Position numbers and translations under genes: made by a program. A stretch of 64,000 bases of DNA, from NCBI RefSeq assembly GCF_005144885.1, contig NZ_CP039690.1, positions 2,617,001 through 2,681,000 of the forward strand. Reading direction: 5' to 3'. The DNA comes from Phreatobacter stygius (GTDB lineage Bacteria > Pseudomonadota > Alphaproteobacteria > Rhizobiales > Phreatobacteraceae). Under the pieces are notes generated by a model. It was given only the letters and a program-made list of their open reading frames with translations. It was not told the origin of the DNA and ran no database searches. Positions 1 through 64,000 of the stretch are shown here, in pieces (the stretch's first letter is position 1; every line of letters begins with the position of its first letter).

Positions 1-1
1 G

Positions 2-583
2 GTCTCGGTCCATGTGGTCGAGCTGACCGATGACGACGCGGTCAAGGTCGCGACCGAGGCGACCGTTGCCCGCCACGGCGGCATCGACATCCTGGTCAAC
101 AATGCCGGCATTACCGGCGGCAATGGCAAGCTCTGGGAGCTGGCGCCAGAGGTCTGGCGCCGGGTCGTCGACGTCAATCTGGTCGGGCCCTACCTGACCT
201 GCCGGGCGATCGTGCCGGTCATGCTGGCCAAGGGTTATGGCCGCATCGTCAACATCGCCTCGATCGCCGGCAAGGACGGCAATCCCAATGCCTCGCATTA
301 TTCGGCGTCGAAAGCCGGCCTGATCGGCCTGACCAAATCGCTCGGCAAGGAACTGGCGACCAGCAACATCCTGGTCAATTGCATCACCCCGGCGGCGGCC
401 AAGACCGAGATCTTCGACCAGATGAAACAGGAACATATCGACTTCATGCTGTCGAAGATCCCGATGAGCCGCTTCCTGCAGGTCGACGAGGCCGCCGCCA
501 TGATCGCCTGGCTGTCGTCGGAAGACTGCGCCTTCTCCACCGGAGCGGTGTTCGACATCTCAGGCGGCCGCGCGGTCTATTAA
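2..583 (+). CDS. SDR family oxidoreductase, 5' end outside window
   Basis: This is the C-terminal part of a short-chain dehydrogenase/reductase; the reading frame is open to the left edge, so the N-terminal nucleotide-binding glycine motif is missing. What remains shows the NNAG motif (in LVNNAGITG), the catalytic Ser in VNIAS, and the active-site Tyr and Lys in HYSASK, all in the order of a classical SDR of about 250 residues. It should therefore be a working NAD(P)H-dependent oxidoreductase. The substrate cannot be told from sequence. It ends 78 bases before nasT and is probably a separate unit. There is a GTG codon near the left edge at position 14, but it lies too far into the fold to be the real start. 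Confidence 0.85.
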   Translation, partial: VSVHVVELTDDDAVKVATEATVARHGGIDILVNNAGITGGNGKLWELAPEVWRRVVDVNLVGPYLTCRAIVPVMLAKGYGRIVNIASIAGKDGNPNASHYSASKAGLIGLTKSLGKELATSNILVNCITPAAAKTEIFDQMKQEHIDFMLSKIPMSRFLQVDEAAAMIAWLSSEDCAFSTGAVFDISGGRAVY

Positions 584-661
584 TCCATGTGAGAGCTTCG
601 GGCTCACACTGGCCCGAAAGCTGCTTGTCCCCGATGAGCCGGCGGTGAGACACTTGCCGCC

Positions 662-1267
662 ATGACCTCGGAGACGGCCCTGACCGACCTCAGCCTGACC
701 ATCGCGATCGTCGATGAAAGCCGCTCGCGCGCGGCGATCATCGAGGATGGTCTGCGCGAGGCCGGTTATGTCCACATCGTTCATATCGACGAGATGACCA
801 ATCTGCTGGCCAGGCTCTACCAGATCGATCCGGACGTCGTGGTCATCGATCTGGAAAACCCGTCGCGTGACGTGCTCGAACAGCTCTTCCAGGTGTCGAA
901 GCTGGTCAAGCGGCCGGTCGCCATGTTCGTCGACCAGTCCGACACCGGCATGATCAACAAGGCGATCGAGGCCGGCGTCTCGGCCTATGTCGTCGACGGC
1001 ATGAAGAAGGAGCGCGTCAAGGGCATCCTGGACATGTGCATTGCCCGGTTCCACGCCTATGCCCGGCTGCAGGCCGAGCTCGACCAGGCGAAATCGGCGC
1101 TGGAGGAACGCAAGGTCGTCGAGCGCGCCAAGGGCCTCTTGATGAAGCACAAGGGCATCACCGAGGAGGAGGCCTATGCCCAGCTGCGCCGCCGCGCGAT
1201 GAACGAGAAAAAGAAGATCGCCGAAATCGCCGCCGCGGTGGTGACCGGTCTGGAGATGCTCGGATGA
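662..1267 (+). CDS. nasT: ANTAR-domain response regulator, NasT-type antiterminator
   Basis: 201-residue protein with an N-terminal receiver-like domain (about 10-125, Asp63 in the VVVIDLEN strand) and a C-terminal ANTAR RNA-binding domain (about 140-195, with the ERAKGLLMK helix and the AYAQLRRRAM segment). The family member NasT binds paired hairpins in the leader RNA of nitrate-assimilation operons and stops premature termination; NasS holds it inactive without nitrate or nitrite. The assignment is supported by the next gene, a NasS-like protein starting inside the nasT stop codon, and by a matching two-hairpin leader at 2621-2653 before nrtA. Start ATG has GGTGAG about 10 bases upstream. 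Confidence 0.9.
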   Translation: MTSETALTDLSLTIAIVDESRSRAAIIEDGLREAGYVHIVHIDEMTNLLARLYQIDPDVVVIDLENPSRDVLEQLFQVSKLVKRPVAMFVDQSDTGMINKAIEAGVSAYVVDGMKKERVKGILDMCIARFHAYARLQAELDQAKSALEERKVVERAKGLLMKHKGITEEEAYAQLRRRAMNEKKKIAEIAAAVVTGLEMLG

Positions 1268-2421
1268 AACAGGTCTCCGTCGGTTTCATTCCACTGACCG
1301 ATGCCGCGCCCCTGATCGCGGCGCGCGAATGCGGTTTCGCGGCCAAAGCCGGCATCGAACTCGATCTGGTGCGCGAGGTCTCCTGGGCCAATATTCGCGA
1401 CAAGCTGTCGGTCGGGCTGTTCGACGCGGCCCATATGCTGGCGCCGATGGCGTTGGCGAGCGCGCTCGGCATCGGCCATGTCCGGGTGCCGCTCAGCGCG
1501 CCGCTGTCATTGGGCCTGAATGGCGACGCCATCACCGTCTCCAGCGCCTTTGCCGGCGAGATGGGCGAAATCCCCGACGATCCCTTCGCCGCCGTCGGGC
1601 TGATCGCCGCGGCGCTGAAACGGCGCGAGAGCGCCGGCCTCGCCCCGCCGGCCTTCGGCATCGTCTTCCCGTTCTCGACCCACAACTACCTGCTGCGCGC
1701 CTATCTCGCGGCCGGCGGCATCGATCCCGACCGCGACGTGCAGCTTGTGGTGATCCCGCCCTCGCTAATGGTCAGCTCGCTGGAAAAAGGGCTGATCGAC
1801 GGCTTCTGCGTCGGTTCGCCGTGGAACTCGGTGGCGGTGGACAAGGGCATCGGCCGGATCATCGCGGCCGGCGCCTCGCTCTATTCTGCCATGCCGGGCA
1901 AAGTCCTGGCGGTCGGCGATGCCTATGCGTCAGCTAACGCGCCGGCCGCCGTCGCGCTGGTCGCGGCCGTCGTCGAGGGGGCTGCCTGGTGTGCGGCGCC
2001 GGCCAATGCGGAAGCCCTGGCGCTGATGTTGTCGGCGCCCGAATACCTCGATGTCCCCGCCGAACTGATCCGCCGGACCATCGACGGCCGCCTGACTTTT
2101 GCGCCCGGCGACAACCCCGTCGCGATCCCCGATTTTCTCCGCTTCGACGTGCCACGGGCGGTCAGGCCCGATGCCGGCCGTTTCCTCTGGCTCTACGCCC
2201 AGATGGTGCGGTGGAGGCAAACCCGCTTCAGTCCTGGCGCGGTATCGCGCATTCGGGCCTGGGCGGTCCAAGGCCTGGCGGCGGCCACCAGCCACGACAT
2301 GCCGGACGACGTCGTCGGCGACCCTGTCGGCAGCCGGGTTGAGCCGGCCTTCGACCCCGATGGAATCGAAGCCTATCTCGACGGCTTCGACGCCCGCGGA
2401 CAGGTCCGCTCGACCACCTGA
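1264..2421 (+). CDS. nasS: NasS-like nitrate/nitrite sensor, NrtA/CmpA fold
   Basis: 385-residue protein of the nitrate-binding periplasmic-protein superfamily (shares the LTDAAPLIAA start of the fold and the FCVGSPWNS segment with the transporter protein NrtA at 2817). Unlike NrtA it has no signal peptide: the fold begins at residue 4. That points to a cytoplasmic sensor rather than a transport component. Its ATG overlaps the nasT stop (ATGA), implying coupled translation and a roughly equal supply of the two partners. In Paracoccus and Azotobacter NasS releases NasT when it binds nitrate or nitrite; the same role is inferred here. The open frame extends upstream to 1036, but that part overlaps nasT and is not counted. 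Confidence 0.87.
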   Translation: MKQVSVGFIPLTDAAPLIAARECGFAAKAGIELDLVREVSWANIRDKLSVGLFDAAHMLAPMALASALGIGHVRVPLSAPLSLGLNGDAITVSSAFAGEMGEIPDDPFAAVGLIAAALKRRESAGLAPPAFGIVFPFSTHNYLLRAYLAAGGIDPDRDVQLVVIPPSLMVSSLEKGLIDGFCVGSPWNSVAVDKGIGRIIAAGASLYSAMPGKVLAVGDAYASANAPAAVALVAAVVEGAAWCAAPANAEALALMLSAPEYLDVPAELIRRTIDGRLTFAPGDNPVAIPDFLRFDVPRAVRPDAGRFLWLYAQMVRWRQTRFSPGAVSRIRAWAVQGLAAATSHDMPDDVVGDPVGSRVEPAFDPDGIEAYLDGFDARGQVRSTT

Positions 2422-2427
2422 CCGGAA

Positions 2428-2440
2428 TGTGCACTGCACA
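2428..2440. promoter_or_regulatory. 13-bp palindrome TGTGCA-C-TGCACA
   Basis: A perfect inverted repeat with a one-base centre lies 7 bases after nasS. It resembles the TGCAC/GTGCA half-sites of NtrC-type enhancers, but the arms are closer together than the usual NtrC site, so the binding protein is unknown. It sits roughly 150 bases upstream of the predicted start site of the nrtA transcript, a normal distance for a sigma-54 enhancer. Confidence 0.35.
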
Positions 2441-2516
2441 ATGAAGCGGCACGCTGCGAAACCCTGCGGCACTGGCAGGGCCGGCCCGCGACCCACGACC
2501 GGATCTGAATAATTCG

Positions 2517-2540
2517 ATCAAGCGATTGATATCGCTTGAT
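2517..2540. promoter_or_regulatory. 24-bp dyad upstream of the nrtA promoter
   Basis: Perfect 10-bp arms ATCAAGCGAT and ATCGCTTGAT flank a TGAT centre. The dyad is centred about 58 bases upstream of the predicted transcription start of the nrtA operon and 34 bases upstream of the -24 element. Size and position suit an activator or repressor operator. The half-sites do not form an Fnr box (the TTGAT/ATCAA order is reversed). The cognate regulator is not identified. Confidence 0.5.
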
Positions 2541-2559
2541 GATCGCGTGAAGCCAGCGC

Positions 2560-2576
2560 CTGGCACGATCTTTGTA
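2560..2576 (+). promoter_or_regulatory. Sigma-54 type -24/-12 promoter of the nrtA operon
   Basis: CTGGCACG, four bases, then TTTGTA follows the sigma-54 consensus: GG at 2562-2563, exactly ten bases, then GT at 2574-2575 where GC is usual. Transcription should start near 2587. That gives a leader of about 230 nt carrying the ANTAR hairpins and the terminator. Nitrate-assimilation operons are commonly sigma-54/NtrC dependent, so the context fits. The GC-to-GT change at -12 is the one departure. Confidence 0.65.
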
Positions 2577-2620
2577 TCTCTTTCATCTGTCCGAGGGTGA
2601 CGCCCGTCGCCGGAAGATAA

Positions 2621-2653
2621 GGCCCAGCGCAGGGCCATCAGCAATGCCGCTGA
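2621..2653 (+). promoter_or_regulatory. ANTAR-target dual hairpin in the nrtA leader RNA
   Basis: Two adjacent 5-bp stems each close a six-base loop. Hairpin 1 is GGCCC / AGCGCA / GGGCC (2621-2636). Hairpin 2 is TCAGC / AATGCC / GCTGA (2638-2653). Both loops have A at position 1 and G at position 4, the signature recognised by ANTAR proteins. One base separates the stems. A NasT gene lies 1.4 kb upstream and a terminator lies 55 bases downstream, as expected for nitrate-dependent antitermination. Confidence 0.82.
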
Positions 2654-2660
2654 CAGACGT

Positions 2661-2728
2661 TCGACACCCTGAGGCCCGCACGCGAAAGCGTCGTCGGCGA
2701 AGTGTCGAGCCGAGTCGGCGGCTTTTTT
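2661..2728 (+). terminator. Conditional terminator and alternative pairing before nrtA
   Basis: The intrinsic terminator is AGCCG (2708-2712), loop AGTCGG, CGGCT (2719-2723), running into six T (2723-2728). Two competing pairings use its 5' arm or the adjacent bases: TCGACAC (2661-2667) with GTGTCGA (2702-2708), enclosing a small ACGC-GAAA-GCGT hairpin, and TCGGC (2694-2698) with GCCGA (2709-2713). The second excludes the terminator stem and is the likelier antiterminator. Which form NasT favours is inferred from known ANTAR systems. Confidence 0.65.
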
Positions 2729-2816
2729 GTGCCCGGAACCATCAGGGCGGTGCGCAAGGGAATCGCATTCGAGACTGCATCATCTGGCGAACGGCCGCAG
2801 GACCAGGAACGAGAGA

Positions 2817-4139
2817 ATGACCGAAACCTCGACGAAATCTCGCATCGACGCCTTGCGGTTCGATCGCCGTGGCCTGCTGAAGGGAACGGCGGCGACCGCC
2901 GCCCTGCTCACCGCCGCCAGGGCCGCCCTTCCCGGCGGTGCCTTTGCTCAAGGCGCCGGGCCGGAGGTAAAGGGCACCAAGCTCGGCTATATCGCGCTGA
3001 CCGATGCCGCGGCGCTGATCATCGCCAAGGAAAAAGGCCTCTATGCCAAGCACGGCGTGCCCGACATGGACATCGCCAAACAGGCCTCCTGGGGCGCCAC
3101 GCGCGACAACATGGCGCTCGGCACCAAGGCGAACGGCATCGACGGTGGCCACATCCTCAGGCCGAAGACGCATCTCTACACGACCGGCAAGGTCATGCAG
3201 AACAACCAGCCTTTGCCGATGTACACGCTGCTCAACCTCAACGAGGACGGCCAGGCGATCTCGGTCTCCAATGAATACAAGGACCTGAACGTCCAGAAGG
3301 ATGCCTCGCCCTTGAAGGCCGCCTTCGAACGCAAGAAGGCGCAGGGCAAGGAACTGACCGCCGCCATGACCTTTCCGGGCGGCACCCACGATCTGTGGAT
3401 CCGCTACTGGCTCGCCGCCGGCGGCATCGACCCCGATACCGACATCAAGGTGATCACCGTGCCGCCGCCGCAGATGGTGGCGAACATGAAGGTCGGCAAC
3501 ATGGACTGCTTCTGCGTCGGCGAGCCGTGGAACGAACAGCTGGTCAACCAGAATATCGGCTACAGCGCGCTGACCACCGGCGAGCTCTGGTTCAAGCACC
3601 CGGAGAAGATCCTCGGCATGCGCGCTGACTGGGTCGATGCCAATCCCAAGGCAACCCAGGCCATCCTGATGGCCGTGATGGAAGCCCAGATGTGGTGCGA
3701 CAGGATGGAGAACAAGCAGGAACTCGCCGAGATCGTCGGCCGCCGCCAATGGTTCAACGTGCCGGTCAACGACATCAACGGCCGGCTGCGCGGCGACATC
3801 AATTACGGCAATGGCCGCACCGTCGCGGGGTCCAACCTGCGCATGAAGTTCTGGGGCGAGGGCGGCGCGTCGTCTTATCCCTGGAAGAGCCTCGACACCT
3901 GGTTCGTCGCCGAGAACATCCGCTGGGGCAAGTTCGAGCCGACGACCGACATCAAGGCCCTGGTCGACCGGACCAACCGGTCTGATCTCTGGCTTCAGGC
4001 CGCCAGGACGCTTGGCGTCGCCGGCGTCCCGACGTCGGATTCGCGCGGCGTCGAAACGTTCTTCGACGGCGTGAAATTCGATCCGGCCGATCCGGCCGCC
4101 TATCTCAAATCGCTGAAGATCAAGCGCGCCCAGGTCTAG
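2817..4139 (+). CDS. nrtA: Nitrate ABC transporter substrate-binding protein
   Basis: 440-residue periplasmic nitrate-binding protein of the NrtA/CmpA family. The N-terminus carries a twin-arginine signal: RFDRRGLLKG at 14-23, a hydrophobic stretch, and a likely cut after AFA (44). The mature part starts with the same LTDAAA segment seen in NasS. ATG 2817 is chosen over the longer open frame because it places the Tat motif correctly and has GAGAGA just upstream; the longer version would run through the leader terminator. First gene after the antitermination leader; nrtB follows 113 bases on. It delivers nitrate to NrtB/NrtC in the inner membrane. Confidence 0.92.
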   Translation: MTETSTKSRIDALRFDRRGLLKGTAATAALLTAARAALPGGAFAQGAGPEVKGTKLGYIALTDAAALIIAKEKGLYAKHGVPDMDIAKQASWGATRDNMALGTKANGIDGGHILRPKTHLYTTGKVMQNNQPLPMYTLLNLNEDGQAISVSNEYKDLNVQKDASPLKAAFERKKAQGKELTAAMTFPGGTHDLWIRYWLAAGGIDPDTDIKVITVPPPQMVANMKVGNMDCFCVGEPWNEQLVNQNIGYSALTTGELWFKHPEKILGMRADWVDANPKATQAILMAVMEAQMWCDRMENKQELAEIVGRRQWFNVPVNDINGRLRGDINYGNGRTVAGSNLRMKFWGEGGASSYPWKSLDTWFVAENIRWGKFEPTTDIKALVDRTNRSDLWLQAARTLGVAGVPTSDSRGVETFFDGVKFDPADPAAYLKSLKIKRAQV

Positions 4140-4252
4140 CCGTCCAGGCCCGAAAGCCCGCCCGAGTCCGGAGCCGGCTCTTGCGAGCCCCGCCCAATAC
4201 ATCGACCGCCCGGAACTCACCGGACGGTCCGTCCTCCCGGAGATCGCCTCTC

Positions 4253-5161
4253 ATGTCGCGTGCCGCCTTGAAAGCCGTCGAGATGCCGCCAGCCGCCCAT
4301 GCCGCCCCTCAGGGCGGCGCCGAGGTGATCAAGCTTGCGCCGGCCAAGACCCGGAGCCTCGCCGCCTGGCTGAAGCCGAAGGCCATCGGTTTCGTCGCGA
4401 CGGTGCTGCCGCCGCTGATCATGCTGGCGCTGATCATGCTGGTCTGGGAGATCTTGTGCTCGGGACGCGGCGCGACGCTGCCGCCGCCCTCGCAGGTCTG
4501 GAAGGAGGCAAGCGACCTCATTCTCGATCCCTTCTTCGTCAATGGCAGCCAGGATATCGGGCTCGGCTGGCGCGTGCTGACCTCGCTTCAGCGCGTCGCC
4601 ATCGGCTTCGGCCTGTCGGCCGTGGTCGGCATCCTGGTCGGCGCCCTTGTCGGCCAGTCGACCTGGGCCATGCGCGGCCTCGATCCGATCTTCCAGGTGC
4701 TGCGCACGGTGCCGCCGCTGGCCTGGCTGCCGATCTCGCTCGCCGCCTTCCGCGATGCCAATCCGAGCGCCATCTTCGTCATCTTCATCACCGCGATCTG
4801 GCCGATCCTGATCAACACCTCGGTCGGCATCCGCAACATTCCGCAGGACTATCGCAACGTCGCCGCGGTGCTGCGGCTGAACCATTTCGAGTTCTTCTGG
4901 AAGATCATGCTGCCCTCGGCAGCGCCCTATATCTTCACCGGCCTGCGCATTGGCGTGGGCCTGGCCTGGCTCGCCATCGTTGCCGCCGAGATGCTCACCG
5001 GCGGCGTCGGCATCGGCTTCTTCATCTGGGATGCCTGGAACTCGTCCAAGCTCCCCGACATCATCGTGGCGCTCGTCTATATCGGCCTGATCGGCTTCGT
5101 TCTCGACCGCCTGATCTCCGGCCTGGCCACCATCGTCACCCGCGGCACGGCAGCGAACTGA
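4253..5161 (+). CDS. nrtB: Nitrate ABC transporter permease
   Basis: 302-residue inner-membrane permease of the NrtB/SsuC family. A polar N-terminal tail of about 45 residues precedes the first membrane segment (about 47-68). The EAA-like coupling loop is visible in NVAAVLRLNHFEFFWKIMLP, which contacts the ATPase. ATG 4253 is the start that fits the family length; an upstream in-frame start near 4181 would add only unrelated residues. nrtC follows after 11 bases. It forms the membrane channel for nitrate with NrtA and NrtC. Confidence 0.9.
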   Translation: MSRAALKAVEMPPAAHAAPQGGAEVIKLAPAKTRSLAAWLKPKAIGFVATVLPPLIMLALIMLVWEILCSGRGATLPPPSQVWKEASDLILDPFFVNGSQDIGLGWRVLTSLQRVAIGFGLSAVVGILVGALVGQSTWAMRGLDPIFQVLRTVPPLAWLPISLAAFRDANPSAIFVIFITAIWPILINTSVGIRNIPQDYRNVAAVLRLNHFEFFWKIMLPSAAPYIFTGLRIGVGLAWLAIVAAEMLTGGVGIGFFIWDAWNSSKLPDIIVALVYIGLIGFVLDRLISGLATIVTRGTAAN

Positions 5162-5172
5162 GGACAAGCCCC

Positions 5173-5976
5173 ATGGCCAAGCAAGTTCCCTATCTCCTCA
5201 TCGAGGCCGTCGAAAAGACCTATAGCCGCGGCGGCACCTCGAACAATGTGCTGCACGACATCACGCTCGCCATCGACAAGGGCGAATATGTCTCGATCAT
5301 CGGCCATTCCGGCTGCGGAAAATCCACCCTGCTGAACATCGTGGCCGGCCTGACCCAGGCCACCACGGGCGCCGTGCTCTTGGAAAACAAGGAGGTCAAT
5401 GCACCCGGGCCCGACCGCGCCGTGGTGTTCCAGAACCATTCGCTGCTGCCCTGGCTGACCGTCTACGACAATGTCCGCATGGCGGTCGACAAGGTCTTCG
5501 CCGGCCGGAAGTCCAAGGCCGAGCGGCACGACTGGACCATGCACAAGCTCGACCTCGTCCATATGGGCCACGCCAGGGATCGCCGGCCGGGCGAGATTTC
5601 CGGCGGCATGAAACAGCGCGTCGGCATCGCCCGCGCCCTGGCGATGGAACCGAAGATCCTGCTGCTCGACGAACCCTTCGGCGCGCTCGATGCGCTGACC
5701 CGCGCCCATCTGCAGGACTCGATCATGCAGATCCATGCCACCTTGAACAACACCATGATCATGATCACCCATGATGTCGACGAGGCAGTGCTCCTGTCCG
5801 ACCGGATCATCATGATGACCAACGGCCCGGCCGCAACCATCGGCGAAATCCTGGACGTCACCCTGCCGCGGCCGCGCAAGCGGCTCGAACTGGTCGCCAA
5901 CCCGACCTATATCAAGGCCCGCGAGGCGGTGCTCAAGTTCCTCTACGAACGCCATAAATTCGTCGAAGCGGCCTGA
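5173..5976 (+). CDS. nrtC: Nitrate ABC transporter ATP-binding protein
   Basis: 267-residue ABC ATPase. Walker A is GHSGCGKST (44-52). The signature is a variant, SGGMKQR in EISGGMKQRVGIARAL, followed by Walker B ILLLDEPFGALD and the switch His in MITHDVDEA. This is the short NrtD-like form without the C-terminal NrtA-like regulatory domain seen in cyanobacterial NrtC, so post-translational control by that domain is not expected. The gene starts 11 bases after nrtB and ends 10 bases before the flavoprotein gene. Confidence 0.9.
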   Translation: MAKQVPYLLIEAVEKTYSRGGTSNNVLHDITLAIDKGEYVSIIGHSGCGKSTLLNIVAGLTQATTGAVLLENKEVNAPGPDRAVVFQNHSLLPWLTVYDNVRMAVDKVFAGRKSKAERHDWTMHKLDLVHMGHARDRRPGEISGGMKQRVGIARALAMEPKILLLDEPFGALDALTRAHLQDSIMQIHATLNNTMIMITHDVDEAVLLSDRIIMMTNGPAATIGEILDVTLPRPRKRLELVANPTYIKAREAVLKFLYERHKFVEAA

Positions 5977-5986
5977 GGCGCCGGCC

Positions 5987-7195
5987 ATGTCGGAACCCCT
6001 CGTCGTCATTGGCAATGGCATGGCATCGGCGCGCTTCGTCGAGGAACTCGGCAAGCAGGCGCTCGGGCGCTATTCGGTGCTGGTCATCGGTGCCGAGCCG
6101 ACGCTCGCCTATAACCGCGTCCTGCTCTCGTCGCTGCTCGCCGGCGAGGTCGAGGCCGGCGATATCGAGCTGAAGTCGAAAAGCTGGTGGCGCAGCCAGG
6201 GCGTCACCCTGGTCTACGGCCGGCGCGCCGTGACGATCGACCCGGCGGCACGCACGGTCGCGCTCGAGGGCGGCGCCTGCATTCCCTTCGCCAGGCTGGT
6301 GCTCGCCACCGGCTCGCTGCCGATCCGCCTGCCGAAACCCGGCATGGACCTTCCAGGCGTGCTCACCTTCCGCGACCACGACGACGTCGCCGCCATGCTG
6401 GCGGCAACCGGACCGGCGACCCGGGCCGTGGTCATCGGCGGCGGATTGCTCGGCATCGAGGCGGCCCATGGGCTGGCCCGCACCGGCACCCATGTCACGC
6501 TGATCCACCTGATGGACCGGCTGATGGAACGCCAGCTCGACCGGGAGGCCGCCAACCTTCTGAAGCGGGCTCTGGAGGAGCGCGGCATCACCGTGCTGCT
6601 CGGCGCCGACACCGCCGCCATCGAGGGCGACGGCTGCGTCGAGGCCGTCAGGCTTGCCGATGGCCGCGTTCTCGCCGCCGACATGGTGGTCTCCGCCGTC
6701 GGCATCCGGCCGAATGCCGAGCTCGCGCGTTCCGCCGGGCTGACCCTTGGCCGCGGCATTGTTGTCGACGACCAGATGACCACGTCGGACCCCGCCATCC
6801 ACGCCATTGGCGAATGCGCCGAGCACCGCGGCATCTGTTACGGGCTGGTCGAACCGGCCTATGAACAAGGCCAGGTGCTTGCCCGTCATCTCGCCGGCAA
6901 GGCCGCCGCCTATGCCGGCACGGTGCTTTCGACCAATCTCAAGGTTTCTGGCGTGCCGGTCTTCTCGGCCGGCGATTTCATCGGCGCCGACGGCACCGAA
7001 ATCATCGTCTGGCGCGACCCGGGCCTTGGCACTTATCGCAAGCTGGTGCTGCGGGACGACGTGCTGGTCGGCGCGGTGCTGTTCGGCGAAACCGGCGACG
7101 GGCTCTGGTATCTCGACCTGATCCGCCGTGGCGAACCGCTCGGCCGGCTGCGCGAGGCGGTGGTCTTCGGACGCGCCTTGGCGGAAGCGGCCTGA
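5987..7195 (+). CDS. nasB: NAD(P)H/FAD oxidoreductase of assimilatory nitrate reductase
   Basis: 402-residue flavoprotein of the pyridine-nucleotide-disulfide type. It has an FAD-binding motif near the N-terminus (VVIGNGMASARF) and an NAD(P)-binding motif at mid-protein (VVIGGGLLGIEAA). It is like the N-terminal half of NirB and the NasC/NasB electron-transfer subunits. It has no Fe-S cysteine cluster or sirohaem domain, so it is not a nitrite reductase. Placed 1 base before nasA, it most likely passes electrons from NAD(P)H through the BFD-like [2Fe-2S] tail of NasA to the molybdenum site. The symbol follows usage in related bacteria and is less certain than the function. Confidence 0.85.
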   Translation: MSEPLVVIGNGMASARFVEELGKQALGRYSVLVIGAEPTLAYNRVLLSSLLAGEVEAGDIELKSKSWWRSQGVTLVYGRRAVTIDPAARTVALEGGACIPFARLVLATGSLPIRLPKPGMDLPGVLTFRDHDDVAAMLAATGPATRAVVIGGGLLGIEAAHGLARTGTHVTLIHLMDRLMERQLDREAANLLKRALEERGITVLLGADTAAIEGDGCVEAVRLADGRVLAADMVVSAVGIRPNAELARSAGLTLGRGIVVDDQMTTSDPAIHAIGECAEHRGICYGLVEPAYEQGQVLARHLAGKAAAYAGTVLSTNLKVSGVPVFSAGDFIGADGTEIIVWRDPGLGTYRKLVLRDDVLVGAVLFGETGDGLWYLDLIRRGEPLGRLREAVVFGRALAEAA

Positions 7196-7196
7196 G

Positions 7197-9887
7197 ATGA
7201 CCGCGCACGCCGGCAGCCCCCGACCGGTCGCCACCGCCTGCCCCTATTGCGGCGTCGGCTGCGGCGTCCTGGCAAGCACCGGGCCGGATGGCGGCGTGAC
7301 CATATCCGGCGACCCCGCCCACCCGGCCAATCGCGGCCGGCTCTGCGTCAAGGGCTCGACGCTGGGCGAAACCCTGTCTTTGGACGGCCGGCTGCTGCAC
7401 CCGATGATCCGTGCGGGCTCCGGTGTGCTGCAACGGGTGTCCTGGGCAAGCGCGCTCGATGCGGTCGCCGAGGGCTTTGCCCGCATCGCCCGCAACCACG
7501 GCCCCGACGCAACCGCCTTCTATCTCTCCGGTCAGTTGCTGACCGAAGACTATTACGTCGCCAACAAGCTGATGAAGGGCTTTCTCGGCACGGCCAATGT
7601 CGACACCAATTCCCGGCTGTGCATGGCCTCTTCGGTCGCCGGCCACCGGCGCGGTTTCGGCTCCGACACGGTGCCTGGAAGCTATGACGACCTGGATCAG
7701 GCCGATCTCCTGGTGCTGGTCGGCTCGAATGCGGCCTGGTGCCACCCGGTCCTCTGGCAGCGCATGGTCGCCAACAAGCAGAGCCGGGGTGCCCGCATCG
7801 TCGTCATCGACCCGCGCCGGACCGCAACATCGGCCGAGGCCGACCTCATGCTGGCGATCCGGCCGGGTACCGACGGCACCTTGTTTGCCGGCCTGCTGGT
7901 TCATCTGGCCGAGACCGGCACGCTCGACCAGGCCTATATCGCCGCCCATACGGAAGGTTTCGACCAAGCCCTGGAACGCGCCCGCGAGCTCGGCCCTTCG
8001 ATCGAGGCCACCGCCAGGGCCTGTGGCCTCGCCGGTGGCGACGTCAGGCGGCTGTTCCATTGGTTTCGCACCACCGAGCGCTCGGTCACGCTCTATAGCC
8101 AGGGCGTCAATCAGTCGGCCCAGGGCACCGACAAGGTCAGCGCCATCCTCAATTGCCATCTCGCCACCGGGCGGATCGGCCGCGCCGGCATGGGGCCGTT
8201 CTCGCTGACCGGCCAGCCGAACGCCATGGGTGGCCGCGAGGTCGGCGGCCTCGCCAATATGCTGGCCGCCCATATGGGCTTTTCCAGCGTCGAGATCGAT
8301 CGGGTCCGCCGCTTCTGGGGCGCCCCGCGGATGGCGGAACGTGAAGGCCTGAAGGCGGTCGCCATGTTCGACGCCATTGAAAAGGGAACGATCAAGGCGC
8401 TCTGGGTGATGGCGACCAATCCGGCCGCCAGCCTGCCGCGCGCCGATGCCGTGCGCCGGGCCATGGCCGGCCTCGATCATTTTGTCGTCTCCGAAAATGT
8501 GCTGTCCAACGACACGATCAATTCCGGTGCCCGGATCCTGCTGCCGGCCGCCGCTTGGGGCGAGAAGGACGGCACGGTCACCAATTCGGAACGCCGGATC
8601 ACCCGGCAGCGGCGGTTCCTGCCATTGCCGGGCGAAGCCAGGCCCGACTGGTGGATCGTCGCCGAGGTGGCCAAGCGGCTCGGTTTTGCCGAGGCCTTTT
8701 CCTGGCCTGATGTCGCCAGCGTCTTCCGCGAACATGCCGCGCTCTCCAGTTTCGAGAACCAGGGCAGCCGCGATTTCGATATTGGCGGCCTCAGCCAGCT
8801 GTCGGCAACGGAGTTCGAGGCGCTCGAGCCGGTGCAATGGCCGGTGCGCAGGCGAAGCGACACCGCCGACAAACGTTTCTTCGCCAATGGCGGCTTCTTC
8901 ACCCCGGACGGCAAGGCCCGTTTCATCGCCATCGAGGCACCGGGCCTGCGAACCGAGCCGGATGCTGCGCACCCTTATGTCCTCAATACCGGCCGCATGC
9001 GCGACCACTGGCATACGATGACGCGCACCGGCAAGGCGCCGACCCTCGGCCGCCATGCGATCGAGCCGGCCGTCGAGATCCACCCTCGGGACGCGGCGGC
9101 GGCGAGCCTTGCCGCGGGCGATTTCGCCGAGGTGTCGACGGCCCACGGTCGGGTGACCTTGCGGGTGGTGATCGATGAAGGCCAGGCGCCGGGCTCGCTG
9201 TTCGTGCCCATCCACTGGACCGCCGAGACGGCCAGCCATGGCCGGGTCGGGGCCTTGGTGCAGCCCGCCACCGATCCGTTTTCCGGCCAGCCCGAAATGA
9301 AGGCGACACCGGCGGCGATCAGCCGCGTGGCGCCGGGCATCGAGGGTTTCATCCTGTCCCGTTCCGCCGTCGCCTTGCCCGCGGGCACCCGTTGGGCCCG
9401 CGCGGCCGTCGCGGGCGGCCTCGGCACCGTGTTCTCGGCTCCCGGTGGCATCGACGGCGCGGTGATCGCTGCCCATCTGAAGCCGCCCGGCGGCGCCGTC
9501 AGCGAAATGGTCGACCTCGGCCGCGGCGTCTATCGCGCGGCGATCTTCGATGGCGCGCGGTTGGTGGCGGTGATCTTTGTCGCCGCCGGAGGCCGGCCGT
9601 CCTGGTCCTGGATCGAGGCGCAATTCGGAGCGGCCGAGCTGTCGCCCCTGGCGCGCAAGGCCCTGTTGTCCGGCCGGGCACCTGACGGCATGGCCGACGC
9701 CGGTCCGACCATCTGCGCCTGCTTTGCCATTGGCCTGACCGCCATCAAGGCGGCGATCGCCGAGGGCGCCTGCGACGTCGACGCGGTCGGCCGTGCCCTG
9801 AAGGCCGGCACCAATTGCGGGTCGTGCCGGCCGGAGATCAAGAAGCTCATCGAGACCCGGCCGGTCACGGCGCCGGCGCTGGCCTGA
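7197..9887 (+). CDS. nasA: Assimilatory nitrate reductase, catalytic subunit
   Basis: 896-residue molybdopterin oxidoreductase. The N-terminal [4Fe-4S] site is C15, C18, C22 (CPYCGVGCG) and C50 (GRLCVKG). The long Mo-bis-MGD region follows, and a C-terminal BFD-like [2Fe-2S] domain (CAC...CGSC, about 840-885) accepts electrons from the flavoprotein. There is no signal peptide, so the enzyme is cytoplasmic and assimilatory, reducing nitrate to nitrite. ATG 7197 is separated from the nasB stop by one base. The family length (about 880-900) matches. The enzyme's product needs a nitrite reductase, which is not in this window. Confidence 0.93.
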   Translation: MTAHAGSPRPVATACPYCGVGCGVLASTGPDGGVTISGDPAHPANRGRLCVKGSTLGETLSLDGRLLHPMIRAGSGVLQRVSWASALDAVAEGFARIARNHGPDATAFYLSGQLLTEDYYVANKLMKGFLGTANVDTNSRLCMASSVAGHRRGFGSDTVPGSYDDLDQADLLVLVGSNAAWCHPVLWQRMVANKQSRGARIVVIDPRRTATSAEADLMLAIRPGTDGTLFAGLLVHLAETGTLDQAYIAAHTEGFDQALERARELGPSIEATARACGLAGGDVRRLFHWFRTTERSVTLYSQGVNQSAQGTDKVSAILNCHLATGRIGRAGMGPFSLTGQPNAMGGREVGGLANMLAAHMGFSSVEIDRVRRFWGAPRMAEREGLKAVAMFDAIEKGTIKALWVMATNPAASLPRADAVRRAMAGLDHFVVSENVLSNDTINSGARILLPAAAWGEKDGTVTNSERRITRQRRFLPLPGEARPDWWIVAEVAKRLGFAEAFSWPDVASVFREHAALSSFENQGSRDFDIGGLSQLSATEFEALEPVQWPVRRRSDTADKRFFANGGFFTPDGKARFIAIEAPGLRTEPDAAHPYVLNTGRMRDHWHTMTRTGKAPTLGRHAIEPAVEIHPRDAAAASLAAGDFAEVSTAHGRVTLRVVIDEGQAPGSLFVPIHWTAETASHGRVGALVQPATDPFSGQPEMKATPAAISRVAPGIEGFILSRSAVALPAGTRWARAAVAGGLGTVFSAPGGIDGAVIAAHLKPPGGAVSEMVDLGRGVYRAAIFDGARLVAVIFVAAGGRPSWSWIEAQFGAAELSPLARKALLSGRAPDGMADAGPTICACFAIGLTAIKAAIAEGACDVDAVGRALKAGTNCGSCRPEIKKLIETRPVTAPALA

Positions 9888-9939
9888 CCCGCGACGCCGC
9901 GCGAGACATTTCGTGAAGCCCGTCTTATGACTTGCAACC

Positions 9940-10719
9940 ATGGATCTTGGATTGCAGGGCAGATCGGCGATCGTCTGCGGCGGCAGCCGCGGCATGGGTC
10001 GCGCCGCCGCGGAATTTCTGGCAGCCGAAGGGGTGGCGCTGACCATCCTGGCACGCAATCCGCGAACACTTGAAGCGGCGGCCGCGGAAATCCGCGACAG
10101 ATTCGGTGTGACCGTGGTCGCAGTGGCCGGCGACGTGACCACCGAGGCCGGCCGGGCCGCGGCTTTGCGTGCCTGTCCGGCACCGGACATTCTCATCAAC
10201 AATGCCGACGGCATGGCGCCCGGCGATTTCCGCGACTGGACCCGCGCCGACTGGATCGCCGCGATCGATTCCATGATGCTGGCGCCGATCGAGCTGATCA
10301 AGGCAACCGTCGACGGCATGATGGCGCGCGGCTTCGGCCGGGTGGTCAATATCGTGTCGCGCTCGGTGAAGATCCCGCAAGCCGAGATGGGCCTGTCCAA
10401 TGGCGCGCGATCCGGCCTGGTCGGCTTCGTCGCCGGCCTCGCCCGCCAGACCGTCGCCAGGGGCGTGACCATCAACAATATCCTGCCCGGCATCATCGCC
10501 ACCGATGCGCAGAAACATCACGTCGCCAAGCTGACCGAAATGACCGGCCGCTCCTTCGACGAGATCTGGGCCGAACGTGGCCGCGAGAACCCCGCCGGCC
10601 GCTATGGCGAGGCGTCCGAAATCGGCGCCACCATCGCTTTCCTTTGCTCGGCCCATGCCGGTTTCATCACCGGCCAGAGCATTCTCGTCGATGGCGGCCA
10701 ATATCCCGGCACCTATTAG
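9940..10719 (+). CDS. Atypical SDR protein lacking catalytic Tyr and Lys
   Basis: 259-residue SDR fold with a glycine motif (CGGSRGMGRA, 13-22). The NNAG motif is altered to NNAD (87-90). Aligning VNIVSRS...GLSNGARSGL on the truncated SDR of the same window (VNIAS...HYSASKAGL) puts Ser140 at the catalytic Ser, but Ser153 at the catalytic Tyr and Arg157 at the catalytic Lys. It should not do standard SDR hydride chemistry, though cofactor binding may persist. It lies 52 bases after nasA and 19 before the aminotransferase gene, so it may be read with them. Substrate or partner is unknown. Confidence 0.82.
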   Translation: MDLGLQGRSAIVCGGSRGMGRAAAEFLAAEGVALTILARNPRTLEAAAAEIRDRFGVTVVAVAGDVTTEAGRAAALRACPAPDILINNADGMAPGDFRDWTRADWIAAIDSMMLAPIELIKATVDGMMARGFGRVVNIVSRSVKIPQAEMGLSNGARSGLVGFVAGLARQTVARGVTINNILPGIIATDAQKHHVAKLTEMTGRSFDEIWAERGRENPAGRYGEASEIGATIAFLCSAHAGFITGQSILVDGGQYPGTY

Positions 10720-10738
10720 CATCGAGGGCGACCGAAGC

Positions 10739-11920
10739 ATGACGCTGCTTGATATCGACCAGATCCGTGCCGACACGCCGGCCGCCGAGCGCCTGGTCTA
10801 TTTTCACAATGCCGGCGCGGCGCTCATGCCCGTGCCGGTGGTCGACGCGCAGAAGCGCCATCTCGACCTCGAAGCCGAGATCGGCGGTTATGCCGCGGCC
10901 GACCGCGAAGCCGGGCGCCTCGACGCCGTCTACGGCTCGGTGGCGCGGCTGCTGAACGCCGCGCCCGACGAGATCGCGCTGACGGAGAATGCCACGGTTG
11001 CCTGGCAAATGGCCTTCTATGGTCTCCGCTTCCAGCCTGGCGACCGGATTCTGACGGCCGAAGCCGAGTATGGCGCCAACTATGTCGCCTATCTGCAGGT
11101 CGCCCGCCGCACCGGCGCGATCATCGATGTCGTGCCGAGCGACGCGACCGGCGAGCTCGATGTCGATCAGCTGGAGCGAATGATCGACGACCGGGTCAAG
11201 CTGATCGCCATCACCTGGGTTCCGACCAATGGCGGCCTGACCAATCCGGCGGCGGCGGTCGGCCGCGTCGCGCGGGCGCATGGCATCCCCTATCTGCTCG
11301 ATGCCTGCCAGGCGGTCGGCCAGATGCCGGTTGATGTCGAGGCTATCGGCTGCGACCTGCTGGCCGCGACCGGCCGGAAATTCCTGCGTGGGCCGCGCGG
11401 CACCGGCTTCCTTTATGTCCGGAACAGCATGATCGAACGCATCGAGCCGCCGATGATCGACCATTTCGCCGCGGTCTGGGTGGCGCGCGACCGCTACGAG
11501 CTGCGCACCGACGCGCGCCGGTTCGAGACTTGGGAAAACAACTATGCGGCACGCATGGGGCTCGGTGTCGCGGTCGATTATGCGCTGGCCCTCGGCCTCG
11601 ACCGGATCGAAGCGCGCAGCCGGCTCTTGTCAGGCCGCCTGCGGGCGGGGCTCGCGGCGGTCCGCGGCGTCACCATCCGCGACCTCGGGCGCAATCCCTC
11701 GGCCATCGTCAGCTTCACCGTCGAAGGCCATGACGCCAGTGCCGTGGTGAAGGCCGCCGAGGCGGCCGGCATCACCATTGGCGCGTCGAACCCGTCGAGC
11801 ACGCGACTGGACGCCGAGGCGCGGCATTTGCCGCCGCTGGTGCGCGCCTCGCCGCATTATTACAACACCGAAGCCGAGGTCGACCGGCTGATCGCACTCT
11901 GTGAGCGGCTGACCGCCTGA
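10739..11920 (+). CDS. Class V aminotransferase / cysteine desulfurase-like PLP enzyme
   Basis: 393-residue PLP-dependent enzyme of the class V fold. The cofactor-binding Asp188 is in LLDACQAVGQ and the Schiff-base Lys214 in TGRKFLRGPRGTGFLY. It lacks the flexible Cys loop of true IscS/SufS, so a different reaction is likely (isopenicillin-N-epimerase-like or an amino-acid lyase are the nearest described types). ATG 10739 follows the SDR stop by 19 bases, suggesting a shared transcript. The open frame continues upstream inside the SDR gene but has no support as coding. Exact substrate unknown. Confidence 0.82.
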   Translation: MTLLDIDQIRADTPAAERLVYFHNAGAALMPVPVVDAQKRHLDLEAEIGGYAAADREAGRLDAVYGSVARLLNAAPDEIALTENATVAWQMAFYGLRFQPGDRILTAEAEYGANYVAYLQVARRTGAIIDVVPSDATGELDVDQLERMIDDRVKLIAITWVPTNGGLTNPAAAVGRVARAHGIPYLLDACQAVGQMPVDVEAIGCDLLAATGRKFLRGPRGTGFLYVRNSMIERIEPPMIDHFAAVWVARDRYELRTDARRFETWENNYAARMGLGVAVDYALALGLDRIEARSRLLSGRLRAGLAAVRGVTIRDLGRNPSAIVSFTVEGHDASAVVKAAEAAGITIGASNPSSTRLDAEARHLPPLVRASPHYYNTEAEVDRLIALCERLTA

Positions 11921-11924
11921 CGCC

Positions 11925-12299
11925 TCAGTCTTTGTCGCGGGCGAGCCACACGAAGGCCAGCGCAATGGCGGCCGGCAGTGCCTGGATGAACAGGATCGAG
12001 GTCTTGGCGGTGGCCGCGCCATAGAGGCCGGCGACGATCACGCAGCCCAGGAAGAACAGCTTCAGCGAGAACGACAGCGCCTTGGGTGCGATCAGGCTCC
12101 AGAGCAGGCCGGCGGCCAGGAAGCCGTTATAGAGGCCCTGGTTGGCGGCAAGCACCGACGAGGCCGCAGCAAAGTCCGGCGTCATGTTGAAGGTGCGCTG
12201 GCCGAAAGGCGTGGTCCAGAGGAACATTTCCAGGACCAGGAAGAAGACGTGGATGAGCGCCACGACGAGGACGAGCAGACGGGCAATCAGCGGCAGCAT
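11925..12299 (-). CDS. DUF1304 small membrane protein
   Basis: 124-residue integral membrane protein with four hydrophobic segments (about 4-26, 53-72, 76-95 and 100-120). The HVFFLVLEMFLWTTP segment near the start is typical of the DUF1304 family, whose function is not known. It is convergent with the class V aminotransferase gene, their ends 4 bases apart. Nothing in the flanks links it to a pathway. Confidence 0.85.
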   Translation of the reverse strand: MLPLIARLLVLVVALIHVFFLVLEMFLWTTPFGQRTFNMTPDFAAASSVLAANQGLYNGFLAAGLLWSLIAPKALSFSLKLFFLGCVIVAGLYGAATAKTSILFIQALPAAIALAFVWLARDKD

Positions 12300-12415
12300 C
12301 GGTCGGCTCCGAACCTCTTGGGCTGATGCCCCGCGCGCCGTAGCCCGAGGCTTTGACGGCCAATAACCGGCCTGGCACGGGCAAAGTCAATCTGGCCTGG
12401 CCTCGGAGGCCTGAA

Positions 12416-13057
12416 TCAGTCCTTGCGCCGGAGCTTGAACACCGCCTGCTCGCCGAACAGGTTCCAGAACCACCAGGGCGCGTGCACCCTCACCGCGCGA
12501 CCGTGCCGATCGAGCGCCGCCGAGCGCTCGGTGACGGCATCCACTTCGCGCACCAGATCGACGAAGTCGCGGATCGTGCAGAAGTGGATGTTGGGCGTGT
12601 CGTACCAGTGATAGGGCAGGTTCTCGCTGGCCGGCATGCGGCCGCGCGTCAACAGCTGCATGCGCAGGCGCCAATGGCCGAAATTCGGGAACGAGATGAT
12701 GGCGCGCTTGCCGATGCGCAGCATGTGTTCCAGCACCACCCGCGGCGCCCGCGTCGCCTGGATGGTCTGCGACAGGATCACCACGTCGAAGGAATCGTCG
12801 GGATAGAAGGCAAGGTCGGTGTCGGCGTCGCCCTGAATCACCGCCAGGCCGGCGGCGACGCAGTCGTTGACGCCCTCGCGCGACAATTCGATGCCCCGGC
12901 CGTCGACACCCTTCTGATCGCGCAGGAGTTTCAGCAGTCCGCCATCGCCGCAACCGACATCCAGCACCTTCGAGCCGGGCGCAATCATGCTGGCGACATG
13001 CAGATAGTCCGGCCGAATGCCCTCGGCCTTGGCGGTCATGGTCAGATCCGCACCCAT
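12416..13057 (-). CDS. metW: Methionine biosynthesis protein MetW, SAM-methyltransferase fold
   Basis: 213-residue class I methyltransferase-fold protein with motif I VLDVGCGDGG and the HWYDTPNIHF stretch typical of MetW. MetW works with MetX in methionine synthesis in alpha- and betaproteobacteria and is reported to be required for MetX activity. The first ATG (13057) overlaps the metX stop as TGATG, which indicates translational coupling. A second in-frame ATG at 13039 is possible. Confidence 0.92.
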   Translation of the reverse strand: MGADLTMTAKAEGIRPDYLHVASMIAPGSKVLDVGCGDGGLLKLLRDQKGVDGRGIELSREGVNDCVAAGLAVIQGDADTDLAFYPDDSFDVVILSQTIQATRAPRVVLEHMLRIGKRAIISFPNFGHWRLRMQLLTRGRMPASENLPYHWYDTPNIHFCTIRDFVDLVREVDAVTERSAALDRHGRAVRVHAPWWFWNLFGEQAVFKLRRKD

Positions 13058-14250
13058 CAGCCGGCAGGCCCTGCCAGGCCGCGGGCACGGGCCGCCGCGT
13101 CGAGAAAGCCGCGCGTGATGGCGAACAGTTCCGGCTCGTCGAGCAGGAAGGCGTCGTGGCCCTTGTCGGAGGCGATTTCGGCAAAGGAGACCGAGGCGCC
13201 GGCGGCGTTCAAGGCATGCACCACCTGGCGCGAATCGGCGGTCGGGAACAGCCAGTCGGAGGTGAACGAGACGATGCAGAAGCGCGTCTTGGTGCCGGCA
13301 AAGGCCTTGGCCAGCGAACCGCCGTGGTCGGCGGCGATGTCGAAATAATCCATCGCCCGGGTCACATAGAGATAGCTGTTGGCGTCGAAGCGCTCGACGA
13401 AAGCCTCGCCCTGGTAGCGCAGATAGCTTTCGACCTGAAAATCCGCGTCGAAGGAGAAGGTCGGTGCGTCCCGGTCCTGGAACCGGCGGCCGAACTTCCG
13501 GTGCAGCGCCATGTCGGAGAGATAGGTGATGTGGGCGGCCATGCGGGCCACAGCCAGACCCGCCGAAGGCCTGGCGCCCTCGACCAGATAGCGCCCGCCG
13601 CGCCATTGCGGATCGGCCATGATGGCTTGCCGGCCAACCTCGTGAAACGCGATGTTCTGCGCCGAATGTTTCGCCGAGGTGGCGATCGGCAGGGCCGAGA
13701 ACACCATGTCCTTGTATTCGGCCGCCCATTGCAGCACCTGCATGCCGCCCATCGAGCCGCCGAGCACGCAGAACAGGGTGTCGATGCCGAGCCGCTTCAC
13801 CAGCATGGCCTGGGCACGGACCATGTCGGGGATGGTGATCAGCGGCAAGGTCAGGCCATAGGCCTCGCCGGTCGCCGGGTCGGCCGAGGCCGGGCCGGTG
13901 GTGCCCATGCAGCCGCCGAGCACGTTCGAGCAAATGACGAAATAGCGGTCGGTGTCGATCGGCTTGCCGGGACCGATCATGATCTCCCACCAGCCGGGCT
14001 TGCCGGTGACCGGGTTGTCGCTCGCCACGTGCTGATCGCCGGTCAGGGCGTGGCAGACCAGCACGGCGTTGGATTTTTCGGCATTCAGCCTGCCATAGGT
14101 CTGGTAGGCGATCTGGAACGGGCTGAGCGCAACGCCGGCATCGAGCACCAGGGGCTCGTCGGGCCCGAACCGGGCGCGCAGGCCCGCCGGCTCATCCGCC
14201 TGGCGGCGAGCCATGTCGTCTTCGGGAGGGCGCGGCGCGGCACGAGCCAT
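13057..14250 (-). CDS. metX: Homoserine O-acyltransferase
   Basis: 397-residue alpha/beta-hydrolase that acylates homoserine in the first committed step of methionine synthesis. The nucleophile is Ser166 in LGGSMGGMQ. The acid is in FTSDWLFP and the His in SDKGHDAF. Whether the donor is acetyl- or succinyl-CoA cannot be settled by inspection, since MetX enzymes of both kinds exist. An alternative start is Met13. It is coupled to metW. The roughly 95-base region upstream was checked for the SAM-II riboswitch common before metX in this group, and none was convincing. Confidence 0.93.
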
Positions 14251-14346
14251 GAAATGGTTTCAGCGAGCGTTTTGAAAGTCAGTCGTTTCGTTCGTTATTC
14301 CGAACATTAGCGGCAGGCCGCATCGAAGGCCAGAGTGATCTCGCGA

Positions 14347-14730
14347 TCAATCATCCCCGTCTTTCAGCCGATCCATGGCCCGGCGTTCGGCCTTGGTCGG
14401 CCGGCCGGAACCGCTGTCACGCTCGGCCACCGGTGACGGCAACTCGGCCCTGGGCGGCGGCGCGGGCGACTGGTCTTCGTAGATATGCTGCGCCTCGCTG
14501 TAAGGACCCCGGCGCTCGGCCAGCGCAACAACCTTCAAGACTTTGACCTGGCTGTGAAGCCCAATGGTCAGGACGTCGCCGATCCGGACCGCCTTGTGGG
14601 CCTGGTCGACCCGCACGCCGTTCAGCCGCACCGAACCGTCTTCGCAGAGCGCGGAAGCCGCAGCCCGCGTCTTCACGACGCGGGCGAACCACAACCATTT
14701 GTCGATGCGCAGCTTGTCCGTGTCGCTCAA
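14347..14730 (-). CDS. hslR: S4-domain RNA-binding protein, Hsp15-like
   Basis: 127-residue protein with an N-terminal S4 RNA-binding domain (residues 6-70, LRIDKWLWFARVVKTRAAA). A charged low-complexity tail follows. Hsp15 binds free 50S subunits with a stalled nascent chain and helps recycle them. The tail with Pro/Arg runs is usual in alphaproteobacterial copies. It starts 15 bases after the helicase gene and is probably cotranscribed with it; that pairing is common in Rhizobiales. Confidence 0.85.
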   Translation of the reverse strand: MSDTDKLRIDKWLWFARVVKTRAAASALCEDGSVRLNGVRVDQAHKAVRIGDVLTIGLHSQVKVLKVVALAERRGPYSEAQHIYEDQSPAPPPRAELPSPVAERDSGSGRPTKAERRAMDRLKDGDD

Positions 14731-14745
14731 ACGCGGAGCCTTCGA

Positions 14746-17700
14746 TCAGGTCTTCTTCTGCATCGCCTCTTTCAACGCCAGGAGCTTGGCGAAAGGCGAA
14801 TTCGGATCGGGTTCACGCTCCTTGCGCGGCGCCTGCTCGGCGCGCAAGGCGCGAAGGTCCGGCCGGTCGTCGCGCTGCGGCCGGTCACGACGCTCACCAT
14901 CGCCACCTTTGCCGCGGAAGTCCTTGAACTTCGAGAAATCGCGCCGCGGCGGACGGCCGCCGGCGCGCTGCTCACCCTCGGTCGCCCCGTCGCGCTGCGG
15001 GAACGGCCGGCGGCTCTGGCCACCGTCACGCTTCTCCGGGGCGGGCTGACCATCACGCGGCTGGCCGCCAGGTGCCTGGCCATCCCGTGCCTGCCCATCC
15101 CGTGGCTGGCCGTTGCGCTGCTGGCCCTGGCGCGGCCGGAAGTCGCGACGCTGGCCTTGCTCGCCCGGCTTGTCGCCGCCGCGTTCGCCACCCCGGCGAA
15201 AATCCCGGCGTGCCGGCCGCTCGCCGTCGATGCGGCCGCCCGGACGCCAGACCTCGACCATGGCCGGTTCCGCCGGCTTGGCATCCACCGCTGCCGGTTC
15301 GACCATGGCCGTCTCGGTGGCAGCCGCCGCGGTCGTCGCCTCAGAGCCTTCCGTCTCGATCGTCGTGGTTTCGGTGACCACGTCCGGCTCGGTAGTTGCC
15401 GTCTCGACGGTTTCCGCCGCACCCGACACCGCCTCGGCGGCCATTTCGGTCACGGTTTCGACGGCTGGTTCTTCCGCGGGCGGCTCCGCCTGCTCCGGCA
15501 CGGCAACCGCTTCCGGCTCAGTCGGCGCGATCGGCTCGGCGGCGACCGGATCTGTCTCGGCCACACCCTCGACGGCCGGCGCATCCGCCGCTTCGGACCC
15601 TGCGGTCTCGACCGATGCGAAAGTCTCGGTGGCGACGGGATCGGCCTCGGCCGGAGCTTCGACCGGCGTGGCGACCGGCGTATCCGCCGGCGTGGCGGCA
15701 GCCGGAACCACCTCGAGCTTCGGCGTCGGCGCCGGACGCTTGTCCGACCGGTAGCCGAGACCCTTCAGGATCGAGGCGAAATCTTCCCCCGAGCAACCGA
15801 CCAGCGAGGTCATGCCGACAGTCGCAGTGAAGCCGCCGCCCGGGAAATGCCCCGCCGGCTCCGGCGTCGCCGTGCCGGGCCGCCAAGCCAGCGCCGGACG
15901 GATCAGATCGGCCAGGCGCTCCAGGATATCGACACGCACGGCGCGCGGCCCAAGCGCGCGGAAGCCGACGAAACGGTAGAGATCCTTGTCGATCTCCGGA
16001 TCGACCGCGATCGAGGTCCGGCCGGACGCGGCCAGCGCCGGCAATTCGGTCAGGCCCTTGGCCTCCAGCTTGTCCGCCTTCAGCATATAGAGCTGCAGCG
16101 CCAGCCCGCGCGGCGCCGGCTTCAAGGTTGCCGGCAGATAGATGTGATAGGCGCCGAAACGGACGCCGAGCTTGCGCAACGCGGCGCGCGCCTCCTGGTC
16201 GAGCTGCTTGACGTCTTCCGAGATCTTGGCCCGCTCGATGACCCCGAGCGCCTCGGCGAGCTGGAAGGCGACGCCGCGGGCAAGGCCCTGCAATTCTTCG
16301 GAGCGCTCGAGCGCGGTGACCGGGCCGAGCAATTTCTCGATCTGCGCGTGGACCCACAGATCGAGCCGCGCCTGCACCTGGTCGCGCGGCGTTCCCGTCA
16401 GATGTTCGTCGGCCAGGATGCGGACGCGCGGCGACAGGACCTTGTCGCCGCCGACCAGCTTGGCGACGGCTTCGCCGTGCCAGCGAATGGTGCCGTCGTT
16501 CGACAGGATGAAGGCCTCGTCGCCTGAGCCGTTGAGCTTCTCGGCACGCGCGTCGATCTCGCCGCCCAAGGCCTTGGACGCAGCGGCCCGCAATGCCTTG
16601 CCGGCCTCGCCGTCGCCGGCCGACGGATCCGGCGTGAAGCGGAAACCGTCCAGCCGCCCGACATGTTGACCTTCGACAGTGACGTCTCCGGTCCTGGTAA
16701 TCTCGGCCTCAAGCATTGTGTTTTCCCTTAGGCGCCGCATGAGCACGCTCGTCCTGCGGTCGACGAAGCGCTGCGTCAAGCGTTCGTGCAGTGCATCCGA
16801 CAATTTGTCTTCCACCCGTCGCGTCTCCGCTTCCCAGTGAACGGGGTCGTCGACCCAGTCCGGGCGGTTGGCGGCAAAGGTCCAGGTGCGGATATGGGCG
16901 ATGCGATTCGACAAGGTATCGATGTCGCCATCGATCCGATCAGCGAAGGCGACCTGGGCGGCGATCCAATCCGACGGAATCCGCCCGGATCGGCCCGTGA
17001 GGAAGCCAAAAATGGTGGTTACGAGGTCCGCATGGCTCGCCAGCGATATCTTGCGATAGTCCGGCATCAGGCAGGCGTCCCACAATTTCGACACCGCCGC
17101 CCTGCCTTTGGCGCGGTCGCGCACGTCGTCGTCACGCAGCGCCAACTCGAGCACGCGCTGGTCCTCGGCGATCGGAGAACGGGTCAATCCCGGCTCCGTC
17201 GGCACCACGTCGAGGCTCGCGCGCAAGGTCTCGACCGATGAGAAATTGAGCTCGGTGTTGCGCCATTGCAGCACTTTGACGCCGTCGAAGGAATGGGCCT
17301 CGAGCGCCTGGACCAGCTCGGGCTCGAACGGCGGGCAGCGCCCCGTGGTCCCGAACGTGCCGTCACGGCTGGATCGCCCGGCGCGTCCGGCGACCTGGGC
17401 GAATTCGACCGGGTTCAGCCGGCGGAACTGGTAGCCGTCGAATTTGCGGTCGGCCGCGAAGGCGACATGCTCGACATCCAGGTTGAGGCCCATGCCAATG
17501 GCGTCGGTGGCGATGAGGTAATCGACATCGCCCGACTGGTACATTTCGACCTGGGCGTTGCGGGTGCGCGGCGACAGCGCGCCGAGCACCACCGCCGCGC
17601 CGCCGCGCTGGCGGCGGATCAGTTCGGCGATGGCATAGACCTCGTCGGCCGAGAAGGCGACGATGGCCGAACGCCGCGGCAGGCGTGTGATCTTCTTCTC

Positions 17701-18273
17701 GCCGGCGAAGGTGAGGTTGGAGAAGCGCGGCCGGGTCACGATGTTGGCGCCCGGGATCAGCTTCTCGATCAGCCCGCGCATGGTCGCGGCGCCCAGCAGC
17801 ATGGTCTCGTCGCGACCGCGGCGGTTCAGCAACCGGTCGGTAAAGACATGGCCGCGGTCGAGATCGGAAGCGATCTGGATCTCGTCAATGGCCAGGAACG
17901 ACACGTCGAGGTCGAGCGGCATGGCTTCGACGGTCGAGACCCAGAAGCGCGCGCCTTGCGGCTTGATCTTCTCTTCGCCGGTGATGAGCGCGACCTGGCT
18001 CTCGCCGACGCGCGCCACGAGCTTGCCATAGACTTCGCGGGCGAGCAGGCGCAGCGGCAGCCCGATCAGACCCGACGGATGGGCGATCATGCGCTCAATG
18101 GCGAGCGTGGTCTTGCCCGTGTTGGTGGGCCCCAGGACGGCGGTGACCCCGCGCCCGCGCAGGGCAGGGGGCAATGGCGGCAAAGATAACGTCATGCAGT
18201 GCTCGAAAGACGCCGCACGAGTGACCCCGGCGGCGCTTGGTTGTAGCACGCGGGCGAGCGAAATGAGTGACAT
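14746..18273 (-). CDS. Suv3-like ATP-dependent RNA helicase with long disordered tail
   Basis: 1175-residue superfamily 2 helicase resembling mitochondrial Suv3. Walker A is GPTNTGKT (48-55), with the DEIQ box and the QVAGRAGR motif VI, all in the first 350 residues. The core runs to about residue 830. Then comes a roughly 200-residue Ala/Glu/Thr/Val/Pro-rich acidic stretch and a basic Arg/Gly/Gln/Asp stretch with five RDGQP-type repeats. The tail ends in a predicted helix (SPFAKLLALKEAMQ). Mitochondrial Suv3 unwinds RNA for the degradosome; an RNA-decay or ribosome role is inferred. Met27 (18195) is an equally good start. The upstream region is packed with GANTC sites. Confidence 0.86.
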   Translation of the reverse strand: MSLISLARVLQPSAAGVTRAASFEHCMTLSLPPLPPALRGRGVTAVLGPTNTGKTTLAIERMIAHPSGLIGLPLRLLAREVYGKLVARVGESQVALITGEEKIKPQGARFWVSTVEAMPLDLDVSFLAIDEIQIASDLDRGHVFTDRLLNRRGRDETMLLGAATMRGLIEKLIPGANIVTRPRFSNLTFAGEKKITRLPRRSAIVAFSADEVYAIAELIRRQRGGAAVVLGALSPRTRNAQVEMYQSGDVDYLIATDAIGMGLNLDVEHVAFAADRKFDGYQFRRLNPVEFAQVAGRAGRSSRDGTFGTTGRCPPFEPELVQALEAHSFDGVKVLQWRNTELNFSSVETLRASLDVVPTEPGLTRSPIAEDQRVLELALRDDDVRDRAKGRAAVSKLWDACLMPDYRKISLASHADLVTTIFGFLTGRSGRIPSDWIAAQVAFADRIDGDIDTLSNRIAHIRTWTFAANRPDWVDDPVHWEAETRRVEDKLSDALHERLTQRFVDRRTSVLMRRLRENTMLEAEITRTGDVTVEGQHVGRLDGFRFTPDPSAGDGEAGKALRAAASKALGGEIDARAEKLNGSGDEAFILSNDGTIRWHGEAVAKLVGGDKVLSPRVRILADEHLTGTPRDQVQARLDLWVHAQIEKLLGPVTALERSEELQGLARGVAFQLAEALGVIERAKISEDVKQLDQEARAALRKLGVRFGAYHIYLPATLKPAPRGLALQLYMLKADKLEAKGLTELPALAASGRTSIAVDPEIDKDLYRFVGFRALGPRAVRVDILERLADLIRPALAWRPGTATPEPAGHFPGGGFTATVGMTSLVGCSGEDFASILKGLGYRSDKRPAPTPKLEVVPAAATPADTPVATPVEAPAEADPVATETFASVETAGSEAADAPAVEGVAETDPVAAEPIAPTEPEAVAVPEQAEPPAEEPAVETVTEMAAEAVSGAAETVETATTEPDVVTETTTIETEGSEATTAAAATETAMVEPAAVDAKPAEPAMVEVWRPGGRIDGERPARRDFRRGGERGGDKPGEQGQRRDFRPRQGQQRNGQPRDGQARDGQAPGGQPRDGQPAPEKRDGGQSRRPFPQRDGATEGEQRAGGRPPRRDFSKFKDFRGKGGDGERRDRPQRDDRPDLRALRAEQAPRKEREPDPNSPFAKLLALKEAMQKKT
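15043..15117 (-). repeat. Five 15-bp in-frame tandem repeats in the helicase tail
   Basis: Seventy-five bases encode RNGQP, RDGQA, RDGQA, PGGQP, RDGQP in succession. The repeat unit is 15 bp, so copy-number change keeps the frame. It sits in the basic disordered part of the Suv3-like helicase and is likely to vary between strains. It is coding, so it is not a CRISPR array or an intergenic repeat. Confidence 0.75.
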
Positions 18274-18596
18274 TTCGGTACCGCCTGCGGACAGGATCGA
18301 GAGAAGAACGAGTCTGGAACGAATCAGGTCCGAATCGGTGACTCGTGATGAGTCATGTTTCGTTCACGGCGAGATATGGTGTGCTGGAGTGCTGATGCCT
18401 ACCAGATGAATCAATCATGTCAAAAAGTGATTCGAAATACGGAGATCGCGAGTCATGACGTCGAGTGAATGCTTGGCGACACTTGGCGGACCTGGGACCC
18501 GCGTCGATCGGGGTGCCGGCAAGACTCTGCGCAAGGGACCGGCCGAAGCTGGTGATCCCTCAACTCGTCAAAGCCTGCCGAAGGCGCCGGCCGTCG
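18274..18596. promoter_or_regulatory. Helicase upstream region with a GANTC (CcrM) cluster
   Basis: No gene is seen in these 323 bases. Eight GANTC sites lie between 18310 and 18454, at 18310, 18321, 18332, 18340, 18350, 18408, 18429 and 18450. Several gaps are 10-11 or 21 bases, that is one or two helical turns. GANTC is the target of the cell-cycle methylase CcrM, and the methylated form is bound by the regulator GcrA. The region should contain the promoter of the helicase-hslR pair. No -35/-10 pair was clear. Confidence 0.7.
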
Positions 18597-20585
18597 TCAT
18601 TCCATGGTCGCGAGCACCCGCCGGACATCGGCAATGCTGAACGGCTTTTCGAGCATCGGGATCTCGCCGGTCCCGGCATGGCGCTGGATGGTTCCCGGCC
18701 CTTCCACGGCATCTCCGGTCATGATCACGACACGCCGGGCGAGCTCCGGATAGCGCGCAACCAGGGCATCGCGGAAACTGAGCCCGTCCATGCCGGGCAT
18801 CCGGAGATCGACAAAGGCCAGATTGGCGGCCGACGCCGCCAGGCCGTCCAGCGCCTCCGCGGCGGTTTTCGCCGGCAGCACCCTGTGCCCGAGCAGCTCG
18901 AGCATTTCCGCGAGGCTGTCGCGGACATCGGTCTCGTCATCGATCACCAGGATGGAGAAGCCACCGATCGCCTCCGGCGTGGCGTGAGCCTCCGCCCAGG
19001 CCTCGGCGCCCGCGGTCGGCAGCGCAATGGTGAACCGCGCACCGCCGCCGTCGCGCATGCCGAGCGAGATCGTGCCGCCGTGGGCCTCGACCACCGTCTT
19101 GCAGATCGACAGGCCGATGCCGGTTCCGACACCCGCCGGCTTGGTGGTGAAATAGGGCTCGAAGATCCGTTGCGCCAGGTCCGGCGGTACACCCGGGCCG
19201 TTGTCGGCGACCTCGAGCAGCACCTGGCCCCCGTCCTGGCGGGTCGCCAGAAAGATCCGGCGCGGACCCGCCTGGTCGGCCAGCGCCTGTTGGGCATTGA
19301 TGATCAGATTGGCGATCACCTGACTGAGGAAATCGTGATCGGCGAGGATATCGGGCAGATTGCCGTCGAAGGCCGGGATGGCTTCGATGCCGTGCGACCG
19401 GAGGCCGTAGCCGAGCATTTCGACCGTTGCCTCGGTCAGTTGATTGAGTTTCGCCGGCTCGCGCTTCTCGGGACGCTGGCGCGCCATTGCCAGGAAGCTC
19501 TTGACGATACGACCGGCCCGCTCGGCCGCGGCATGGATCCGCTCGGCCCGGCGCTTCGACTCCGGGCTCGGCGAGGTTTCGACCAGCAGCGTCGACTGCG
19601 CCACCAGGATCGCCAGCGGATTGTTCAATTCATGGGCGACGCCGGCGAGCAGCGAGCCCATGGCGGAGAGTTTTTCGGCCTGGTGCAGGCGTTCGCGCTG
19701 CATGGCGAACTGCATTTCGGACTGGCGCGTCAGGGTGAGGTCGCGAATATGGGCGGTGAACACCCGCCGCTCGGCCAGGCGGATCTCCGAAACGGTCATT
19801 TCGACCGGAAAGACCCGGCCCTTGGCCGTGACGGCCTCGACCTGCGCCCGCTGATCGGCGCCCGCGCCCGACCAGATCTCGGTATAGCGCGCCATGCCCG
19901 TCGTGCCGCTTCCAGCTGGTGCCGACGGCACGATCAGGTCCGAAAAGGGCCGGCCGATCGCGGTTGCCCGCGCATAGCCGAAGACGGCGACCGCCGCCGG
20001 ATTGAAATCGAGCACCAGGCCGGCCTCGTCGACCACCACGATCGGATCGATCGAGGTCGCGATGATGGCGCTGCTGATCGTTTCCTGCGCGTCGAGGGCA
20101 GCGACGCGGGCTTCCAGCCCTTCTTCGCGCAGCTTCAGGTCGGTGATGTCCCTGAGGAAGGCGAGATAGCCGATCGGTTGGCCATCCGCGCCCATGCAGG
20201 GCGAATAGGTCTGTTCGACATAACGGCGCTGGCCGTCGCCATAGACGATCCAGTCGCTCCAGCTCCGGGCCCGTCCTTGCGTGAGATCGGCGAAAAGCGG
20301 CTCGGCCTGCATGGCGAAAGCCTCGCCCAGCAGGTCGTGCATGGTCTGGCCGGCAATCTCCTCGATCTTGAAATTGAACAGATCGAGCGCGGCCTTGTTG
20401 GCATAGACGTAACGCCTGTCGGCATCGATCGCGGTCACCCGCGCCGGCATGGCGTCGAACAGCCGGGCAAGCGCGGACGGGTCGAGCCGGCCATGCGGCG
20501 CGATCACCGCGTCATCGAACAGCCGGCCGATCTCGCGTCGCTGGTCCCCGGTCCGGCTGATATCGGCGGGCTCCACCATGGTCAC
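18597..20585 (-). CDS. Cytosolic hybrid sensor kinase PAS-PAS-HisKA-HATPase-REC
   Basis: 662-residue hybrid histidine kinase with no membrane segment. Two PAS domains (about 38-150 and 165-288) are followed by a short coiled linker, HisKA with phospho-acceptor His318 (VAHELNNP), HATPase_c (NLIINAQQAL, DNGPGVP, GTGIGLS) and a C-terminal receiver with Asp in VDLRMPGMDG. It overlaps the upstream response-regulator gene by 4 bases (ATGA), so the two are translated together. The ligand is unknown. A close paralogue lies at 22852-25152. The PAS domains may bind a cofactor, but no decisive residue was recognised. Confidence 0.9.
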   Translation of the reverse strand: MTMVEPADISRTGDQRREIGRLFDDAVIAPHGRLDPSALARLFDAMPARVTAIDADRRYVYANKAALDLFNFKIEEIAGQTMHDLLGEAFAMQAEPLFADLTQGRARSWSDWIVYGDGQRRYVEQTYSPCMGADGQPIGYLAFLRDITDLKLREEGLEARVAALDAQETISSAIIATSIDPIVVVDEAGLVLDFNPAAVAVFGYARATAIGRPFSDLIVPSAPAGSGTTGMARYTEIWSGAGADQRAQVEAVTAKGRVFPVEMTVSEIRLAERRVFTAHIRDLTLTRQSEMQFAMQRERLHQAEKLSAMGSLLAGVAHELNNPLAILVAQSTLLVETSPSPESKRRAERIHAAAERAGRIVKSFLAMARQRPEKREPAKLNQLTEATVEMLGYGLRSHGIEAIPAFDGNLPDILADHDFLSQVIANLIINAQQALADQAGPRRIFLATRQDGGQVLLEVADNGPGVPPDLAQRIFEPYFTTKPAGVGTGIGLSICKTVVEAHGGTISLGMRDGGGARFTIALPTAGAEAWAEAHATPEAIGGFSILVIDDETDVRDSLAEMLELLGHRVLPAKTAAEALDGLAASAANLAFVDLRMPGMDGLSFRDALVARYPELARRVVIMTGDAVEGPGTIQRHAGTGEIPMLEKPFSIADVRRVLATME

Positions 20586-21307
20586 GCCCCGCCGGGCACG
20601 AAGACATAACCCTCGCCGCGCACGGTCTTGATGAACCGCGGATGTTCCGGATCCGGCTCGATCTTCTTGCGCAGCCGGGTCACCCGGATATCGATCGAAC
20701 GATCGCTTTCCTCGGCGCTCCGGCCATGGGCGAATTCCTGCAGCTGGCCGCGCGACAGCACCCGGTTGGGCCGGGTGGCGAGCGCCTGTAGCAGGTCGAA
20801 CTCCATGGCGGTCAGGTCGATCGCGGCGCCATCCGTATCGACCAGCCGGCGCGCGTCGAGATCGAGCGTCAGGGCGCCGAATTTCAGGTGGCGGCCTTCC
20901 GGCGCAACCGCCGCGGGCGTCGCCGCCGCGCCGCCCGGCGCCGCCTTGACGCGTCTCAGCACGCTTTTGATCCGCGCCAGCAGTTCACGCAGCTCGTAGG
21001 GCTTGACCAGGTAATCGTCGGCGCCGATCTCCAGCCCGACGATCCGGTCGATCGGCCGGCCGGCCGCGGTCGCCATGATGATGCCGGTACTGCCGGATTT
21101 GCGGATGAAACGGGCCAGCGACAACCCGTCTTCGCCAGGCATGGCAATGTCGAGAATGGCGACGTCGATGGCTTTGCCAACCGAGTCTTCGCGGAAGGCC
21201 TGGGCATTGCGGAAGCTGAAAACCTCGAAACCTTGCAGGTCGAGATACTCGGCAACCGCTTCGCGCAGGTGCTCTTCATCGTCGACGATGGCGACGGTCG
21301 TTTTCAT
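20582..21307 (-). CDS. OmpR-family response regulator
   Basis: 241-residue regulator with a receiver domain (phospho-acceptor Asp53 in ILDIAMPGEDG, Lys in VKPYELREL) and a winged-helix DNA-binding domain (about 140-238, ending in TVRGEGYVFVPGG). An Ala/Pro-rich linker joins them. Coupled to the downstream hybrid kinase by a 4-base overlap, so this is the most likely partner pair. It is divergent from the regulator at 21418, with 110 bases between them that could hold a shared control region. Confidence 0.9.
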   Translation of the reverse strand: MKTTVAIVDDEEHLREAVAEYLDLQGFEVFSFRNAQAFREDSVGKAIDVAILDIAMPGEDGLSLARFIRKSGSTGIIMATAAGRPIDRIVGLEIGADDYLVKPYELRELLARIKSVLRRVKAAPGGAAATPAAVAPEGRHLKFGALTLDLDARRLVDTDGAAIDLTAMEFDLLQALATRPNRVLSRGQLQEFAHGRSAEESDRSIDIRVTRLRKKIEPDPEHPRFIKTVRGEGYVFVPGGA

Positions 21308-21417
21308 TCGCTATGCCCTTGCTGTTTGAGCCATGATGACAGCGCATACCGCTCCGCACTAGGATGAACTGTCGTTTGGTTATGCAACCTGGATGATCGA
21401 CGCAAAGAGGTCCTGAC

Positions 21418-22140
21418 ATGGCGCGACGCGGACGCATCGCGATCCTTGACGACGAGCCGGATTGGGTCGACGCGGTTCATGAATATCTGATCGATCTCGG
21501 CTACGACGTCGACCGGCTCGGCGCGGCCTGGGAGCTGGAGCCCTATCTCGCGCGCGAGCGGCCGGATCTCCTGATCCTCGACCTCGGCCTGCCGGGCGAG
21601 AGCGGCATCGACATCCTGATCCGCACCGATCTGGCGAGCGACATTGCCGTGCTGGTGCTGACCGGCAATCCGGATCCGATCGACCGCGTCCTCGGCCTGG
21701 AGCTGGGTGCCGACGATTATGTCCAGAAACCGGTCGAACTGCGCGAGCTGGCGGCGCGTGTCGCCGGCATCCTGCAACGGCGCCTGGGGCGGCGGCGCAA
21801 TCTGGTGGTGTTCGAAACCGCTTCGGTCGACCTGGTGGCGGCCCGCGTGCTGAAGGCGGACGGCTCGACGGAACGCCTGTCGGCGGGCGAGGTCGCGCTG
21901 ATCCGCGCCTTCGCCGACAGTCCGGGCAAGGTGCTGACGCGCGAGGAAATCATGGAGCGGGCGCCCGCAGAAGACGAAGAGGCCTTCGACCGCGCCATCG
22001 ACTCCCGTATCGCAAGGCTCCGGCGCAAGCTCGACACCGAAGCGATCCGCACCGTGCGCGGCCATGGCTACGTGTTCGACCTGCCGAGCCACGGCGGCGG
22101 CGCCCAGGCCGTTGCCCCGGACGCGCACGAGCCGCTGTGA
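21418..22140 (+). CDS. OmpR-family response regulator, orphan by position
   Basis: 240-residue receiver plus winged-helix regulator. Asp55 in LILDLGLPGESG is the likely phosphorylation site, and the DNA-binding domain ends in TVRGHGYVFDLPSH. The region around the receiver Lys reads DDYVQKPVELRE, as in active receivers. No kinase gene is coupled to it; it is divergent from the RR-kinase pair and upstream of a globin gene. AGAGG lies about 10 bases before the ATG. It may be phosphorylated by either of the hybrid kinases nearby. Confidence 0.88.
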   Translation: MARRGRIAILDDEPDWVDAVHEYLIDLGYDVDRLGAAWELEPYLARERPDLLILDLGLPGESGIDILIRTDLASDIAVLVLTGNPDPIDRVLGLELGADDYVQKPVELRELAARVAGILQRRLGRRRNLVVFETASVDLVAARVLKADGSTERLSAGEVALIRAFADSPGKVLTREEIMERAPAEDEEAFDRAIDSRIARLRRKLDTEAIRTVRGHGYVFDLPSHGGGAQAVAPDAHEPL

Positions 22141-22244
22141 GGGCGAGCAAGCCCCTCGCACCGTTCGGTTGTCATCTTTGCGCTCGGGCACCATCGGCCA
22201 TTCCTGTCATGTCGGCGCGACAGGTATGCGGCAGCCTGGCGCAT

Positions 22245-22274
22245 CGAACGATGTCGCGCCAGCGCGAACGATGT
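22245..22274 (+). repeat. 10-bp direct repeat upstream of the globin gene
   Basis: CGAACGATGT occurs at 22245-22254 and again at 22265-22274, exactly 20 bases apart. OmpR-type regulators often bind direct repeats, but usually at 10-11 base spacing. The region also holds CCTGTC/GACAGG arms near 22203-22222. Nothing else was recognised in the 276 bases between the regulator and globin genes. Confidence 0.35.
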
Positions 22275-22416
22275 TTCAGCTACGCAGGCGCGGCGACATC
22301 AGACCATCCGCACCGGAAATAATGGAAACAGCGGAGGAACCTGTCCGGCATCGGGGTGAAGGACTGCCCGGTCAGGGTTGGGCCAGGCAAGCGAGCCCTT
22401 GAACCCGGACAGCTCC

Positions 22417-22848
22417 ATGACACCCAAGCAGGTCGCCCTCATCCGCAGGCAGTTCGGCACGGTTGCCGCCCGCAAGGATGAATTCGCCGCGGCGTTCTAC
22501 GAGGCGCTGTTCCATTCCGACCCGACGCTCCGGCCGATGTTTCCGGCCGACATGCGCCCGCAGCGCGCCAAGCTAGTCGTGGCCCTCGCCCATGTGATCC
22601 TGTCGCTCGACGATCTCAGCGCCGTGCTCGAGGACGTCCGGGCGCTCGGCCTCAAACATGTCGGTTACGGCGTCGTCCCCGACCATTACAACGCCGTCGG
22701 CGAAGCGCTGCTGGCAGCACTTGCCGAAATGCTCGGCGATGCCTTCGACGATGCCTCGCAGGCGGCCTGGGCGCTGGCCTACGGCACGATCGCCGATGTC
22801 ATGATCGAAGCGGCAGCCGACAAGATCTATCTCGAGGCGGCCGAATGA
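22417..22848 (+). CDS. Single-domain bacterial globin
   Basis: 143-residue globin related to Vitreoscilla haemoglobin and the haem domain of flavohaemoglobins; no reductase domain follows. Likely haem-pocket residues are Tyr28 (B10, in AAFYEALF), Gln49 (E7) and the proximal His81 (LKHVGYGV). This set is typical of O2- or NO-binding globins. It needs an external reductase for NO dioxygenase activity. It lies in a cluster of two-component genes, convergent with a hybrid kinase gene only 3 bases away, which raises the possibility of a gas-sensing or NO-protection role. Confidence 0.88.
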   Translation: MTPKQVALIRRQFGTVAARKDEFAAAFYEALFHSDPTLRPMFPADMRPQRAKLVVALAHVILSLDDLSAVLEDVRALGLKHVGYGVVPDHYNAVGEALLAALAEMLGDAFDDASQAAWALAYGTIADVMIEAAADKIYLEAAE

Positions 22849-22851
22849 ACG

Positions 22852-25152
22852 TCACGCCTTGAGCCGGGCCGCCAATCCATTGGTGGCGACCTTGGCCAGC
22901 ACCAGGCGTACGTCGTCGAGCGTGAACGGCTTTTCCAGCACCACGACCTCGCTGCCGCGTGCCCGGGCCAGGCGGTCCGGGCCGGCCACCGTGTCACCGG
23001 TGACGATGATCGTCCGCTCGGCGAGCTTCGGGTCCCGGTCGTGAATGCGATCGCGGAAATCGATGCCGTCGAGACCGGGCATGCGCAGATCGGCGAAGAC
23101 CACGTCGAACACCGTCTGGTCGATCCGTTCCAGCGCCAGGACGGAACGGTCGACGACGCTCGGACGATGGCCGAGACCCTCGATGATTTCCGCCAGGCTG
23201 CGCGCAACGTCAGCCTCGTCGTCGACGATCAGCACGGACAATCCGACATGTTCGGCCGCCGGGCCGGCGGCCGTCGCGGTCGCCACGACCTGGTCGCTGC
23301 GCGGCAGGCTGATGTCGAAACGGGCGCCGCCCTCGGGGCGATTGGTCAGCGCGATCGTGCCGCCATGGGCCTCGACCACATTGCGGCAGATCGACAGGCC
23401 GATACCGGTTCCGACCCCGGCCGGCTTGGTGGTGAAATAGGGGTCGAAGACGCGCCGGATGAGATCCGGCGGCACGCCCGGGCCATTGTCCGAGACCGTG
23501 ATGGTGACGCGATCGCCGGCCAGGCCGGTCTCCACCCGGATCAGCCGTGGTGCCGGGCGGTCCATTAGCGCCTGCTGGGCATTGATGATCAGATTGGCGA
23601 TCACCTGCGACAGCAGATCCCGATCGCCCATGATCGCCGGCAGGCCGGGATCAAGCCTGGCCTCGACCGCGATATCAGAGCTTCGCAGGCCGTAGGCGAC
23701 CATGTCGAGCGCGCCCGAGGCGACCGCATTGATGTCGACGGCCTCGCGCTGCGGCGGTTTTTGCCGCGCCATTGCCAGGAAGCTCTTCACGATCCGGCCG
23801 CACCGCTCGGCAGCCGCCCGAATGCGCTCGCCGCGGCGCCTGACCTCGTCGGTGCCGGCCTTCTCGACGAGCAGCGACGATTGCGCGATGACGATCGCCA
23901 GCGGGTTGTTCAGCTCATGCGCGACACCGGCCAGCAGTGAGCCCATGGCCGACAGCTTCTCGATCTGATGCAATCGTTCGCGGCTCGCCTGCGCCTCATT
24001 GGCCATGCGCTGCGCTTCGGTCAGGTCGCGCACATGGGCCATGAACAGCCGGTGATCGGCGAAGCGCACCGTGTTGACCGAATATTCGACCGGAAAGATC
24101 GAACCGTCCTTGCGCTGGCCCTCGGTCTCGAAGCGCCGGGCCAGACTGCCGACATCGGTCTTGGCCTTGTAGCGCTGCATCGTGGCGATCTGCAGTTCGC
24201 GCTGGGCTGCCGGAACCACCAGGTCCCACGAGAGCTGGCCAATCGCCTCGGCGCGGCTGAAGCCGAACATGGCCTCGGCCGCCGGATTGAATTCGATCAC
24301 CCGCCAATCCGCATCGGCGACGATGATGGCGTCGAGCGACGATTGGACGACCGCCTTGTTCAGCGCTTCGCTGCGCGCCAGCGCGTCGATATTCTTGGCA
24401 AGTTCCTGTTCGCCGAGCTTCAGCTCGGTCAGATCGCGGGTGAAGGTCAGGAAACCCACCTCGATTTCGCCGACCGGGACATAGGGGATCAGCGAGACCT
24501 GCAGGTAACGGCCGCCCTTCTCGATGAAATCGATCCAGCCTTCCCAGCGCATGGTCTCGCCGCCGCGAACCCGGTCGGCCATGGCCTGATACTGGGCCAC
24601 CACGTTCGGCCCCAGGACCTCGCCGACCGTATGGCCGATGACCTCGCCCGAGGTCTTGCCGAGGAATTCGAGAAACTCCCGGTTGGCATCGCGATAGACC
24701 AGATTGTGGTCGACATAGACGGTGCGCAACGGAATGCCGTCGATCATCGCCCGAAGCTGATGGATCTGCGCGGTGCGCTCGCCAACCGCGGTTTCGACCT
24801 GCTGGCGCAACGGCATCCAGGGCGCCGGCACCGGCGGCGCCGGCAGGACCCCGCCCTTGGTGGCTTCGATGCCATAACGGGCCAGCGCCACGGCGGGTGC
24901 GACGAACTGGCGCCAGATCAGCACGGCCAGCACAGTGAAGGTCGCGACAATGCCGGCGACCAGCGTGACGTGCTCGACCAGGTGTTCACGCGCCTGCGCG
25001 GTGATCTCGGCCCGGCCATAGGTCGACCAGCCGAGATAGATCACCAGCAGCAGCAGGGGCAGACCGCACAGAATCAGCAGCCCGGCGAAACGCCGCGACA
25101 ATTCAGATCGGCTCTGGCGCGCGGTGCTGTTCCGTCCGCCGGACTGGACCAT
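22852..25152 (-). CDS. Membrane hybrid sensor kinase PAS-PAS-HisKA-HATPase-REC
   Basis: 766-residue hybrid kinase with two membrane segments (about 24-43 and 62-80) separated by only about 18 residues, so almost no periplasmic domain. Two PAS domains (about 130-245 and 260-380), HisKA with His412 (VAHELNNP), HATPase_c and a receiver (ADLRMPGLDG) follow. From the second PAS domain onward it closely matches the kinase at 18597-20585, including identical stretches around the phospho-His. This is a duplication that gained or lost the membrane part. The upstream gene in the same direction is a cyclic-nucleotide-binding protein, 158 bases away. Confidence 0.9.
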   Translation of the reverse strand: MVQSGGRNSTARQSRSELSRRFAGLLILCGLPLLLLVIYLGWSTYGRAEITAQAREHLVEHVTLVAGIVATFTVLAVLIWRQFVAPAVALARYGIEATKGGVLPAPPVPAPWMPLRQQVETAVGERTAQIHQLRAMIDGIPLRTVYVDHNLVYRDANREFLEFLGKTSGEVIGHTVGEVLGPNVVAQYQAMADRVRGGETMRWEGWIDFIEKGGRYLQVSLIPYVPVGEIEVGFLTFTRDLTELKLGEQELAKNIDALARSEALNKAVVQSSLDAIIVADADWRVIEFNPAAEAMFGFSRAEAIGQLSWDLVVPAAQRELQIATMQRYKAKTDVGSLARRFETEGQRKDGSIFPVEYSVNTVRFADHRLFMAHVRDLTEAQRMANEAQASRERLHQIEKLSAMGSLLAGVAHELNNPLAIVIAQSSLLVEKAGTDEVRRRGERIRAAAERCGRIVKSFLAMARQKPPQREAVDINAVASGALDMVAYGLRSSDIAVEARLDPGLPAIMGDRDLLSQVIANLIINAQQALMDRPAPRLIRVETGLAGDRVTITVSDNGPGVPPDLIRRVFDPYFTTKPAGVGTGIGLSICRNVVEAHGGTIALTNRPEGGARFDISLPRSDQVVATATAAGPAAEHVGLSVLIVDDEADVARSLAEIIEGLGHRPSVVDRSVLALERIDQTVFDVVFADLRMPGLDGIDFRDRIHDRDPKLAERTIIVTGDTVAGPDRLARARGSEVVVLEKPFTLDDVRLVLAKVATNGLAARLKA

Positions 25153-25310
25153 GGCTCATTCTCCGGTGCGCCACTGGCAGCAATCGCTGCAGGACGGCCG
25201 CGGCTTCGGACCCGGGCAGCATTCGCCTCTTGCCTGTTGAATTCGGGCCCCGGGCCGGGACATTGGTCGGCTGCTGACGCTTCGTCAAGCAGTCGCCCGG
25301 GACGCCCCGC

Positions 25311-25769
25311 TCAATCGTCCGAGATCGACGCGAAAATGCCGCCGATACGGTTGAGTTCGGCCGTGGTCGCCCGCATCTTCTGGCGAAACTCGCCATGGAC
25401 CCGCCGCGCAGCCTGGGGGAATTCGGTGAGGATCCGGCGAAACAGGCTGCGTGGCACACGCATGGCGGTCGATGGCTGGCGCGCGGTTGCGGTTGCCGGC
25501 CTCAGCGTTTCGACGATCAATGCGATTTCGCCGAGCAGCGCCCCGGGGCCGGCCAGCCGCTCGGCGATCCCGCTGGAACTGGTCAGCAGAAATTCGCCCT
25601 CGACCACCACAAAGCCGGCATCGGCCGCCTGCCCCTCGCGAAACAGCGTGTCGCCGCCGCGCAAGAACCGCGTCTCGGCGGAAAAGGCGAGTAGCCGCAA
25701 GGGCTCCTGGCCAAGGGAAGCGAAGAGCGGAACGCGCGCGAGCAGGGCGATATCATCGTCGAGAGCCAT
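25311..25769 (-). CDS. Stand-alone cyclic nucleotide-binding domain protein
   Basis: 152-residue protein consisting of one Crp-type beta-barrel domain (about 12-115, with the GDTLFREGQ and ALLGEIALI turns) and a short C-terminal helix. The usual helix-turn-helix is absent, so it is not a Crp/Fnr transcription factor. The phosphate-binding GE is present (LLGEIAL) and Arg residues follow at about 103-110, so nucleotide binding is possible but not certain. Eighteen bases after the response regulator at 25788, probably in one operon with it. Role unknown. Confidence 0.8.
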   Translation of the reverse strand: MALDDDIALLARVPLFASLGQEPLRLLAFSAETRFLRGGDTLFREGQAADAGFVVVEGEFLLTSSSGIAERLAGPGALLGEIALIVETLRPATATARQPSTAMRVPRSLFRRILTEFPQAARRVHGEFRQKMRATTAELNRIGGIFASISDD

Positions 25770-25787
25770 CGAATGCCGTTTTGCCCC

Positions 25788-26474
25788 TCAAGGGACGAGC
25801 TTGTACCCGCCGGCTTCGGTGACCAGCAATGCGGCGTTGGCTGGATCCTTCTCGATCTTCTGCCGCAACCGGTAAATATGGGTCTCGAGCGTATGGGTGG
25901 TGACGCCCGAATTGTAGCCCCAGACTTCGGAGAGCAGGACTTCGCGAGAGACCGGCTTCAGTCCCTGCCGATAGAGATAGCGCAGGATCGCGGTTTCCTT
26001 TTCGGTCAGCCGGATCTTGCTGTTCTTCTCGGTGATCAAGAGCTTGGACGACGGGCGGAAGCTATAGAGCCCGATCTGAAAAACCGCGTCCTCGCTCGCC
26101 TCGTGCTGGCGCAATTGGGCACGAATGCGGGCCAGCAGCACGGCGAAGCGGAACGGCTTGACGACATAGTCGTTGGCGCCGGCCTCGAGCCCCAGGATCG
26201 TGTCCGAATCGGTGTCGTGGCCGGTGAGCATGATCACCGGGCTCTTGAACCCGCCCTTGCGCATGATCTTGACCGCCTCGCGGCCGTCCATGTCCGGCAG
26301 CCCGACATCCATGATCAGGAGATCAAGATGTTCCCCCTTGGTCGCCTGGATCGCCTTGGCGGCCGAATCGACCGTGATGGTCTCGAACTCCTCATGGAGC
26401 GCCAGTTGTTCGGCAAGCGCTTCGCGCATGTCGTTATCGTCGTCACAGAGCAGAATCTTTCGCACTTGGCTCAT
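25788..26474 (-). CDS. OmpR-family response regulator, CenR-like
   Basis: 228-residue receiver plus winged-helix regulator. Asp56 sits in LLIMDVGLPDMDG, and the DNA-binding domain ends with EAGGYKLVP. It closely resembles a regulator that is strongly conserved across Rhizobiales, with an LHEEF element in its first helix, and matches my memory of CenR, an essential envelope regulator in Caulobacter and rhizobia. The divergent L,D-transpeptidase gene fits an envelope role. The name is an inference; no cognate CenK kinase is adjacent. Confidence 0.85.
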   Translation of the reverse strand: MSQVRKILLCDDDNDMREALAEQLALHEEFETITVDSAAKAIQATKGEHLDLLIMDVGLPDMDGREAVKIMRKGGFKSPVIMLTGHDTDSDTILGLEAGANDYVVKPFRFAVLLARIRAQLRQHEASEDAVFQIGLYSFRPSSKLLITEKNSKIRLTEKETAILRYLYRQGLKPVSREVLLSEVWGYNSGVTTHTLETHIYRLRQKIEKDPANAALLVTEAGGYKLVP

Positions 26475-26578
26475 CGAATCACCCGAAAAAGGAAGGGGGC
26501 GGCCTTGGTCGCGGCACTTTGACTAGGACACAGAACAGCATTACGCGCAAACGCCGATGGGCGTTACCAAATCCATAC

Positions 26579-27139
26579 ATGCCTCCTAGCGATCCGAGTG
26601 TCGATATCATGGCGAAGCGTCTGATTAGTCGCATTTTTGTCCACGCGCTGCCCGGCCGTCCGACGCGCGGCATGGTCCATGTCGGACTGGCCGCCTTTCC
26701 CTGCGCGCTCGGCCGCGCCGGCATCCGCAGCGCCAAGCGCGAAGGCGACGGCGCAACCCCGCGGGCAAGCCTGCCGCTGCGGCGGGTGTTCTACCGCCAC
26801 GACCGGCTGGTCAAGCCGGCAAGCCGGCAGGCCACCCGGGCTATCCGCCCCGATGATGCCTGGTGCGACGACGCGGCGGATCGCCGCTACAACCGCCTGA
26901 TCAAGCGTCCGCCGGGATCGGCCGAGGAATGCCTGACCCGGGCGGATCATCTCTACGACGTCATTGTCGAGCTCGGCTGGAACGACCATCCGGTGCGCCG
27001 CCATCGCGGCAGCGCGATCTTCTGGCACGGCGCGCGCGATGGTTTCACCGCGACCGCCGGTTGCGTGGCGATCCGGCGCGAGGTTTTCGCCAAGATCCTG
27101 CCACGGCTCGCCCGCGACGCGGTGATGGTGATCCGGTAG
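26579..27139 (+). CDS. L,D-transpeptidase family protein (YkuD domain)
   Basis: About 186 residues. The C-terminal half carries the YkuD signature: a conserved His in IFWHGARDG and the catalytic Cys in TATAGCVAIRR. Such enzymes make 3-3 cross-links in peptidoglycan or tie proteins to it. The start is unclear: TTG 26519, ATG 26579 and ATG 26609 are all in frame and none has a good ribosome site. ATG 26579 is given as a compromise. A clear signal peptide is not visible, which is unusual for this periplasmic enzyme and may mean the true N-terminus is misjudged. It is divergent from the CenR-like regulator. Confidence 0.78.
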   Translation: MPPSDPSVDIMAKRLISRIFVHALPGRPTRGMVHVGLAAFPCALGRAGIRSAKREGDGATPRASLPLRRVFYRHDRLVKPASRQATRAIRPDDAWCDDAADRRYNRLIKRPPGSAEECLTRADHLYDVIVELGWNDHPVRRHRGSAIFWHGARDGFTATAGCVAIRREVFAKILPRLARDAVMVIR

Positions 27140-27145
27140 CGCCTG

Positions 27146-27913
27146 TCAGACCGACGCGGTCATGCCGCCGTCAACATAAAGGACATGGCCGGTGACATAG
27201 TCGGAGGCGCGCGAGGCGAGGAAGACGCAGGCACCCTGCAGCTCCTCCAGTTCGCCCCAGCGGCCGAGCGGCGTGCGGCTCGCCACCCAGGCCGTGAAGA
27301 CCTCGTCGCGGTACAGGCTCTCGTTCAGCTCGGTCTTGAAATAGCCCGGCCCGATGCCGTTGACCCGGATGCCGTGCTTGGCCCAATCCACCGCCATGGC
27401 CTTGGTGAGCATTTTCAGCGCGCCCTTGGAGGTGACATAGGCGGCAATGGTCGGCCGGGCGATTTCGCTGGTCACCGAGCAGGTATTGATGATCTTGCCC
27501 CGGCCGCGCGGGATCATGTGGCGGGCGACCGCCTTCGACACGTAGAAGGCGCTGTCGAGATTGGTCGCCATCACCCGCCGCCAGGCCTCTTCCGGAAATT
27601 CGTCCAACGGCGCCCGAAACGTCGTGCCGGCATTGTTGACCAAGATGTCGATCGGGCCGTCCTCGCGCTCGATCGCATCGACCACGGCGGCCGCCGCCGG
27701 CTGGTCGGTGACGTCGAAGGCGCGGCTGCTGACGGTGAAACCCTGGGCCGCGAGCCCGGCGGCGGCCGCCGCCAGCTTGTCGCGATCGCGTCCGTTGAGG
27801 ACGATGGCAGCCCCCGCCTCGGCCAGCCCCTGGGCATAAGCCAGCCCGATGCCCGTGCTGGAGCCGGTGATCAGGGCGCGCCGGCCCGAAAGATCGAAAC
27901 TCGTCAAAGCCAT
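27146..27913 (-). CDS. SDR oxidoreductase, gluconate 5-dehydrogenase-like
   Basis: 255-residue classical SDR with glycine motif TGSSTGIG (15-22), NNAGTT, a catalytic Ser in NTCSVTS, and Tyr/Lys in AYVTSKGAL. Overall it reads like gluconate 5-dehydrogenase (IdnO/Gno), which interconverts gluconate and 5-ketogluconate, but substrate assignment within SDRs is unreliable. It is convergent with the L,D-transpeptidase gene (6 bases) and 101 bases from the M48 protease gene on the same strand. Nothing nearby indicates a sugar-acid pathway. Confidence 0.82.
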   Translation of the reverse strand: MALTSFDLSGRRALITGSSTGIGLAYAQGLAEAGAAIVLNGRDRDKLAAAAAGLAAQGFTVSSRAFDVTDQPAAAAVVDAIEREDGPIDILVNNAGTTFRAPLDEFPEEAWRRVMATNLDSAFYVSKAVARHMIPRGRGKIINTCSVTSEIARPTIAAYVTSKGALKMLTKAMAVDWAKHGIRVNGIGPGYFKTELNESLYRDEVFTAWVASRTPLGRWGELEELQGACVFLASRASDYVTGHVLYVDGGMTASV

Positions 27914-28014
27914 GGTCGTCCCCCGTCAGGCTTTCGAGGAAAAGCCATGCCAGGGCGCGGCGCAAGGCCCGCCGGCCGCGTCGCGGCCGCGCGACCGGCA
28001 TCGCATGATCAGGA

Positions 28015-29478
28015 CTATTCCTGGATGACCTTGACCAGTTCGCCGCCGCGCGGCTGTTCGCCGGGTCCAAGCCCGTTCAACACGCGGAAACGCTCGTCAG
28101 CGCGATCGGCAACCTGCATGCGCGACAGGAAACTGTCGACCGTATCGCCCTCGCCGGCCCGAACCATGCGGATGCGCACCTGGCGCACCGCCTGTTCGGC
28201 CGAGGTCAGCCGGCGGAAGCTCTCCATCGAGCTGCGGAACATCTGGTCGACCTCGGCATTCAGGTCGCGCGCGGCATAGATCAGGCGATAGACCTCGGCG
28301 CCGAAGCGCACGACGAAGATGCGGAACGACCAGTCCGGTCCACGGGCAAGCGCGGTTGCCGCCTGGAACCCGTTGACCGTCACCGCCTCGACCGAGCTCT
28401 CCGCCAGTCCGTCGATCCAGCCCGATCCCAGATAGGCCTGCAGGGTCTGGTTGGCCGGCACGCGCACCACGTCGAGCCGGATCGCCATGTCGTTCGGACC
28501 AAGGCCGGTCACCGCCGAACGCGAGTTTTCCAGCGTGAAACCTTCCGGCGCGGTCACCGTGAAGCCGAGACGCGGGTGGATGAAGCTTCGGCCGCGCACG
28601 AACCCCTGGCGTGGATCCTCGCCATAGGTCAGCCCGTCGAGGGCGCGCAGATAACGTTCCTTGTCGCGCGGCACGCCACCGGGCCCGGAATATTGCCGCG
28701 CCACCAGGATGGCCTGGCGGATCCGTTCCGGCGTCGAAGGGTGCGAGGCGAGGAAGTCCGGTCCGCCGCTGGCCGCCTGTGCCTGGCTGCGGATCGCCGC
28801 ATTGCGCTCCATCGACTGCAGGAAGCGCGAAGCCCCGTAAGGATCGAAACCGGCTTTGGCCAGGAGCCTGACGCCGATCGCATCGGCCTCGAGCTCCTGG
28901 CTGCGCGAGAAACTCGCCAGCGATATCCGGGCCGCTTCGCGGCGCTGTTCGGCGCCGGCGAGATCGTTCAGCAGGCGCGCGCGCATCACCGCCACCAGCT
29001 CGCTGGTACGGACCTGGTCCTCGCGCTGATTGGCGTGGCGCGCCGAGACATGCGCCATTTCGTGGCCGAGCACGGCGGCGAATTCGCTGACGTCATTGAC
29101 CAGGCCGAGCATGCCGCGGGTGACATAGAGATGGCCCGACGGCAGCGCAAAAGCATTGATCGACGGTGAATTGAGCACGGTCAGACGATAGCGCTGGTCG
29201 GGCCGGTCGGAGGCGGCGCCCAGGCGGTCGAGGATTTCGCTCGCCAGCCGTTCGATCGCACCGGCGTCATACTCGCCGCCGAAGGCCGCGAGAATGCGCG
29301 AATGATCCCGGGTCGTCAGCGGCGGCAGCCGCGCCTCGGTTGGCGCCGGCACCGGGGTCGGGACATTGGCGGCCGGGTCGGGCGTGGTCGCGCAGCTGGT
29401 CAGCAGCAAGGCAAGCACCAGCGTCGCTGGGTAAGCCGCCCGGCGCAAATGCTCCTGTGCTCGTCCGAACCGAGTCAC
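28015..29478 (-). CDS. M48 family zinc metalloprotease, lipoprotein
   Basis: 487-residue protease anchored in the envelope. The signal ends in the lipobox LLTSC with Cys29. The zinc site HEMAH is in VLGHEMAHVSARHANQ, with the third ligand Glu in the ELEADAIG segment. The C-terminal third looks like a substrate-binding or LysM-like extension (ending LNGLGPGEQPRGGELVKVIQE). The family includes BepA and LoiP, which remove misassembled outer-membrane proteins. It starts with GTG, with a weak ribosome site. Last gene of a likely acs - SNase-like - M48 operon, 9 bases after its neighbour. Confidence 0.88.
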   Translation of the reverse strand: MTRFGRAQEHLRRAAYPATLVLALLLTSCATTPDPAANVPTPVPAPTEARLPPLTTRDHSRILAAFGGEYDAGAIERLASEILDRLGAASDRPDQRYRLTVLNSPSINAFALPSGHLYVTRGMLGLVNDVSEFAAVLGHEMAHVSARHANQREDQVRTSELVAVMRARLLNDLAGAEQRREAARISLASFSRSQELEADAIGVRLLAKAGFDPYGASRFLQSMERNAAIRSQAQAASGGPDFLASHPSTPERIRQAILVARQYSGPGGVPRDKERYLRALDGLTYGEDPRQGFVRGRSFIHPRLGFTVTAPEGFTLENSRSAVTGLGPNDMAIRLDVVRVPANQTLQAYLGSGWIDGLAESSVEAVTVNGFQAATALARGPDWSFRIFVVRFGAEVYRLIYAARDLNAEVDQMFRSSMESFRRLTSAEQAVRQVRIRMVRAGEGDTVDSFLSRMQVADRADERFRVLNGLGPGEQPRGGELVKVIQE

Positions 29479-29487
29479 GGTCCGCCG

Positions 29488-30222
29488 CTACCTAGCACCG
29501 CCGGAAGGCGGCTCCGCGATGGTGATGGCCTCCGGTATCGCCGCCGCGATAGAGGGACCGCGCCGGGTCGTCACGATCCCACGCACGCGCAGCATGTGCC
29601 CACGGATTGCGGCGGGTTCAAGCCCATTTTCTCGGAAAGCGGCCATGTCGCGATCCGAAATGGTTACCGTCAGCGCTCCTGAATTGGGTGGCCCGAAGTT
29701 GATATAGGTGATGCGGCCCTGGGTTCTGGCGCTGCGCACGCGGCCTTCGACAATGGCAAACCGGCCTTCCGATCGCGCCAGCGCGTCGCCGTCGGTTGCT
29801 CCGATCGGCGCCCCGTCGCCAGCCCAAAGGCCCCGCCTGGCGCGAATCGCTTCGGTTTCGGCCCGCTCGAACAGGCGCCAGCAATCGCGCGGGACAAGCC
29901 GGGTCGGCGTCAGGCGGACCCGGCCTTCGCGCAGGAGCGGCAGTTCGATCGGCCCGGCCGCGCCGAAGGCCTGTGCGGGGATGCGGCCGTGCCGGTCGGT
30001 GACGCCGAGCGAGACCACCCGTGTCGGACCATCGGGTGTCACCACTGATTCGCCCGATAGCGCCACCAGACGGAAGCGCCGGCCATCGGGCGCGGCCAGG
30101 ACCAGCGGCGTGTCGGCGCGCAGGCCCGGCACATCGAAACCCATGTCGGAAACGCAAGCGGCGGCCGGAACGGCCGCCGCGAGGCTGATCGTCAAGGCCA
30201 GCGCGATGCGCCGCCGGGCCAT
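29488..30222 (-). CDS. Secreted SNase-like (thermonuclease-family) protein, probably inactive
   Basis: 244-residue exported protein with a signal peptide (about 1-23, MARRRIALALTISLAAAVPA). The middle shows the late part of the staphylococcal nuclease fold (RDCWRLFERAETEAIRARRGLW), followed by an OB-like region. The Asp-Thr pair and the Arg/Glu catalytic residues of true thermonuclease are not evident, so enzymatic activity is doubtful. ATG 30222 follows the acs stop by 5 bases, and the M48 gene starts 9 bases after this one. The open frame extends back inside acs, which is not real coding. Confidence 0.7.
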   Translation of the reverse strand: MARRRIALALTISLAAAVPAAACVSDMGFDVPGLRADTPLVLAAPDGRRFRLVALSGESVVTPDGPTRVVSLGVTDRHGRIPAQAFGAAGPIELPLLREGRVRLTPTRLVPRDCWRLFERAETEAIRARRGLWAGDGAPIGATDGDALARSEGRFAIVEGRVRSARTQGRITYINFGPPNSGALTVTISDRDMAAFRENGLEPAAIRGHMLRVRGIVTTRRGPSIAAAIPEAITIAEPPSGGAR

Positions 30223-30227
30223 GTGCC

Positions 30228-32180
<1,953 letters not shown>

Positions 32181-32462
32181 CAGATACCCCTTCCTCGATG
32201 GCAACCGCAGGCGCGTCCGTGGATACGCTGGTGCGGCACGATGGTTTCCTCAGCGAGCGATCTTGGCATGCCGATCGCCTCTCCGTTTCGCGCGGACAAT
32301 ACGTCGGCGGCGGGTGACGGCTCAAGAGAGCGATGCGTCACACTTTGGTCGTTCGCCTTTCGACTCAGACGAGCGAGGCCAAGCCATGCGAAGCCGCCGC
32401 ATTGACCAAAGCCGCCCGGGCCCTAAGCTTCGCCCAAACAACAAAGCATTCGCCAAGGGGAG

Positions 32463-33635
32463 ATGACGATGACGACATTTGCTGCGTTGGACGAGATTCT
32501 GGGCGGCGCCGCCGCGCGCGGCGAGGTTCCAGGCGTGATCGGCCTGGTTGGCGCGCCCGGTGAGACGCTCTACGAGGGCGCCTTCGGCAAGCGCGACATC
32601 GGCAAGCCGCAGGCGATGACCATGGACACGGTGGTCTGGATCGCCTCGATGACCAAGGCCGTGACCGGTGCCGCCGCCATGCAGCTGGTCGAACAAGGCA
32701 GGATCGACCTCGATGCGCCCGCCGCTCGTGTTGTCGCCGAGATCGGCCATGCTCGGGTGCTCGATGGCTTCGATGCCGATGGCAAGCCGCAGCTGCGGGC
32801 GCCGAAACGGGCGATTACGTTGCGCGATCTGCTCACCCATACCGCCGGCTACAGTTACGATATGTGGAATCCGGACATCGGCCGCTACATGGCGGCGACT
32901 GGCACGCCCGGCGTCACCGGCTGCCAGAACGCCGCGCTCACCACGCCGCTGGTCGCCGACCCGGGCGAGGTCTTCGAATACGGCATCTCCATCGACTGGG
33001 CGGGCAAGATGGTCGAGGCCGTGTCGGGCCAGCGGCTGGAGAGCTATTTCGCCGACCATCTGTTCGCGCCGCTCGGCATGAAGGACACCATGTTCAAGAT
33101 GGGCGCCGACCAGCTCGCCCGGCACGCACCGATCCACGCCCGCACGCCCGACGGCCTGGTGGCGACCGACATGATGATCCCGCAGGAACCGGAATTCTTC
33201 ATGGGCGGCGGCGGCCTCTATTCCACCGCCCGCGATTATCTCGCCTTTGCCACGATGATCCTCAATGGCGGCGCGGGGAACGGCAACCGTGTGCTCAAGG
33301 CTGAAACCGTCGCCGAAATGTCCAGGGATCAGATCCCGGGCATCAAGATCGGCACGCTGGTCAGCGCCATCCCGCCGGCTACCAACGACGCCAATTTTTT
33401 CCCCGGGGTCAGCCAGGGCTGGGGCCTGAGCTTCCTGATCAACCGTGACCGCTCGCCAGAGGGCCGGCCGGCCGGTTCGCTCGCCTGGGCGGGGCTTGCC
33501 AATACCTTCTTCTGGATCGACCCCAAGACACGGATCACCGGCATCTTGCTGACCCAGATCCTGCCTTTCTTCGACGTCGAGGCGATCAAGCTGTTCCGGG
33601 CGTTCGAAACCGGCGTTTATCGGGCGACCGCATAG
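32463..33635 (+). CDS. Beta-lactamase-fold serine hydrolase, copy 1
   Basis: 390-residue serine hydrolase of the class C beta-lactamase/esterase fold. The SxxK motif is SMTK (Ser62, Lys65), the Tyr motif reads YGIS instead of YxN, and the third motif is replaced by an LAWAGLANTFFWID strand as in EstB-type esterases. It has no signal peptide, so it is cytoplasmic and unlikely to confer beta-lactam resistance. Substrate unknown; ester hydrolysis is likely. A close paralogue follows 130 bases downstream. GGGGAGATG gives the ribosome site. Confidence 0.87.
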   Translation: MTMTTFAALDEILGGAAARGEVPGVIGLVGAPGETLYEGAFGKRDIGKPQAMTMDTVVWIASMTKAVTGAAAMQLVEQGRIDLDAPAARVVAEIGHARVLDGFDADGKPQLRAPKRAITLRDLLTHTAGYSYDMWNPDIGRYMAATGTPGVTGCQNAALTTPLVADPGEVFEYGISIDWAGKMVEAVSGQRLESYFADHLFAPLGMKDTMFKMGADQLARHAPIHARTPDGLVATDMMIPQEPEFFMGGGGLYSTARDYLAFATMILNGGAGNGNRVLKAETVAEMSRDQIPGIKIGTLVSAIPPATNDANFFPGVSQGWGLSFLINRDRSPEGRPAGSLAWAGLANTFFWIDPKTRITGILLTQILPFFDVEAIKLFRAFETGVYRATA

Positions 33636-33765
33636 CTGACCTGTCGGGTCGCCCCGCCCGGCGGGACCCCGTCGAGAGACGGATCCTGCCGCCGATTGAC
33701 CCGCCGAAACGCCGAGGCCATGGTTCCGGGCCGGCAGGCCAAGTGCAGCCGCATGGGGGGGTTCC

Positions 33766-34932
33766 TTGAGCAGATTGGCTAGCCTGGACCGCATTTTCAG
33801 CGAATCGATCGGGCGCGGCGACCTGCCGGGGGTCGTCGCCACCGTCGGCTCGCGTGAGGGCGTGCTTTATCAAGGTGCCTTCGGCCGGCGCGATATCGGC
33901 AAGCCCGCCCCGATGACCGCGGACACGGTGTTCTGGATCGCCTCGATGACCAAGGCGATCACCACGGTGGCGGTGATGCAGCTGGTCGAGCAGGGCCGGA
34001 TCGATCTCGACCAGCCGGTCAGCCGCTATGCACCCGCGCTTGGCGAGGCCAGGGTGCTCGAAGGCTTCGACGAAGCCGGCGCGCCGCGGCTGCGCGCGCC
34101 GAAAAGCGCCGTCACCATGCGCCGGTTGCTCACCCATACAGCCGGTTACGGTTATGATTTCGCCAGCGGCGCGATCCGGCAATATATGAAGGCGACCGGC
34201 ACGCCGTCGTCCGCCTCCGGACAGACGGCATCATTGTCGATCCCGCTGCTGTTCGATCCGGGCGAGGCGTTCCAATACGGCATCAGCACGGATTGGGCCG
34301 GCCGGATCGTCGAGGCGGTGAGCGGGCAGGATCTCGACGCCTATTTCGCCGAACACATCTTCAGGCCGCTCGGCATGGCCGACACCATGTTCGTGCTCGG
34401 GCAGGACCAGCATGCACGCCGGGCGACCGTCCATGCGATCAAGGAGGATGCCGCCTTCGTGCCGACCGAGATGGTCGTGCAGCAGGACCCGGAATTCTTC
34501 TCCGGCGGCGGCGGGCTCTATTCGACCGCCGCCGACTATCTCGCCTTCGTCCGGATGATCCTCAATGACGGCCTCGGCAACGGCCAGCGCATCCTGAAAG
34601 CCGAAACCATCGCGGCCATGGCGGTGGACCAGATCCCGCACATGGCGATGCCGGAGATGAAGCTCAATTCGCCGACCGGCCTGCGCGACACCAATTTTTA
34701 TCCCGGCATGAGCCAGGGCTGGAGCCTCGGCTTCCTGATCAACCGTGAAACCTCGCCCGAGGGCCGGCCGGCCGGCTCGCTCGCCTGGGGCGGTTTTGCC
34801 AATACGCTCTACTGGATCGACCGGAAGAACGGCATTTCCGGCATCCTGCTGAGCCAGGTCGTGCCGTTCTTCGATCCGCGCGCCATTGCGCTGTTCAAGG
34901 CCTTCGAGGCGGCGGTCTATCGCGAACTGTGA
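33766..34932 (+). CDS. Beta-lactamase-fold serine hydrolase, copy 2
   Basis: 388-residue paralogue of the preceding gene with the same motifs (SMTK with Ser60/Lys63; YGIS; LAWGGFANTLYWID). The start is TTG at 33766, supported by the GGGGGG run five bases upstream; no in-frame ATG precedes the conserved N-terminus. It also lacks a signal peptide. The pair arose by tandem duplication, and the divergence suggests different substrates. It is convergent with the EVE gene. Confidence 0.86.
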   Translation: MSRLASLDRIFSESIGRGDLPGVVATVGSREGVLYQGAFGRRDIGKPAPMTADTVFWIASMTKAITTVAVMQLVEQGRIDLDQPVSRYAPALGEARVLEGFDEAGAPRLRAPKSAVTMRRLLTHTAGYGYDFASGAIRQYMKATGTPSSASGQTASLSIPLLFDPGEAFQYGISTDWAGRIVEAVSGQDLDAYFAEHIFRPLGMADTMFVLGQDQHARRATVHAIKEDAAFVPTEMVVQQDPEFFSGGGGLYSTAADYLAFVRMILNDGLGNGQRILKAETIAAMAVDQIPHMAMPEMKLNSPTGLRDTNFYPGMSQGWSLGFLINRETSPEGRPAGSLAWGGFANTLYWIDRKNGISGILLSQVVPFFDPRAIALFKAFEAAVYREL

Positions 34933-34948
34933 CGCGCGGGACCGGCGC

Positions 34949-35392
34949 TCAGGACTTGCCGCCGGCCTTTTTCGGGTCGATCCCGCCCATCGCGCAGACG
35001 AGGTCCCACTCGGCATCGGTAACCGGCTGGACCGACAGCCTGGAATATTTCATCAGCGCCATCTCGGAGAGCCGCGGCTCGCCCTTGATGGTGGCGAGCG
35101 ACACCGGCGTCTTCAGCGGCATCACCGCCTTGATGTCGACGACCACCCAGGGTTCATCCGCTCCGACGCCCGGATCGGGATAGGATTCGCGGATCACCTC
35201 GACGATGCCGACGATCTCCTTGCCCTCGTTCGAATGGTAGAAGAAGCCGCGATCGCCGGCCTTCATCCGGATCAGGTTCAGCTTGGCGGCATGATTGCGC
35301 ACGCCGTCCCAGAACGTGCCCTTGGGGCCGGCCGCGACCTGGGCGTCCCAGGACCATTTGAACGGTTCGGATTTGTACAGCCAATGCGCCAC
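34949..35392 (-). CDS. EVE domain protein
   Basis: 147-residue single-domain protein of the EVE/PUA-like fold (MAHWLYKSEPFKWSWD at the start and the GDRGFFYHSNEGKEIVGIVEV core). EVE domains bind modified bases in DNA or RNA; bacterial stand-alone copies like human THYN1 are of unsettled role. It starts 1 base after the small unknown gene, so the two are almost certainly cotranscribed with gpsA and tsaD. Confidence 0.88.
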   Translation of the reverse strand: MAHWLYKSEPFKWSWDAQVAAGPKGTFWDGVRNHAAKLNLIRMKAGDRGFFYHSNEGKEIVGIVEVIRESYPDPGVGADEPWVVVDIKAVMPLKTPVSLATIKGEPRLSEMALMKYSRLSVQPVTDAEWDLVCAMGGIDPKKAGGKS

Positions 35393-35393
35393 G

Positions 35394-35681
35394 TCAGCCC
35401 TCGCCCTGGCTCTTTTGTCCCGCGACCGGGATCAGCTTGCGAAACGTGTCCAGTTCGGTGACGAAACGGTCGAATTCGGCCAACGTCATGGTGGTCTTGC
35501 CATCGGACAGCTCGATCACCACGATCGGCTCGCCATTGCTGCGCCGTTTCATCAGCTTGGCGACCGGGAACACCACCGAATGGGTCAGGTCGAAGGGATG
35601 GGTTTCGGCGACCAGATCGGCGCCCATGGCCTTCTGGGCCGCCTCGACGCCTCGTGCGATTTTATCGAAGAAGTTCGTCAT
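35394..35681 (-). CDS. Small conserved-looking protein of unknown function
   Basis: 95 residues, not recognised. It has an amphipathic start (MTNFFDKIARGVEAAQKAM), a central beta-rich part (GEPIVVIELSDGKTTMTLAEFD) and no signal peptide or membrane segment. It lies tightly between gpsA (3 bases) and the EVE gene (1 base), so it is coding and part of the tsaD-gpsA unit. No function is proposed. Confidence 0.75.
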   Translation of the reverse strand: MTNFFDKIARGVEAAQKAMGADLVAETHPFDLTHSVVFPVAKLMKRRSNGEPIVVIELSDGKTTMTLAEFDRFVTELDTFRKLIPVAGQKSQGEG

Positions 35682-35684
35682 GCC

Positions 35685-36683
35685 TCACTCCGCCTTTTGG
35701 GGTCTGGCCATCAACTGGGCGATCGCCTGGTTCACGTCGATCAGGCCGCCCAGCACCGCATCGATCGCTTCCGCGATCGGCATGTCGATGCTGTGCGCCC
35801 GCGCCGTCTCGACTAATATTTCGGCGGTCAGGGCGCCTTCGGCAAGCGCGCCTCGGCCGCTCAGCAAATCGAGCCCCTTGCCCTCGCCAAGCGCGTAGCC
35901 GAGGGCAAAATTGCGCGATTGCGGCCCCGAGCAGGTCAGGATCAGGTCGCCGAGGCCCGAAAGCCCCATCAAGGTCTCGGGCCGGGCGCCGAAAGCCCGG
36001 CCGAAGCGGCTCAGTTCGGCAAAACCGCGCGCGGTGATCGCCGCAGCCGCACTGGCGCCGAGCTTGCGCCCCGCGACGATGCCGGCGGCAATGGCCAGCA
36101 CGTTTTTCGCTGCCCCGCCAATCTCGGCGCCCCTGATATCGGTGGTGTGATAGAGCCGGAACGACGACGATCCGAGCGTGTCGGCGATGTGTTTGGCCAG
36201 CGCCTCGTCCTTGGCCGCCACGGTCACCGCCGTCGGCAGGCCCTTTTCCACGTCGGCGGCGAAGCTCGGGCCAGACAGGATCGCCGGCACCGCTTTCGGC
36301 ACCGCTTCCCCGACCACCTCGGTCATGAACCGCCCGGTGCCACGTTCGATACCCTTGGAGCAGACGATCAGCGGCGTGCCCTGACGGATCACCGTCTCGA
36401 CCACTTCGCAGACCGCGCGCAAGGCCTGCGCCGGCACCACGGCCAGCACCAGGTCGGCGCGCGCGGCTTCGGCGAGCGAGGCGGTCGCGGTCACCCGATC
36501 CTGGATGCGCGCGCCCGGCAGGCGGCTTTCATTGGTGCGCCTGGCATTGATCTCGGCGGCAACCGCCGGTTCGCGCGCCCAGATCACCGTCGCCCGGCCG
36601 GCCCTGGCCGCGGCATTGGCGAGCGCGGTCCCCCAGGCGCCCGCGCCGAGCACGGCGACGGACGGAGTGTCGTTTGATGTCAT
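35685..36683 (-). CDS. gpsA: Glycerol-3-phosphate dehydrogenase [NAD(P)+]
   Basis: 332-residue cytoplasmic enzyme making sn-glycerol-3-phosphate from dihydroxyacetone phosphate for phospholipid synthesis. The nucleotide-binding motif is [10 protein letters not shown] near the N-terminus; the catalytic Lys lies in [13 protein letters not shown], and the ligand-binding loop in [13 protein letters not shown] 36683 overlaps the tsaD stop by 4 bases (ATGA). The length matches the family. Confidence 0.95.
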
Positions 36684-37780
36684 GCCTTGGCTCCCAAACG
36701 GCCCGAGCCGACCGTAGCCGCCTCGGCGTCGAGGGGCCAGCGGGCGCGCGGCGCGATGTCGAGCGGGTCGGTCAGGCCGAGCGCCAGCCGTTCGGCGCCC
36801 GCCCAAGCGATCATCGCGCCATTGTCGGTGCAAAGCTTCGGCGGTGGCACCACCAGCCGGAGGCCGGTGGCATCGGCAGTGGCCTGCAGCACCCGCTTCA
36901 AGGTCTGGTTGGCGCCGACCCCGCCAGCCACGACCAGCGCCGAGGGCTCGCCGAAACGGATCCGGAACAGCTTGATCGCCACCCGGCAGCGGTCGGCCAC
37001 CATGTCGGCGACCGCCATCTGGAACGAGGCGCAGAGGTCGGCGACATCCTTGTCGGACAATCCGGCCTCGCGGCCGGCCAAAACGCGCTCGGCCAGAACA
37101 CGCTCGGCTTCCTGGCGCACCGCCGTCTTCAGCCCGGACAGCGAGAAATCGGGATCCGGCCGGCCGGCCAGCGGTCGCGGGAAAGCGAAGCGTTTGGCAT
37201 CGCCGTCTTTCGCGCGCTGTTCCACCTCCGGCCCGCCCGGATAGGGCAGGTCCAGGAGCTTGGCCACCTTGTCGAAGGCCTCGCCAATGGCGTCGTCAAT
37301 GGTCGTGCCGAGCTTGGTATAGGAACCGACCCCGGTCACCGCGAGCAGCTGGGTATGGCCGCCGGAGGCCAGGAACAGCAGATAGGGAAAGGCCACCTGA
37401 TCGGTCAGCCGCGCCGTCAGCGCATGCGCTTCCAGGTGATTGACCGCGATCAGCGGCTTGCCGGCAATGAGCGCAATGGCCTTGGCGGTGGTCAGCCCGA
37501 TCAGGACGCCGCCGACCAGGCCGGGGCCGCCGGCGGCGGCCACCGCATCGAGGTCGTTGACGCCGATATCGGCCTGCCGCAGCGCCTGCTCGATCACCAG
37601 GTCGACAATATCCACATGGGCACGCGCCGCGATCTCCGGCACCACGCCGCCATAGGGCGCGTGCTCTGCGATCTGCGAGCGCACCACATTCGACAGGATT
37701 TCGCCCTTGCCGGCCGCGTCGACGCGCACGACGGCCGCTGCCGTTTCGTCGCAGGTCGTTTCGATGCCGAGAACAAGCAT
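36680..37780 (-). CDS. tsaD: tRNA threonylcarbamoyladenosine transferase
   Basis: 366-residue enzyme of the Kae1/TsaD family that attaches threonylcarbamoyl to A37 of tRNAs reading ANN codons. The metal ligands are in [10 protein letters not shown], and the N-terminal ASKHA motif reads [14 protein letters not shown]. It is the first gene of the tsaD-gpsA-small protein-EVE run and is divergent from hemC, with 95 bases between the starts. The tsaD-gpsA-hemC neighbourhood is common in Rhizobiales. Confidence 0.95.
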
Positions 37781-37875
37781 TGGTTCGTCTTCGCTTTGCG
37801 GCTACGGAGTTTTCCGAAGAGCGGATCGGTCGTTATGATCCGTGCCCGGCCCTCCGCCTAACATCGGACCTCGAT

Positions 37876-38805
37876 ATGGTGCAATCGCCCTTCCTTCGCA
37901 TCGGTACGCGCGGCTCGGCGCTGGCGCTCGCCCAGGCCCACGAGGTCAGGACCTTGCTGGCACGTGCCCATGACGTCCCCGAGACGGCGATCGATGTCGA
38001 GATCATCAAGACCAGCGGTGACATGATCCAGGACCGGCCACTGTCGGAAGCCGGCGGCAAGGGCCTGTTCACCAAGGAGATCGAGGAGGCCCTGATCTCG
38101 GGCCGCATCGACCTCGCGGTGCATTCCTCCAAGGACATGCCGACCGTCCTGCCCGACGGCCTCGGGCTGACCGCCTTCCTGGCGCGCGAGGACGTGCGCG
38201 ATGCCTTCATTGGCCACGCCGTGAAAAACCTGGTCGATTTGCCGCAGGGTGCGGTGGTCGGTTCGGCCTCGCTCCGCCGCCAGGCTCAGATCAGGCGCGA
38301 GCGGCCCGACCTGTCGACCGTGCTGTTCCGCGGCAATGTCCCGACCCGGCTCGACAAGGTGCGCCGCGGCGAGGTCGCCGGCACGCTCCTGGCGCTGGCC
38401 GGGCTGAAGCGCCTGGGCCTCGCCGCCGAAGCCACCGAGATCATCGGCACCGAGCGTTTCCTTCCCGCCGTCGGCCAGGGCGCCATCGCCATCGAGACCC
38501 GGCTCGACGATACCAGGACCCGTCAGCTGATCGCGCCGCTCAATGACGCCGCGACCGAAATCGCCTTGCGCGCCGAGCGGGCCTTCCTGAGGGTGCTCGA
38601 CGGCTCCTGCCGGACGCCGATCGCCGGCCTCGCCCTGGTCCGTGACGGCCGGCTCGGCTTCGACGGCGAGATCCTTCGCCCCGACGGCAGCGAGAGCTTC
38701 AAGGCGAGCCGGACCGGCAGTATTGCCGAAGCCGAGACGCTTGGCCGGGATGCCGGCGAGGAATTGAAGGCGCGCGCGCCGGCCGGTTTCTTCGAGAGCC
38801 GTTGA
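37876..38805 (+). CDS. hemC: Hydroxymethylbilane synthase (porphobilinogen deaminase)
   Basis: 309-residue cytoplasmic enzyme that joins four porphobilinogens. The dipyrromethane cofactor Cys is in LDGSCRTPIAG, and the N-terminal RIGTRGSALALAQA motif is intact. ATG 37876 is used since the family begins a few residues before RIGTRGS; the frame stays open upstream to 37780 but would enter the tsaD start region. hemD begins in the hemC stop codon (TGATG), so the two haem steps are coupled. Confidence 0.95.
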   Translation: MVQSPFLRIGTRGSALALAQAHEVRTLLARAHDVPETAIDVEIIKTSGDMIQDRPLSEAGGKGLFTKEIEEALISGRIDLAVHSSKDMPTVLPDGLGLTAFLAREDVRDAFIGHAVKNLVDLPQGAVVGSASLRRQAQIRRERPDLSTVLFRGNVPTRLDKVRRGEVAGTLLALAGLKRLGLAAEATEIIGTERFLPAVGQGAIAIETRLDDTRTRQLIAPLNDAATEIALRAERAFLRVLDGSCRTPIAGLALVRDGRLGFDGEILRPDGSESFKASRTGSIAEAETLGRDAGEELKARAPAGFFESR

Positions 38806-39524
38806 TGCGCGTGCTGGTGACACGGCCGGAACCGGAGGCTAGCCGCACCGCCGTCCAGCTGGCGGCGCTCGGCCACCAGCCGGTCGTGGCGCCACTGCTG
38901 GTCACCGAGCCCCTGGCTGCCGACCTGCCGACCGGGGCGATAACCGCGCTTGCCGTCACCAGCCCCCGGACCGCCTCGCTGATCGACCGGGAGACCGTCG
39001 CCAGGCTCGCCGCTGTTCCGGTCTTTTCGGTCGGCGACCGCACCGCCGCGGCCATGGTCGAGGCGGGCTTCCGCGATGTTCGATCGGCGGCCGGCGATGT
39101 CGCGGCACTCGGCCGGCTGTTGGCCGCGGCTGGTCTCGCGCGCGGCGCCCATGTCCTGAGCATTGGCGGCGAGGAACGGGCCGGCGACCTCGCTGCCCTG
39201 GTCGCGCCCGCCGGCCTGATCGTCTCGGCCTGCATCCTCTATCGCATGGTCCCGGTGGCGCAACTGCCGCCCGCGCTGGCCGATGCCCTCGGCGCCGCGG
39301 GCCCGGCGGCGGCGCTGCATTATTCACCACGTTCAGCCGCAACTTTTGTCGATCTGGTCGCCGCCGCCGGGCTCGAGGCCAGATCCGGGCCTGGGCCCGG
39401 CCGCCTGGTCCATCTCTGCCTGTCGGCGGCGGTCGCCGAACCGCTTCGCCAGCGCGGCTATTCCGGCATCAGGATCGCGACGCGACCGGATGAAGCAGCC
39501 TTGCTCGACCTCATCGGCGGCTGA
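38805..39524 (+). CDS. hemD: Uroporphyrinogen-III synthase
   Basis: 239-residue HemD that closes hydroxymethylbilane into uroporphyrinogen III. The sequence is typically variable; the VLVTRPEPEASRTA start and the LHYSPRSAATFVDL stretch fit the family. ATG 38805 overlaps the hemC stop; a TTG just before it is an alternative. It is followed by the mitofilin-like gene after about 66 bases. Confidence 0.88.
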   Translation: MRVLVTRPEPEASRTAVQLAALGHQPVVAPLLVTEPLAADLPTGAITALAVTSPRTASLIDRETVARLAAVPVFSVGDRTAAAMVEAGFRDVRSAAGDVAALGRLLAAAGLARGAHVLSIGGEERAGDLAALVAPAGLIVSACILYRMVPVAQLPPALADALGAAGPAAALHYSPRSAATFVDLVAAAGLEARSGPGPGRLVHLCLSAAVAEPLRQRGYSGIRIATRPDEAALLDLIGG

Positions 39525-39590
39525 CGCTGTTGCGGGCCAATGGCCCTGGGGATAGACCTTGACGGGAGCGGTGCAACGGAGACGCGACGC

Positions 39591-41141
39591 ATGGCGAATG
39601 ACGAGCGCCCGGACAACGACGCCAAACCGAAGCGCCGCGCCAAGACGCCGGTGATCACGCTGGAGGCGACCGAGGTCACTCCGCCGGAAGCCGCCAAGTC
39701 GACATCAGGCGAACCGACGCCAAACGAATCGACGTCAAACGAATCAACCTTCGGTGCATCGGCCCCCAGCGAATCGACACCGGACCAGCCGGCAGTGTCG
39801 GAAAATCCGGCCGGGGCCGGCCCGGCAGCCGACCGGGCGGCAGAGCCGGTTGTCGCGCCGGTGACCGAAAGCCACCAGCAGCCCGCGGCCACAGCCGCAG
39901 CCGAACCGGATCGGCCGATCCCGGCCGAGGCCGTTTCGGCGCCGTCCGGCGCCCCCCAGGTCGCGCCCGTGCCCCAGGTCCCGCCGGCACCGCAGGTCAC
40001 GCCATCGCGCCAGCCCGGCTTCGGCCGGTTGGCCGCCGCTGGCCTGATCGGCGCGCTGCTGACCGGTGGCCTGGGTTATGCCGGATCGCTGGCCGGCCTG
40101 CTGCCCGGCGCCAAACAGGCCGATGTCGCCAGTCTCGAGCGCCGCGTGGCCGATCTCGACCGTGCCGTACGCGAGACCGCCGCGCGGCCGCCGCAGGCAC
40201 CCGACTTTTCGCCGCTGATCCGTCGCGTCGAGGCCGTCGACGCGGCCCGCGCCGCCCTGGAGACCCGGCTCGCGGCGCTCGAACGCCGCCCGGCCGATCC
40301 ATCGACACCGTCAGCCGTCCCGGCGGCACCGGTCGAGCTGACCCCGCTCAGCCGGGAAATCGAGGCGCTGAAGACCGCCCTTGCCGCCGTCACCGAAGCG
40401 CAAAGCCGCGCCGGTGGACCGGCTGCGACCGCGATCCCCGGCCCGGACCTCGTCACGATCGAGACCCGGGTTCAGAGCCTGCTCGCGCCGCAGACGCAGC
40501 GGATCGACGGCGTCGAAACCCGCGTTCAGAGCCTTGGCGTCGACGTCAAAGCCGGTGCCGAGGCGGCCCAGGCGCTGGCCGCCCGGGTCACCGCCCTCGA
40601 CACGGCCCGCGCCCAGACAAGCGGCGCCGGACAACGCGCCGCCCTGCTGGTCGGCATCGAAATGCTCCGCTCGGCGGTCGATCGCGGCAGTCCCTATGCG
40701 GCGGAGCTCAGGGCCTTGAAGGCGCTCGGCGCCAATGCCGCCGCGCTTCAGCCGCTCGAGGCCACGTCGGAGCGCGGCCTCGCGCCCGCGCCGCTGCTGG
40801 CCCGGCGCTTCGCCGCCATGGCGGCGACGCTCGCCAAGGCAGCGCCGCGTCCGAGTGACGGCAGCCTGTTCGACCGGCTGGCCGCCAATGCCCAGTCGCT
40901 GATCCGCATCCGGCCGGTTGGCGAGGCCGCCGGCGACGACGCGCCGGTGGTGGTCGCGCGCATCGAGGCCAAGCTCGGCCGCGCCGATCTTGCCGGCGCG
41001 CTCGCCGATTTCGACCGGCTTCCCGAGGCGACCAAGGCCGTCGCCAGGGACTGGGAACGGGACGCGCGCGCACGCCTTGCCGGCGAAGCGGCGCTGAAGC
41101 AGATGGCGGACGAGGCCATCGGCGCACTCGCGACGCGCTGA
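39591..41141 (+). CDS. Mitofilin/Mic60-like inner-membrane protein
   Basis: 516-residue protein. A disordered Pro/Ala/Glu/Ser-rich N-terminus of about 140 residues is followed by one membrane segment (LAAAGLIGALLTGGLGYAG), a long coiled-coil region (about 170-330) and a mitofilin signature-like C-terminus. Alphaproteobacterial Mic60 homologues at the same hemC-hemD-hemY_N locus shape intracytoplasmic membranes. ATG 39591 has GGAGA upstream; an earlier ATG at 39540 is possible. Cytoplasmic tail first, coiled coil in the periplasm by family. Confidence 0.83.
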   Translation: MANDERPDNDAKPKRRAKTPVITLEATEVTPPEAAKSTSGEPTPNESTSNESTFGASAPSESTPDQPAVSENPAGAGPAADRAAEPVVAPVTESHQQPAATAAAEPDRPIPAEAVSAPSGAPQVAPVPQVPPAPQVTPSRQPGFGRLAAAGLIGALLTGGLGYAGSLAGLLPGAKQADVASLERRVADLDRAVRETAARPPQAPDFSPLIRRVEAVDAARAALETRLAALERRPADPSTPSAVPAAPVELTPLSREIEALKTALAAVTEAQSRAGGPAATAIPGPDLVTIETRVQSLLAPQTQRIDGVETRVQSLGVDVKAGAEAAQALAARVTALDTARAQTSGAGQRAALLVGIEMLRSAVDRGSPYAAELRALKALGANAAALQPLEATSERGLAPAPLLARRFAAMAATLAKAAPRPSDGSLFDRLAANAQSLIRIRPVGEAAGDDAPVVVARIEAKLGRADLAGALADFDRLPEATKAVARDWERDARARLAGEAALKQMADEAIGALATR

Positions 41142-41151
41142 GGAGAACATC

Positions 41152-42801
41152 ATGGTCGGCGTCATCCTCTTCCTCGTCCTTCTGGCGGTGCTCGCCACCG
41201 GCGCCGCCTGGGTGGCGGACCAGCCCGGCACTGTCACCGTGGTCTGGCTCGGCCGCCACATTGAATTCGACGTGCTGACCGGCCTGATCGCGGTTCTGGT
41301 CGCCGCCGCCGTTATCATGGCCTTGATCGCGCTGATCAAATGGCTGGTCGCCAGCCCCCGCATCGCCGCCCGGGTGATGCACCGCCGCAAGATCGAAAAA
41401 GGCCAGGAGGCGATCACCCGCGGCATCGTCGCGATCGGCGCCGGCGACCGACGGGCCGCCGAAAAGCACGCCTATGACGCTGACCGGCTCGCCCCCAATG
41501 CGCCACTGACCCTGCTTCTGAAAGCCCAGGCCGCCCAGCTCGCCGGCGATCGCGCCGGTGCCGAGCAGGCCTTCCGCACCATGGTCGACCGCCCCGACAC
41601 CAAGGTGCTGGGCCTGCGCGGGCTCTATGTCGAGGCGCAGCGGCGCACCGACGTGGTGGCGGCCCGCGCCATTGCCGAAGAGGCGGTCAAGGCCTCGCCC
41701 TCGGCGACCTGGGCCGCCCAGGCCGTGCTCGAACAGCAGGGCAGCGCCGGCGACTGGGACGGCGCGCTGGCGAGCATCGAGCGGCAATATGCCGCGCGTG
41801 TCATCGACAAGGACGCAGCCAAACGCCTGCGGGCGGTTCTTTTGACCGCCAAGGCGGCGGCGCTGGAGGAGCGCGATCCTCCGGCTGCCAAGGCGCTGGC
41901 CGTCGAGGCGGTCGGACTGGCCCCGGAACTGGTTCCCGCCGCGGCGATCGCCGGCCGCCTGGCTGCCGCCGACGGCGACATCAAGAAGGCCTCGCGGGTG
42001 ATCGAAGCGGCCTGGAAGATCGCGCCCCACCCCGATCTCGCCGAGGCCTATGCCCATGCACGCCACGGCGATTCGCGCGGCGACCAGTTGAAACGGGTCG
42101 AAACGCTCGCCCGGCTGACCCCCTCGCATCCCGAAGGCCTGCTGGCCATTGGCCGGGCGGCGATCGATGCCAGCGACTTTGCCGCCGCGCATCGTGCCCT
42201 GGACGAACTGGCGGCCAGCGCGCCGACCCAGCGCCTGTGCCTGCTGATGGCCGAACTGAGCGCCAAGGAGAGCAATGACCAGGGCCGGGCCCGGGAATGG
42301 ATGGCCCGGGCGCTGCGCGCGCCGCGCGATCCGGCCTGGACCGCCGACGGCCAGGCAAGCGACGTCTGGCTGCCGGCCTCGCCGGTGACCGGCAAGCTCG
42401 ACGTCTTCCAGTGGAAGGTTCCGGTCGCCGAACTGGGCGGCCCGATGCTGCATGTCGACGACGTGCTCGCCGATGCCTCCGAACCGGCGGTCCCGGCCGG
42501 CCCGGTTGTCGAGATCGTCGCGGACGCGCCGCAAGCCGGGCCCGAGCCGGACTCAAAACCAGAAATCAAATCCGAACCCGTGGCACCCCGCCCGATCGAA
42601 CTGCCGGCCGTGGTCGAGACCGCGCCGGAGCCCCCCGTCGTCTCGCCGGCTGTCGCGGTTCCCGAACCCGCCTCGGAGAATGGCGCGAAACCACGCCCCG
42701 CGCGCGGCGAGACGGTCTTCCCGATCGCACGCGCGCCGGATGATCCGGGCCCGGACGGCAATGCCGAGCCGAAGAAGCGCATGTCGTTCTTCGGCAACTG
42801 A
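41152..42801 (+). CDS. HemY N-terminal domain / TPR membrane protein
   Basis: 549-residue protein with two N-terminal membrane segments (about 2-20 and 40-63) and TPR-type helical repeats (about 90-380). A disordered Pro/Glu-rich tail ends in RMSFFGN. The HemY_N family is encoded next to hemC/hemD and the mitofilin-like gene in alphaproteobacteria; its role in haem synthesis is not settled. It is not the protoporphyrinogen oxidase called HemY in Gram-positives. It follows the mitofilin-like gene by 10 bases. Confidence 0.87.
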   Translation: MVGVILFLVLLAVLATGAAWVADQPGTVTVVWLGRHIEFDVLTGLIAVLVAAAVIMALIALIKWLVASPRIAARVMHRRKIEKGQEAITRGIVAIGAGDRRAAEKHAYDADRLAPNAPLTLLLKAQAAQLAGDRAGAEQAFRTMVDRPDTKVLGLRGLYVEAQRRTDVVAARAIAEEAVKASPSATWAAQAVLEQQGSAGDWDGALASIERQYAARVIDKDAAKRLRAVLLTAKAAALEERDPPAAKALAVEAVGLAPELVPAAAIAGRLAAADGDIKKASRVIEAAWKIAPHPDLAEAYAHARHGDSRGDQLKRVETLARLTPSHPEGLLAIGRAAIDASDFAAAHRALDELAASAPTQRLCLLMAELSAKESNDQGRAREWMARALRAPRDPAWTADGQASDVWLPASPVTGKLDVFQWKVPVAELGGPMLHVDDVLADASEPAVPAGPVVEIVADAPQAGPEPDSKPEIKSEPVAPRPIELPAVVETAPEPPVVSPAVAVPEPASENGAKPRPARGETVFPIARAPDDPGPDGNAEPKKRMSFFGN

Positions 42802-42883
42802 GATCCGCCGCCGATATATTCGCCGTCTTGCCCGCACCGGTGACTTGCCGGGCCTAACCCGGCTGTGAGATAGAGGGCGCGTC

Positions 42884-42960
42884 GGTCCCGTAGCTCAGCA
42901 GGATAGAGCAGCGGTTTCCTAAACCGGAGGTCAGGGGTTCGAATCCCTTCGGGACCGCCA
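42884..42960 (+). tRNA. tRNA-Arg (anticodon CCT)
   Basis: Cloverleaf of 77 bases with an encoded CCA. The acceptor stem is GGTCCCG/CGGGACC (42884-42890, 42950-42956) with discriminator G. The D-stem is GCTC/GAGC. The anticodon loop TTCCTAA holds CCT at 42918-42920, reading AGG. The T-arm is AGGGG-TTCGAAT-CCCTT. The top pair of the anticodon stem is G42911 opposite G42927, a mismatch, and the other four pairs are good. Confidence 0.96.
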
Positions 42961-42973
42961 AAAGGCCTTTTGG
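42958..42973. repeat. 16-bp palindrome at the tRNA 3' end
   Basis: CCAAAAGG followed by CCTTTTGG is a perfect palindrome that begins with the encoded CCA of the tRNA. In RNA it could form a six-pair stem with a GGCC loop. It may serve as a 3'-end processing or weak termination hairpin; there is no U run after it. Confidence 0.4.
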
Positions 42974-43039
42974 ATCAAGAGCTTACGTTAATTCCTCGAG
43001 ACCGTCCCGGCGCTGCTGGCGGCCGCCGCGGCGTAAGTT

Positions 43040-43720
43040 TCAGGCCTTGCTGCGCGTGCCAAAAATGGCACTGCCGACCCGCACATGGGTGGCGCCCATC
43101 GCGATGGCGGTCGCAAAATCCGCGCTCATGCCCATGGAGACGACGGCCAGGTTGTTGCGCCGGGCAATGGTGGTGAGCAGCGCGAAATGCGGCGCCGGCG
43201 GTTCGTCGGCCGGCGGGATCGCCATCAGCCCGGCAATGGCGAGGCCATGCAGGTCGCGGCATTCGGCAAGGAAGGCGTCGACCATTTCCGGCAGAACGCC
43301 GCCCTTTTGCGGCTCGGCACCGGTATTGACCTGGACCAGCAGCTTCGGCCGGCGCTGCTGCCGGGTCATTTCCTTGGCCAGTTCCTTGGCGAGCGAGGAT
43401 CGGTCCAGGCTTTCGATCACGTCGAACAGCTGGACCGCGTCCTTGGCCTTGTTCGACTGCAATGGCCCGATCATATGCAGTTCGACATCGGGATAGCGGC
43501 TGCGCAACGCCGGCCACTTCTCCCGGGTCTCCTGCACGTAGTTCTCGCCGAACACCCGCTGGCCGGCCGCCAGCGCCGGCTCGATCGCCTCGGCCGGAAA
43601 GGTTTTGGAGACCGCGACGAGGGTGACCGCGCCGGCCGGCCGCTTGGCGGCGACCGCGGCTTCGGCAATGGCGCTGTTCACTTGGGCCAGGTGATCGACG
43701 ACGTCCGACATGGAAGGCAC
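43040..43720 (-). CDS. YggS-family PLP-binding homeostasis protein
   Basis: 226-residue PLP-binding barrel. The Schiff-base Lys39 is in VAVSKTFP, with HMIGPLQSNK and MGMSADFATAI marking the phosphate site. YggS/PLPBP proteins control vitamin B6 pools and affect amino-acid metabolism and have no established enzymatic reaction. The start is ATG 43720; Met4 (43711) is possible. It is divergent from leuS and convergent with the tRNA-Arg gene. Confidence 0.93.
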   Translation of the reverse strand: MPSMSDVVDHLAQVNSAIAEAAVAAKRPAGAVTLVAVSKTFPAEAIEPALAAGQRVFGENYVQETREKWPALRSRYPDVELHMIGPLQSNKAKDAVQLFDVIESLDRSSLAKELAKEMTRQQRRPKLLVQVNTGAEPQKGGVLPEMVDAFLAECRDLHGLAIAGLMAIPPADEPPAPHFALLTTIARRNNLAVVSMGMSADFATAIAMGATHVRVGSAIFGTRSKA

Positions 43721-43830
43721 TCCGCAGGTTGGCCTTGCGCTAACCTGTAAACGGTTGACCGGTCCAGACCTTTCGTGTGTTGTCCCGCCTCGCTTATTCG
43801 CTCATTTTTTCGACTGCCGAACCGCTGATC

Positions 43831-46485
43831 ATGTCCACCGAACGCTACAATGCCCGCACCGCAGAGCCAAAATGGCGCGGGGTCTGGGACCAGAACAAGA
43901 TCTTCGAAACGAAGAACGCGGATCCGCGGCCGAAATATTACGTGCTCGAGATGTTCCCCTATCCGTCCGGGCGCATCCATATGGGCCACGTGCGCAATTA
44001 TACGATGGGCGACGTGGTGGCCCGCTACAAGCGCGCCAAGGGTTTCAACGTGCTGCATCCGATGGGCTGGGACGCCTTCGGCCTGCCGGCCGAAAACGCC
44101 GCCATGGCCTCCAAGGTTCACCCCAAGGAATGGACCTACAAGAACATCGAGACCATGAAGGCCCAGTTGAAGAACATGGGCCTGTCGCTCGACTGGTCGC
44201 GCGAGCTGGCGACCTGCGATCCGAGCTATTACCGCCACCAGCAGAAGCTGTTCACCGATTTCATGGCCGCCGGCCTGGTCGAACGCCGCTCGGCCCGGGT
44301 CAACTGGGATCCGGTCGATCAGACCGTGCTGGCCAATGAGCAGGTCATCGATGGCCGCGGCTGGCGCTCCGGCGAACTGGTCGAGCAGCGCGAGCTGACC
44401 CAGTGGTTCCTCAAGATCACCGCCTATAACCAGGATCTGCTCGACGCCCTCGACGGCCTGGAGCGCTGGCCGGACAAAGTCCGGCTGATGCAGAAGAACT
44501 GGATCGGCCGTTCCGAGGGCCTGATGGTGCGCTGGGCCCTGAAGGACGGCACGGCGCCGGCCGGCTCGACCGAGCTCGAGGTCTATACCACCCGCCCGGA
44601 TACGCTGTTCGGCGCAAGCTTCATGGCGATCGCGCCCGATCACCCCTTGGCCAAGGCAGCCGCCGCGACCAATCCTGGGCTCGCCGCCTTCAGCGACGAA
44701 TGCCGTCGCATGGGCACTTCGGTGGCAGCCCTCGAGACCGCCGAGAAGCTCGGTTTCGATACTGGCATCAAGGCGCTGCATCCCTTCGACCCCAGCTGGG
44801 AAGTGCCTGTCTACGTCGCCAATTTCGTCCTGATGGACTACGGCACCGGCGCCATTTTCGGCTGCCCGTCGGGCGACCAGCGCGATCTCGACTTCGCGCG
44901 CAAATACGATCTCCCGGTCGTCACCGTGGTGCGCCCGGCCGATGCGGCCGGCGATTTCGAAGTGACCGATACGTCGTTCGACGGCGACGGCGTGATGATC
45001 AATTCACGCTTTCTCGACGGCCTGCCGAGCCAGGCCGCTTTCCAGGAGGTCGCCTCGCGACTGGAAAGCACGACGCTCGGCAATCGGCCGGTTGCTGCCC
45101 GCAAGGTCAATTTCCGCCTGCGCGACTGGCTGATTTCGCGGCAGCGCTATTGGGGCTGCCCGATCCCGGTGATCCACTGCGATGCCTGCGGGCCAGTCGC
45201 CGTGCCGGCCCAGGACCTGCCGGTGCGTCTGCCCGACGATGCCGACTTCTCCAAGCCCGGCAATCCGCTCGACCGGCATCCGACCTGGAAACATGTCGCC
45301 TGTCCGAACTGCGGCAAGCCGGCGCGGCGCGAAACCGACACCATGGACACCTTTGTCGACAGTTCCTGGTATTTCGCCCGCTTCACCGATCCCTGGCGCA
45401 CCGATACGCCGACCGACCCCGCGGTGGTCAATGACTGGTTGCCGGTCGATCAATATATCGGCGGCATCGAACATGCGATCCTGCACCTGCTCTACAGCCG
45501 CTTCTTCACCCGCGCCATGAAGGCGACCGGCCATGCCGGTCTCGACGAGCCGTTCCGCGGCCTGTTCACCCAGGGCATGGTGGTGCACGAGACCTATCGT
45601 GGACCGGATGGCGCCTATGTCACGCCGGCCGAGGTGACGATTTCGGGCGAGGGCGACCAGCGGCGGGCGGTTCTGACCGGAACCAACAGTCCGATCGAGA
45701 TCGGCTCGATCGAGAAAATGTCGAAATCGAAGAAGAATGTCGTCGATCCCGACGACATCATCGACACTTATGGCGCGGATACCGCGCGCTGGTTCATGCT
45801 GTCGGACTCGCCGCCCGAGCGCGACGTGATCTGGACCGAGGCCGGCGTCGAGGGCGCCAGCCGTTTCGTCCAGCGGGTCTGGCGCCTGGTCGGCGATATC
45901 GTCGCCAGAACCGACACAATCAGGACCGCCGTCCCGGCCACGTCAGGCAAAGCCGGCGACGGCGCCATCGGCGAGGCCGCGACAGCCGTGCGGCGTGCCG
46001 CCCACACGGCCTTGTCGTCGGTCGAGACCGATGTCGAGCGCCTGGCCTTCAACCGCTGCGTCGCGCATATCTACACGCTCGCCAATGCGCTTAGCCGCGC
46101 CCTCGACGGTATCAAGGGCGACGAGCGGCCGGCGGCCGATCTTTCGTCGGCGCTGCGCGAGGCGGCCGATATCCTGGTGCAACTTGTCGCCCCGATGATG
46201 CCGCACTTGGCTGAAGAATGCTGGACCGCGCTCGGCCATCCAGGCCTGGTTGCGGAAATGGCCTGGCCGGCGATCGATCGTGCCGTTCTGGTCGAGGACA
46301 CCGTCACATTGCCGGTGCAGGTCAATGGCAAGAAGCGAGCGGACTTGACGATCGCGCGCGACGCGGCTCAGAAAGATATCGAGGCCGCCGTGCTCGCGCT
46401 CGAGCCGGTCACCAAGGCGCTGGAGGGCCGGCCGGTGAAAAAGATCATCGTTGTGCCGCAGAGGATCGTGAATGTCGTCGGCTAA
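43831..46485 (+). CDS. leuS: Leucyl-tRNA synthetase
   Basis: 884-residue class I synthetase. HIGH-type motif [11 protein letters not shown] is at 43-53, the CP1 editing domain spans about 220-420, and the KMSKS loop is EKMSKSKKN. Length and layout match bacterial LeuRS. ATG 43831 is chosen because the family begins at MSTERYN; the frame is open upstream to 43777 but that part is unlike LeuRS. The end overlaps lptE by 14 bases, so the two are coupled with holA in the order leuS-lptE-holA typical of alphaproteobacteria. Confidence 0.97.
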
Positions 46486-47014
46486 CATCTCCCGGCGCGC
46501 GATCATTCGCGCCCTTGCCGTCACCGCCGGCGCAGGCGCGCTCGCCGGCTGCTTCACGCCGCTCTATGGCGACCCCAATGTGGTGCCTGGAGCCCGCAAT
46601 GCCCAGGCGCATCTGCAGAACCTCGAGATCCCCGAGATCGGCGGCCGGTCCGGCGTGGTGCTGCGCAACGAGCTGATCTACCTGACCCAGGGCGGCGGCG
46701 GCCGGGCTCAGGCGCCGACCCATGTGCTCCGGGTCAGCCTCGGCGTCGACAGCGTACCGCTGCTGCTCAACACGGCCGCCGGGCGTCCCTCGGCGCAATC
46801 AATATCGCTGATCGGCAATTATTTCATCACGCCGGTCGGCAGCCAAGAAGTGCTGCATCGCGGCCAGGCCGTCGCCAGCGCCTCGTTCGATCGGACCGCC
46901 CAGCGGCTTGCCTCCGACCGCGCGGTGATCGAGGCACAGGAACGTGCCGCCAAGTCGCTGGCCGAAACGATCGTCACGCAGGTGGCGGGATGGTACGTCA
47001 CGCGTCCACGGTGA
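46472..47014 (+). CDS. lptE: LPS-assembly lipoprotein LptE
   Basis: 180-residue outer-membrane lipoprotein that plugs the LptD barrel. The N-terminus has a Tat-like SRRAIIRAL start and the lipobox LAGC with Cys27, followed by FTPLYG typical of LptE. It overlaps the end of leuS by 14 bases. It ends 4 bases before holA. The order leuS-lptE-holA is diagnostic, as the sequence itself is poorly conserved. Confidence 0.9.
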
Positions 47015-47018
47015 CGCC

Positions 47019-48050
47019 GTGACCGTGCTGAAGAGTGCCGAGATCGACCGGTTCCTGAAGAATCCGGATTCCGGCCGCGCCATTGCGCTGGTCTACGGGC
47101 CGGATTCCGGACTGGTCTCGGAACGTGCGCGCGCCATCGCAAAAGCCACGGTGCCGGATCTCGACGACCCCTTCTCGGTGATCCGGCTCGATGGCGACGT
47201 GCTCGCCGCCGACCCGGTGCGTCTTGCCGACGAGGCCAATACCATGGCGCTGTTCGGCGCCAGGCGGCTGATCTGGGTGCGCGCCGGCGAAAAGCCGATC
47301 GCCGCGGCGGTCACGCCGCTTCTCGCCGACCCGCCAACCGGCGCCTTCGTACTGATAGAGGCCGGTGATCTGAAGAAGAATGCAGCGCTCAGGGTCGAGA
47401 CCGAGCGCTCGGCGAAAGCCGCCGTCATTCCCTGCTATTCCGATGGCGAGGCCGACCTGAAACGGCTGATCGCCGAAGAGACCGCCGCCGCCGGCCTGAC
47501 CATGGAACCGCCGGCGATTGCCGCCCTGCTGACCTTCCTCGGCGGCGATCGCGCCGCCTCGCGCGCGGAAATCCAGAAGATCTGCCTCTACGCCCATGGC
47601 CAGGGCCATATCACGCTTGCCGACATCGAAGCGGTGGCCGGTGACAGCCTGGCGCTCGGCGTCGATGAGATCGTCGACGCCGCGGCCTCGGGCGACCCGA
47701 CGGCACTCGATCGCCTGCTGTTGCGGGCCGCAGCCTCCGGCGTCGCAGTGCCGCAGATCATGATCGCCATGGGCCGGCATTTGTCGGCGCTGCACAAGGC
47801 GCGCGTCGCGATCGAAAAGGGCGCGTCGATCAGCGCCGCGGCCGACCGTTTCGAGCCGCCGGTGTTTTTCCGGCGCAGGCCGGTCGTCGAGCGTCAGCTC
47901 GGCCTGTGGAACACCGGCCGCCTGGAGCGCGTCATGGCGCGTGTCGCCGAAGCCACTTTCGAAACCCGCATCAAGGCGGTGCTCGCCGAAGCTATCGTCA
48001 GCCGGACGCTGATGGCCATTGCCATGATCGCGCGCGCCGGCCGGAACTGA
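47019..48050 (+). CDS. holA: DNA polymerase III delta subunit
   Basis: 343-residue clamp-loader subunit that opens the beta clamp. It has the AAA+-like N-terminal domain (ALVYGPDSGLVSERARAI) without a working Walker A, and the C-terminal collar helices. GTG 47019 is preferred, giving MTVLKSAEID right before the conserved core and lying 4 bases after lptE; the open frame upstream to 46944 is only overlap with lptE. It is convergent with parB (16 bases). Confidence 0.93.
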   Translation: MTVLKSAEIDRFLKNPDSGRAIALVYGPDSGLVSERARAIAKATVPDLDDPFSVIRLDGDVLAADPVRLADEANTMALFGARRLIWVRAGEKPIAAAVTPLLADPPTGAFVLIEAGDLKKNAALRVETERSAKAAVIPCYSDGEADLKRLIAEETAAAGLTMEPPAIAALLTFLGGDRAASRAEIQKICLYAHGQGHITLADIEAVAGDSLALGVDEIVDAAASGDPTALDRLLLRAAASGVAVPQIMIAMGRHLSALHKARVAIEKGASISAAADRFEPPVFFRRRPVVERQLGLWNTGRLERVMARVAEATFETRIKAVLAEAIVSRTLMAIAMIARAGRN

Positions 48051-48066
48051 GCCGGCGAACCCGCGC

Positions 48067-48942
48067 TTAGCGCTGCAGGCGACGGCAGATATCGTCGAGC
48101 TGTTCCAATGACTTGTAGCGGATCTTGAGTTCGCCGCCCGAACCGCGGTGATCAACGGTCACGATCATGCCGAGCGCATCCGACAGGGCTTTTTCCAGTG
48201 CCTTGGTATCGGTGTCCTTCTCGACCCGCTCGCGCTGCCGTGGCGCCCGGCCCGAACGTTCGGCCTGTTCTTGGGCCAGCGCCTCGACCTGCCGGACATT
48301 CAACCCGCGCTCGACAATGTCGGCGGCAATCCGCTCCGGATCGTCATGGGCGAGCAAGGCGCGGGCATGGCCGGCGGTCAATTGTCCGTCGCGCAGGTAA
48401 TTCTGCACACGATCGGAGAGTTTCAGCAGGCGCAGGGTATTGGCGACATGGCTGCGGCTCTTGCCGATCACCTTGGCCATGTCGACCTGGCTATAGCCGA
48501 ACTGTTCGATCAGCTCGTTATAACCCAGCGCTTCTTCGAGCGGATTGAGATCGGCACGCTGGACGTTCTCGATGATCGCCAGTTCCAGCGCCTCACGGTC
48601 GCCCACCTCGACCAGGTGGATCGGCACCTCATGCTGGCCGGCCTGCTGGGCTGCCCGCCAACGCCGTTCGCCGGCAACAATCTCGAAGGCATCGACGGCG
48701 CCAGCGACCGCCCGAACGACAATCGGCTGGATGATGCCGCGTTCACGAATCGAATCGGCGAGCTCCTGCAGCTCTTCGTCCTTGAATATCCGCCTGGGAT
48801 TGCGCGGATTGGCCCGAATGAATTCGATGGGAACCCTGCGGGTGGAGCGAACCCGGTCGATGGCGGCGGATTCTTCGCCAACATCGCCGATCAGGGCAGC
48901 CAGGCCCCGGCCCAGACGCGATCTCGTCGCCTCTTCCGCCAT
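48067..48942 (-). CDS. parB: Chromosome-partitioning protein ParB
   Basis: 291-residue CTP-dependent DNA-binding clamp. The ParB/Srx-type N-domain (about 35-125) carries the CTP-binding GERRWRAAQ motif; the helix-turn-helix (about 140-185, YSQVDMAKVIGKSRSHVANTLR) binds parS, and the C-terminus dimerises. It loads at parS sites, three of which lie in this window. It sits 76 bases downstream of parA, with three GANTC sites in between. Confidence 0.96.
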   Translation of the reverse strand: MAEEATRSRLGRGLAALIGDVGEESAAIDRVRSTRRVPIEFIRANPRNPRRIFKDEELQELADSIRERGIIQPIVVRAVAGAVDAFEIVAGERRWRAAQQAGQHEVPIHLVEVGDREALELAIIENVQRADLNPLEEALGYNELIEQFGYSQVDMAKVIGKSRSHVANTLRLLKLSDRVQNYLRDGQLTAGHARALLAHDDPERIAADIVERGLNVRQVEALAQEQAERSGRAPRQRERVEKDTDTKALEKALSDALGMIVTVDHRGSGGELKIRYKSLEQLDDICRRLQR

Positions 48943-49018
48943 GATTCAACTCTCCTTCAACTCGGCTTCGAAACGAAGCGCCACATATGAATCGATGCGG
49001 GTCCGAATCGATATCGGA

Positions 49019-49831
49019 TCAGGCCGCGCGCAAATGCTTTTCACGCTGGATGATCTCGGAAGCGAGCCTGAGATAGGCTTGGCTTCCAACGCATTTCAGA
49101 TCGTAGAGCAGGACCGGCTTGCCGTAGCTCGGCGCCTCCGACACCCGCACATTGCGCGGGATGATGGTCTGATAGACCTTGTCGCCCATGAATTGGCGCA
49201 CATCGTCAACCACCTGGGCGGACAGATTGTTCCGCGCATCATACATGGTCAGGACGATGCCGTGGATGGTCAGCCCGGGGTTGAAGTTGGTCTTGACCTG
49301 CTCGACAGTCTTGATCAGCTGGGACAGGCCCTCCAGCGCGAAGAATTCGCACTGCAGCGGCACCAGAATGGCATTGGCCGCCGCCATGGCGTTGATGGTG
49401 AGCAGGTTGAGCGACGGCGGGCAGTCGATCAGCACATAGGAATAATCGCCACCGAGACCGCGGATCGCCTGCCTGAGCCGATAGGCCCGGTCCTTCTCCG
49501 TGGAGATCTCGATTTCGACACCGGACAGGTCCATGGTCGAGGGCGCAATCGAAAGCCGCGGCACCGACGTTTCCTGCACCGCTTCGGACAGCGTGAGGTC
49601 ACCGACCAGGACATGATAGGTCGAGCGGTTGCGCGCGCGCCGATCGATCCCCAGTCCGGTCGAGGCATTGCCTTGTGGATCGAGGTCGACGATCAGCACA
49701 CGTTCGCCAATGGCGGCGAGCGCGGTCCCCAGATTGATCGCGGTGGTCGTCTTGCCCACCCCGCCCTTCTGATTGGCGAGCGCGAGAACCCTGGGACCGG
49801 TCAACGGAAGAGACGAAGAGAGCATCGCCAT
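49019..49831 (-). CDS. parA: Chromosome-partitioning ATPase ParA
   Basis: 270-residue Walker-type ATPase that moves the ParB-parS complex. The deviant Walker A is KGGVGKTTT (22-30), with the second Lys used across the dimer. ATG 49831 is used; the frame stays open upstream to 49948, but that part overlaps rsmG. Here the gap to rsmG (49858) is 26 bases, so rsmG-parA-parB are probably cotranscribed. Confidence 0.96.
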   Translation of the reverse strand: MAMLSSSLPLTGPRVLALANQKGGVGKTTTAINLGTALAAIGERVLIVDLDPQGNASTGLGIDRRARNRSTYHVLVGDLTLSEAVQETSVPRLSIAPSTMDLSGVEIEISTEKDRAYRLRQAIRGLGGDYSYVLIDCPPSLNLLTINAMAAANAILVPLQCEFFALEGLSQLIKTVEQVKTNFNPGLTIHGIVLTMYDARNNLSAQVVDDVRQFMGDKVYQTIIPRNVRVSEAPSYGKPVLLYDLKCVGSQAYLRLASEIIQREKHLRAA

Positions 49832-49857
49832 GACGAACCGTCCGACGTTGGATGTGA

Positions 49858-50514
49858 TCAGGAAGGAACTGGAGCCGCGTTTCTGAGCGTGACGATACGC
49901 GCCTGAGAGTCCGTCGCGCTGGGCGTCAATACGGGATCGAGTGTCCAATATTTAGCGGCTTCCGTCAATTCACGCGCTACATCTTGTCCCTTGAGGAAGA
50001 GTCCTATCGCTCCAGTTTTCAACAGATCATGGCTGAGTGTGATCAATTCGGTGAGCGGCGCGAGCGCCCGGGCGGTCACCACGTCAACCGGTCCATGCCA
50101 GTTTGCCACGACATCTTCGATACGCGCGGCATGGATGGTGGCCGGAACCTTCATGATCCGCGCCGCTTCGCGCAGGAACGCCGCCTTGCCGAGCTTGCTT
50201 TCGACGCAATGGATCCGGGCGCCGGGCTGATCCGCGAGGGCCGCCGCGATGACCAGGCCCGGCAGGCCTGCGCCTGAGCCGAGGTCAACCCAGATCCGGC
50301 CCGCCGGCACGAATTTGACCAATTGCAGGCAGTCGGCGATGTGACGGGTCCACACGGCGGCCAGCGTCGCCGGCGCCACCAGATTTTTGGTCGGGTTCCA
50401 CCGGCGCAGCAGGTCGACATAGAGCACCAGGCGCTCCAGCGTTTCACGTGAAACCGCCACGCCGGCTGTCGCCGCGGCACGCTGCGCCTCGCCGATCTCG
50501 CGCTGATCCGCCAT
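49858..50514 (-). CDS. rsmG: 16S rRNA m7G527 methyltransferase
   Basis: 218-residue methyltransferase that modifies G527 of 16S rRNA. SAM motif I is VDLGSGAGLPGLVIA. It is encoded between mnmG (9 bases) and parA, as in most bacteria near the origin. A parS site lies inside the gene, near its 5' end (50440-50455), and encodes part of the N-terminal VSRETLE stretch, so the site is kept within coding constraint. Confidence 0.95.
   Translation of the reverse strand: MADQREIGEAQRAAATAGVAVSRETLERLVLYVDLLRRWNPTKNLVAPATLAAVWTRHIADCLQLVKFVPAGRIWVDLGSGAGLPGLVIAAALADQPGARIHCVESKLGKAAFLREAARIMKVPATIHAARIEDVVANWHGPVDVVTARALAPLTELITLSHDLLKTGAIGLFLKGQDVARELTEAAKYWTLDPVLTPSATDSQARIVTLRNAAPVPS
50440..50455. 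promoter_or_regulatory. parS site inside rsmG
   Basis: GTTTCACGTGAAAC (50441-50454) is a perfect 14-bp palindrome matching the core of the parS consensus TGTTTCACGTGAAACA; the outer bases are C and C. It is within the rsmG coding sequence and 1.5 kb from parB. Confidence 0.88.
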
Positions 50515-50523
50515 TGCCGCCTC

Positions 50524-52398
50524 TCAAGCTGCGTCGAGTGCGCGGGCACGGCGCGCCCAGACCGCAATCAAGGTCAGCGCCGCAGGCGTCATGCCGTCCA
50601 TCCGGCCGGCCTGGCCCAGGGTCCTGGGCTTGGTCAAGGTCAGTTTGGCTCGGATCTCGTTCGACAAGCCCGGTATGGCCTCGACATCCCAATCCTCGGG
50701 CAGCGTCACGTCCTCGTCGCGCCGATAGGCTTCCGCCTCTGCGGCTTGCCGGCCGAGATAGACGGCATAACGCGCATCCGTCTCGACCTGCTCGCTCAAG
50801 CGCGCATCGACACCGTTCAAAGCCGGCCAGACCTTGGCGAGGTCGGCCCAGGCAATATCAGGTCGCGACAGAAGCTCGAAGCCGCTGCGCCTGATCCCGT
50901 CGTGATTCAACGCCATCCCATGCTTGGCCGCTTCATTCGGTGTCAGGCTCAGCGCGCGCACCTGGTTGCGCAGGTTGTCCAGGGCCTCAACTTTGGTCCG
51001 GAACCGAATCGATCGTTCCGCCCCGACACAGCCGATCGCCAGGCCCTTGCCGGTCAATCTCTGATCGGCATTGTCGGCGCGCAATGTCAGGCGATATTCC
51101 GCCCGTGACGTGAACATGCGATAGGGCTCGCTGACGCCACGCGTGGTCAGGTCGTCGATCATCACGCCGAGATAGGACTCGTCGCGGCCGAAGCTGATAC
51201 CCTCGCCGCCTCCGGCACGCCGGGCTGCATTCAAGCCGGCGACCAGTCCCTGGCCCGCCGCCTCCTCGTAACCCGTCGTGCCATTGATCTGGCCGGCAAG
51301 GAAAAGTCCGCTCAGCCGACGCGCCTCGAGTGTCGCCCGGAGCTCGCGCGGATCGACATGATCATATTCGATGGCATAACCAAAGCGCGTGATGGTGACC
51401 CGTTCCAGGCCCGGAATGGTGCGCAGGAAAGCCTCCTGGACATCCTCGGGCAAGGAGGTCGACAGCCCATTCGGATAGACGGTCGGGTCCTCGAGCCCTT
51501 CCGGCTCCAGGAAAATCTGGTGACCGTCGCGGTCGCCAAATCGCACCACCTTGTCCTCGATGGAGGGGCAATAGCGCGGCCCTACTCCTTCGATCCGACC
51601 GCCATACATGGCCGAGCGGGACAGGTTGTCGCGGATCAGCTGGTGCGTCGCGGCTGTCGTCCGGGTAATACCGCAGGCGATCTGGCGATTGACGATCCGA
51701 TCGGTCAGGGCTGAAAAAGGTTCCGGATCCGAATCGGCCTGCTGGCTTTCCAAACTCGCCCAATCAATGGTCCGCCCATCGAGCCGCGCCGGCGTGCCCG
51801 TCTTGAGCCTGCCCAGCGCGAAGCCATGGCTCATCAGGCTCGCGGCAAGGCCGAGGCTCGGCGCCTCGCCGGCGCGACCCGCCGGGACCTGCTTCTCACC
51901 AATATGGATCATGCCGCGCAGGAACGTACCCGTGGTGATCACCAAGGCAGCACAGGACAGGGAACGACCGTCCTGCAGCTCCAGGCCGACAACCCGTCCC
52001 GCCATCACGTCGATCGCGCGCGCTTCGGCCTCGACCACCGTCAGGCCTGGCTGATTGCGGATCGCCTCCTGCATCGCCGCCGCATAGAGCCCGCGATCGG
52101 CCTGTGTCCGAGGCCCACGGACGGCTGGCCCCTTGCGCCGGTTCAACACACGGAACTGGATGCCGCCGGCATCCGCGACCTTGCCCATCAGTCCGTCAAG
52201 GGCATCCACCTCGCGAACCAGGTGGCCCTTGCCAAGCCCGCCAATGGCCGGATTGCAGGACATCGCGCCGACCGTCTCAAAACGGTGCGTGACAAGGGCG
52301 GTCCGGGCGCCCATGCGCGCAGCGGCCGCCGCTGCCTCGCAGCCAGCATGCCCGCCGCCGATCACCACGACGTCAAATGCCAATTCTCGGTCCGTCAT
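50524..52398 (-). CDS. mnmG: tRNA uridine-5-carboxymethylaminomethyl modification enzyme MnmG
   Basis: 624-residue FAD enzyme (GidA) that with MnmE modifies wobble U34. The FAD motif is [13 protein letters not shown] near the N-terminus; the family stretch [15 protein letters not shown] is present. The gene follows mnmE by 176 bases, a gap that holds a parS site and GANTC sites, and precedes rsmG by 9 bases. Confidence 0.96.
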
Positions 52399-52545
52399 CT
52401 TGCACGCGCCATCGGATTCAAATGTCTTCCTAGCCGGCCGGGTCAGTCAGGTCAAAAGCCAAAAGGCCGAATGAGGCGGTCCTCTCCTGCCGGGGCGTTG
52501 AACGGATCGAACCGGAGCCGAATCGACTCGGTTTGCGCCACCGTC

Positions 52546-52561
52546 GGTTTCACGTGAAACA
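52546..52561. promoter_or_regulatory. parS site between mnmE and mnmG
   Basis: GGTTTCACGTGAAACA differs from the parS consensus TGTTTCACGTGAAACA at only the first base. It lies in the gap between the mnmE stop and the mnmG start, 3.6 kb from parB. A GAATC-GACTC pair (52520-52529) is 17 bases away. Confidence 0.93.
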
Positions 52562-52574
52562 CTGCGGAGTCATT

Positions 52575-53927
52575 TCATTTACCGATGCAGAAGGATGAGA
52601 AGACCACATCGAGCACAGCCTCGACATCGACCCGTCCGGTTGCGCGGCCTAAGGCGGAGAGACCGGCCCGGAGATTTTCGGCGACAAGCTCAGTTTCCTG
52701 AGACCAATCGCGAATCAATAGACCGTCCGCCAACGCCCGGTGCAGATCCGCGAAGACCGCCCTGTGCCGTTCGCGGACCAGCACCGCCGGTTCGCCGCCT
52801 GCGTGATCGCGGCCGAACGTGGCCAGGTCGGCCAGAAGTTCCCGGATACCGATCCCCTCCACGGCGGAAATGCGGTGCCGAAAGAAATGATCGGCGGCCA
52901 TATCGGGACCGAATCGATCGATCTGGGTCTGGACATGCCAGATCTTGACCTCCTGGCCGGCATCCCAGTCCGGGTCGATCACCGCCTCGGCGTCAGCCGA
53001 TTGCAGGAACAGGACCAGATCTGCGGAGCGGATGCGCGAGCGCGCGCGCCGGATACCTTCAAGCTCGATCGGGTCAGCGCCGGCGCGCAGGCCGGCGGTG
53101 TCGGTCAGCACGAAGGCGACACCATCGAGATCAAGGTGAACCTCCAGGGCATCACGGGTCGTGCCGGCGATCGGAGAGACGATGGCGACGTCGCGCCCAG
53201 CCAATGTGTTCAGCAAGGTCGACTTTCCGGCATTGGGCGGGCCGGCAATGGCAACCCGCAAGCCATCCCGGATGCGCTCGCCGCGGTCACTGTCCGCCAG
53301 CAGCGCCAGCACCTGCCGGTCGAGTTCCTCGATCCGCCGGCGCGCATCGCCAAGTGCCGACGTCCCGACATCGTCCTCATCGGGAAAGTCTATCGTCGCC
53401 TCGACCAGCGCCAGGGCGTTGACCAGATTGACCCGCAAGGCCTCGCCGACATTGGCAATCCGGCCGCCATATTGCGCATAGGCTTGTCGGCGCTGGGCCT
53501 CGGTCTCCGCCGCGAGCAGATCGGCCAGGCCCTCGACCGCTGCAAGGTCGAGCTTGCCGTTCTCAAAGGCGCGACGGGTGAATTCGCCCGGCTCGGCCGG
53601 CCGGACGCCGTCGACCGTCAGCACGGCACGGAGCGTTGCCGCCGTAACGGCGCGTCCGCCATGGACCTGCAGTTCGGCGACGTCTTCGCCGGTAAAGCTG
53701 CGAGGTGCTGGAAACCACAGCACCAGAGCCGAATCGATCGGTGTACCGCCAACTGGATCGTAGAGAGTTGAATAGGTCGCGACACGAGGTCGAGGCAGGC
53801 GCCGGGTGAGCGCGCGCAGGACATGGCCTGCGGCCGGCCCGGAAATCCGCAGAATGGCCACCCCGGCCATACCGGGCGCGGTGGAAATAGCCGCGATTGT
53901 CTTCACCGGCGCCATCTCTCGTGGCAT
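52575..53927 (-). CDS. mnmE: tRNA modification GTPase MnmE
   Basis: 450-residue GTPase (TrmE). It has the formyl-THF-binding N-domain, a G domain with G1 GPPNAGKST and G3 DTAG, and the C-terminal CIGK that carries the active-site Cys. It partners MnmG in making cmnm5U34. Start ATG 53927 or Met5 (53915); no ribosome site separates them. It follows rho after 105 bases that include a strong hairpin. Confidence 0.95.
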   Translation of the reverse strand: MPREMAPVKTIAAISTAPGMAGVAILRISGPAAGHVLRALTRRLPRPRVATYSTLYDPVGGTPIDSALVLWFPAPRSFTGEDVAELQVHGGRAVTAATLRAVLTVDGVRPAEPGEFTRRAFENGKLDLAAVEGLADLLAAETEAQRRQAYAQYGGRIANVGEALRVNLVNALALVEATIDFPDEDDVGTSALGDARRRIEELDRQVLALLADSDRGERIRDGLRVAIAGPPNAGKSTLLNTLAGRDVAIVSPIAGTTRDALEVHLDLDGVAFVLTDTAGLRAGADPIELEGIRRARSRIRSADLVLFLQSADAEAVIDPDWDAGQEVKIWHVQTQIDRFGPDMAADHFFRHRISAVEGIGIRELLADLATFGRDHAGGEPAVLVRERHRAVFADLHRALADGLLIRDWSQETELVAENLRAGLSALGRATGRVDVEAVLDVVFSSFCIGK

Positions 53928-53932
53928 TCACC

Positions 53933-53950
53933 CACGGCGTTGTCGCCGTG
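53933..53950. repeat. 7-bp perfect hairpin between rho and mnmE
   Basis: CACGGCG, loop TTGT, CGCCGTG. It sits 6 bases upstream of the mnmE start on the minus strand, so it could hide the mnmE ribosome site or end a fraction of rho transcripts. No U run follows, which argues against a simple intrinsic terminator. Confidence 0.5.
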
Positions 53951-53967
53951 AGCATCGTTCCGCATAC

Positions 53968-54050
53968 GAATCGGTGGTCATATGGGCCGCCAGGACTCGC
54001 ACAGGTTGTTTCGCCTGCGAATCGGTAAGGCCCTACGTGTTCATCGAATC
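53968..54050. promoter_or_regulatory. Four evenly spaced GANTC sites between rho and mnmE
   Basis: GANTC occurs at 53968, 53994, 54019 and 54046. The gaps are 26, 25 and 27 bases, near 2.5 helical turns. The first two and the third lie in the gap; the last is in the end of rho. They may mark CcrM/GcrA control of mnmE. Confidence 0.45.
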
Positions 54051-55298
54051 GAAGAAATCGCCATTGGTCTTGGTCTGGCGCAACTTGTCGAGCAGGAACT
54101 CGATCGCGTCGACCGTGCCCATCGGATTGAGGATGCGGCGCAGCACATACATCTTCTTCAGAATGTCGGGCGCGACCAGCAGCTCTTCCTTGCGGGTGCC
54201 GGATCGGGTGATGTCGATCGACGGGAAAGTGCGCTTGTCGGCAACCTTGCGGTCCAGGATGATTTCCGAGTTACCGGTGCCCTTGAACTCTTCGAAGATC
54301 ACTTCGTCCATGCGGCTGCCGGTATCGATCAGGGCGGTCGCAATGATCGTCAGCGAGCCACCTTCCTCGATATTGCGGGCGGCGCCAAAGAAGCGCTTCG
54401 GGCGCTGCAGGGCGTTGGCGTCGACACCACCGGTCAGCACCTTGCCGGAGGACGGCACGACGGTGTTGTAGGCGCGGCCGAGCCGGGTGATCGAATCAAG
54501 CAAGATGACGACGTCCCGTCCATGCTCGACCAGGCGCTTCGCCTTCTCGATCACCATTTCGGCGACCTGAACGTGACGTGTCGCAGGCTCGTCGAAGGTC
54601 GAGGAAATCACCTCGCCATTCACCGAGCGCTGCATGTCGGTGACTTCTTCGGGCCGCTCGTCGATCAGCAGCACGATCAGATAACATTCCGGATGATTGC
54701 GGGTGATCGACTGCGCGATGTTCTGCAGCAGCACGGTCTTGCCGGTCCGCGGCGGCGCGACGATCAGCGCGCGCTGGCCTTTGCCGATCGGCACGACCAC
54801 ATCCATCACGCGCGCCGAGAAATCCTTCTTGGTCAGATCCTCGTTTTCGAGCTTGATCCGCTGGTTCGGGTAAAGCGGCGTCAGATTGTCGAAATTGACC
54901 TTGTGACGGGCCTTTTCCGGCTCCTCGAAATTGATCAGATTGACCTTCAGCAGCGCGAAATAGCGCTCGCCTTCTTTCGGCGAACGGATCTGGCCCTCGA
55001 TCGTATCGCCGGTGCGAAGACCAAACCGGCGGATTTGAGAGGGCGAGACGTAGATATCGTCCGGGCCGGCGAGATAATTGGCGTCCGGCGAGCGCAGGAA
55101 GCCGAAACCGTCCTGCAGCACCTCGACGACACCTTCGCCGATGATTTCAATGTCTTGTGCCGCCAGCTGTTTCAGGCAGGCGAACATCATCTCCTGCTTG
55201 CGCAGCGTCGAGGCATTCTCAACCTGCAGCTCTTCGGCGAAAGCCAGGAGCTCGGTGGGCGATTTGGTCTTGATGTCTTGGAGTTTGATCTGCTGCAT
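54033..55298 (-). CDS. rho: Transcription termination factor Rho
   Basis: 421-residue hexameric RNA-dependent helicase. The N-terminal RNA-binding domain (about 50-120, [29 protein letters not shown]) is intact, and the ATPase has Walker A PPRTGKTV and Walker [14 protein letters not shown] 55298 gives the normal family length; the frame is open further upstream but unlike Rho. About 270 bases without a gene precede it, consistent with the long autoregulated leader found before rho elsewhere. Confidence 0.97.
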
Positions 55299-55568
55299 CG
55301 GAACCGCAAAGGGGTGGGACGGCCGAGGGCGCGGAACAAAAATGAACCGGAACCGCACCGTAAGGAGGAGGGAATGAAAGTCGCAGATCGCGAGGGAATG
55401 CGGGGCCGGGGAGGCCTCTATCCGGATCAAGGAGCGGCACGCAACGGTGCTACTGCAGATGACCCTGTCTGCGTTTGGGAGGCGCCCATGGAATAAGCGT
55501 TGCGCTTGGCAATTGCAAGCCCTGCCGGCGCCGAGTTTGCCGGCGCCCCGGACCGGCCGGTGGCCGGC
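55299..55568 (-). promoter_or_regulatory. rho upstream region and probable leader
   Basis: No gene is seen in these 270 bases between hemJ and rho. A near-palindrome GCTTGGCAATTGCAAGC lies at 55504-55520, with TTGCAA and TATTCC 17 bases apart on the minus strand as a weak promoter guess. GGCGCC arms (55525-55545) may close the hemJ transcript. A long untranslated leader before rho would fit Rho autoregulation. Confidence 0.4.
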
Positions 55569-56099
55569 TCAAAACGGCTTGACGACCACCAGAATCACCA
55601 CCGCGATCATGATCATCGTCGGCACCTCGTTCATGACACGCCAGTGCCTGGCGCTTCTCCTATTGCGATCCTCGGCAAAAGCCCGCACAGCGCCGGCGAA
55701 ATAGCCGTGAACCCCGGACAGGGCGAAGACCAGCGCCAGCTTGGCATGCAGCCATCCGCCCCGGAAGCCGAAGCTCGACCAGGCGAGCCAGAGCCCCAGG
55801 ACCCAGGTCATGATCATCGCCGGGTTGATGATATATTCGAGCAACCTGGCTTCCATCGTCTTGAACGTCTCGGAAGCCTCCGAGCCAGGCGCGGCAGCGC
55901 AGTGATAAACAAAAAGCCGTGGCAGATAGAGCATGCCGGCCATCCACGAGATCACCGCGATCACATGGAAGGCCTTGATCCAGAGCACTGCGCTTGCCGG
56001 CGCGAGCCAGGCAAGCCCAAAGGCCGAGGCCGTGGTGATAGCCAGCGCCGTCAGCGCCCGCCTGGCCCGATCGGCGCCGGTCATTCGAGGCCCGGCCAT
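55569..56099 (-). CDS. hemJ: Protoporphyrinogen oxidase HemJ
   Basis: 176-residue membrane protein with four or five hydrophobic segments. The haem-linked His is in WIKAFHVIAVISWMAGMLYLP, and MNEVPTMIMIAVVILVV closes the chain. HemJ oxidises protoporphyrinogen IX in bacteria lacking HemG and HemY. ATG 56099 overlaps the hemE stop (TGATG); a GTG one codon upstream is also possible. Coupled to hemE, so two late haem steps are coexpressed near the origin. Confidence 0.94.
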   Translation of the reverse strand: MAGPRMTGADRARRALTALAITTASAFGLAWLAPASAVLWIKAFHVIAVISWMAGMLYLPRLFVYHCAAAPGSEASETFKTMEARLLEYIINPAMIMTWVLGLWLAWSSFGFRGGWLHAKLALVFALSGVHGYFAGAVRAFAEDRNRRSARHWRVMNEVPTMIMIAVVILVVVKPF

Positions 56100-57130
56100 C
56101 ACGACCTCCAGGCGCGAACCCGCGCAATCATCTGCTCGACATGAGCGATCGGTGTCGGTGGCAGAATGCCGTGGCCGAGATTGAAGACGTAGCGGCCGCC
56201 GGCATAATCGGAAAGCGCCTGATCGACAGCTTGCTCCAGCGCATCACCGCCGGCGAGCAGCACCAGAGGATCGATATTGCCCTGAACCGCAACCTTCGGC
56301 TGGATCTCGCGCCTGACGAAGTCGGCATCCGCAGTCCAATCGAGACCGACCGCATCGGCCTGCGTGCCGTCGACCGTCAGCTTGAGCCGGAAGCTCGCAC
56401 CCTTCGGGAAAACGATGACCGGCACGCCAGGCACGGCCCGCTTGACCCCGGCGACGATGCGCGCGGTTGGTTCAACCGACCAGCGTGCAAATTCCGACGC
56501 CGGCAGAATCCCCGCCCAGGTGTCGAAGATCTGCACCGCGTCGGCGCCGGCCCTGATCTGCCCGACGAGATAGCTGATCGAAGCCTCGACCAGCCGGTCG
56601 ATCAGCAGGGCGAAGCCGGCCGGATCGCGATAAGCGAAAAGCCGGGCAGCCATCTGATCCTCGCCACCTCGGCCGGCGATCATATAGGTCGCCACCGTCC
56701 AGGGCGCCCCGCAGAAGCCGAGCAAGGTCACATCCTGGGGCAAGCCCGCCTTGACCTGACGAACGGTCTCATAGACCGGCTCCACGATCGTCCCATCGAG
56801 ATCATCGGAAAGCCTCTTCAGAGCCTCGCGGTCGGCGACCGGATCGAGCCTTGGGCCCTCGCCGGCTTCGAAGGTTACCCGCTGACCAAGCGCATGGGGC
56901 ACGACCAGGATGTCGGAAAACAGGATCGCCCCGTCGAAACCGAAACGCCGGATCGGCTGCAGGGTGACCTCGGCCGCCTTTTCCGGATTGAAGCACAGGT
57001 TCAGGAACGATCCCGCCTCGGCGCGCAGGGCGCGATATTCCGGCAGATAACGTCCGGCCTGGCGCATCATCCAGATCGGCGGGGTCGGTTGCCGGTCGCC
57101 CTTCAGGACGGAGAGGAGGGACTTTGTCAC
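56099..57130 (-). CDS. hemE: Uroporphyrinogen decarboxylase
   Basis: 343-residue enzyme making coproporphyrinogen III. The N-terminal [17 protein letters not shown] motif holds the Arg residues that bind the substrate, and the GFCGAPWT segment is intact. It is transcribed away from the intergenic region that I assign as oriC, exactly as in Caulobacter. The hemJ start overlaps its stop. Confidence 0.97.
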
Positions 57131-57518
57131 CAGGGTGCCTGTCTTCCTTCACTCCCCTCAAGACTATTCTTAAAGAGAGTCTTTTATGATTCCTTGGCCT
57201 TGGATTAGGGGAAGCCAAATTCGTCCACAAGCTATCCAAAGGCTATTCGGCCATCGCCGGTGCGTGCCAAATGCGTTGAGCCAATTGCGCCCGGTTTGAC
57301 AACCCTTTGGTTTCGTTCTGCTTTCCAGCGACATCCCGAGCCGCGTTCGACCATGCTCGGCGGCAATCCCGGACAGGCATGGATTCGATATCCCGTCGTG
57401 ACAAGCTGGGGATGGCGGCGGGACGTTTCACGCGAAAGGTCTTGCCGTCCTCGGTTTGGCATGGCCTTGTCCGCAATCATCCACAGCCGCATACAACGCG
57501 GGTCCCCGGGCGAGGCTG
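57131..57518. other. Candidate chromosomal replication origin (oriC)
   Basis: 388 bases without a gene between divergent hemE and ppsR, the same place as oriC in Caulobacter. DnaA-box-like sites are TCATCCACA (57477-57485, one mismatch to TTATCCACA), TCGTCCACA (57221-57229, two) and CTATCCAAA (57232-57240, two). An AT-rich patch with an AAGACT/AGTCTT inverted repeat lies at about 57160-57192. GANTC sites are at 57177, 57188 and 57382. A degenerate parS-like GTTTCACGCGAAAG is at 57425-57438. Genes on both sides run away from it. Confidence 0.68.
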
Positions 57519-58370
57519 ATGACCCAGCGACACGAAAGCTATTTTCACCTGCACCTCGTTTCAGACGCGACCGGCGAAACGCTGATGACCGTCGGGCGTG
57601 CCGCGGCCGTGCAATATGCGACGGTTTCGGCGATCGAGCATGTCTATCCACTGGTCCGATCGCAGAAACAGCTCGACCGTGTGATCTCGGAAATCGAGAA
57701 CAATCCGGGTATCGTGCTCTATACCCTGGTCGATCATGAGCTGTCCGATCGCCTGGAAGGCAAATGCCGCGAATTCGGCTGTCCCTGCATGTCGGTTCTG
57801 GCGCCGGTCCTGTCGATGTTCCAGAACTATCTGGGGGCCGCCTCGACCCCACGGGTTGGCGCGCAGCATGTGCTGAATGCCGAATATTTCCTGCGCATCG
57901 ACGCCCTGAACTACACGATGATGCATGATGACGGCCAATTGCCGGAGAATTGGGAAGAGGCCGACGTGCTGCTGGTTGGCGTGTCCAGGACCTCGAAGAC
58001 GCCGACCTCGATCTATCTGGCCAATCGCGGCGTCAAGACAGCCAATATCCCGATGGTGCCCGGCATCCCCTTGCCGCCGAATATCGAGGCTTTGAAAAAA
58101 CCGCTGGTGGTTGGCCTGTTCGCCAGCCCCGAGCGGATCGTGCAGATCCGGGAAAACCGGATTCTCAGTCTCAACGCCACCCAGGACAAATCGAGCTATG
58201 TCGATCGGGCAGCGGTGGCCGAGGAGATCACGCTGTCGCGCCGCCTGTTCGCGGCGAAGAGCTGGCCGATGATCGACGTCACCCGCCGGTCGATCGAGGA
58301 GACCGCGGCGGCCATCATTACCTATCTCAAAGATCACCGGCGGGCCCTCGCCGACCGGGATGGTTCGTGA
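57519..58370 (+). CDS. PEP synthase/PPDK regulatory kinase-phosphorylase (DUF299)
   Basis: 283-residue protein of the PPSR/PDRP family that adds and removes phosphate on PEP synthase or pyruvate phosphate dikinase. The P-loop-like motif is [14 protein letters not shown] 57519 is chosen because the family starts close to [14 protein letters not shown]; the frame is open upstream to 57456, inside the origin region. It is the CC_0001-type gene next to the Caulobacter origin. maf follows immediately. Confidence 0.93.
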
Positions 58371-58372
58371 CC

Positions 58373-58963
58373 ATGTTCGTCCTGGCCTCGAAATCGAAGG
58401 CGCGCGCCGCCATGCTGGCCGGTGCCGGCATCAGGACCGAACTGGTTGCCGCCGATATTGACGAGCGCGCCCTGGACGAGACCTGGAGCGCCGCGGGCTT
58501 CGGCCCGGCCGAGGTCGCCCGTCTCCTGGCCGAGACGAAAGCCAAGACGGTGAGCCTGCAGATGCCCGGCCGGATCGTGATCGGTGCCGATCAGACCCTG
58601 GCGCTCGGCACCCAGCGCTTTTCGAAGCCGGCCACGGTCGCTGCGGCGCGCGCTCAGCTTCTATCGTTTCGCGGGCGAATCCACCACCTGCACTCGGCGG
58701 TGGCGCTGGCGCGGGATGGTGAATTGACCTTCGCGACCGTCACCTCGGCCACCATGCATGTACGGAAATTCTCCGATGGCTTCCTCGAAGCCTATCTCGC
58801 CGACATGGGTGACGAGGTGCTGAAGTCGGTCGGCTGCTATCAGTTCGAGGGGCTCGGCATTCAGCTGTTCGATCGGGTCGAGGGCGACTATTTCACCATT
58901 CTCGGCATGCCGTTGCTGCCGCTGCTGGCGGCGCTGCGAAAACAGGATCTTGTTCCATCATGA
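58373..58963 (+). CDS. Maf-like nucleotide pyrophosphatase
   Basis: 196-residue Maf/YhdE family protein that hydrolyses noncanonical or bulk nucleoside triphosphates. The N-terminal LASKSKARAAML motif and the IGADQTLALG motif with its catalytic Asp are present. ATG 58373 has GGGATGG about 7-10 bases upstream; a GTG at 58367 overlapping the ppsR stop is the alternative. It overlaps aroE by 4 bases. Part of the ppsR-maf-aroE-coaE-dnaQ run. Confidence 0.92.
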   Translation: MFVLASKSKARAAMLAGAGIRTELVAADIDERALDETWSAAGFGPAEVARLLAETKAKTVSLQMPGRIVIGADQTLALGTQRFSKPATVAAARAQLLSFRGRIHHLHSAVALARDGELTFATVTSATMHVRKFSDGFLEAYLADMGDEVLKSVGCYQFEGLGIQLFDRVEGDYFTILGMPLLPLLAALRKQDLVPS

Positions 58964-59790
58964 AACGCGCCTGCATCGTCGGTTGGCCGGTCAAACACAG
59001 CCGATCGCCGATGATCCACCGCTATTGGCTGGCCGAACACAAGATTGCCGGGGACTATGTCCAGGAAAGCGTCGAGCCGGCCGATTTCGCCCGGTTCCTG
59101 CGCGGCCTGGCCGATCGCGGTTATGTCGGCTGCAACGTCACCCTGCCACACAAGGAGGCAGCCTTCGGGTTGCTCGACGAGGTCGATCCGTCAGCGGCGG
59201 CGCTCGGCGCCGCCAATACGATCTGGCTTGCCGATGGCCGTTTGCACGGCACCAACAGCGACGTTTCCGGTTTTCTTTCGAGCCTTGATGCCGAGGTCCC
59301 CGGCTGGCCGGACCTCACCGGCCATGGCCTGGTTCTGGGCGCGGGCGGTGCTGCGCGCGGCATTGTCCACGGCCTGCTGTCGCGTCGTGTCGAGACGATT
59401 ACGGTGGCGAATCGATCGCTCGGCAAGGCCGAGGCGATTGCCGCCGAATTTGGTCCGCGGGTTCGCGCCATCGGGTTGAACGAGGTTGCCAGGGCTTTGC
59501 CGACGGCCGACCTCCTGGTCAACACGACGGCGCTTGGCATGGCCGGACAGCCACCGCTCGACTTGGCGCTCGACGGTCTGAAGGCCACCGCGATCGTCAC
59601 CGACATCGTTTATGTGCCGCTGGAAACCGAACTGATCGTCCAGGCGGCGGCACGCGGGCATCGCACGGTCGGCGGCCTCGGCATGCTGCTGTATCAGGCG
59701 ATACCGGGCTTCATCCGCTGGTTCGGCGTGACGCCTGTCGTCACCAGGGACCTGTATGACCTGGTCGCGGCCGACGTCAGAGGATCTTGA
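58960..59790 (+). CDS. aroE: Shikimate dehydrogenase
   Basis: 276-residue enzyme reducing 3-dehydroshikimate. Substrate contacts are in [10 protein letters not shown], the catalytic Lys in NVTLPHKE and Asp in TNSDVSGF. The NADP motif is [11 protein letters not shown]. It begins in the maf stop (ATGA) and ends 1 base before coaE. Confidence 0.96.
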
Positions 59791-59791
59791 A

Positions 59792-60388
59792 ATGCTTGTG
59801 TTGGGACTGACCGGCTCGATCGGTATGGGAAAGTCGACGACCTCGGGTTTCTTTCGTGACGCCGGCATCCCGGTGCACGATGCCGACGCCGTCGTCCACC
59901 GGCTTTATTCGGGCGAGGCGGTGGCGCTGATCGAAAGCGCCTTCCCGGGCGTTACGGCGGACGGCGTCGTCGACCGCGTCAAGCTTGGCGCCGCCGTGCT
60001 CGGCAAACCCGATGCGCTGAAAAAGCTGGAGACGATCGTCCATCCCTTGGTGCAGCAGGCCAAGCAGAGATTTCTGGCGAGATGCCGGGCCGAAGGCCGT
60101 TCTCTGGTGGTGCTCGACGTGCCGCTGCTGCTCGAGACCGGCGGCGATGCGAATGTCGACGCGGTGGTCGTCGCCTCCGCGCCGGCCGAGGTCCAGCGCG
60201 CCCGCGTGCTGGCCCGGCCGGGGATGACGGCGGACAAGCTCGATGCCATTCTGGCGCGGCAGGTGCCTGATTCCGAAAAGCGCCGGCGCGCCCACATCAT
60301 TGTTGATACCGGCCTTGGTTTCGACGCCGCCCGCCGCCAGGTGCAGGCGGTCGTCAGGGCCTTCGCCGGCAGCCGCGGGAGAATTTGA
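59792..60388 (+). CDS. coaE: Dephospho-CoA kinase
   Basis: 198-residue kinase for the last step of CoA synthesis. Walker A is [12 protein letters not shown], and the HDADAVVH and DVPLLLETG motifs are present. ATG 59792 directly follows the aroE stop; an open frame from 59756 lies in aroE. It overlaps dnaQ by one base (TGATG). Confidence 0.95.
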
Positions 60389-61095
60389 TGCGCGAGATCA
60401 TTCTCGACACGGAAACGACCGGGCTCGACCCCCTGCGTGGCGACCGGCTGGTCGAGATCGGCGGCATCGAGCTGGTCAACCAGTTCCCGACCGGCCGGAC
60501 CTTCCACGTCTATATCAATCCGGAACGCGACATGCCGGAGGAGGCTTTCCGCGTCCACGGCCTGTCGGCGGAGTTTCTCCGGGACAAGCCGGTCTTCGCC
60601 GCCGTGGTCGACGACTTCATCAGCTTTGCCGACGGCGCAAAGCTGGTCATCCACAATGCCTCTTTCGACATGGGGTTCATCAATGCCGAGCTGAAGCGGG
60701 CGGGTCGCGAACCGATTGGCATGGACCGCGTGCTCGACACGCTGACCATGGCGCGCCGCAAGTTTCCCGGCGGCTCGAACAGTCTTGATGCGCTCTGCTC
60801 GCGTTTCGGCATCGACAATTCGAAACGCACCAAGCACGGCGCGCTGCTCGACGCCGAATTGCTGGCCGATGTCTATATCGAGCTGATCGGCGGCCGGCAG
60901 ACGTCGCTCGTGCTGGCTGATTCGCGGCGCTCGGCAACCCGCGCGACCACCGGATCGGGGGTTGCCAGTCCAAGGGAGCAGCCGCTCGCTCCCCGCCTGT
61001 CGGTCGAAGCCATGGTCGCTCATGCGGCTTTCATCGCCGAAATGGGCGAAAAGGCGATCTGGTACGACATCTTACCCAAGCCTGAACCAGGCTGA
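60388..61095 (+). CDS. dnaQ: DNA polymerase III epsilon subunit
   Basis: 235-residue 3'-5' proofreading exonuclease. DEDD residues are in [17 protein letters not shown] and [12 protein letters not shown] (the His is present). ATG 60388 overlaps the coaE stop; a TTG one codon upstream is possible. An intrinsic terminator at 61160-61183 ends this five-gene run. In Caulobacter secB follows dnaQ; it does not here. Confidence 0.94.
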
Positions 61096-61159
61096 CCGAG
61101 ATTGATCGGCGGTTCTTGACCCCCCGCGGACATCCCGATACGAATGACCGAACCATGAC

Positions 61160-61183
61160 AGGGTCCGCAACGGGCCCTTTTTT
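61160..61183 (+). terminator. Intrinsic terminator after dnaQ
   Basis: AGGGTCC, loop GCAAC, GGGCCCT with one G-U pair, then six T. It closes the ppsR-maf-aroE-coaE-dnaQ run, 65 bases after the dnaQ stop. It ends only 13 bases before the next start codon, so the next gene needs its own promoter or read-through. Confidence 0.85.
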
Positions 61184-61196
61184 GTCGGACCTTTCA

Positions 61197-61814
61197 ATGG
61201 TCGATCGCACGCCCACGAGCCGGGCCATCGTGCGCAACCGCTCCGATCAGCGGCACGATGACGAAGCTCGTTTTCTTCGAAACTGGCTCAAGAATCCGCT
61301 CCGGATGGGTGCAGTGACGCCGTCCGGCCCGGTTCTCGCGCGCCGGATGGCTGGTTATGTCGACCCGGCCGGAACCGGGCCGGTGATCGAGCTTGGGCCG
61401 GGCACCGGGCCGGTCACCGCTGCGCTGGTCGAACGCGGGGTCAATCCCGCACGCCTGGTGCTGGTGGAATATTCCCCGGAGTTCTGCCGTCTGTTGCGCG
61501 AACGTTTTCCCCAGGCAACCGTTGTCCATGGCGATGCCTATGCGCTTGGCCGGACGCTTGCCGGCAAGCTCTCGGGTCCTGCCGACGCGGTTGTGTCCGG
61601 CCTGCCGCTGGTCACCCGGCCGGAGCCGGTACGCCTGAAGCTGCTGCATGACGCCTTCGGCCTGATGAAGCCGGGCGCGCCTTTCATCCAGTTCACCTAT
61701 GCGGTGGTGTCGCCGGTGCCGTTGAAGGGCGCCGACTTTGCGGCCGAGCCGTCGGACCGGGTCTGGCGCAATATTCCGCCGGCGCGTGTCTGGGTCTATC
61801 GGCGCGGCTCATGA
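61197..61814 (+). CDS. pmtA: Phospholipid N-methyltransferase-like protein
   Basis: 205-residue class I methyltransferase. The motif ARFLRNWLKNPLRMGAVTPSG followed by motif I VIELGPGTGPVTAAL is typical of the PmtA/rhizobial phosphatidylethanolamine methyltransferases that make phosphatidylcholine precursors. ATG 61197 lies right after the dnaQ terminator with no clear ribosome site; earlier in-frame ATGs lie inside the terminator and are unlikely. Exact specificity is uncertain. Confidence 0.78.
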   Translation: MVDRTPTSRAIVRNRSDQRHDDEARFLRNWLKNPLRMGAVTPSGPVLARRMAGYVDPAGTGPVIELGPGTGPVTAALVERGVNPARLVLVEYSPEFCRLLRERFPQATVVHGDAYALGRTLAGKLSGPADAVVSGLPLVTRPEPVRLKLLHDAFGLMKPGAPFIQFTYAVVSPVPLKGADFAAEPSDRVWRNIPPARVWVYRRGS

Positions 61815-61816
61815 AA

Positions 61817-61832
61817 TGATTCACGTGAAACA
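61817..61832. promoter_or_regulatory. parS site downstream of pmtA
   Basis: TGATTCACGTGAAACA differs from parS TGTTTCACGTGAAACA at one base. It lies just after the pmtA stop, 4.3 kb to the right of the presumed oriC, while the other two sites lie to its left. GAAACAC (61827-61833) also pairs with GTGTTTC (61858-61864) and could form a terminator-like stem between convergent genes. Confidence 0.88.
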
Positions 61833-61928
61833 CCTTCGAAGCCGGCCCCGTCCGGGCGTGTTTCGTCTCGGTCGGGACCGCAGACTGGCGCCCGCCTGAT
61901 CCAGTTCGAGACGGTCACGGCTTAAGGC

Positions 61929-62633
61929 CTAGTCCGGCAGGCAATGCGCCTGCGGGAACGTGTAGATCCGTTCGTCGCCCAGCATGAAAGCGGAAAACCC
62001 CCGCGGGAACAGCGCTTCAATGGCGCCGCTGCGCACGTTCAAGCCACCGGTATAGGCGCCGAAGGCCGGCATGACGAGCCTTTGCCCGTCGCTGGCGAAG
62101 GCGCGTCGCCTGATGCCGCGGCCGCGGCCGCGCACCTTGGCGCAGGGATGAAAATGCCCGGCGATTTCGCCGCGGGCCGGCCTGGAGGAGGGCTGGTGAA
62201 CGAAGACCAGCCCCTGCTCGTCGATTGTTGTGGCGTGCTCGCCCGGCAAGATGCCGCTCAAGGCCTCGTCGTGATTGCCCTCGATCCAGATCCAGGACAG
62301 GCCGCGCTGCAGGTCGCCGAGGGCTGTGCGGTCGCTGTCGGCAATCCGGTCGAGCGCCCCGCCGTCGTGAAAGCTGTCGCCGAGCGCAATGACCCGGCGC
62401 GGGCGAAACCGGTCAAGCGCCAGGGCCAGCATGGCAAGCGTCGCGGCCGTATCATAAGGCGGCAACAGGACGCCGCGCGCGGCAAAGCTCGAGCCCTTTT
62501 CCAGGTGCAGGTCGGAGACGACGAGAGTTTGCCTGTCGTCCCACCAGAGCGCGCCGGAACAGTCGACCACAAAGGCCTGGTCGGCGACCGGTATGATGGT
62601 TTCGGCGAGTTTCCGGGCCGGTGCGGCGGTCAT
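61929..62633 (-). CDS. pdeM: Ligase-associated DNA damage response nuclease PdeM
   Basis: 234-residue metallophosphatase-fold protein. The metal-binding signature runs VVSDLHLEKG, GDSFHDGG, GNHDE, FVHQP and GHFHP. PdeM is encoded with a DEXH helicase, and often with an ATP-dependent ligase and an exonuclease, as a DNA repair set. ATG 62633 fits the family length; the frame is open further up but overlaps the helicase gene. It starts 4 bases after the helicase stop. Confidence 0.92.
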   Translation of the reverse strand: MTAAPARKLAETIIPVADQAFVVDCSGALWWDDRQTLVVSDLHLEKGSSFAARGVLLPPYDTAATLAMLALALDRFRPRRVIALGDSFHDGGALDRIADSDRTALGDLQRGLSWIWIEGNHDEALSGILPGEHATTIDEQGLVFVHQPSSRPARGEIAGHFHPCAKVRGRGRGIRRRAFASDGQRLVMPAFGAYTGGLNVRSGAIEALFPRGFSAFMLGDERIYTFPQAHCLPD

Positions 62634-62637
62634 CAGG

Positions 62638-64000
62638 TCATGCTCCGAGGCCAGCCTCGGCCAGAAGATCGGCCTCGGCTTCGGCGAGGATCGCGTCGGC
62701 GGCTTCGCCATGCACCGGCTCGCGGCCGATTTCCAGCATGACCGGCACGGCGAGCGGGGATATTCGTTCAAGCCGTTTGTGCACGATTCGCCCCTTGATG
62801 CGCGAGAGCATCTGGCCAAGGCGGGCGATATCGAGAAGCCCGGTTGCCGCATCGGCGCGCGCCGCTCGTAGCAGGATATGGCCCGGTTCGTGGCGGCGCA
62901 GCACGTCATAGACCAGATCGGTCGACAGGGTGACCTGCCGGCCGGTCTTTTCCTTGCCTGGATGGCGCCGCTCGATCAGGCCCGAGATGACCGCGCAGGC
63001 GCGGAACATGCGCTTCATCAACTGGCTTTCGGCGAGCCAGGCTTCCAGGTCGTCGCCCAGCATGTCCTGGTCGAACAGCGCCGCCATTGACAGCCGACCA
63101 CTGGCGATGGCCTGGCCGATATCGGCCAGGCACCAGACCGACAGCGAATAGTCGGTCGCGACGAAACCCATTGGCTTCATGCCGGCGCGCTCGAGCCGGC
63201 GGGTCAAGAGCATCCCAAGCGTCTGGTGCGCCAGGCGGCCTTCGAAGGGATAAGCCACGAGATAAAATTTGGCGGCACGGGGAAATGTCTCGACCAGCAA
63301 TTCGTCCCGGCCGGGGATCACCGAGACCCGGCGCTGCAGCTCCAGCCAGTCGGCGACGGGACGCGGCAGCTCCTTCCAGGCGGCCCGATCCGACAGCATG
63401 CGCCTGACGCTGTCGGCCAGGAAGGTCGAGAGCGGAAACTTGCCGCCGGAATAGGCCGGAATTCTCGGTTCTTTCGACGACGAGCGCGATGCGTAGACCT
63501 CGTCTTCGACCAGAGCGTCATATTGCAGGATCTCGCCGGCGAACAGGAAGGTGTCGCCGGGCACCAGGCCCTCGATGAAATATTCCTCGATCTCGCCGAG
63601 AACCCGGCCGCCGCGGGCGATCGGCCCGGCATAGCCGTGTTTCGGCTGGCGCGCCGAGCGGACGAGCCTGACCTTCAACATGGTCGATTCGACGATGGTG
63701 CCGATATTCATCCGGTATTGGGTGGCGAGCTTCGGGTGGGACAGGGCCCAGAGGCCGTTCTTGCCGAGCCGGATCTTGGCGAAGCGTTCGTAACTCTTCA
63801 GCGCATAACCGCCGGTGGCGACGAAGGCCAGGACATCGTCGAAATCGGCTCGGGCGAGGTCGGCATAGGGCGCGGCACTTCGCACCTCCCCATAAAGCGC
63901 CGCCGCGGCAAAGGGTCCTGCACAGGCGGTGCCCAGAATATGCTGCGCCAGCACGTCGAATGCGCCGGTGCGCAGCGGTGGCGTATCCTGCGCGCCGTCG
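62638..64000 (-). CDS. Ligase-associated DEXH-box helicase, N-terminus outside window
   Basis: C-terminal part (about 454 residues) of an Lhr-like DEXH helicase of the ligase-associated DNA damage response type; the frame is open to the right edge, so motifs I-VI lie outside. Visible are the FLFAGEILQYDAL beta stretch and WLAESQLMKRMFRACAVISGLIERRHPGKEK, typical of the C-terminal accessory domains of this family. Paired with pdeM, 4 bases apart. A ligase or exonuclease may follow outside the window. Confidence 0.88.
   Translation of the reverse strand, partial: DGAQDTPPLRTGAFDVLAQHILGTACAGPFAAAALYGEVRSAAPYADLARADFDDVLAFVATGGYALKSYERFAKIRLGKNGLWALSHPKLATQYRMNIGTIVESTMLKVRLVRSARQPKHGYAGPIARGGRVLGEIEEYFIEGLVPGDTFLFAGEILQYDALVEDEVYASRSSSKEPRIPAYSGGKFPLSTFLADSVRRMLSDRAAWKELPRPVADWLELQRRVSVIPGRDELLVETFPRAAKFYLVAYPFEGRLAHQTLGMLLTRRLERAGMKPMGFVATDYSLSVWCLADIGQAIASGRLSMAALFDQDMLGDDLEAWLAESQLMKRMFRACAVISGLIERRHPGKEKTGRQVTLSTDLVYDVLRRHEPGHILLRAARADAATGLLDIARLGQMLSRIKGRIVHKRLERISPLAVPVMLEIGREPVHGEAADAILAEAEADLLAEAGLGA

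Follow-up and report, generated by a model that had tools for sequence, protein, structure and literature searches.

Nitrate assimilation is under two-level control in Klebsiella and Paracoccus (PMC5424462), and nitrate or nitrite frees NasT from NasS (PMC3795266). For ANTAR targets, a model of exchange between the hairpin P2 and a terminator (PMC3369931) has been revised to one in which a dimer contacts each hexaloop in succession (PMC8934654), and sigma-54 promoters have already been predicted ahead of nitrate ABC-transporter genes of Pseudomonadota (PMC12316311).

Here we describe the leader of nrtA in Phreatobacter stygius, which lies in a window of 64,000 nucleotides (the whole stretch of DNA that was analyzed; Table 1). 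As in the nas region of Paracoccus denitrificans, nasTS lies directly upstream (PMC5424462; PMC3795266), and the arrangement resembles the NasT targets of P. denitrificans and Bradyrhizobium, in which leader hairpins precede the structural genes and a nitrate-released NasT antiterminator is combined with Ntr input (PMC5424462; PMC3795266; PMC6759348). In P. denitrificans the NtrC site that was tested is upstream of nasT, and none is reported as yet identified at nasA (PMC5424462); in contrast, the nrtA leader of the window has its own sigma-54 element and a conserved NtrC-like site, and nrtA is the first structural gene, unlike in the Paracoccus and Bradyrhizobium systems. Two tandem hexaloop hairpins with A at loop position 1 and G at position 4 (A1/G4), together with an intrinsic terminator, are shared with nasF/NasR of Klebsiella oxytoca (PMC7496416), where initiation is likewise under Ntr control (PMC5424462). 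However, nitrate is sensed by the NIT domain of NasR itself (PMC7496416), whereas the window has a separate sensor protein, NasS. The dual hexaloop motif and the mutual exclusion of P2 and terminator are also features of eut/EutV in Enterococcus faecalis (PMC3369931; PMC8934654). The nrtA leader is a well-conserved, ordinary example of NasS/NasT antitermination under Ntr/sigma-54 control, a kind of switch that is already known.

Gene Neighborhood of the Leader

The genome is a single contig of 7.35 Mb. A cognate nasT-nasS pair directly 5′ of the leader had been proposed in an earlier note on this DNA, and the Pfam families fit: a receiver plus ANTAR protein is encoded beside an NMT1_2-type protein, which we take to be NasS from its family, its position, and known systems, and the pair adjoins nitrate assimilation genes (Table 1). 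The nasS start overlaps the nasT end by 4 nt, and the leader between nasS and nrtA is 395 bases long. The FAD oxidoreductase encoded after nrtC may serve in electron supply. Among named records, NrtA has its nearest relatives in a Hyphomicrobiales MAG, where identity is 95%, in a Proteobacteria MAG (88%), and in two MAGs of Phreatobacter (88% and 90%).

Table 1. Features of the nrtA region in window coordinates, and the long-linker leaders compared with it
Feature	Position	Strand	Description
nasT	662..1267	+	receiver + ANTAR antiterminator; Pfam Response_reg 1.6e-8, ANTAR 1.1e-20
nasS	1264..2421	+	NMT1_2-type nitrate sensor; Pfam NMT1_2 6.7e-69
NtrC-like site TGCACAATGAAGCGGCA	2435..2451	.	TGC-N11-GCA, inside conserved block 2428-2451
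24-bp dyad ATCAAGCGAT-TGAT-ATCGCTTGAT	2517..2540	.	perfect 10-bp arms
Sigma-54-type -24/-12 promoter TGGCACGATCTTTGTA	2561..2576	+	TGGCACG-N4-TTGTA; GG-N10-G exact
ANTAR hairpin P1	2621..2636	+	GGCCC[AGCGCA]GGGCC; loop AGCGCA 2626-2631, A1/G4
ANTAR hairpin P2	2638..2653	+	TCAGC[AATGCC]GCTGA; loop AATGCC 2643-2648, A1/G4
Terminator 5′ arm GCCGCTGAC	2646..2654	+	bases in common with P2 loop and 3′ side
Inner hairpin closing the long terminator loop	2659..2710	+	9-bp stem 2659-2667/2702-2710 plus apical stem
Terminator 3′ arm GTCGGCGGC + T6	2714..2728	+	arm 2714-2722, T6 2723-2728
nrtA	2817..4139	+	nitrate ABC transporter substrate-binding protein; Pfam NMT1_2 3.8e-102
nrtB	4253..5161	+	nitrate ABC transporter permease; TIGR01183 over cut-off
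nrtC	5179..5976	+	nitrate ABC transporter ATPase; TIGR01184 over cut-off
NirB-N-terminal-like FAD oxidoreductase	5987..7195	+	TIGR02374 405.8 bits, below cut-off of 578.35
Assimilatory nitrate reductase-like molybdoenzyme	7194..9887	+	C-terminal BFD domain; Pfam matches; NCBIfam matches below cut-off
Bosea-type leaders			L027, L029-L032, L034-L039, L041, L042, L053, L057, L061, L062
Rhizobium/Agrobacterium-type leaders	~2.76-2.91 kb in each		L065, L072-L078, L080, L081, L083, L084, L087-L099, L101, L102

Tandem ANTAR Hairpins

The leader contains two tandem stem-loops, P1 and P2, with hexanucleotide loops that both have A at position 1 and G at position 4, as had been read from the sequence earlier. 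Base 2637 alone separates them if the P2 stem is counted as 5 bp; with a 4-bp stem the linker is 2 nt. An Rfam scan of 1–6000 at E values up to 10 returned five matches; each fell well short of the gathering score of its family, and none was on the leader hairpins or of ANTAR type.

Seventeen sequences, the window among them, served as seeds for covariance model R1 (alignment A1); they were chosen for pairing, with a loop spacing limit of 8–32 nt. Four of the nine P1/P2 pairs change on both sides among these seeds and 99.3% of cells are paired, covariation that, given this choice of seeds, is supporting evidence only. In the search for ANTAR RNAs in relatives, proposed beforehand as a check, R1 matched 27 of 100 sources at E ≤ 0.0014; dropping four same-contig duplicates leaves 23, six of which are not seeds, and weaker matches (E 0.026 to 0.85) were left uncounted. 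As an independent test, model R2 drew on 10 sequences, two of them identical, none of which came from the genus of the window, and it finds the leader as the sole significant site in its own genome (41.6 bits, E 6.9e-5; next site 24.4 bits, E 0.27). With R1 the leader site scores 50.3 bits and the next 23.1. These genome searches scored the best 150 of ~16,000–17,000 first-look candidates and cover the short-linker form only, so that long-linker forms would be missed; within this scope, neither model gave a second strong short-linker target. A class-wide search of 385 genomes yielded four matches besides the window, three before an NrtA-like frame and one before a porin-like frame as judged by eye, and a NasS-like frame is just upstream in three of the four.

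Among 10 relatives of the Phreatobacter group, two have P1 loops that depart from A1/G4 (AACAGA in L005, GACGCT in L025), which counts against the switch reading. P2 loops starting with G were seen in L019 and L055.

Terminator and Predicted Switching Fold

In the predicted unbound fold, 2646–2654 pairs with 2714–2722 directly before the T6 run and around the inner hairpin, and the intrinsic terminator and P2 have bases in common. Folding of successive transcript lengths from 2587, which is an equilibrium calculation and not a kinetic one, has P1 and P2 both formed by 2655, with P2 lost as the transcript end moves from 2717 to 2721. The probability of P2 is 1.00 at transcript end 2655, 0.86 at 2670–2700, and 1.00 at 2717, and then 0.57, 0.06, and 0.00 at 2719, 2720, and 2721, where the terminator reaches 0.43, 0.93, and 1.00, respectively. 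The pairing probability of the inner hairpin is 1.00 once the transcript reaches 2710. Imposing P1 and P2 together costs 5.9 kcal/mol relative to the terminator fold.

The mutually exclusive pairings claimed in the earlier note hold in part. The T6 terminator is present and is exclusive with P2, but the strands proposed for the exchange, TCGGC (2694–2698) and GCCGA (2709–2713), pair with a probability of ≤0.004 at all 12 transcript lengths tested. A simple scan does pick up a 6-pair stem-loop followed by T at about 2709–2722, and one could envisage a local hairpin there that, with the TCGGC/GCCGA exchange, forms the terminator switch, so that P2 need not open. However, the local hairpin 2709–2712/2719–2722 before the T run has a probability of 0.000 at all 12 lengths, a fold with both this hairpin and P2 is less stable, by 9.5 kcal/mol, than the terminator that overlaps P2, and the terminator 5′ arm overlaps the P2 3′ arm in 74 of 94 relatives' leaders (duplicates removed, laxer threshold). 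We give the local-hairpin switch hardly any credence, and retain the exchange between P2 and the overlapping terminator.

Conservation among nrtA Leaders

The leaders compared comprise the window and 98 loci upstream of nrtA homologues (n = 99, with five same-contig duplicates); the sequences are related, and counts over them are not counts of independent events. A detector that requires an A1/G4 hexaloop hairpin to overlap the 5′ arm of a terminator, drawn up once the first examples had been seen, passes 77 of the 99 leaders; 10 dinucleotide-shuffled sets give zero or one pass each, 0.5 on average. With loop positions 1 and 4 set to each of the 16 letter combinations in turn, A/G gave 77 and the other 15 each gave 0 to 2. 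The detector fails on 22/99 leaders, which counts against the switch reading.

Among loci of named genomes, 64 of 80 have the P2/terminator motif. It occurs at 56 of the 61 that have nasS upstream or a nearby nasT, compared with 8 of the 19 that have neither (Fisher p = 1.8e-5, computed over related, non-independent sequences); the eight motif-bearing relatives without nearby nasS or nasT, all of the Rhizobium type, count against the switch reading. Five loci are motif-negative despite nasS or nasT (L028, L055, L056, L071, and L085). L071 and L085 are detector-negative yet give strong R1 matches, and in L028 and L055 a stem resembling P2 can be made out by eye, its loop starting with G in L055. 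In L056 a nasS-like frame runs almost up to nrtA, without a leader; this is a real exception and counts against the reading, and the NasT switch at nrtA seems either to have been lost from the L056 operon or never to have existed there.

Promoter and Upstream Sites

In the sigma-54 consensus, 10 bp separate GG at −24 from GC at −12. The −24/−12 element that had been reported for this leader is present with the exact GG-N10 spacing, though its −12 reads GT and not the canonical GC, and its position predicts a transcription start at ~2586. The pattern TGGC[AG]-N5 to N7-TTG[CAT][AT] is present in 79/99 nrtA leaders (75/94 without duplicates), compared with 1–5 per shuffled set (mean 2.9). The −12 reads TTGAA, TTGAT, or TTGTA in the Phreatobacter genus, that is, GA or GT, and the canonical TTGCA or TTGCT in many Rhizobium leaders. 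The genome encodes one RpoN and, as the matching enhancer-binding protein, one NtrC over its cut-off.

Upstream of this element, all 11 aligned leaders of the Phreatobacter group retain TGC[AG]CTGCACA and GGCA, and we infer that the site at 2435–2451 may be one for NtrC. NtrC sites are TGC-N11-GCA dyads in the enhancer position; the consensus in PMC5424462 has a central TT, which the site at 2435–2451 lacks. Two P-II genes are present in the genome: upstream of L133 we found TGGCACGCGACTTGAT, also without GC at −12, and a TGCACA-N7-GGCA site, and upstream of L132 neither a match to the promoter pattern nor such a site.

Transcription might instead begin at another, sigma-70 promoter or run on from nasTS, which is directly upstream, the −24/−12 match then being incidental; the non-canonical −12 and the adjoining nasTS speak for this possibility. 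Yet the frequency of the pattern in real as opposed to shuffled leaders, the absence of a sigma-70-like site from 2300–3000 in the window scan, and the −12 ahead of the P-II gene L133, which likewise is without GC, all argue against it. We consider another promoter very unlikely, and initiation at the sigma-54 element remains the preferred reading.

The earlier note also counted a 24-bp dyad among the elements of the switch. The dyad itself is present, with its 3′ end 21 bases before the start of the −24 element, and perfect 10-bp arms are improbable by chance (a dyad of such kind arose in 6 of 2000 mononucleotide shuffles of 2422–2816), which would suit a site for an activator or repressor responsible for the first level of control. 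However, in 10 other Phreatobacter-group leaders, where TGCAC...GGCA is kept, perfect inverted repeats in the 80 nt ahead of −24 reach arms of only 4–6 nt, as opposed to 10 in the window. The conserved switch probably does not include the dyad. It is also unique in the 7.35-Mb genome at up to three mismatches, and because of this a multi-copy operator is rejected. That the dyad sets the first level of control is highly improbable; the NtrC-like site and the sigma-54 element are the preferred candidates for that role.

Hairpin Spacing and Linkers

The very short linker between P1 and P2, singled out earlier as a detail worth testing, is real, but it is not unusual: tandem-type relatives have similar linkers, with a loop-to-loop spacing of 11 in the window, 10–13 nt in 17/17 seeds of A1 (picked with the limit of 8–32 nt), and 17 in L086. 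The 1–2 nt of the window compare with published ranges of 2–25 nt for ANTAR targets (PMC8164766) and, in contrast to the window, 5–12 nt for E. faecalis eut (PMC3369931). Published work treats the distance between P1 and P2 as critical. In eutP a linker of 3 or 14 nt drastically lowers induction (PMC3369931), and set against the effect of 3 nt the linker of the window counts against the switch reading. In vitro, 20 nt added to the linker abolished antitermination (PMC8934654).

Longer linkers are found in two further types of leader (Table 1), with spacings and lengths computed from the distances between leader elements. Bosea-type leaders (n = 17) have a loop spacing of 30–34 and a linker of 18–22 nt, and in their P1 a C-C mismatch sits directly beneath the C-G pair that closes the hexaloop; the mismatch is invariant in 13 distinct aligned sequences. 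RNAalifold found no conserved third hairpin in the Bosea linkers (alignment A4), where only short per-sequence stems were seen by eye. Rhizobium/Agrobacterium-type leaders (n = 27) have a loop spacing of 40–43 and a linker of 31–34 nt that holds a 6-pair stem, with 97.3% of cells paired and three pairs changed on both sides among 25 distinct sequences. This stem was drawn from these same sequences, which were selected on the P1 loop and P2 letters and not on the stem; RNAalifold returned the same stem plus one pair.

These observations lead us to suggest, tentatively and with some doubt, that NasT-type targets have no fixed linker length and that the placement of the hexaloops in space is what is selected. 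The third hairpin of the Rhizobium type would then have a strut-like role, reuniting P1 and P2 for the hand-over of one NasT dimer. In near-zero-linker leaders (the window type, with loop spacing mostly 10–17), P1 and P2 are presumably stacked. Among the matches listed from CC-licensed PMC papers, supplements aside, no title or abstract dealt with a hairpin inside an ANTAR linker, which is a weak negative.

Other ANTAR Genes and Candidate Targets

The only other ANTAR gene of the genome is AmiR-like (L002 1340–1461, minus strand, near 6.50 Mb) and sits between genes for an AmiC-like and a urea-type substrate-binding protein (names by eye). In the leader of this gene, GACATA and AGCAAA are candidate hexaloops that adjoin a terminator and carry A, not G, at position 4. 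A search at E 1e-20 gave no match to this second ANTAR protein in 11 other genomes of the genus. The second protein may read A4 instead of G4 loops; among its relatives, L120 (47% identical) has A4 by eye and L142 (50% identical) has G4. Downstream of AmiR-like genes in L121–L123, L125, and L131, a GGC[TATGTA]GCC-like hexaloop hairpin is seen by eye at the base of a terminator, with T or G at position 1 and G at position 4, and is perhaps a separate class of ANTAR target.

Proposed Mechanism and Implications

The analysis provides the anatomy of the leader, its conservation, a predicted folding order, and the gene neighbors. The two-level switch put forward in the earlier note, comprising a sigma-54 promoter, NasT-responsive ANTAR hairpins opposed to a terminator, and an adjoining nasT-nasS pair, is supported by sequence comparison (overlap in 77 and promoter in 79 of the 99 leaders). 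We hold at a probability of roughly 0.9 that the nitrate-assimilation operon is under a two-input gate, in which sigma-54/NtrC initiation is combined with NasT antitermination; NtrC binding, NasT binding, and nitrate-driven release are inferred by analogy with the described systems.

Under nitrogen shortage, phosphorylated NtrC at 2435–2451 would activate sigma-54 polymerase at 2561–2576, and on the transcript from ~2586 P1 and P2 would form first. Without nitrate, NasS would keep NasT bound; with the polymerase at ~2720, nascent GTCGGCGGC would pull the 3′ side out of P2, and the 9-bp terminator, braced by the preformed inner hairpin, would form and end transcription in T6. When nitrate is present, NasS would let go of NasT, which, once free, would bind P1 and P2 and hold P2 folded, allowing read-through into nrtA.

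A search of CC-licensed PMC papers, supplements aside, found none treating Phreatobacter, nitrate, and nasT together, again a weak negative. With the present comparison, a complete gate with both Ntr and NasT inputs is documented for a Phreatobacter-like genome, and the assignment of the strands that switch is corrected. Searches restricted to linkers of 2–25 nt, the range given in PMC8164766, would, our results suggest, miss the Rhizobium class. Leaders with 1–2-nt linkers and those with hairpin-bearing linkers of 31–34 nt offer natural tests that could tell whether it is the length of the linker or the geometry of the hairpins that ANTAR proteins measure.
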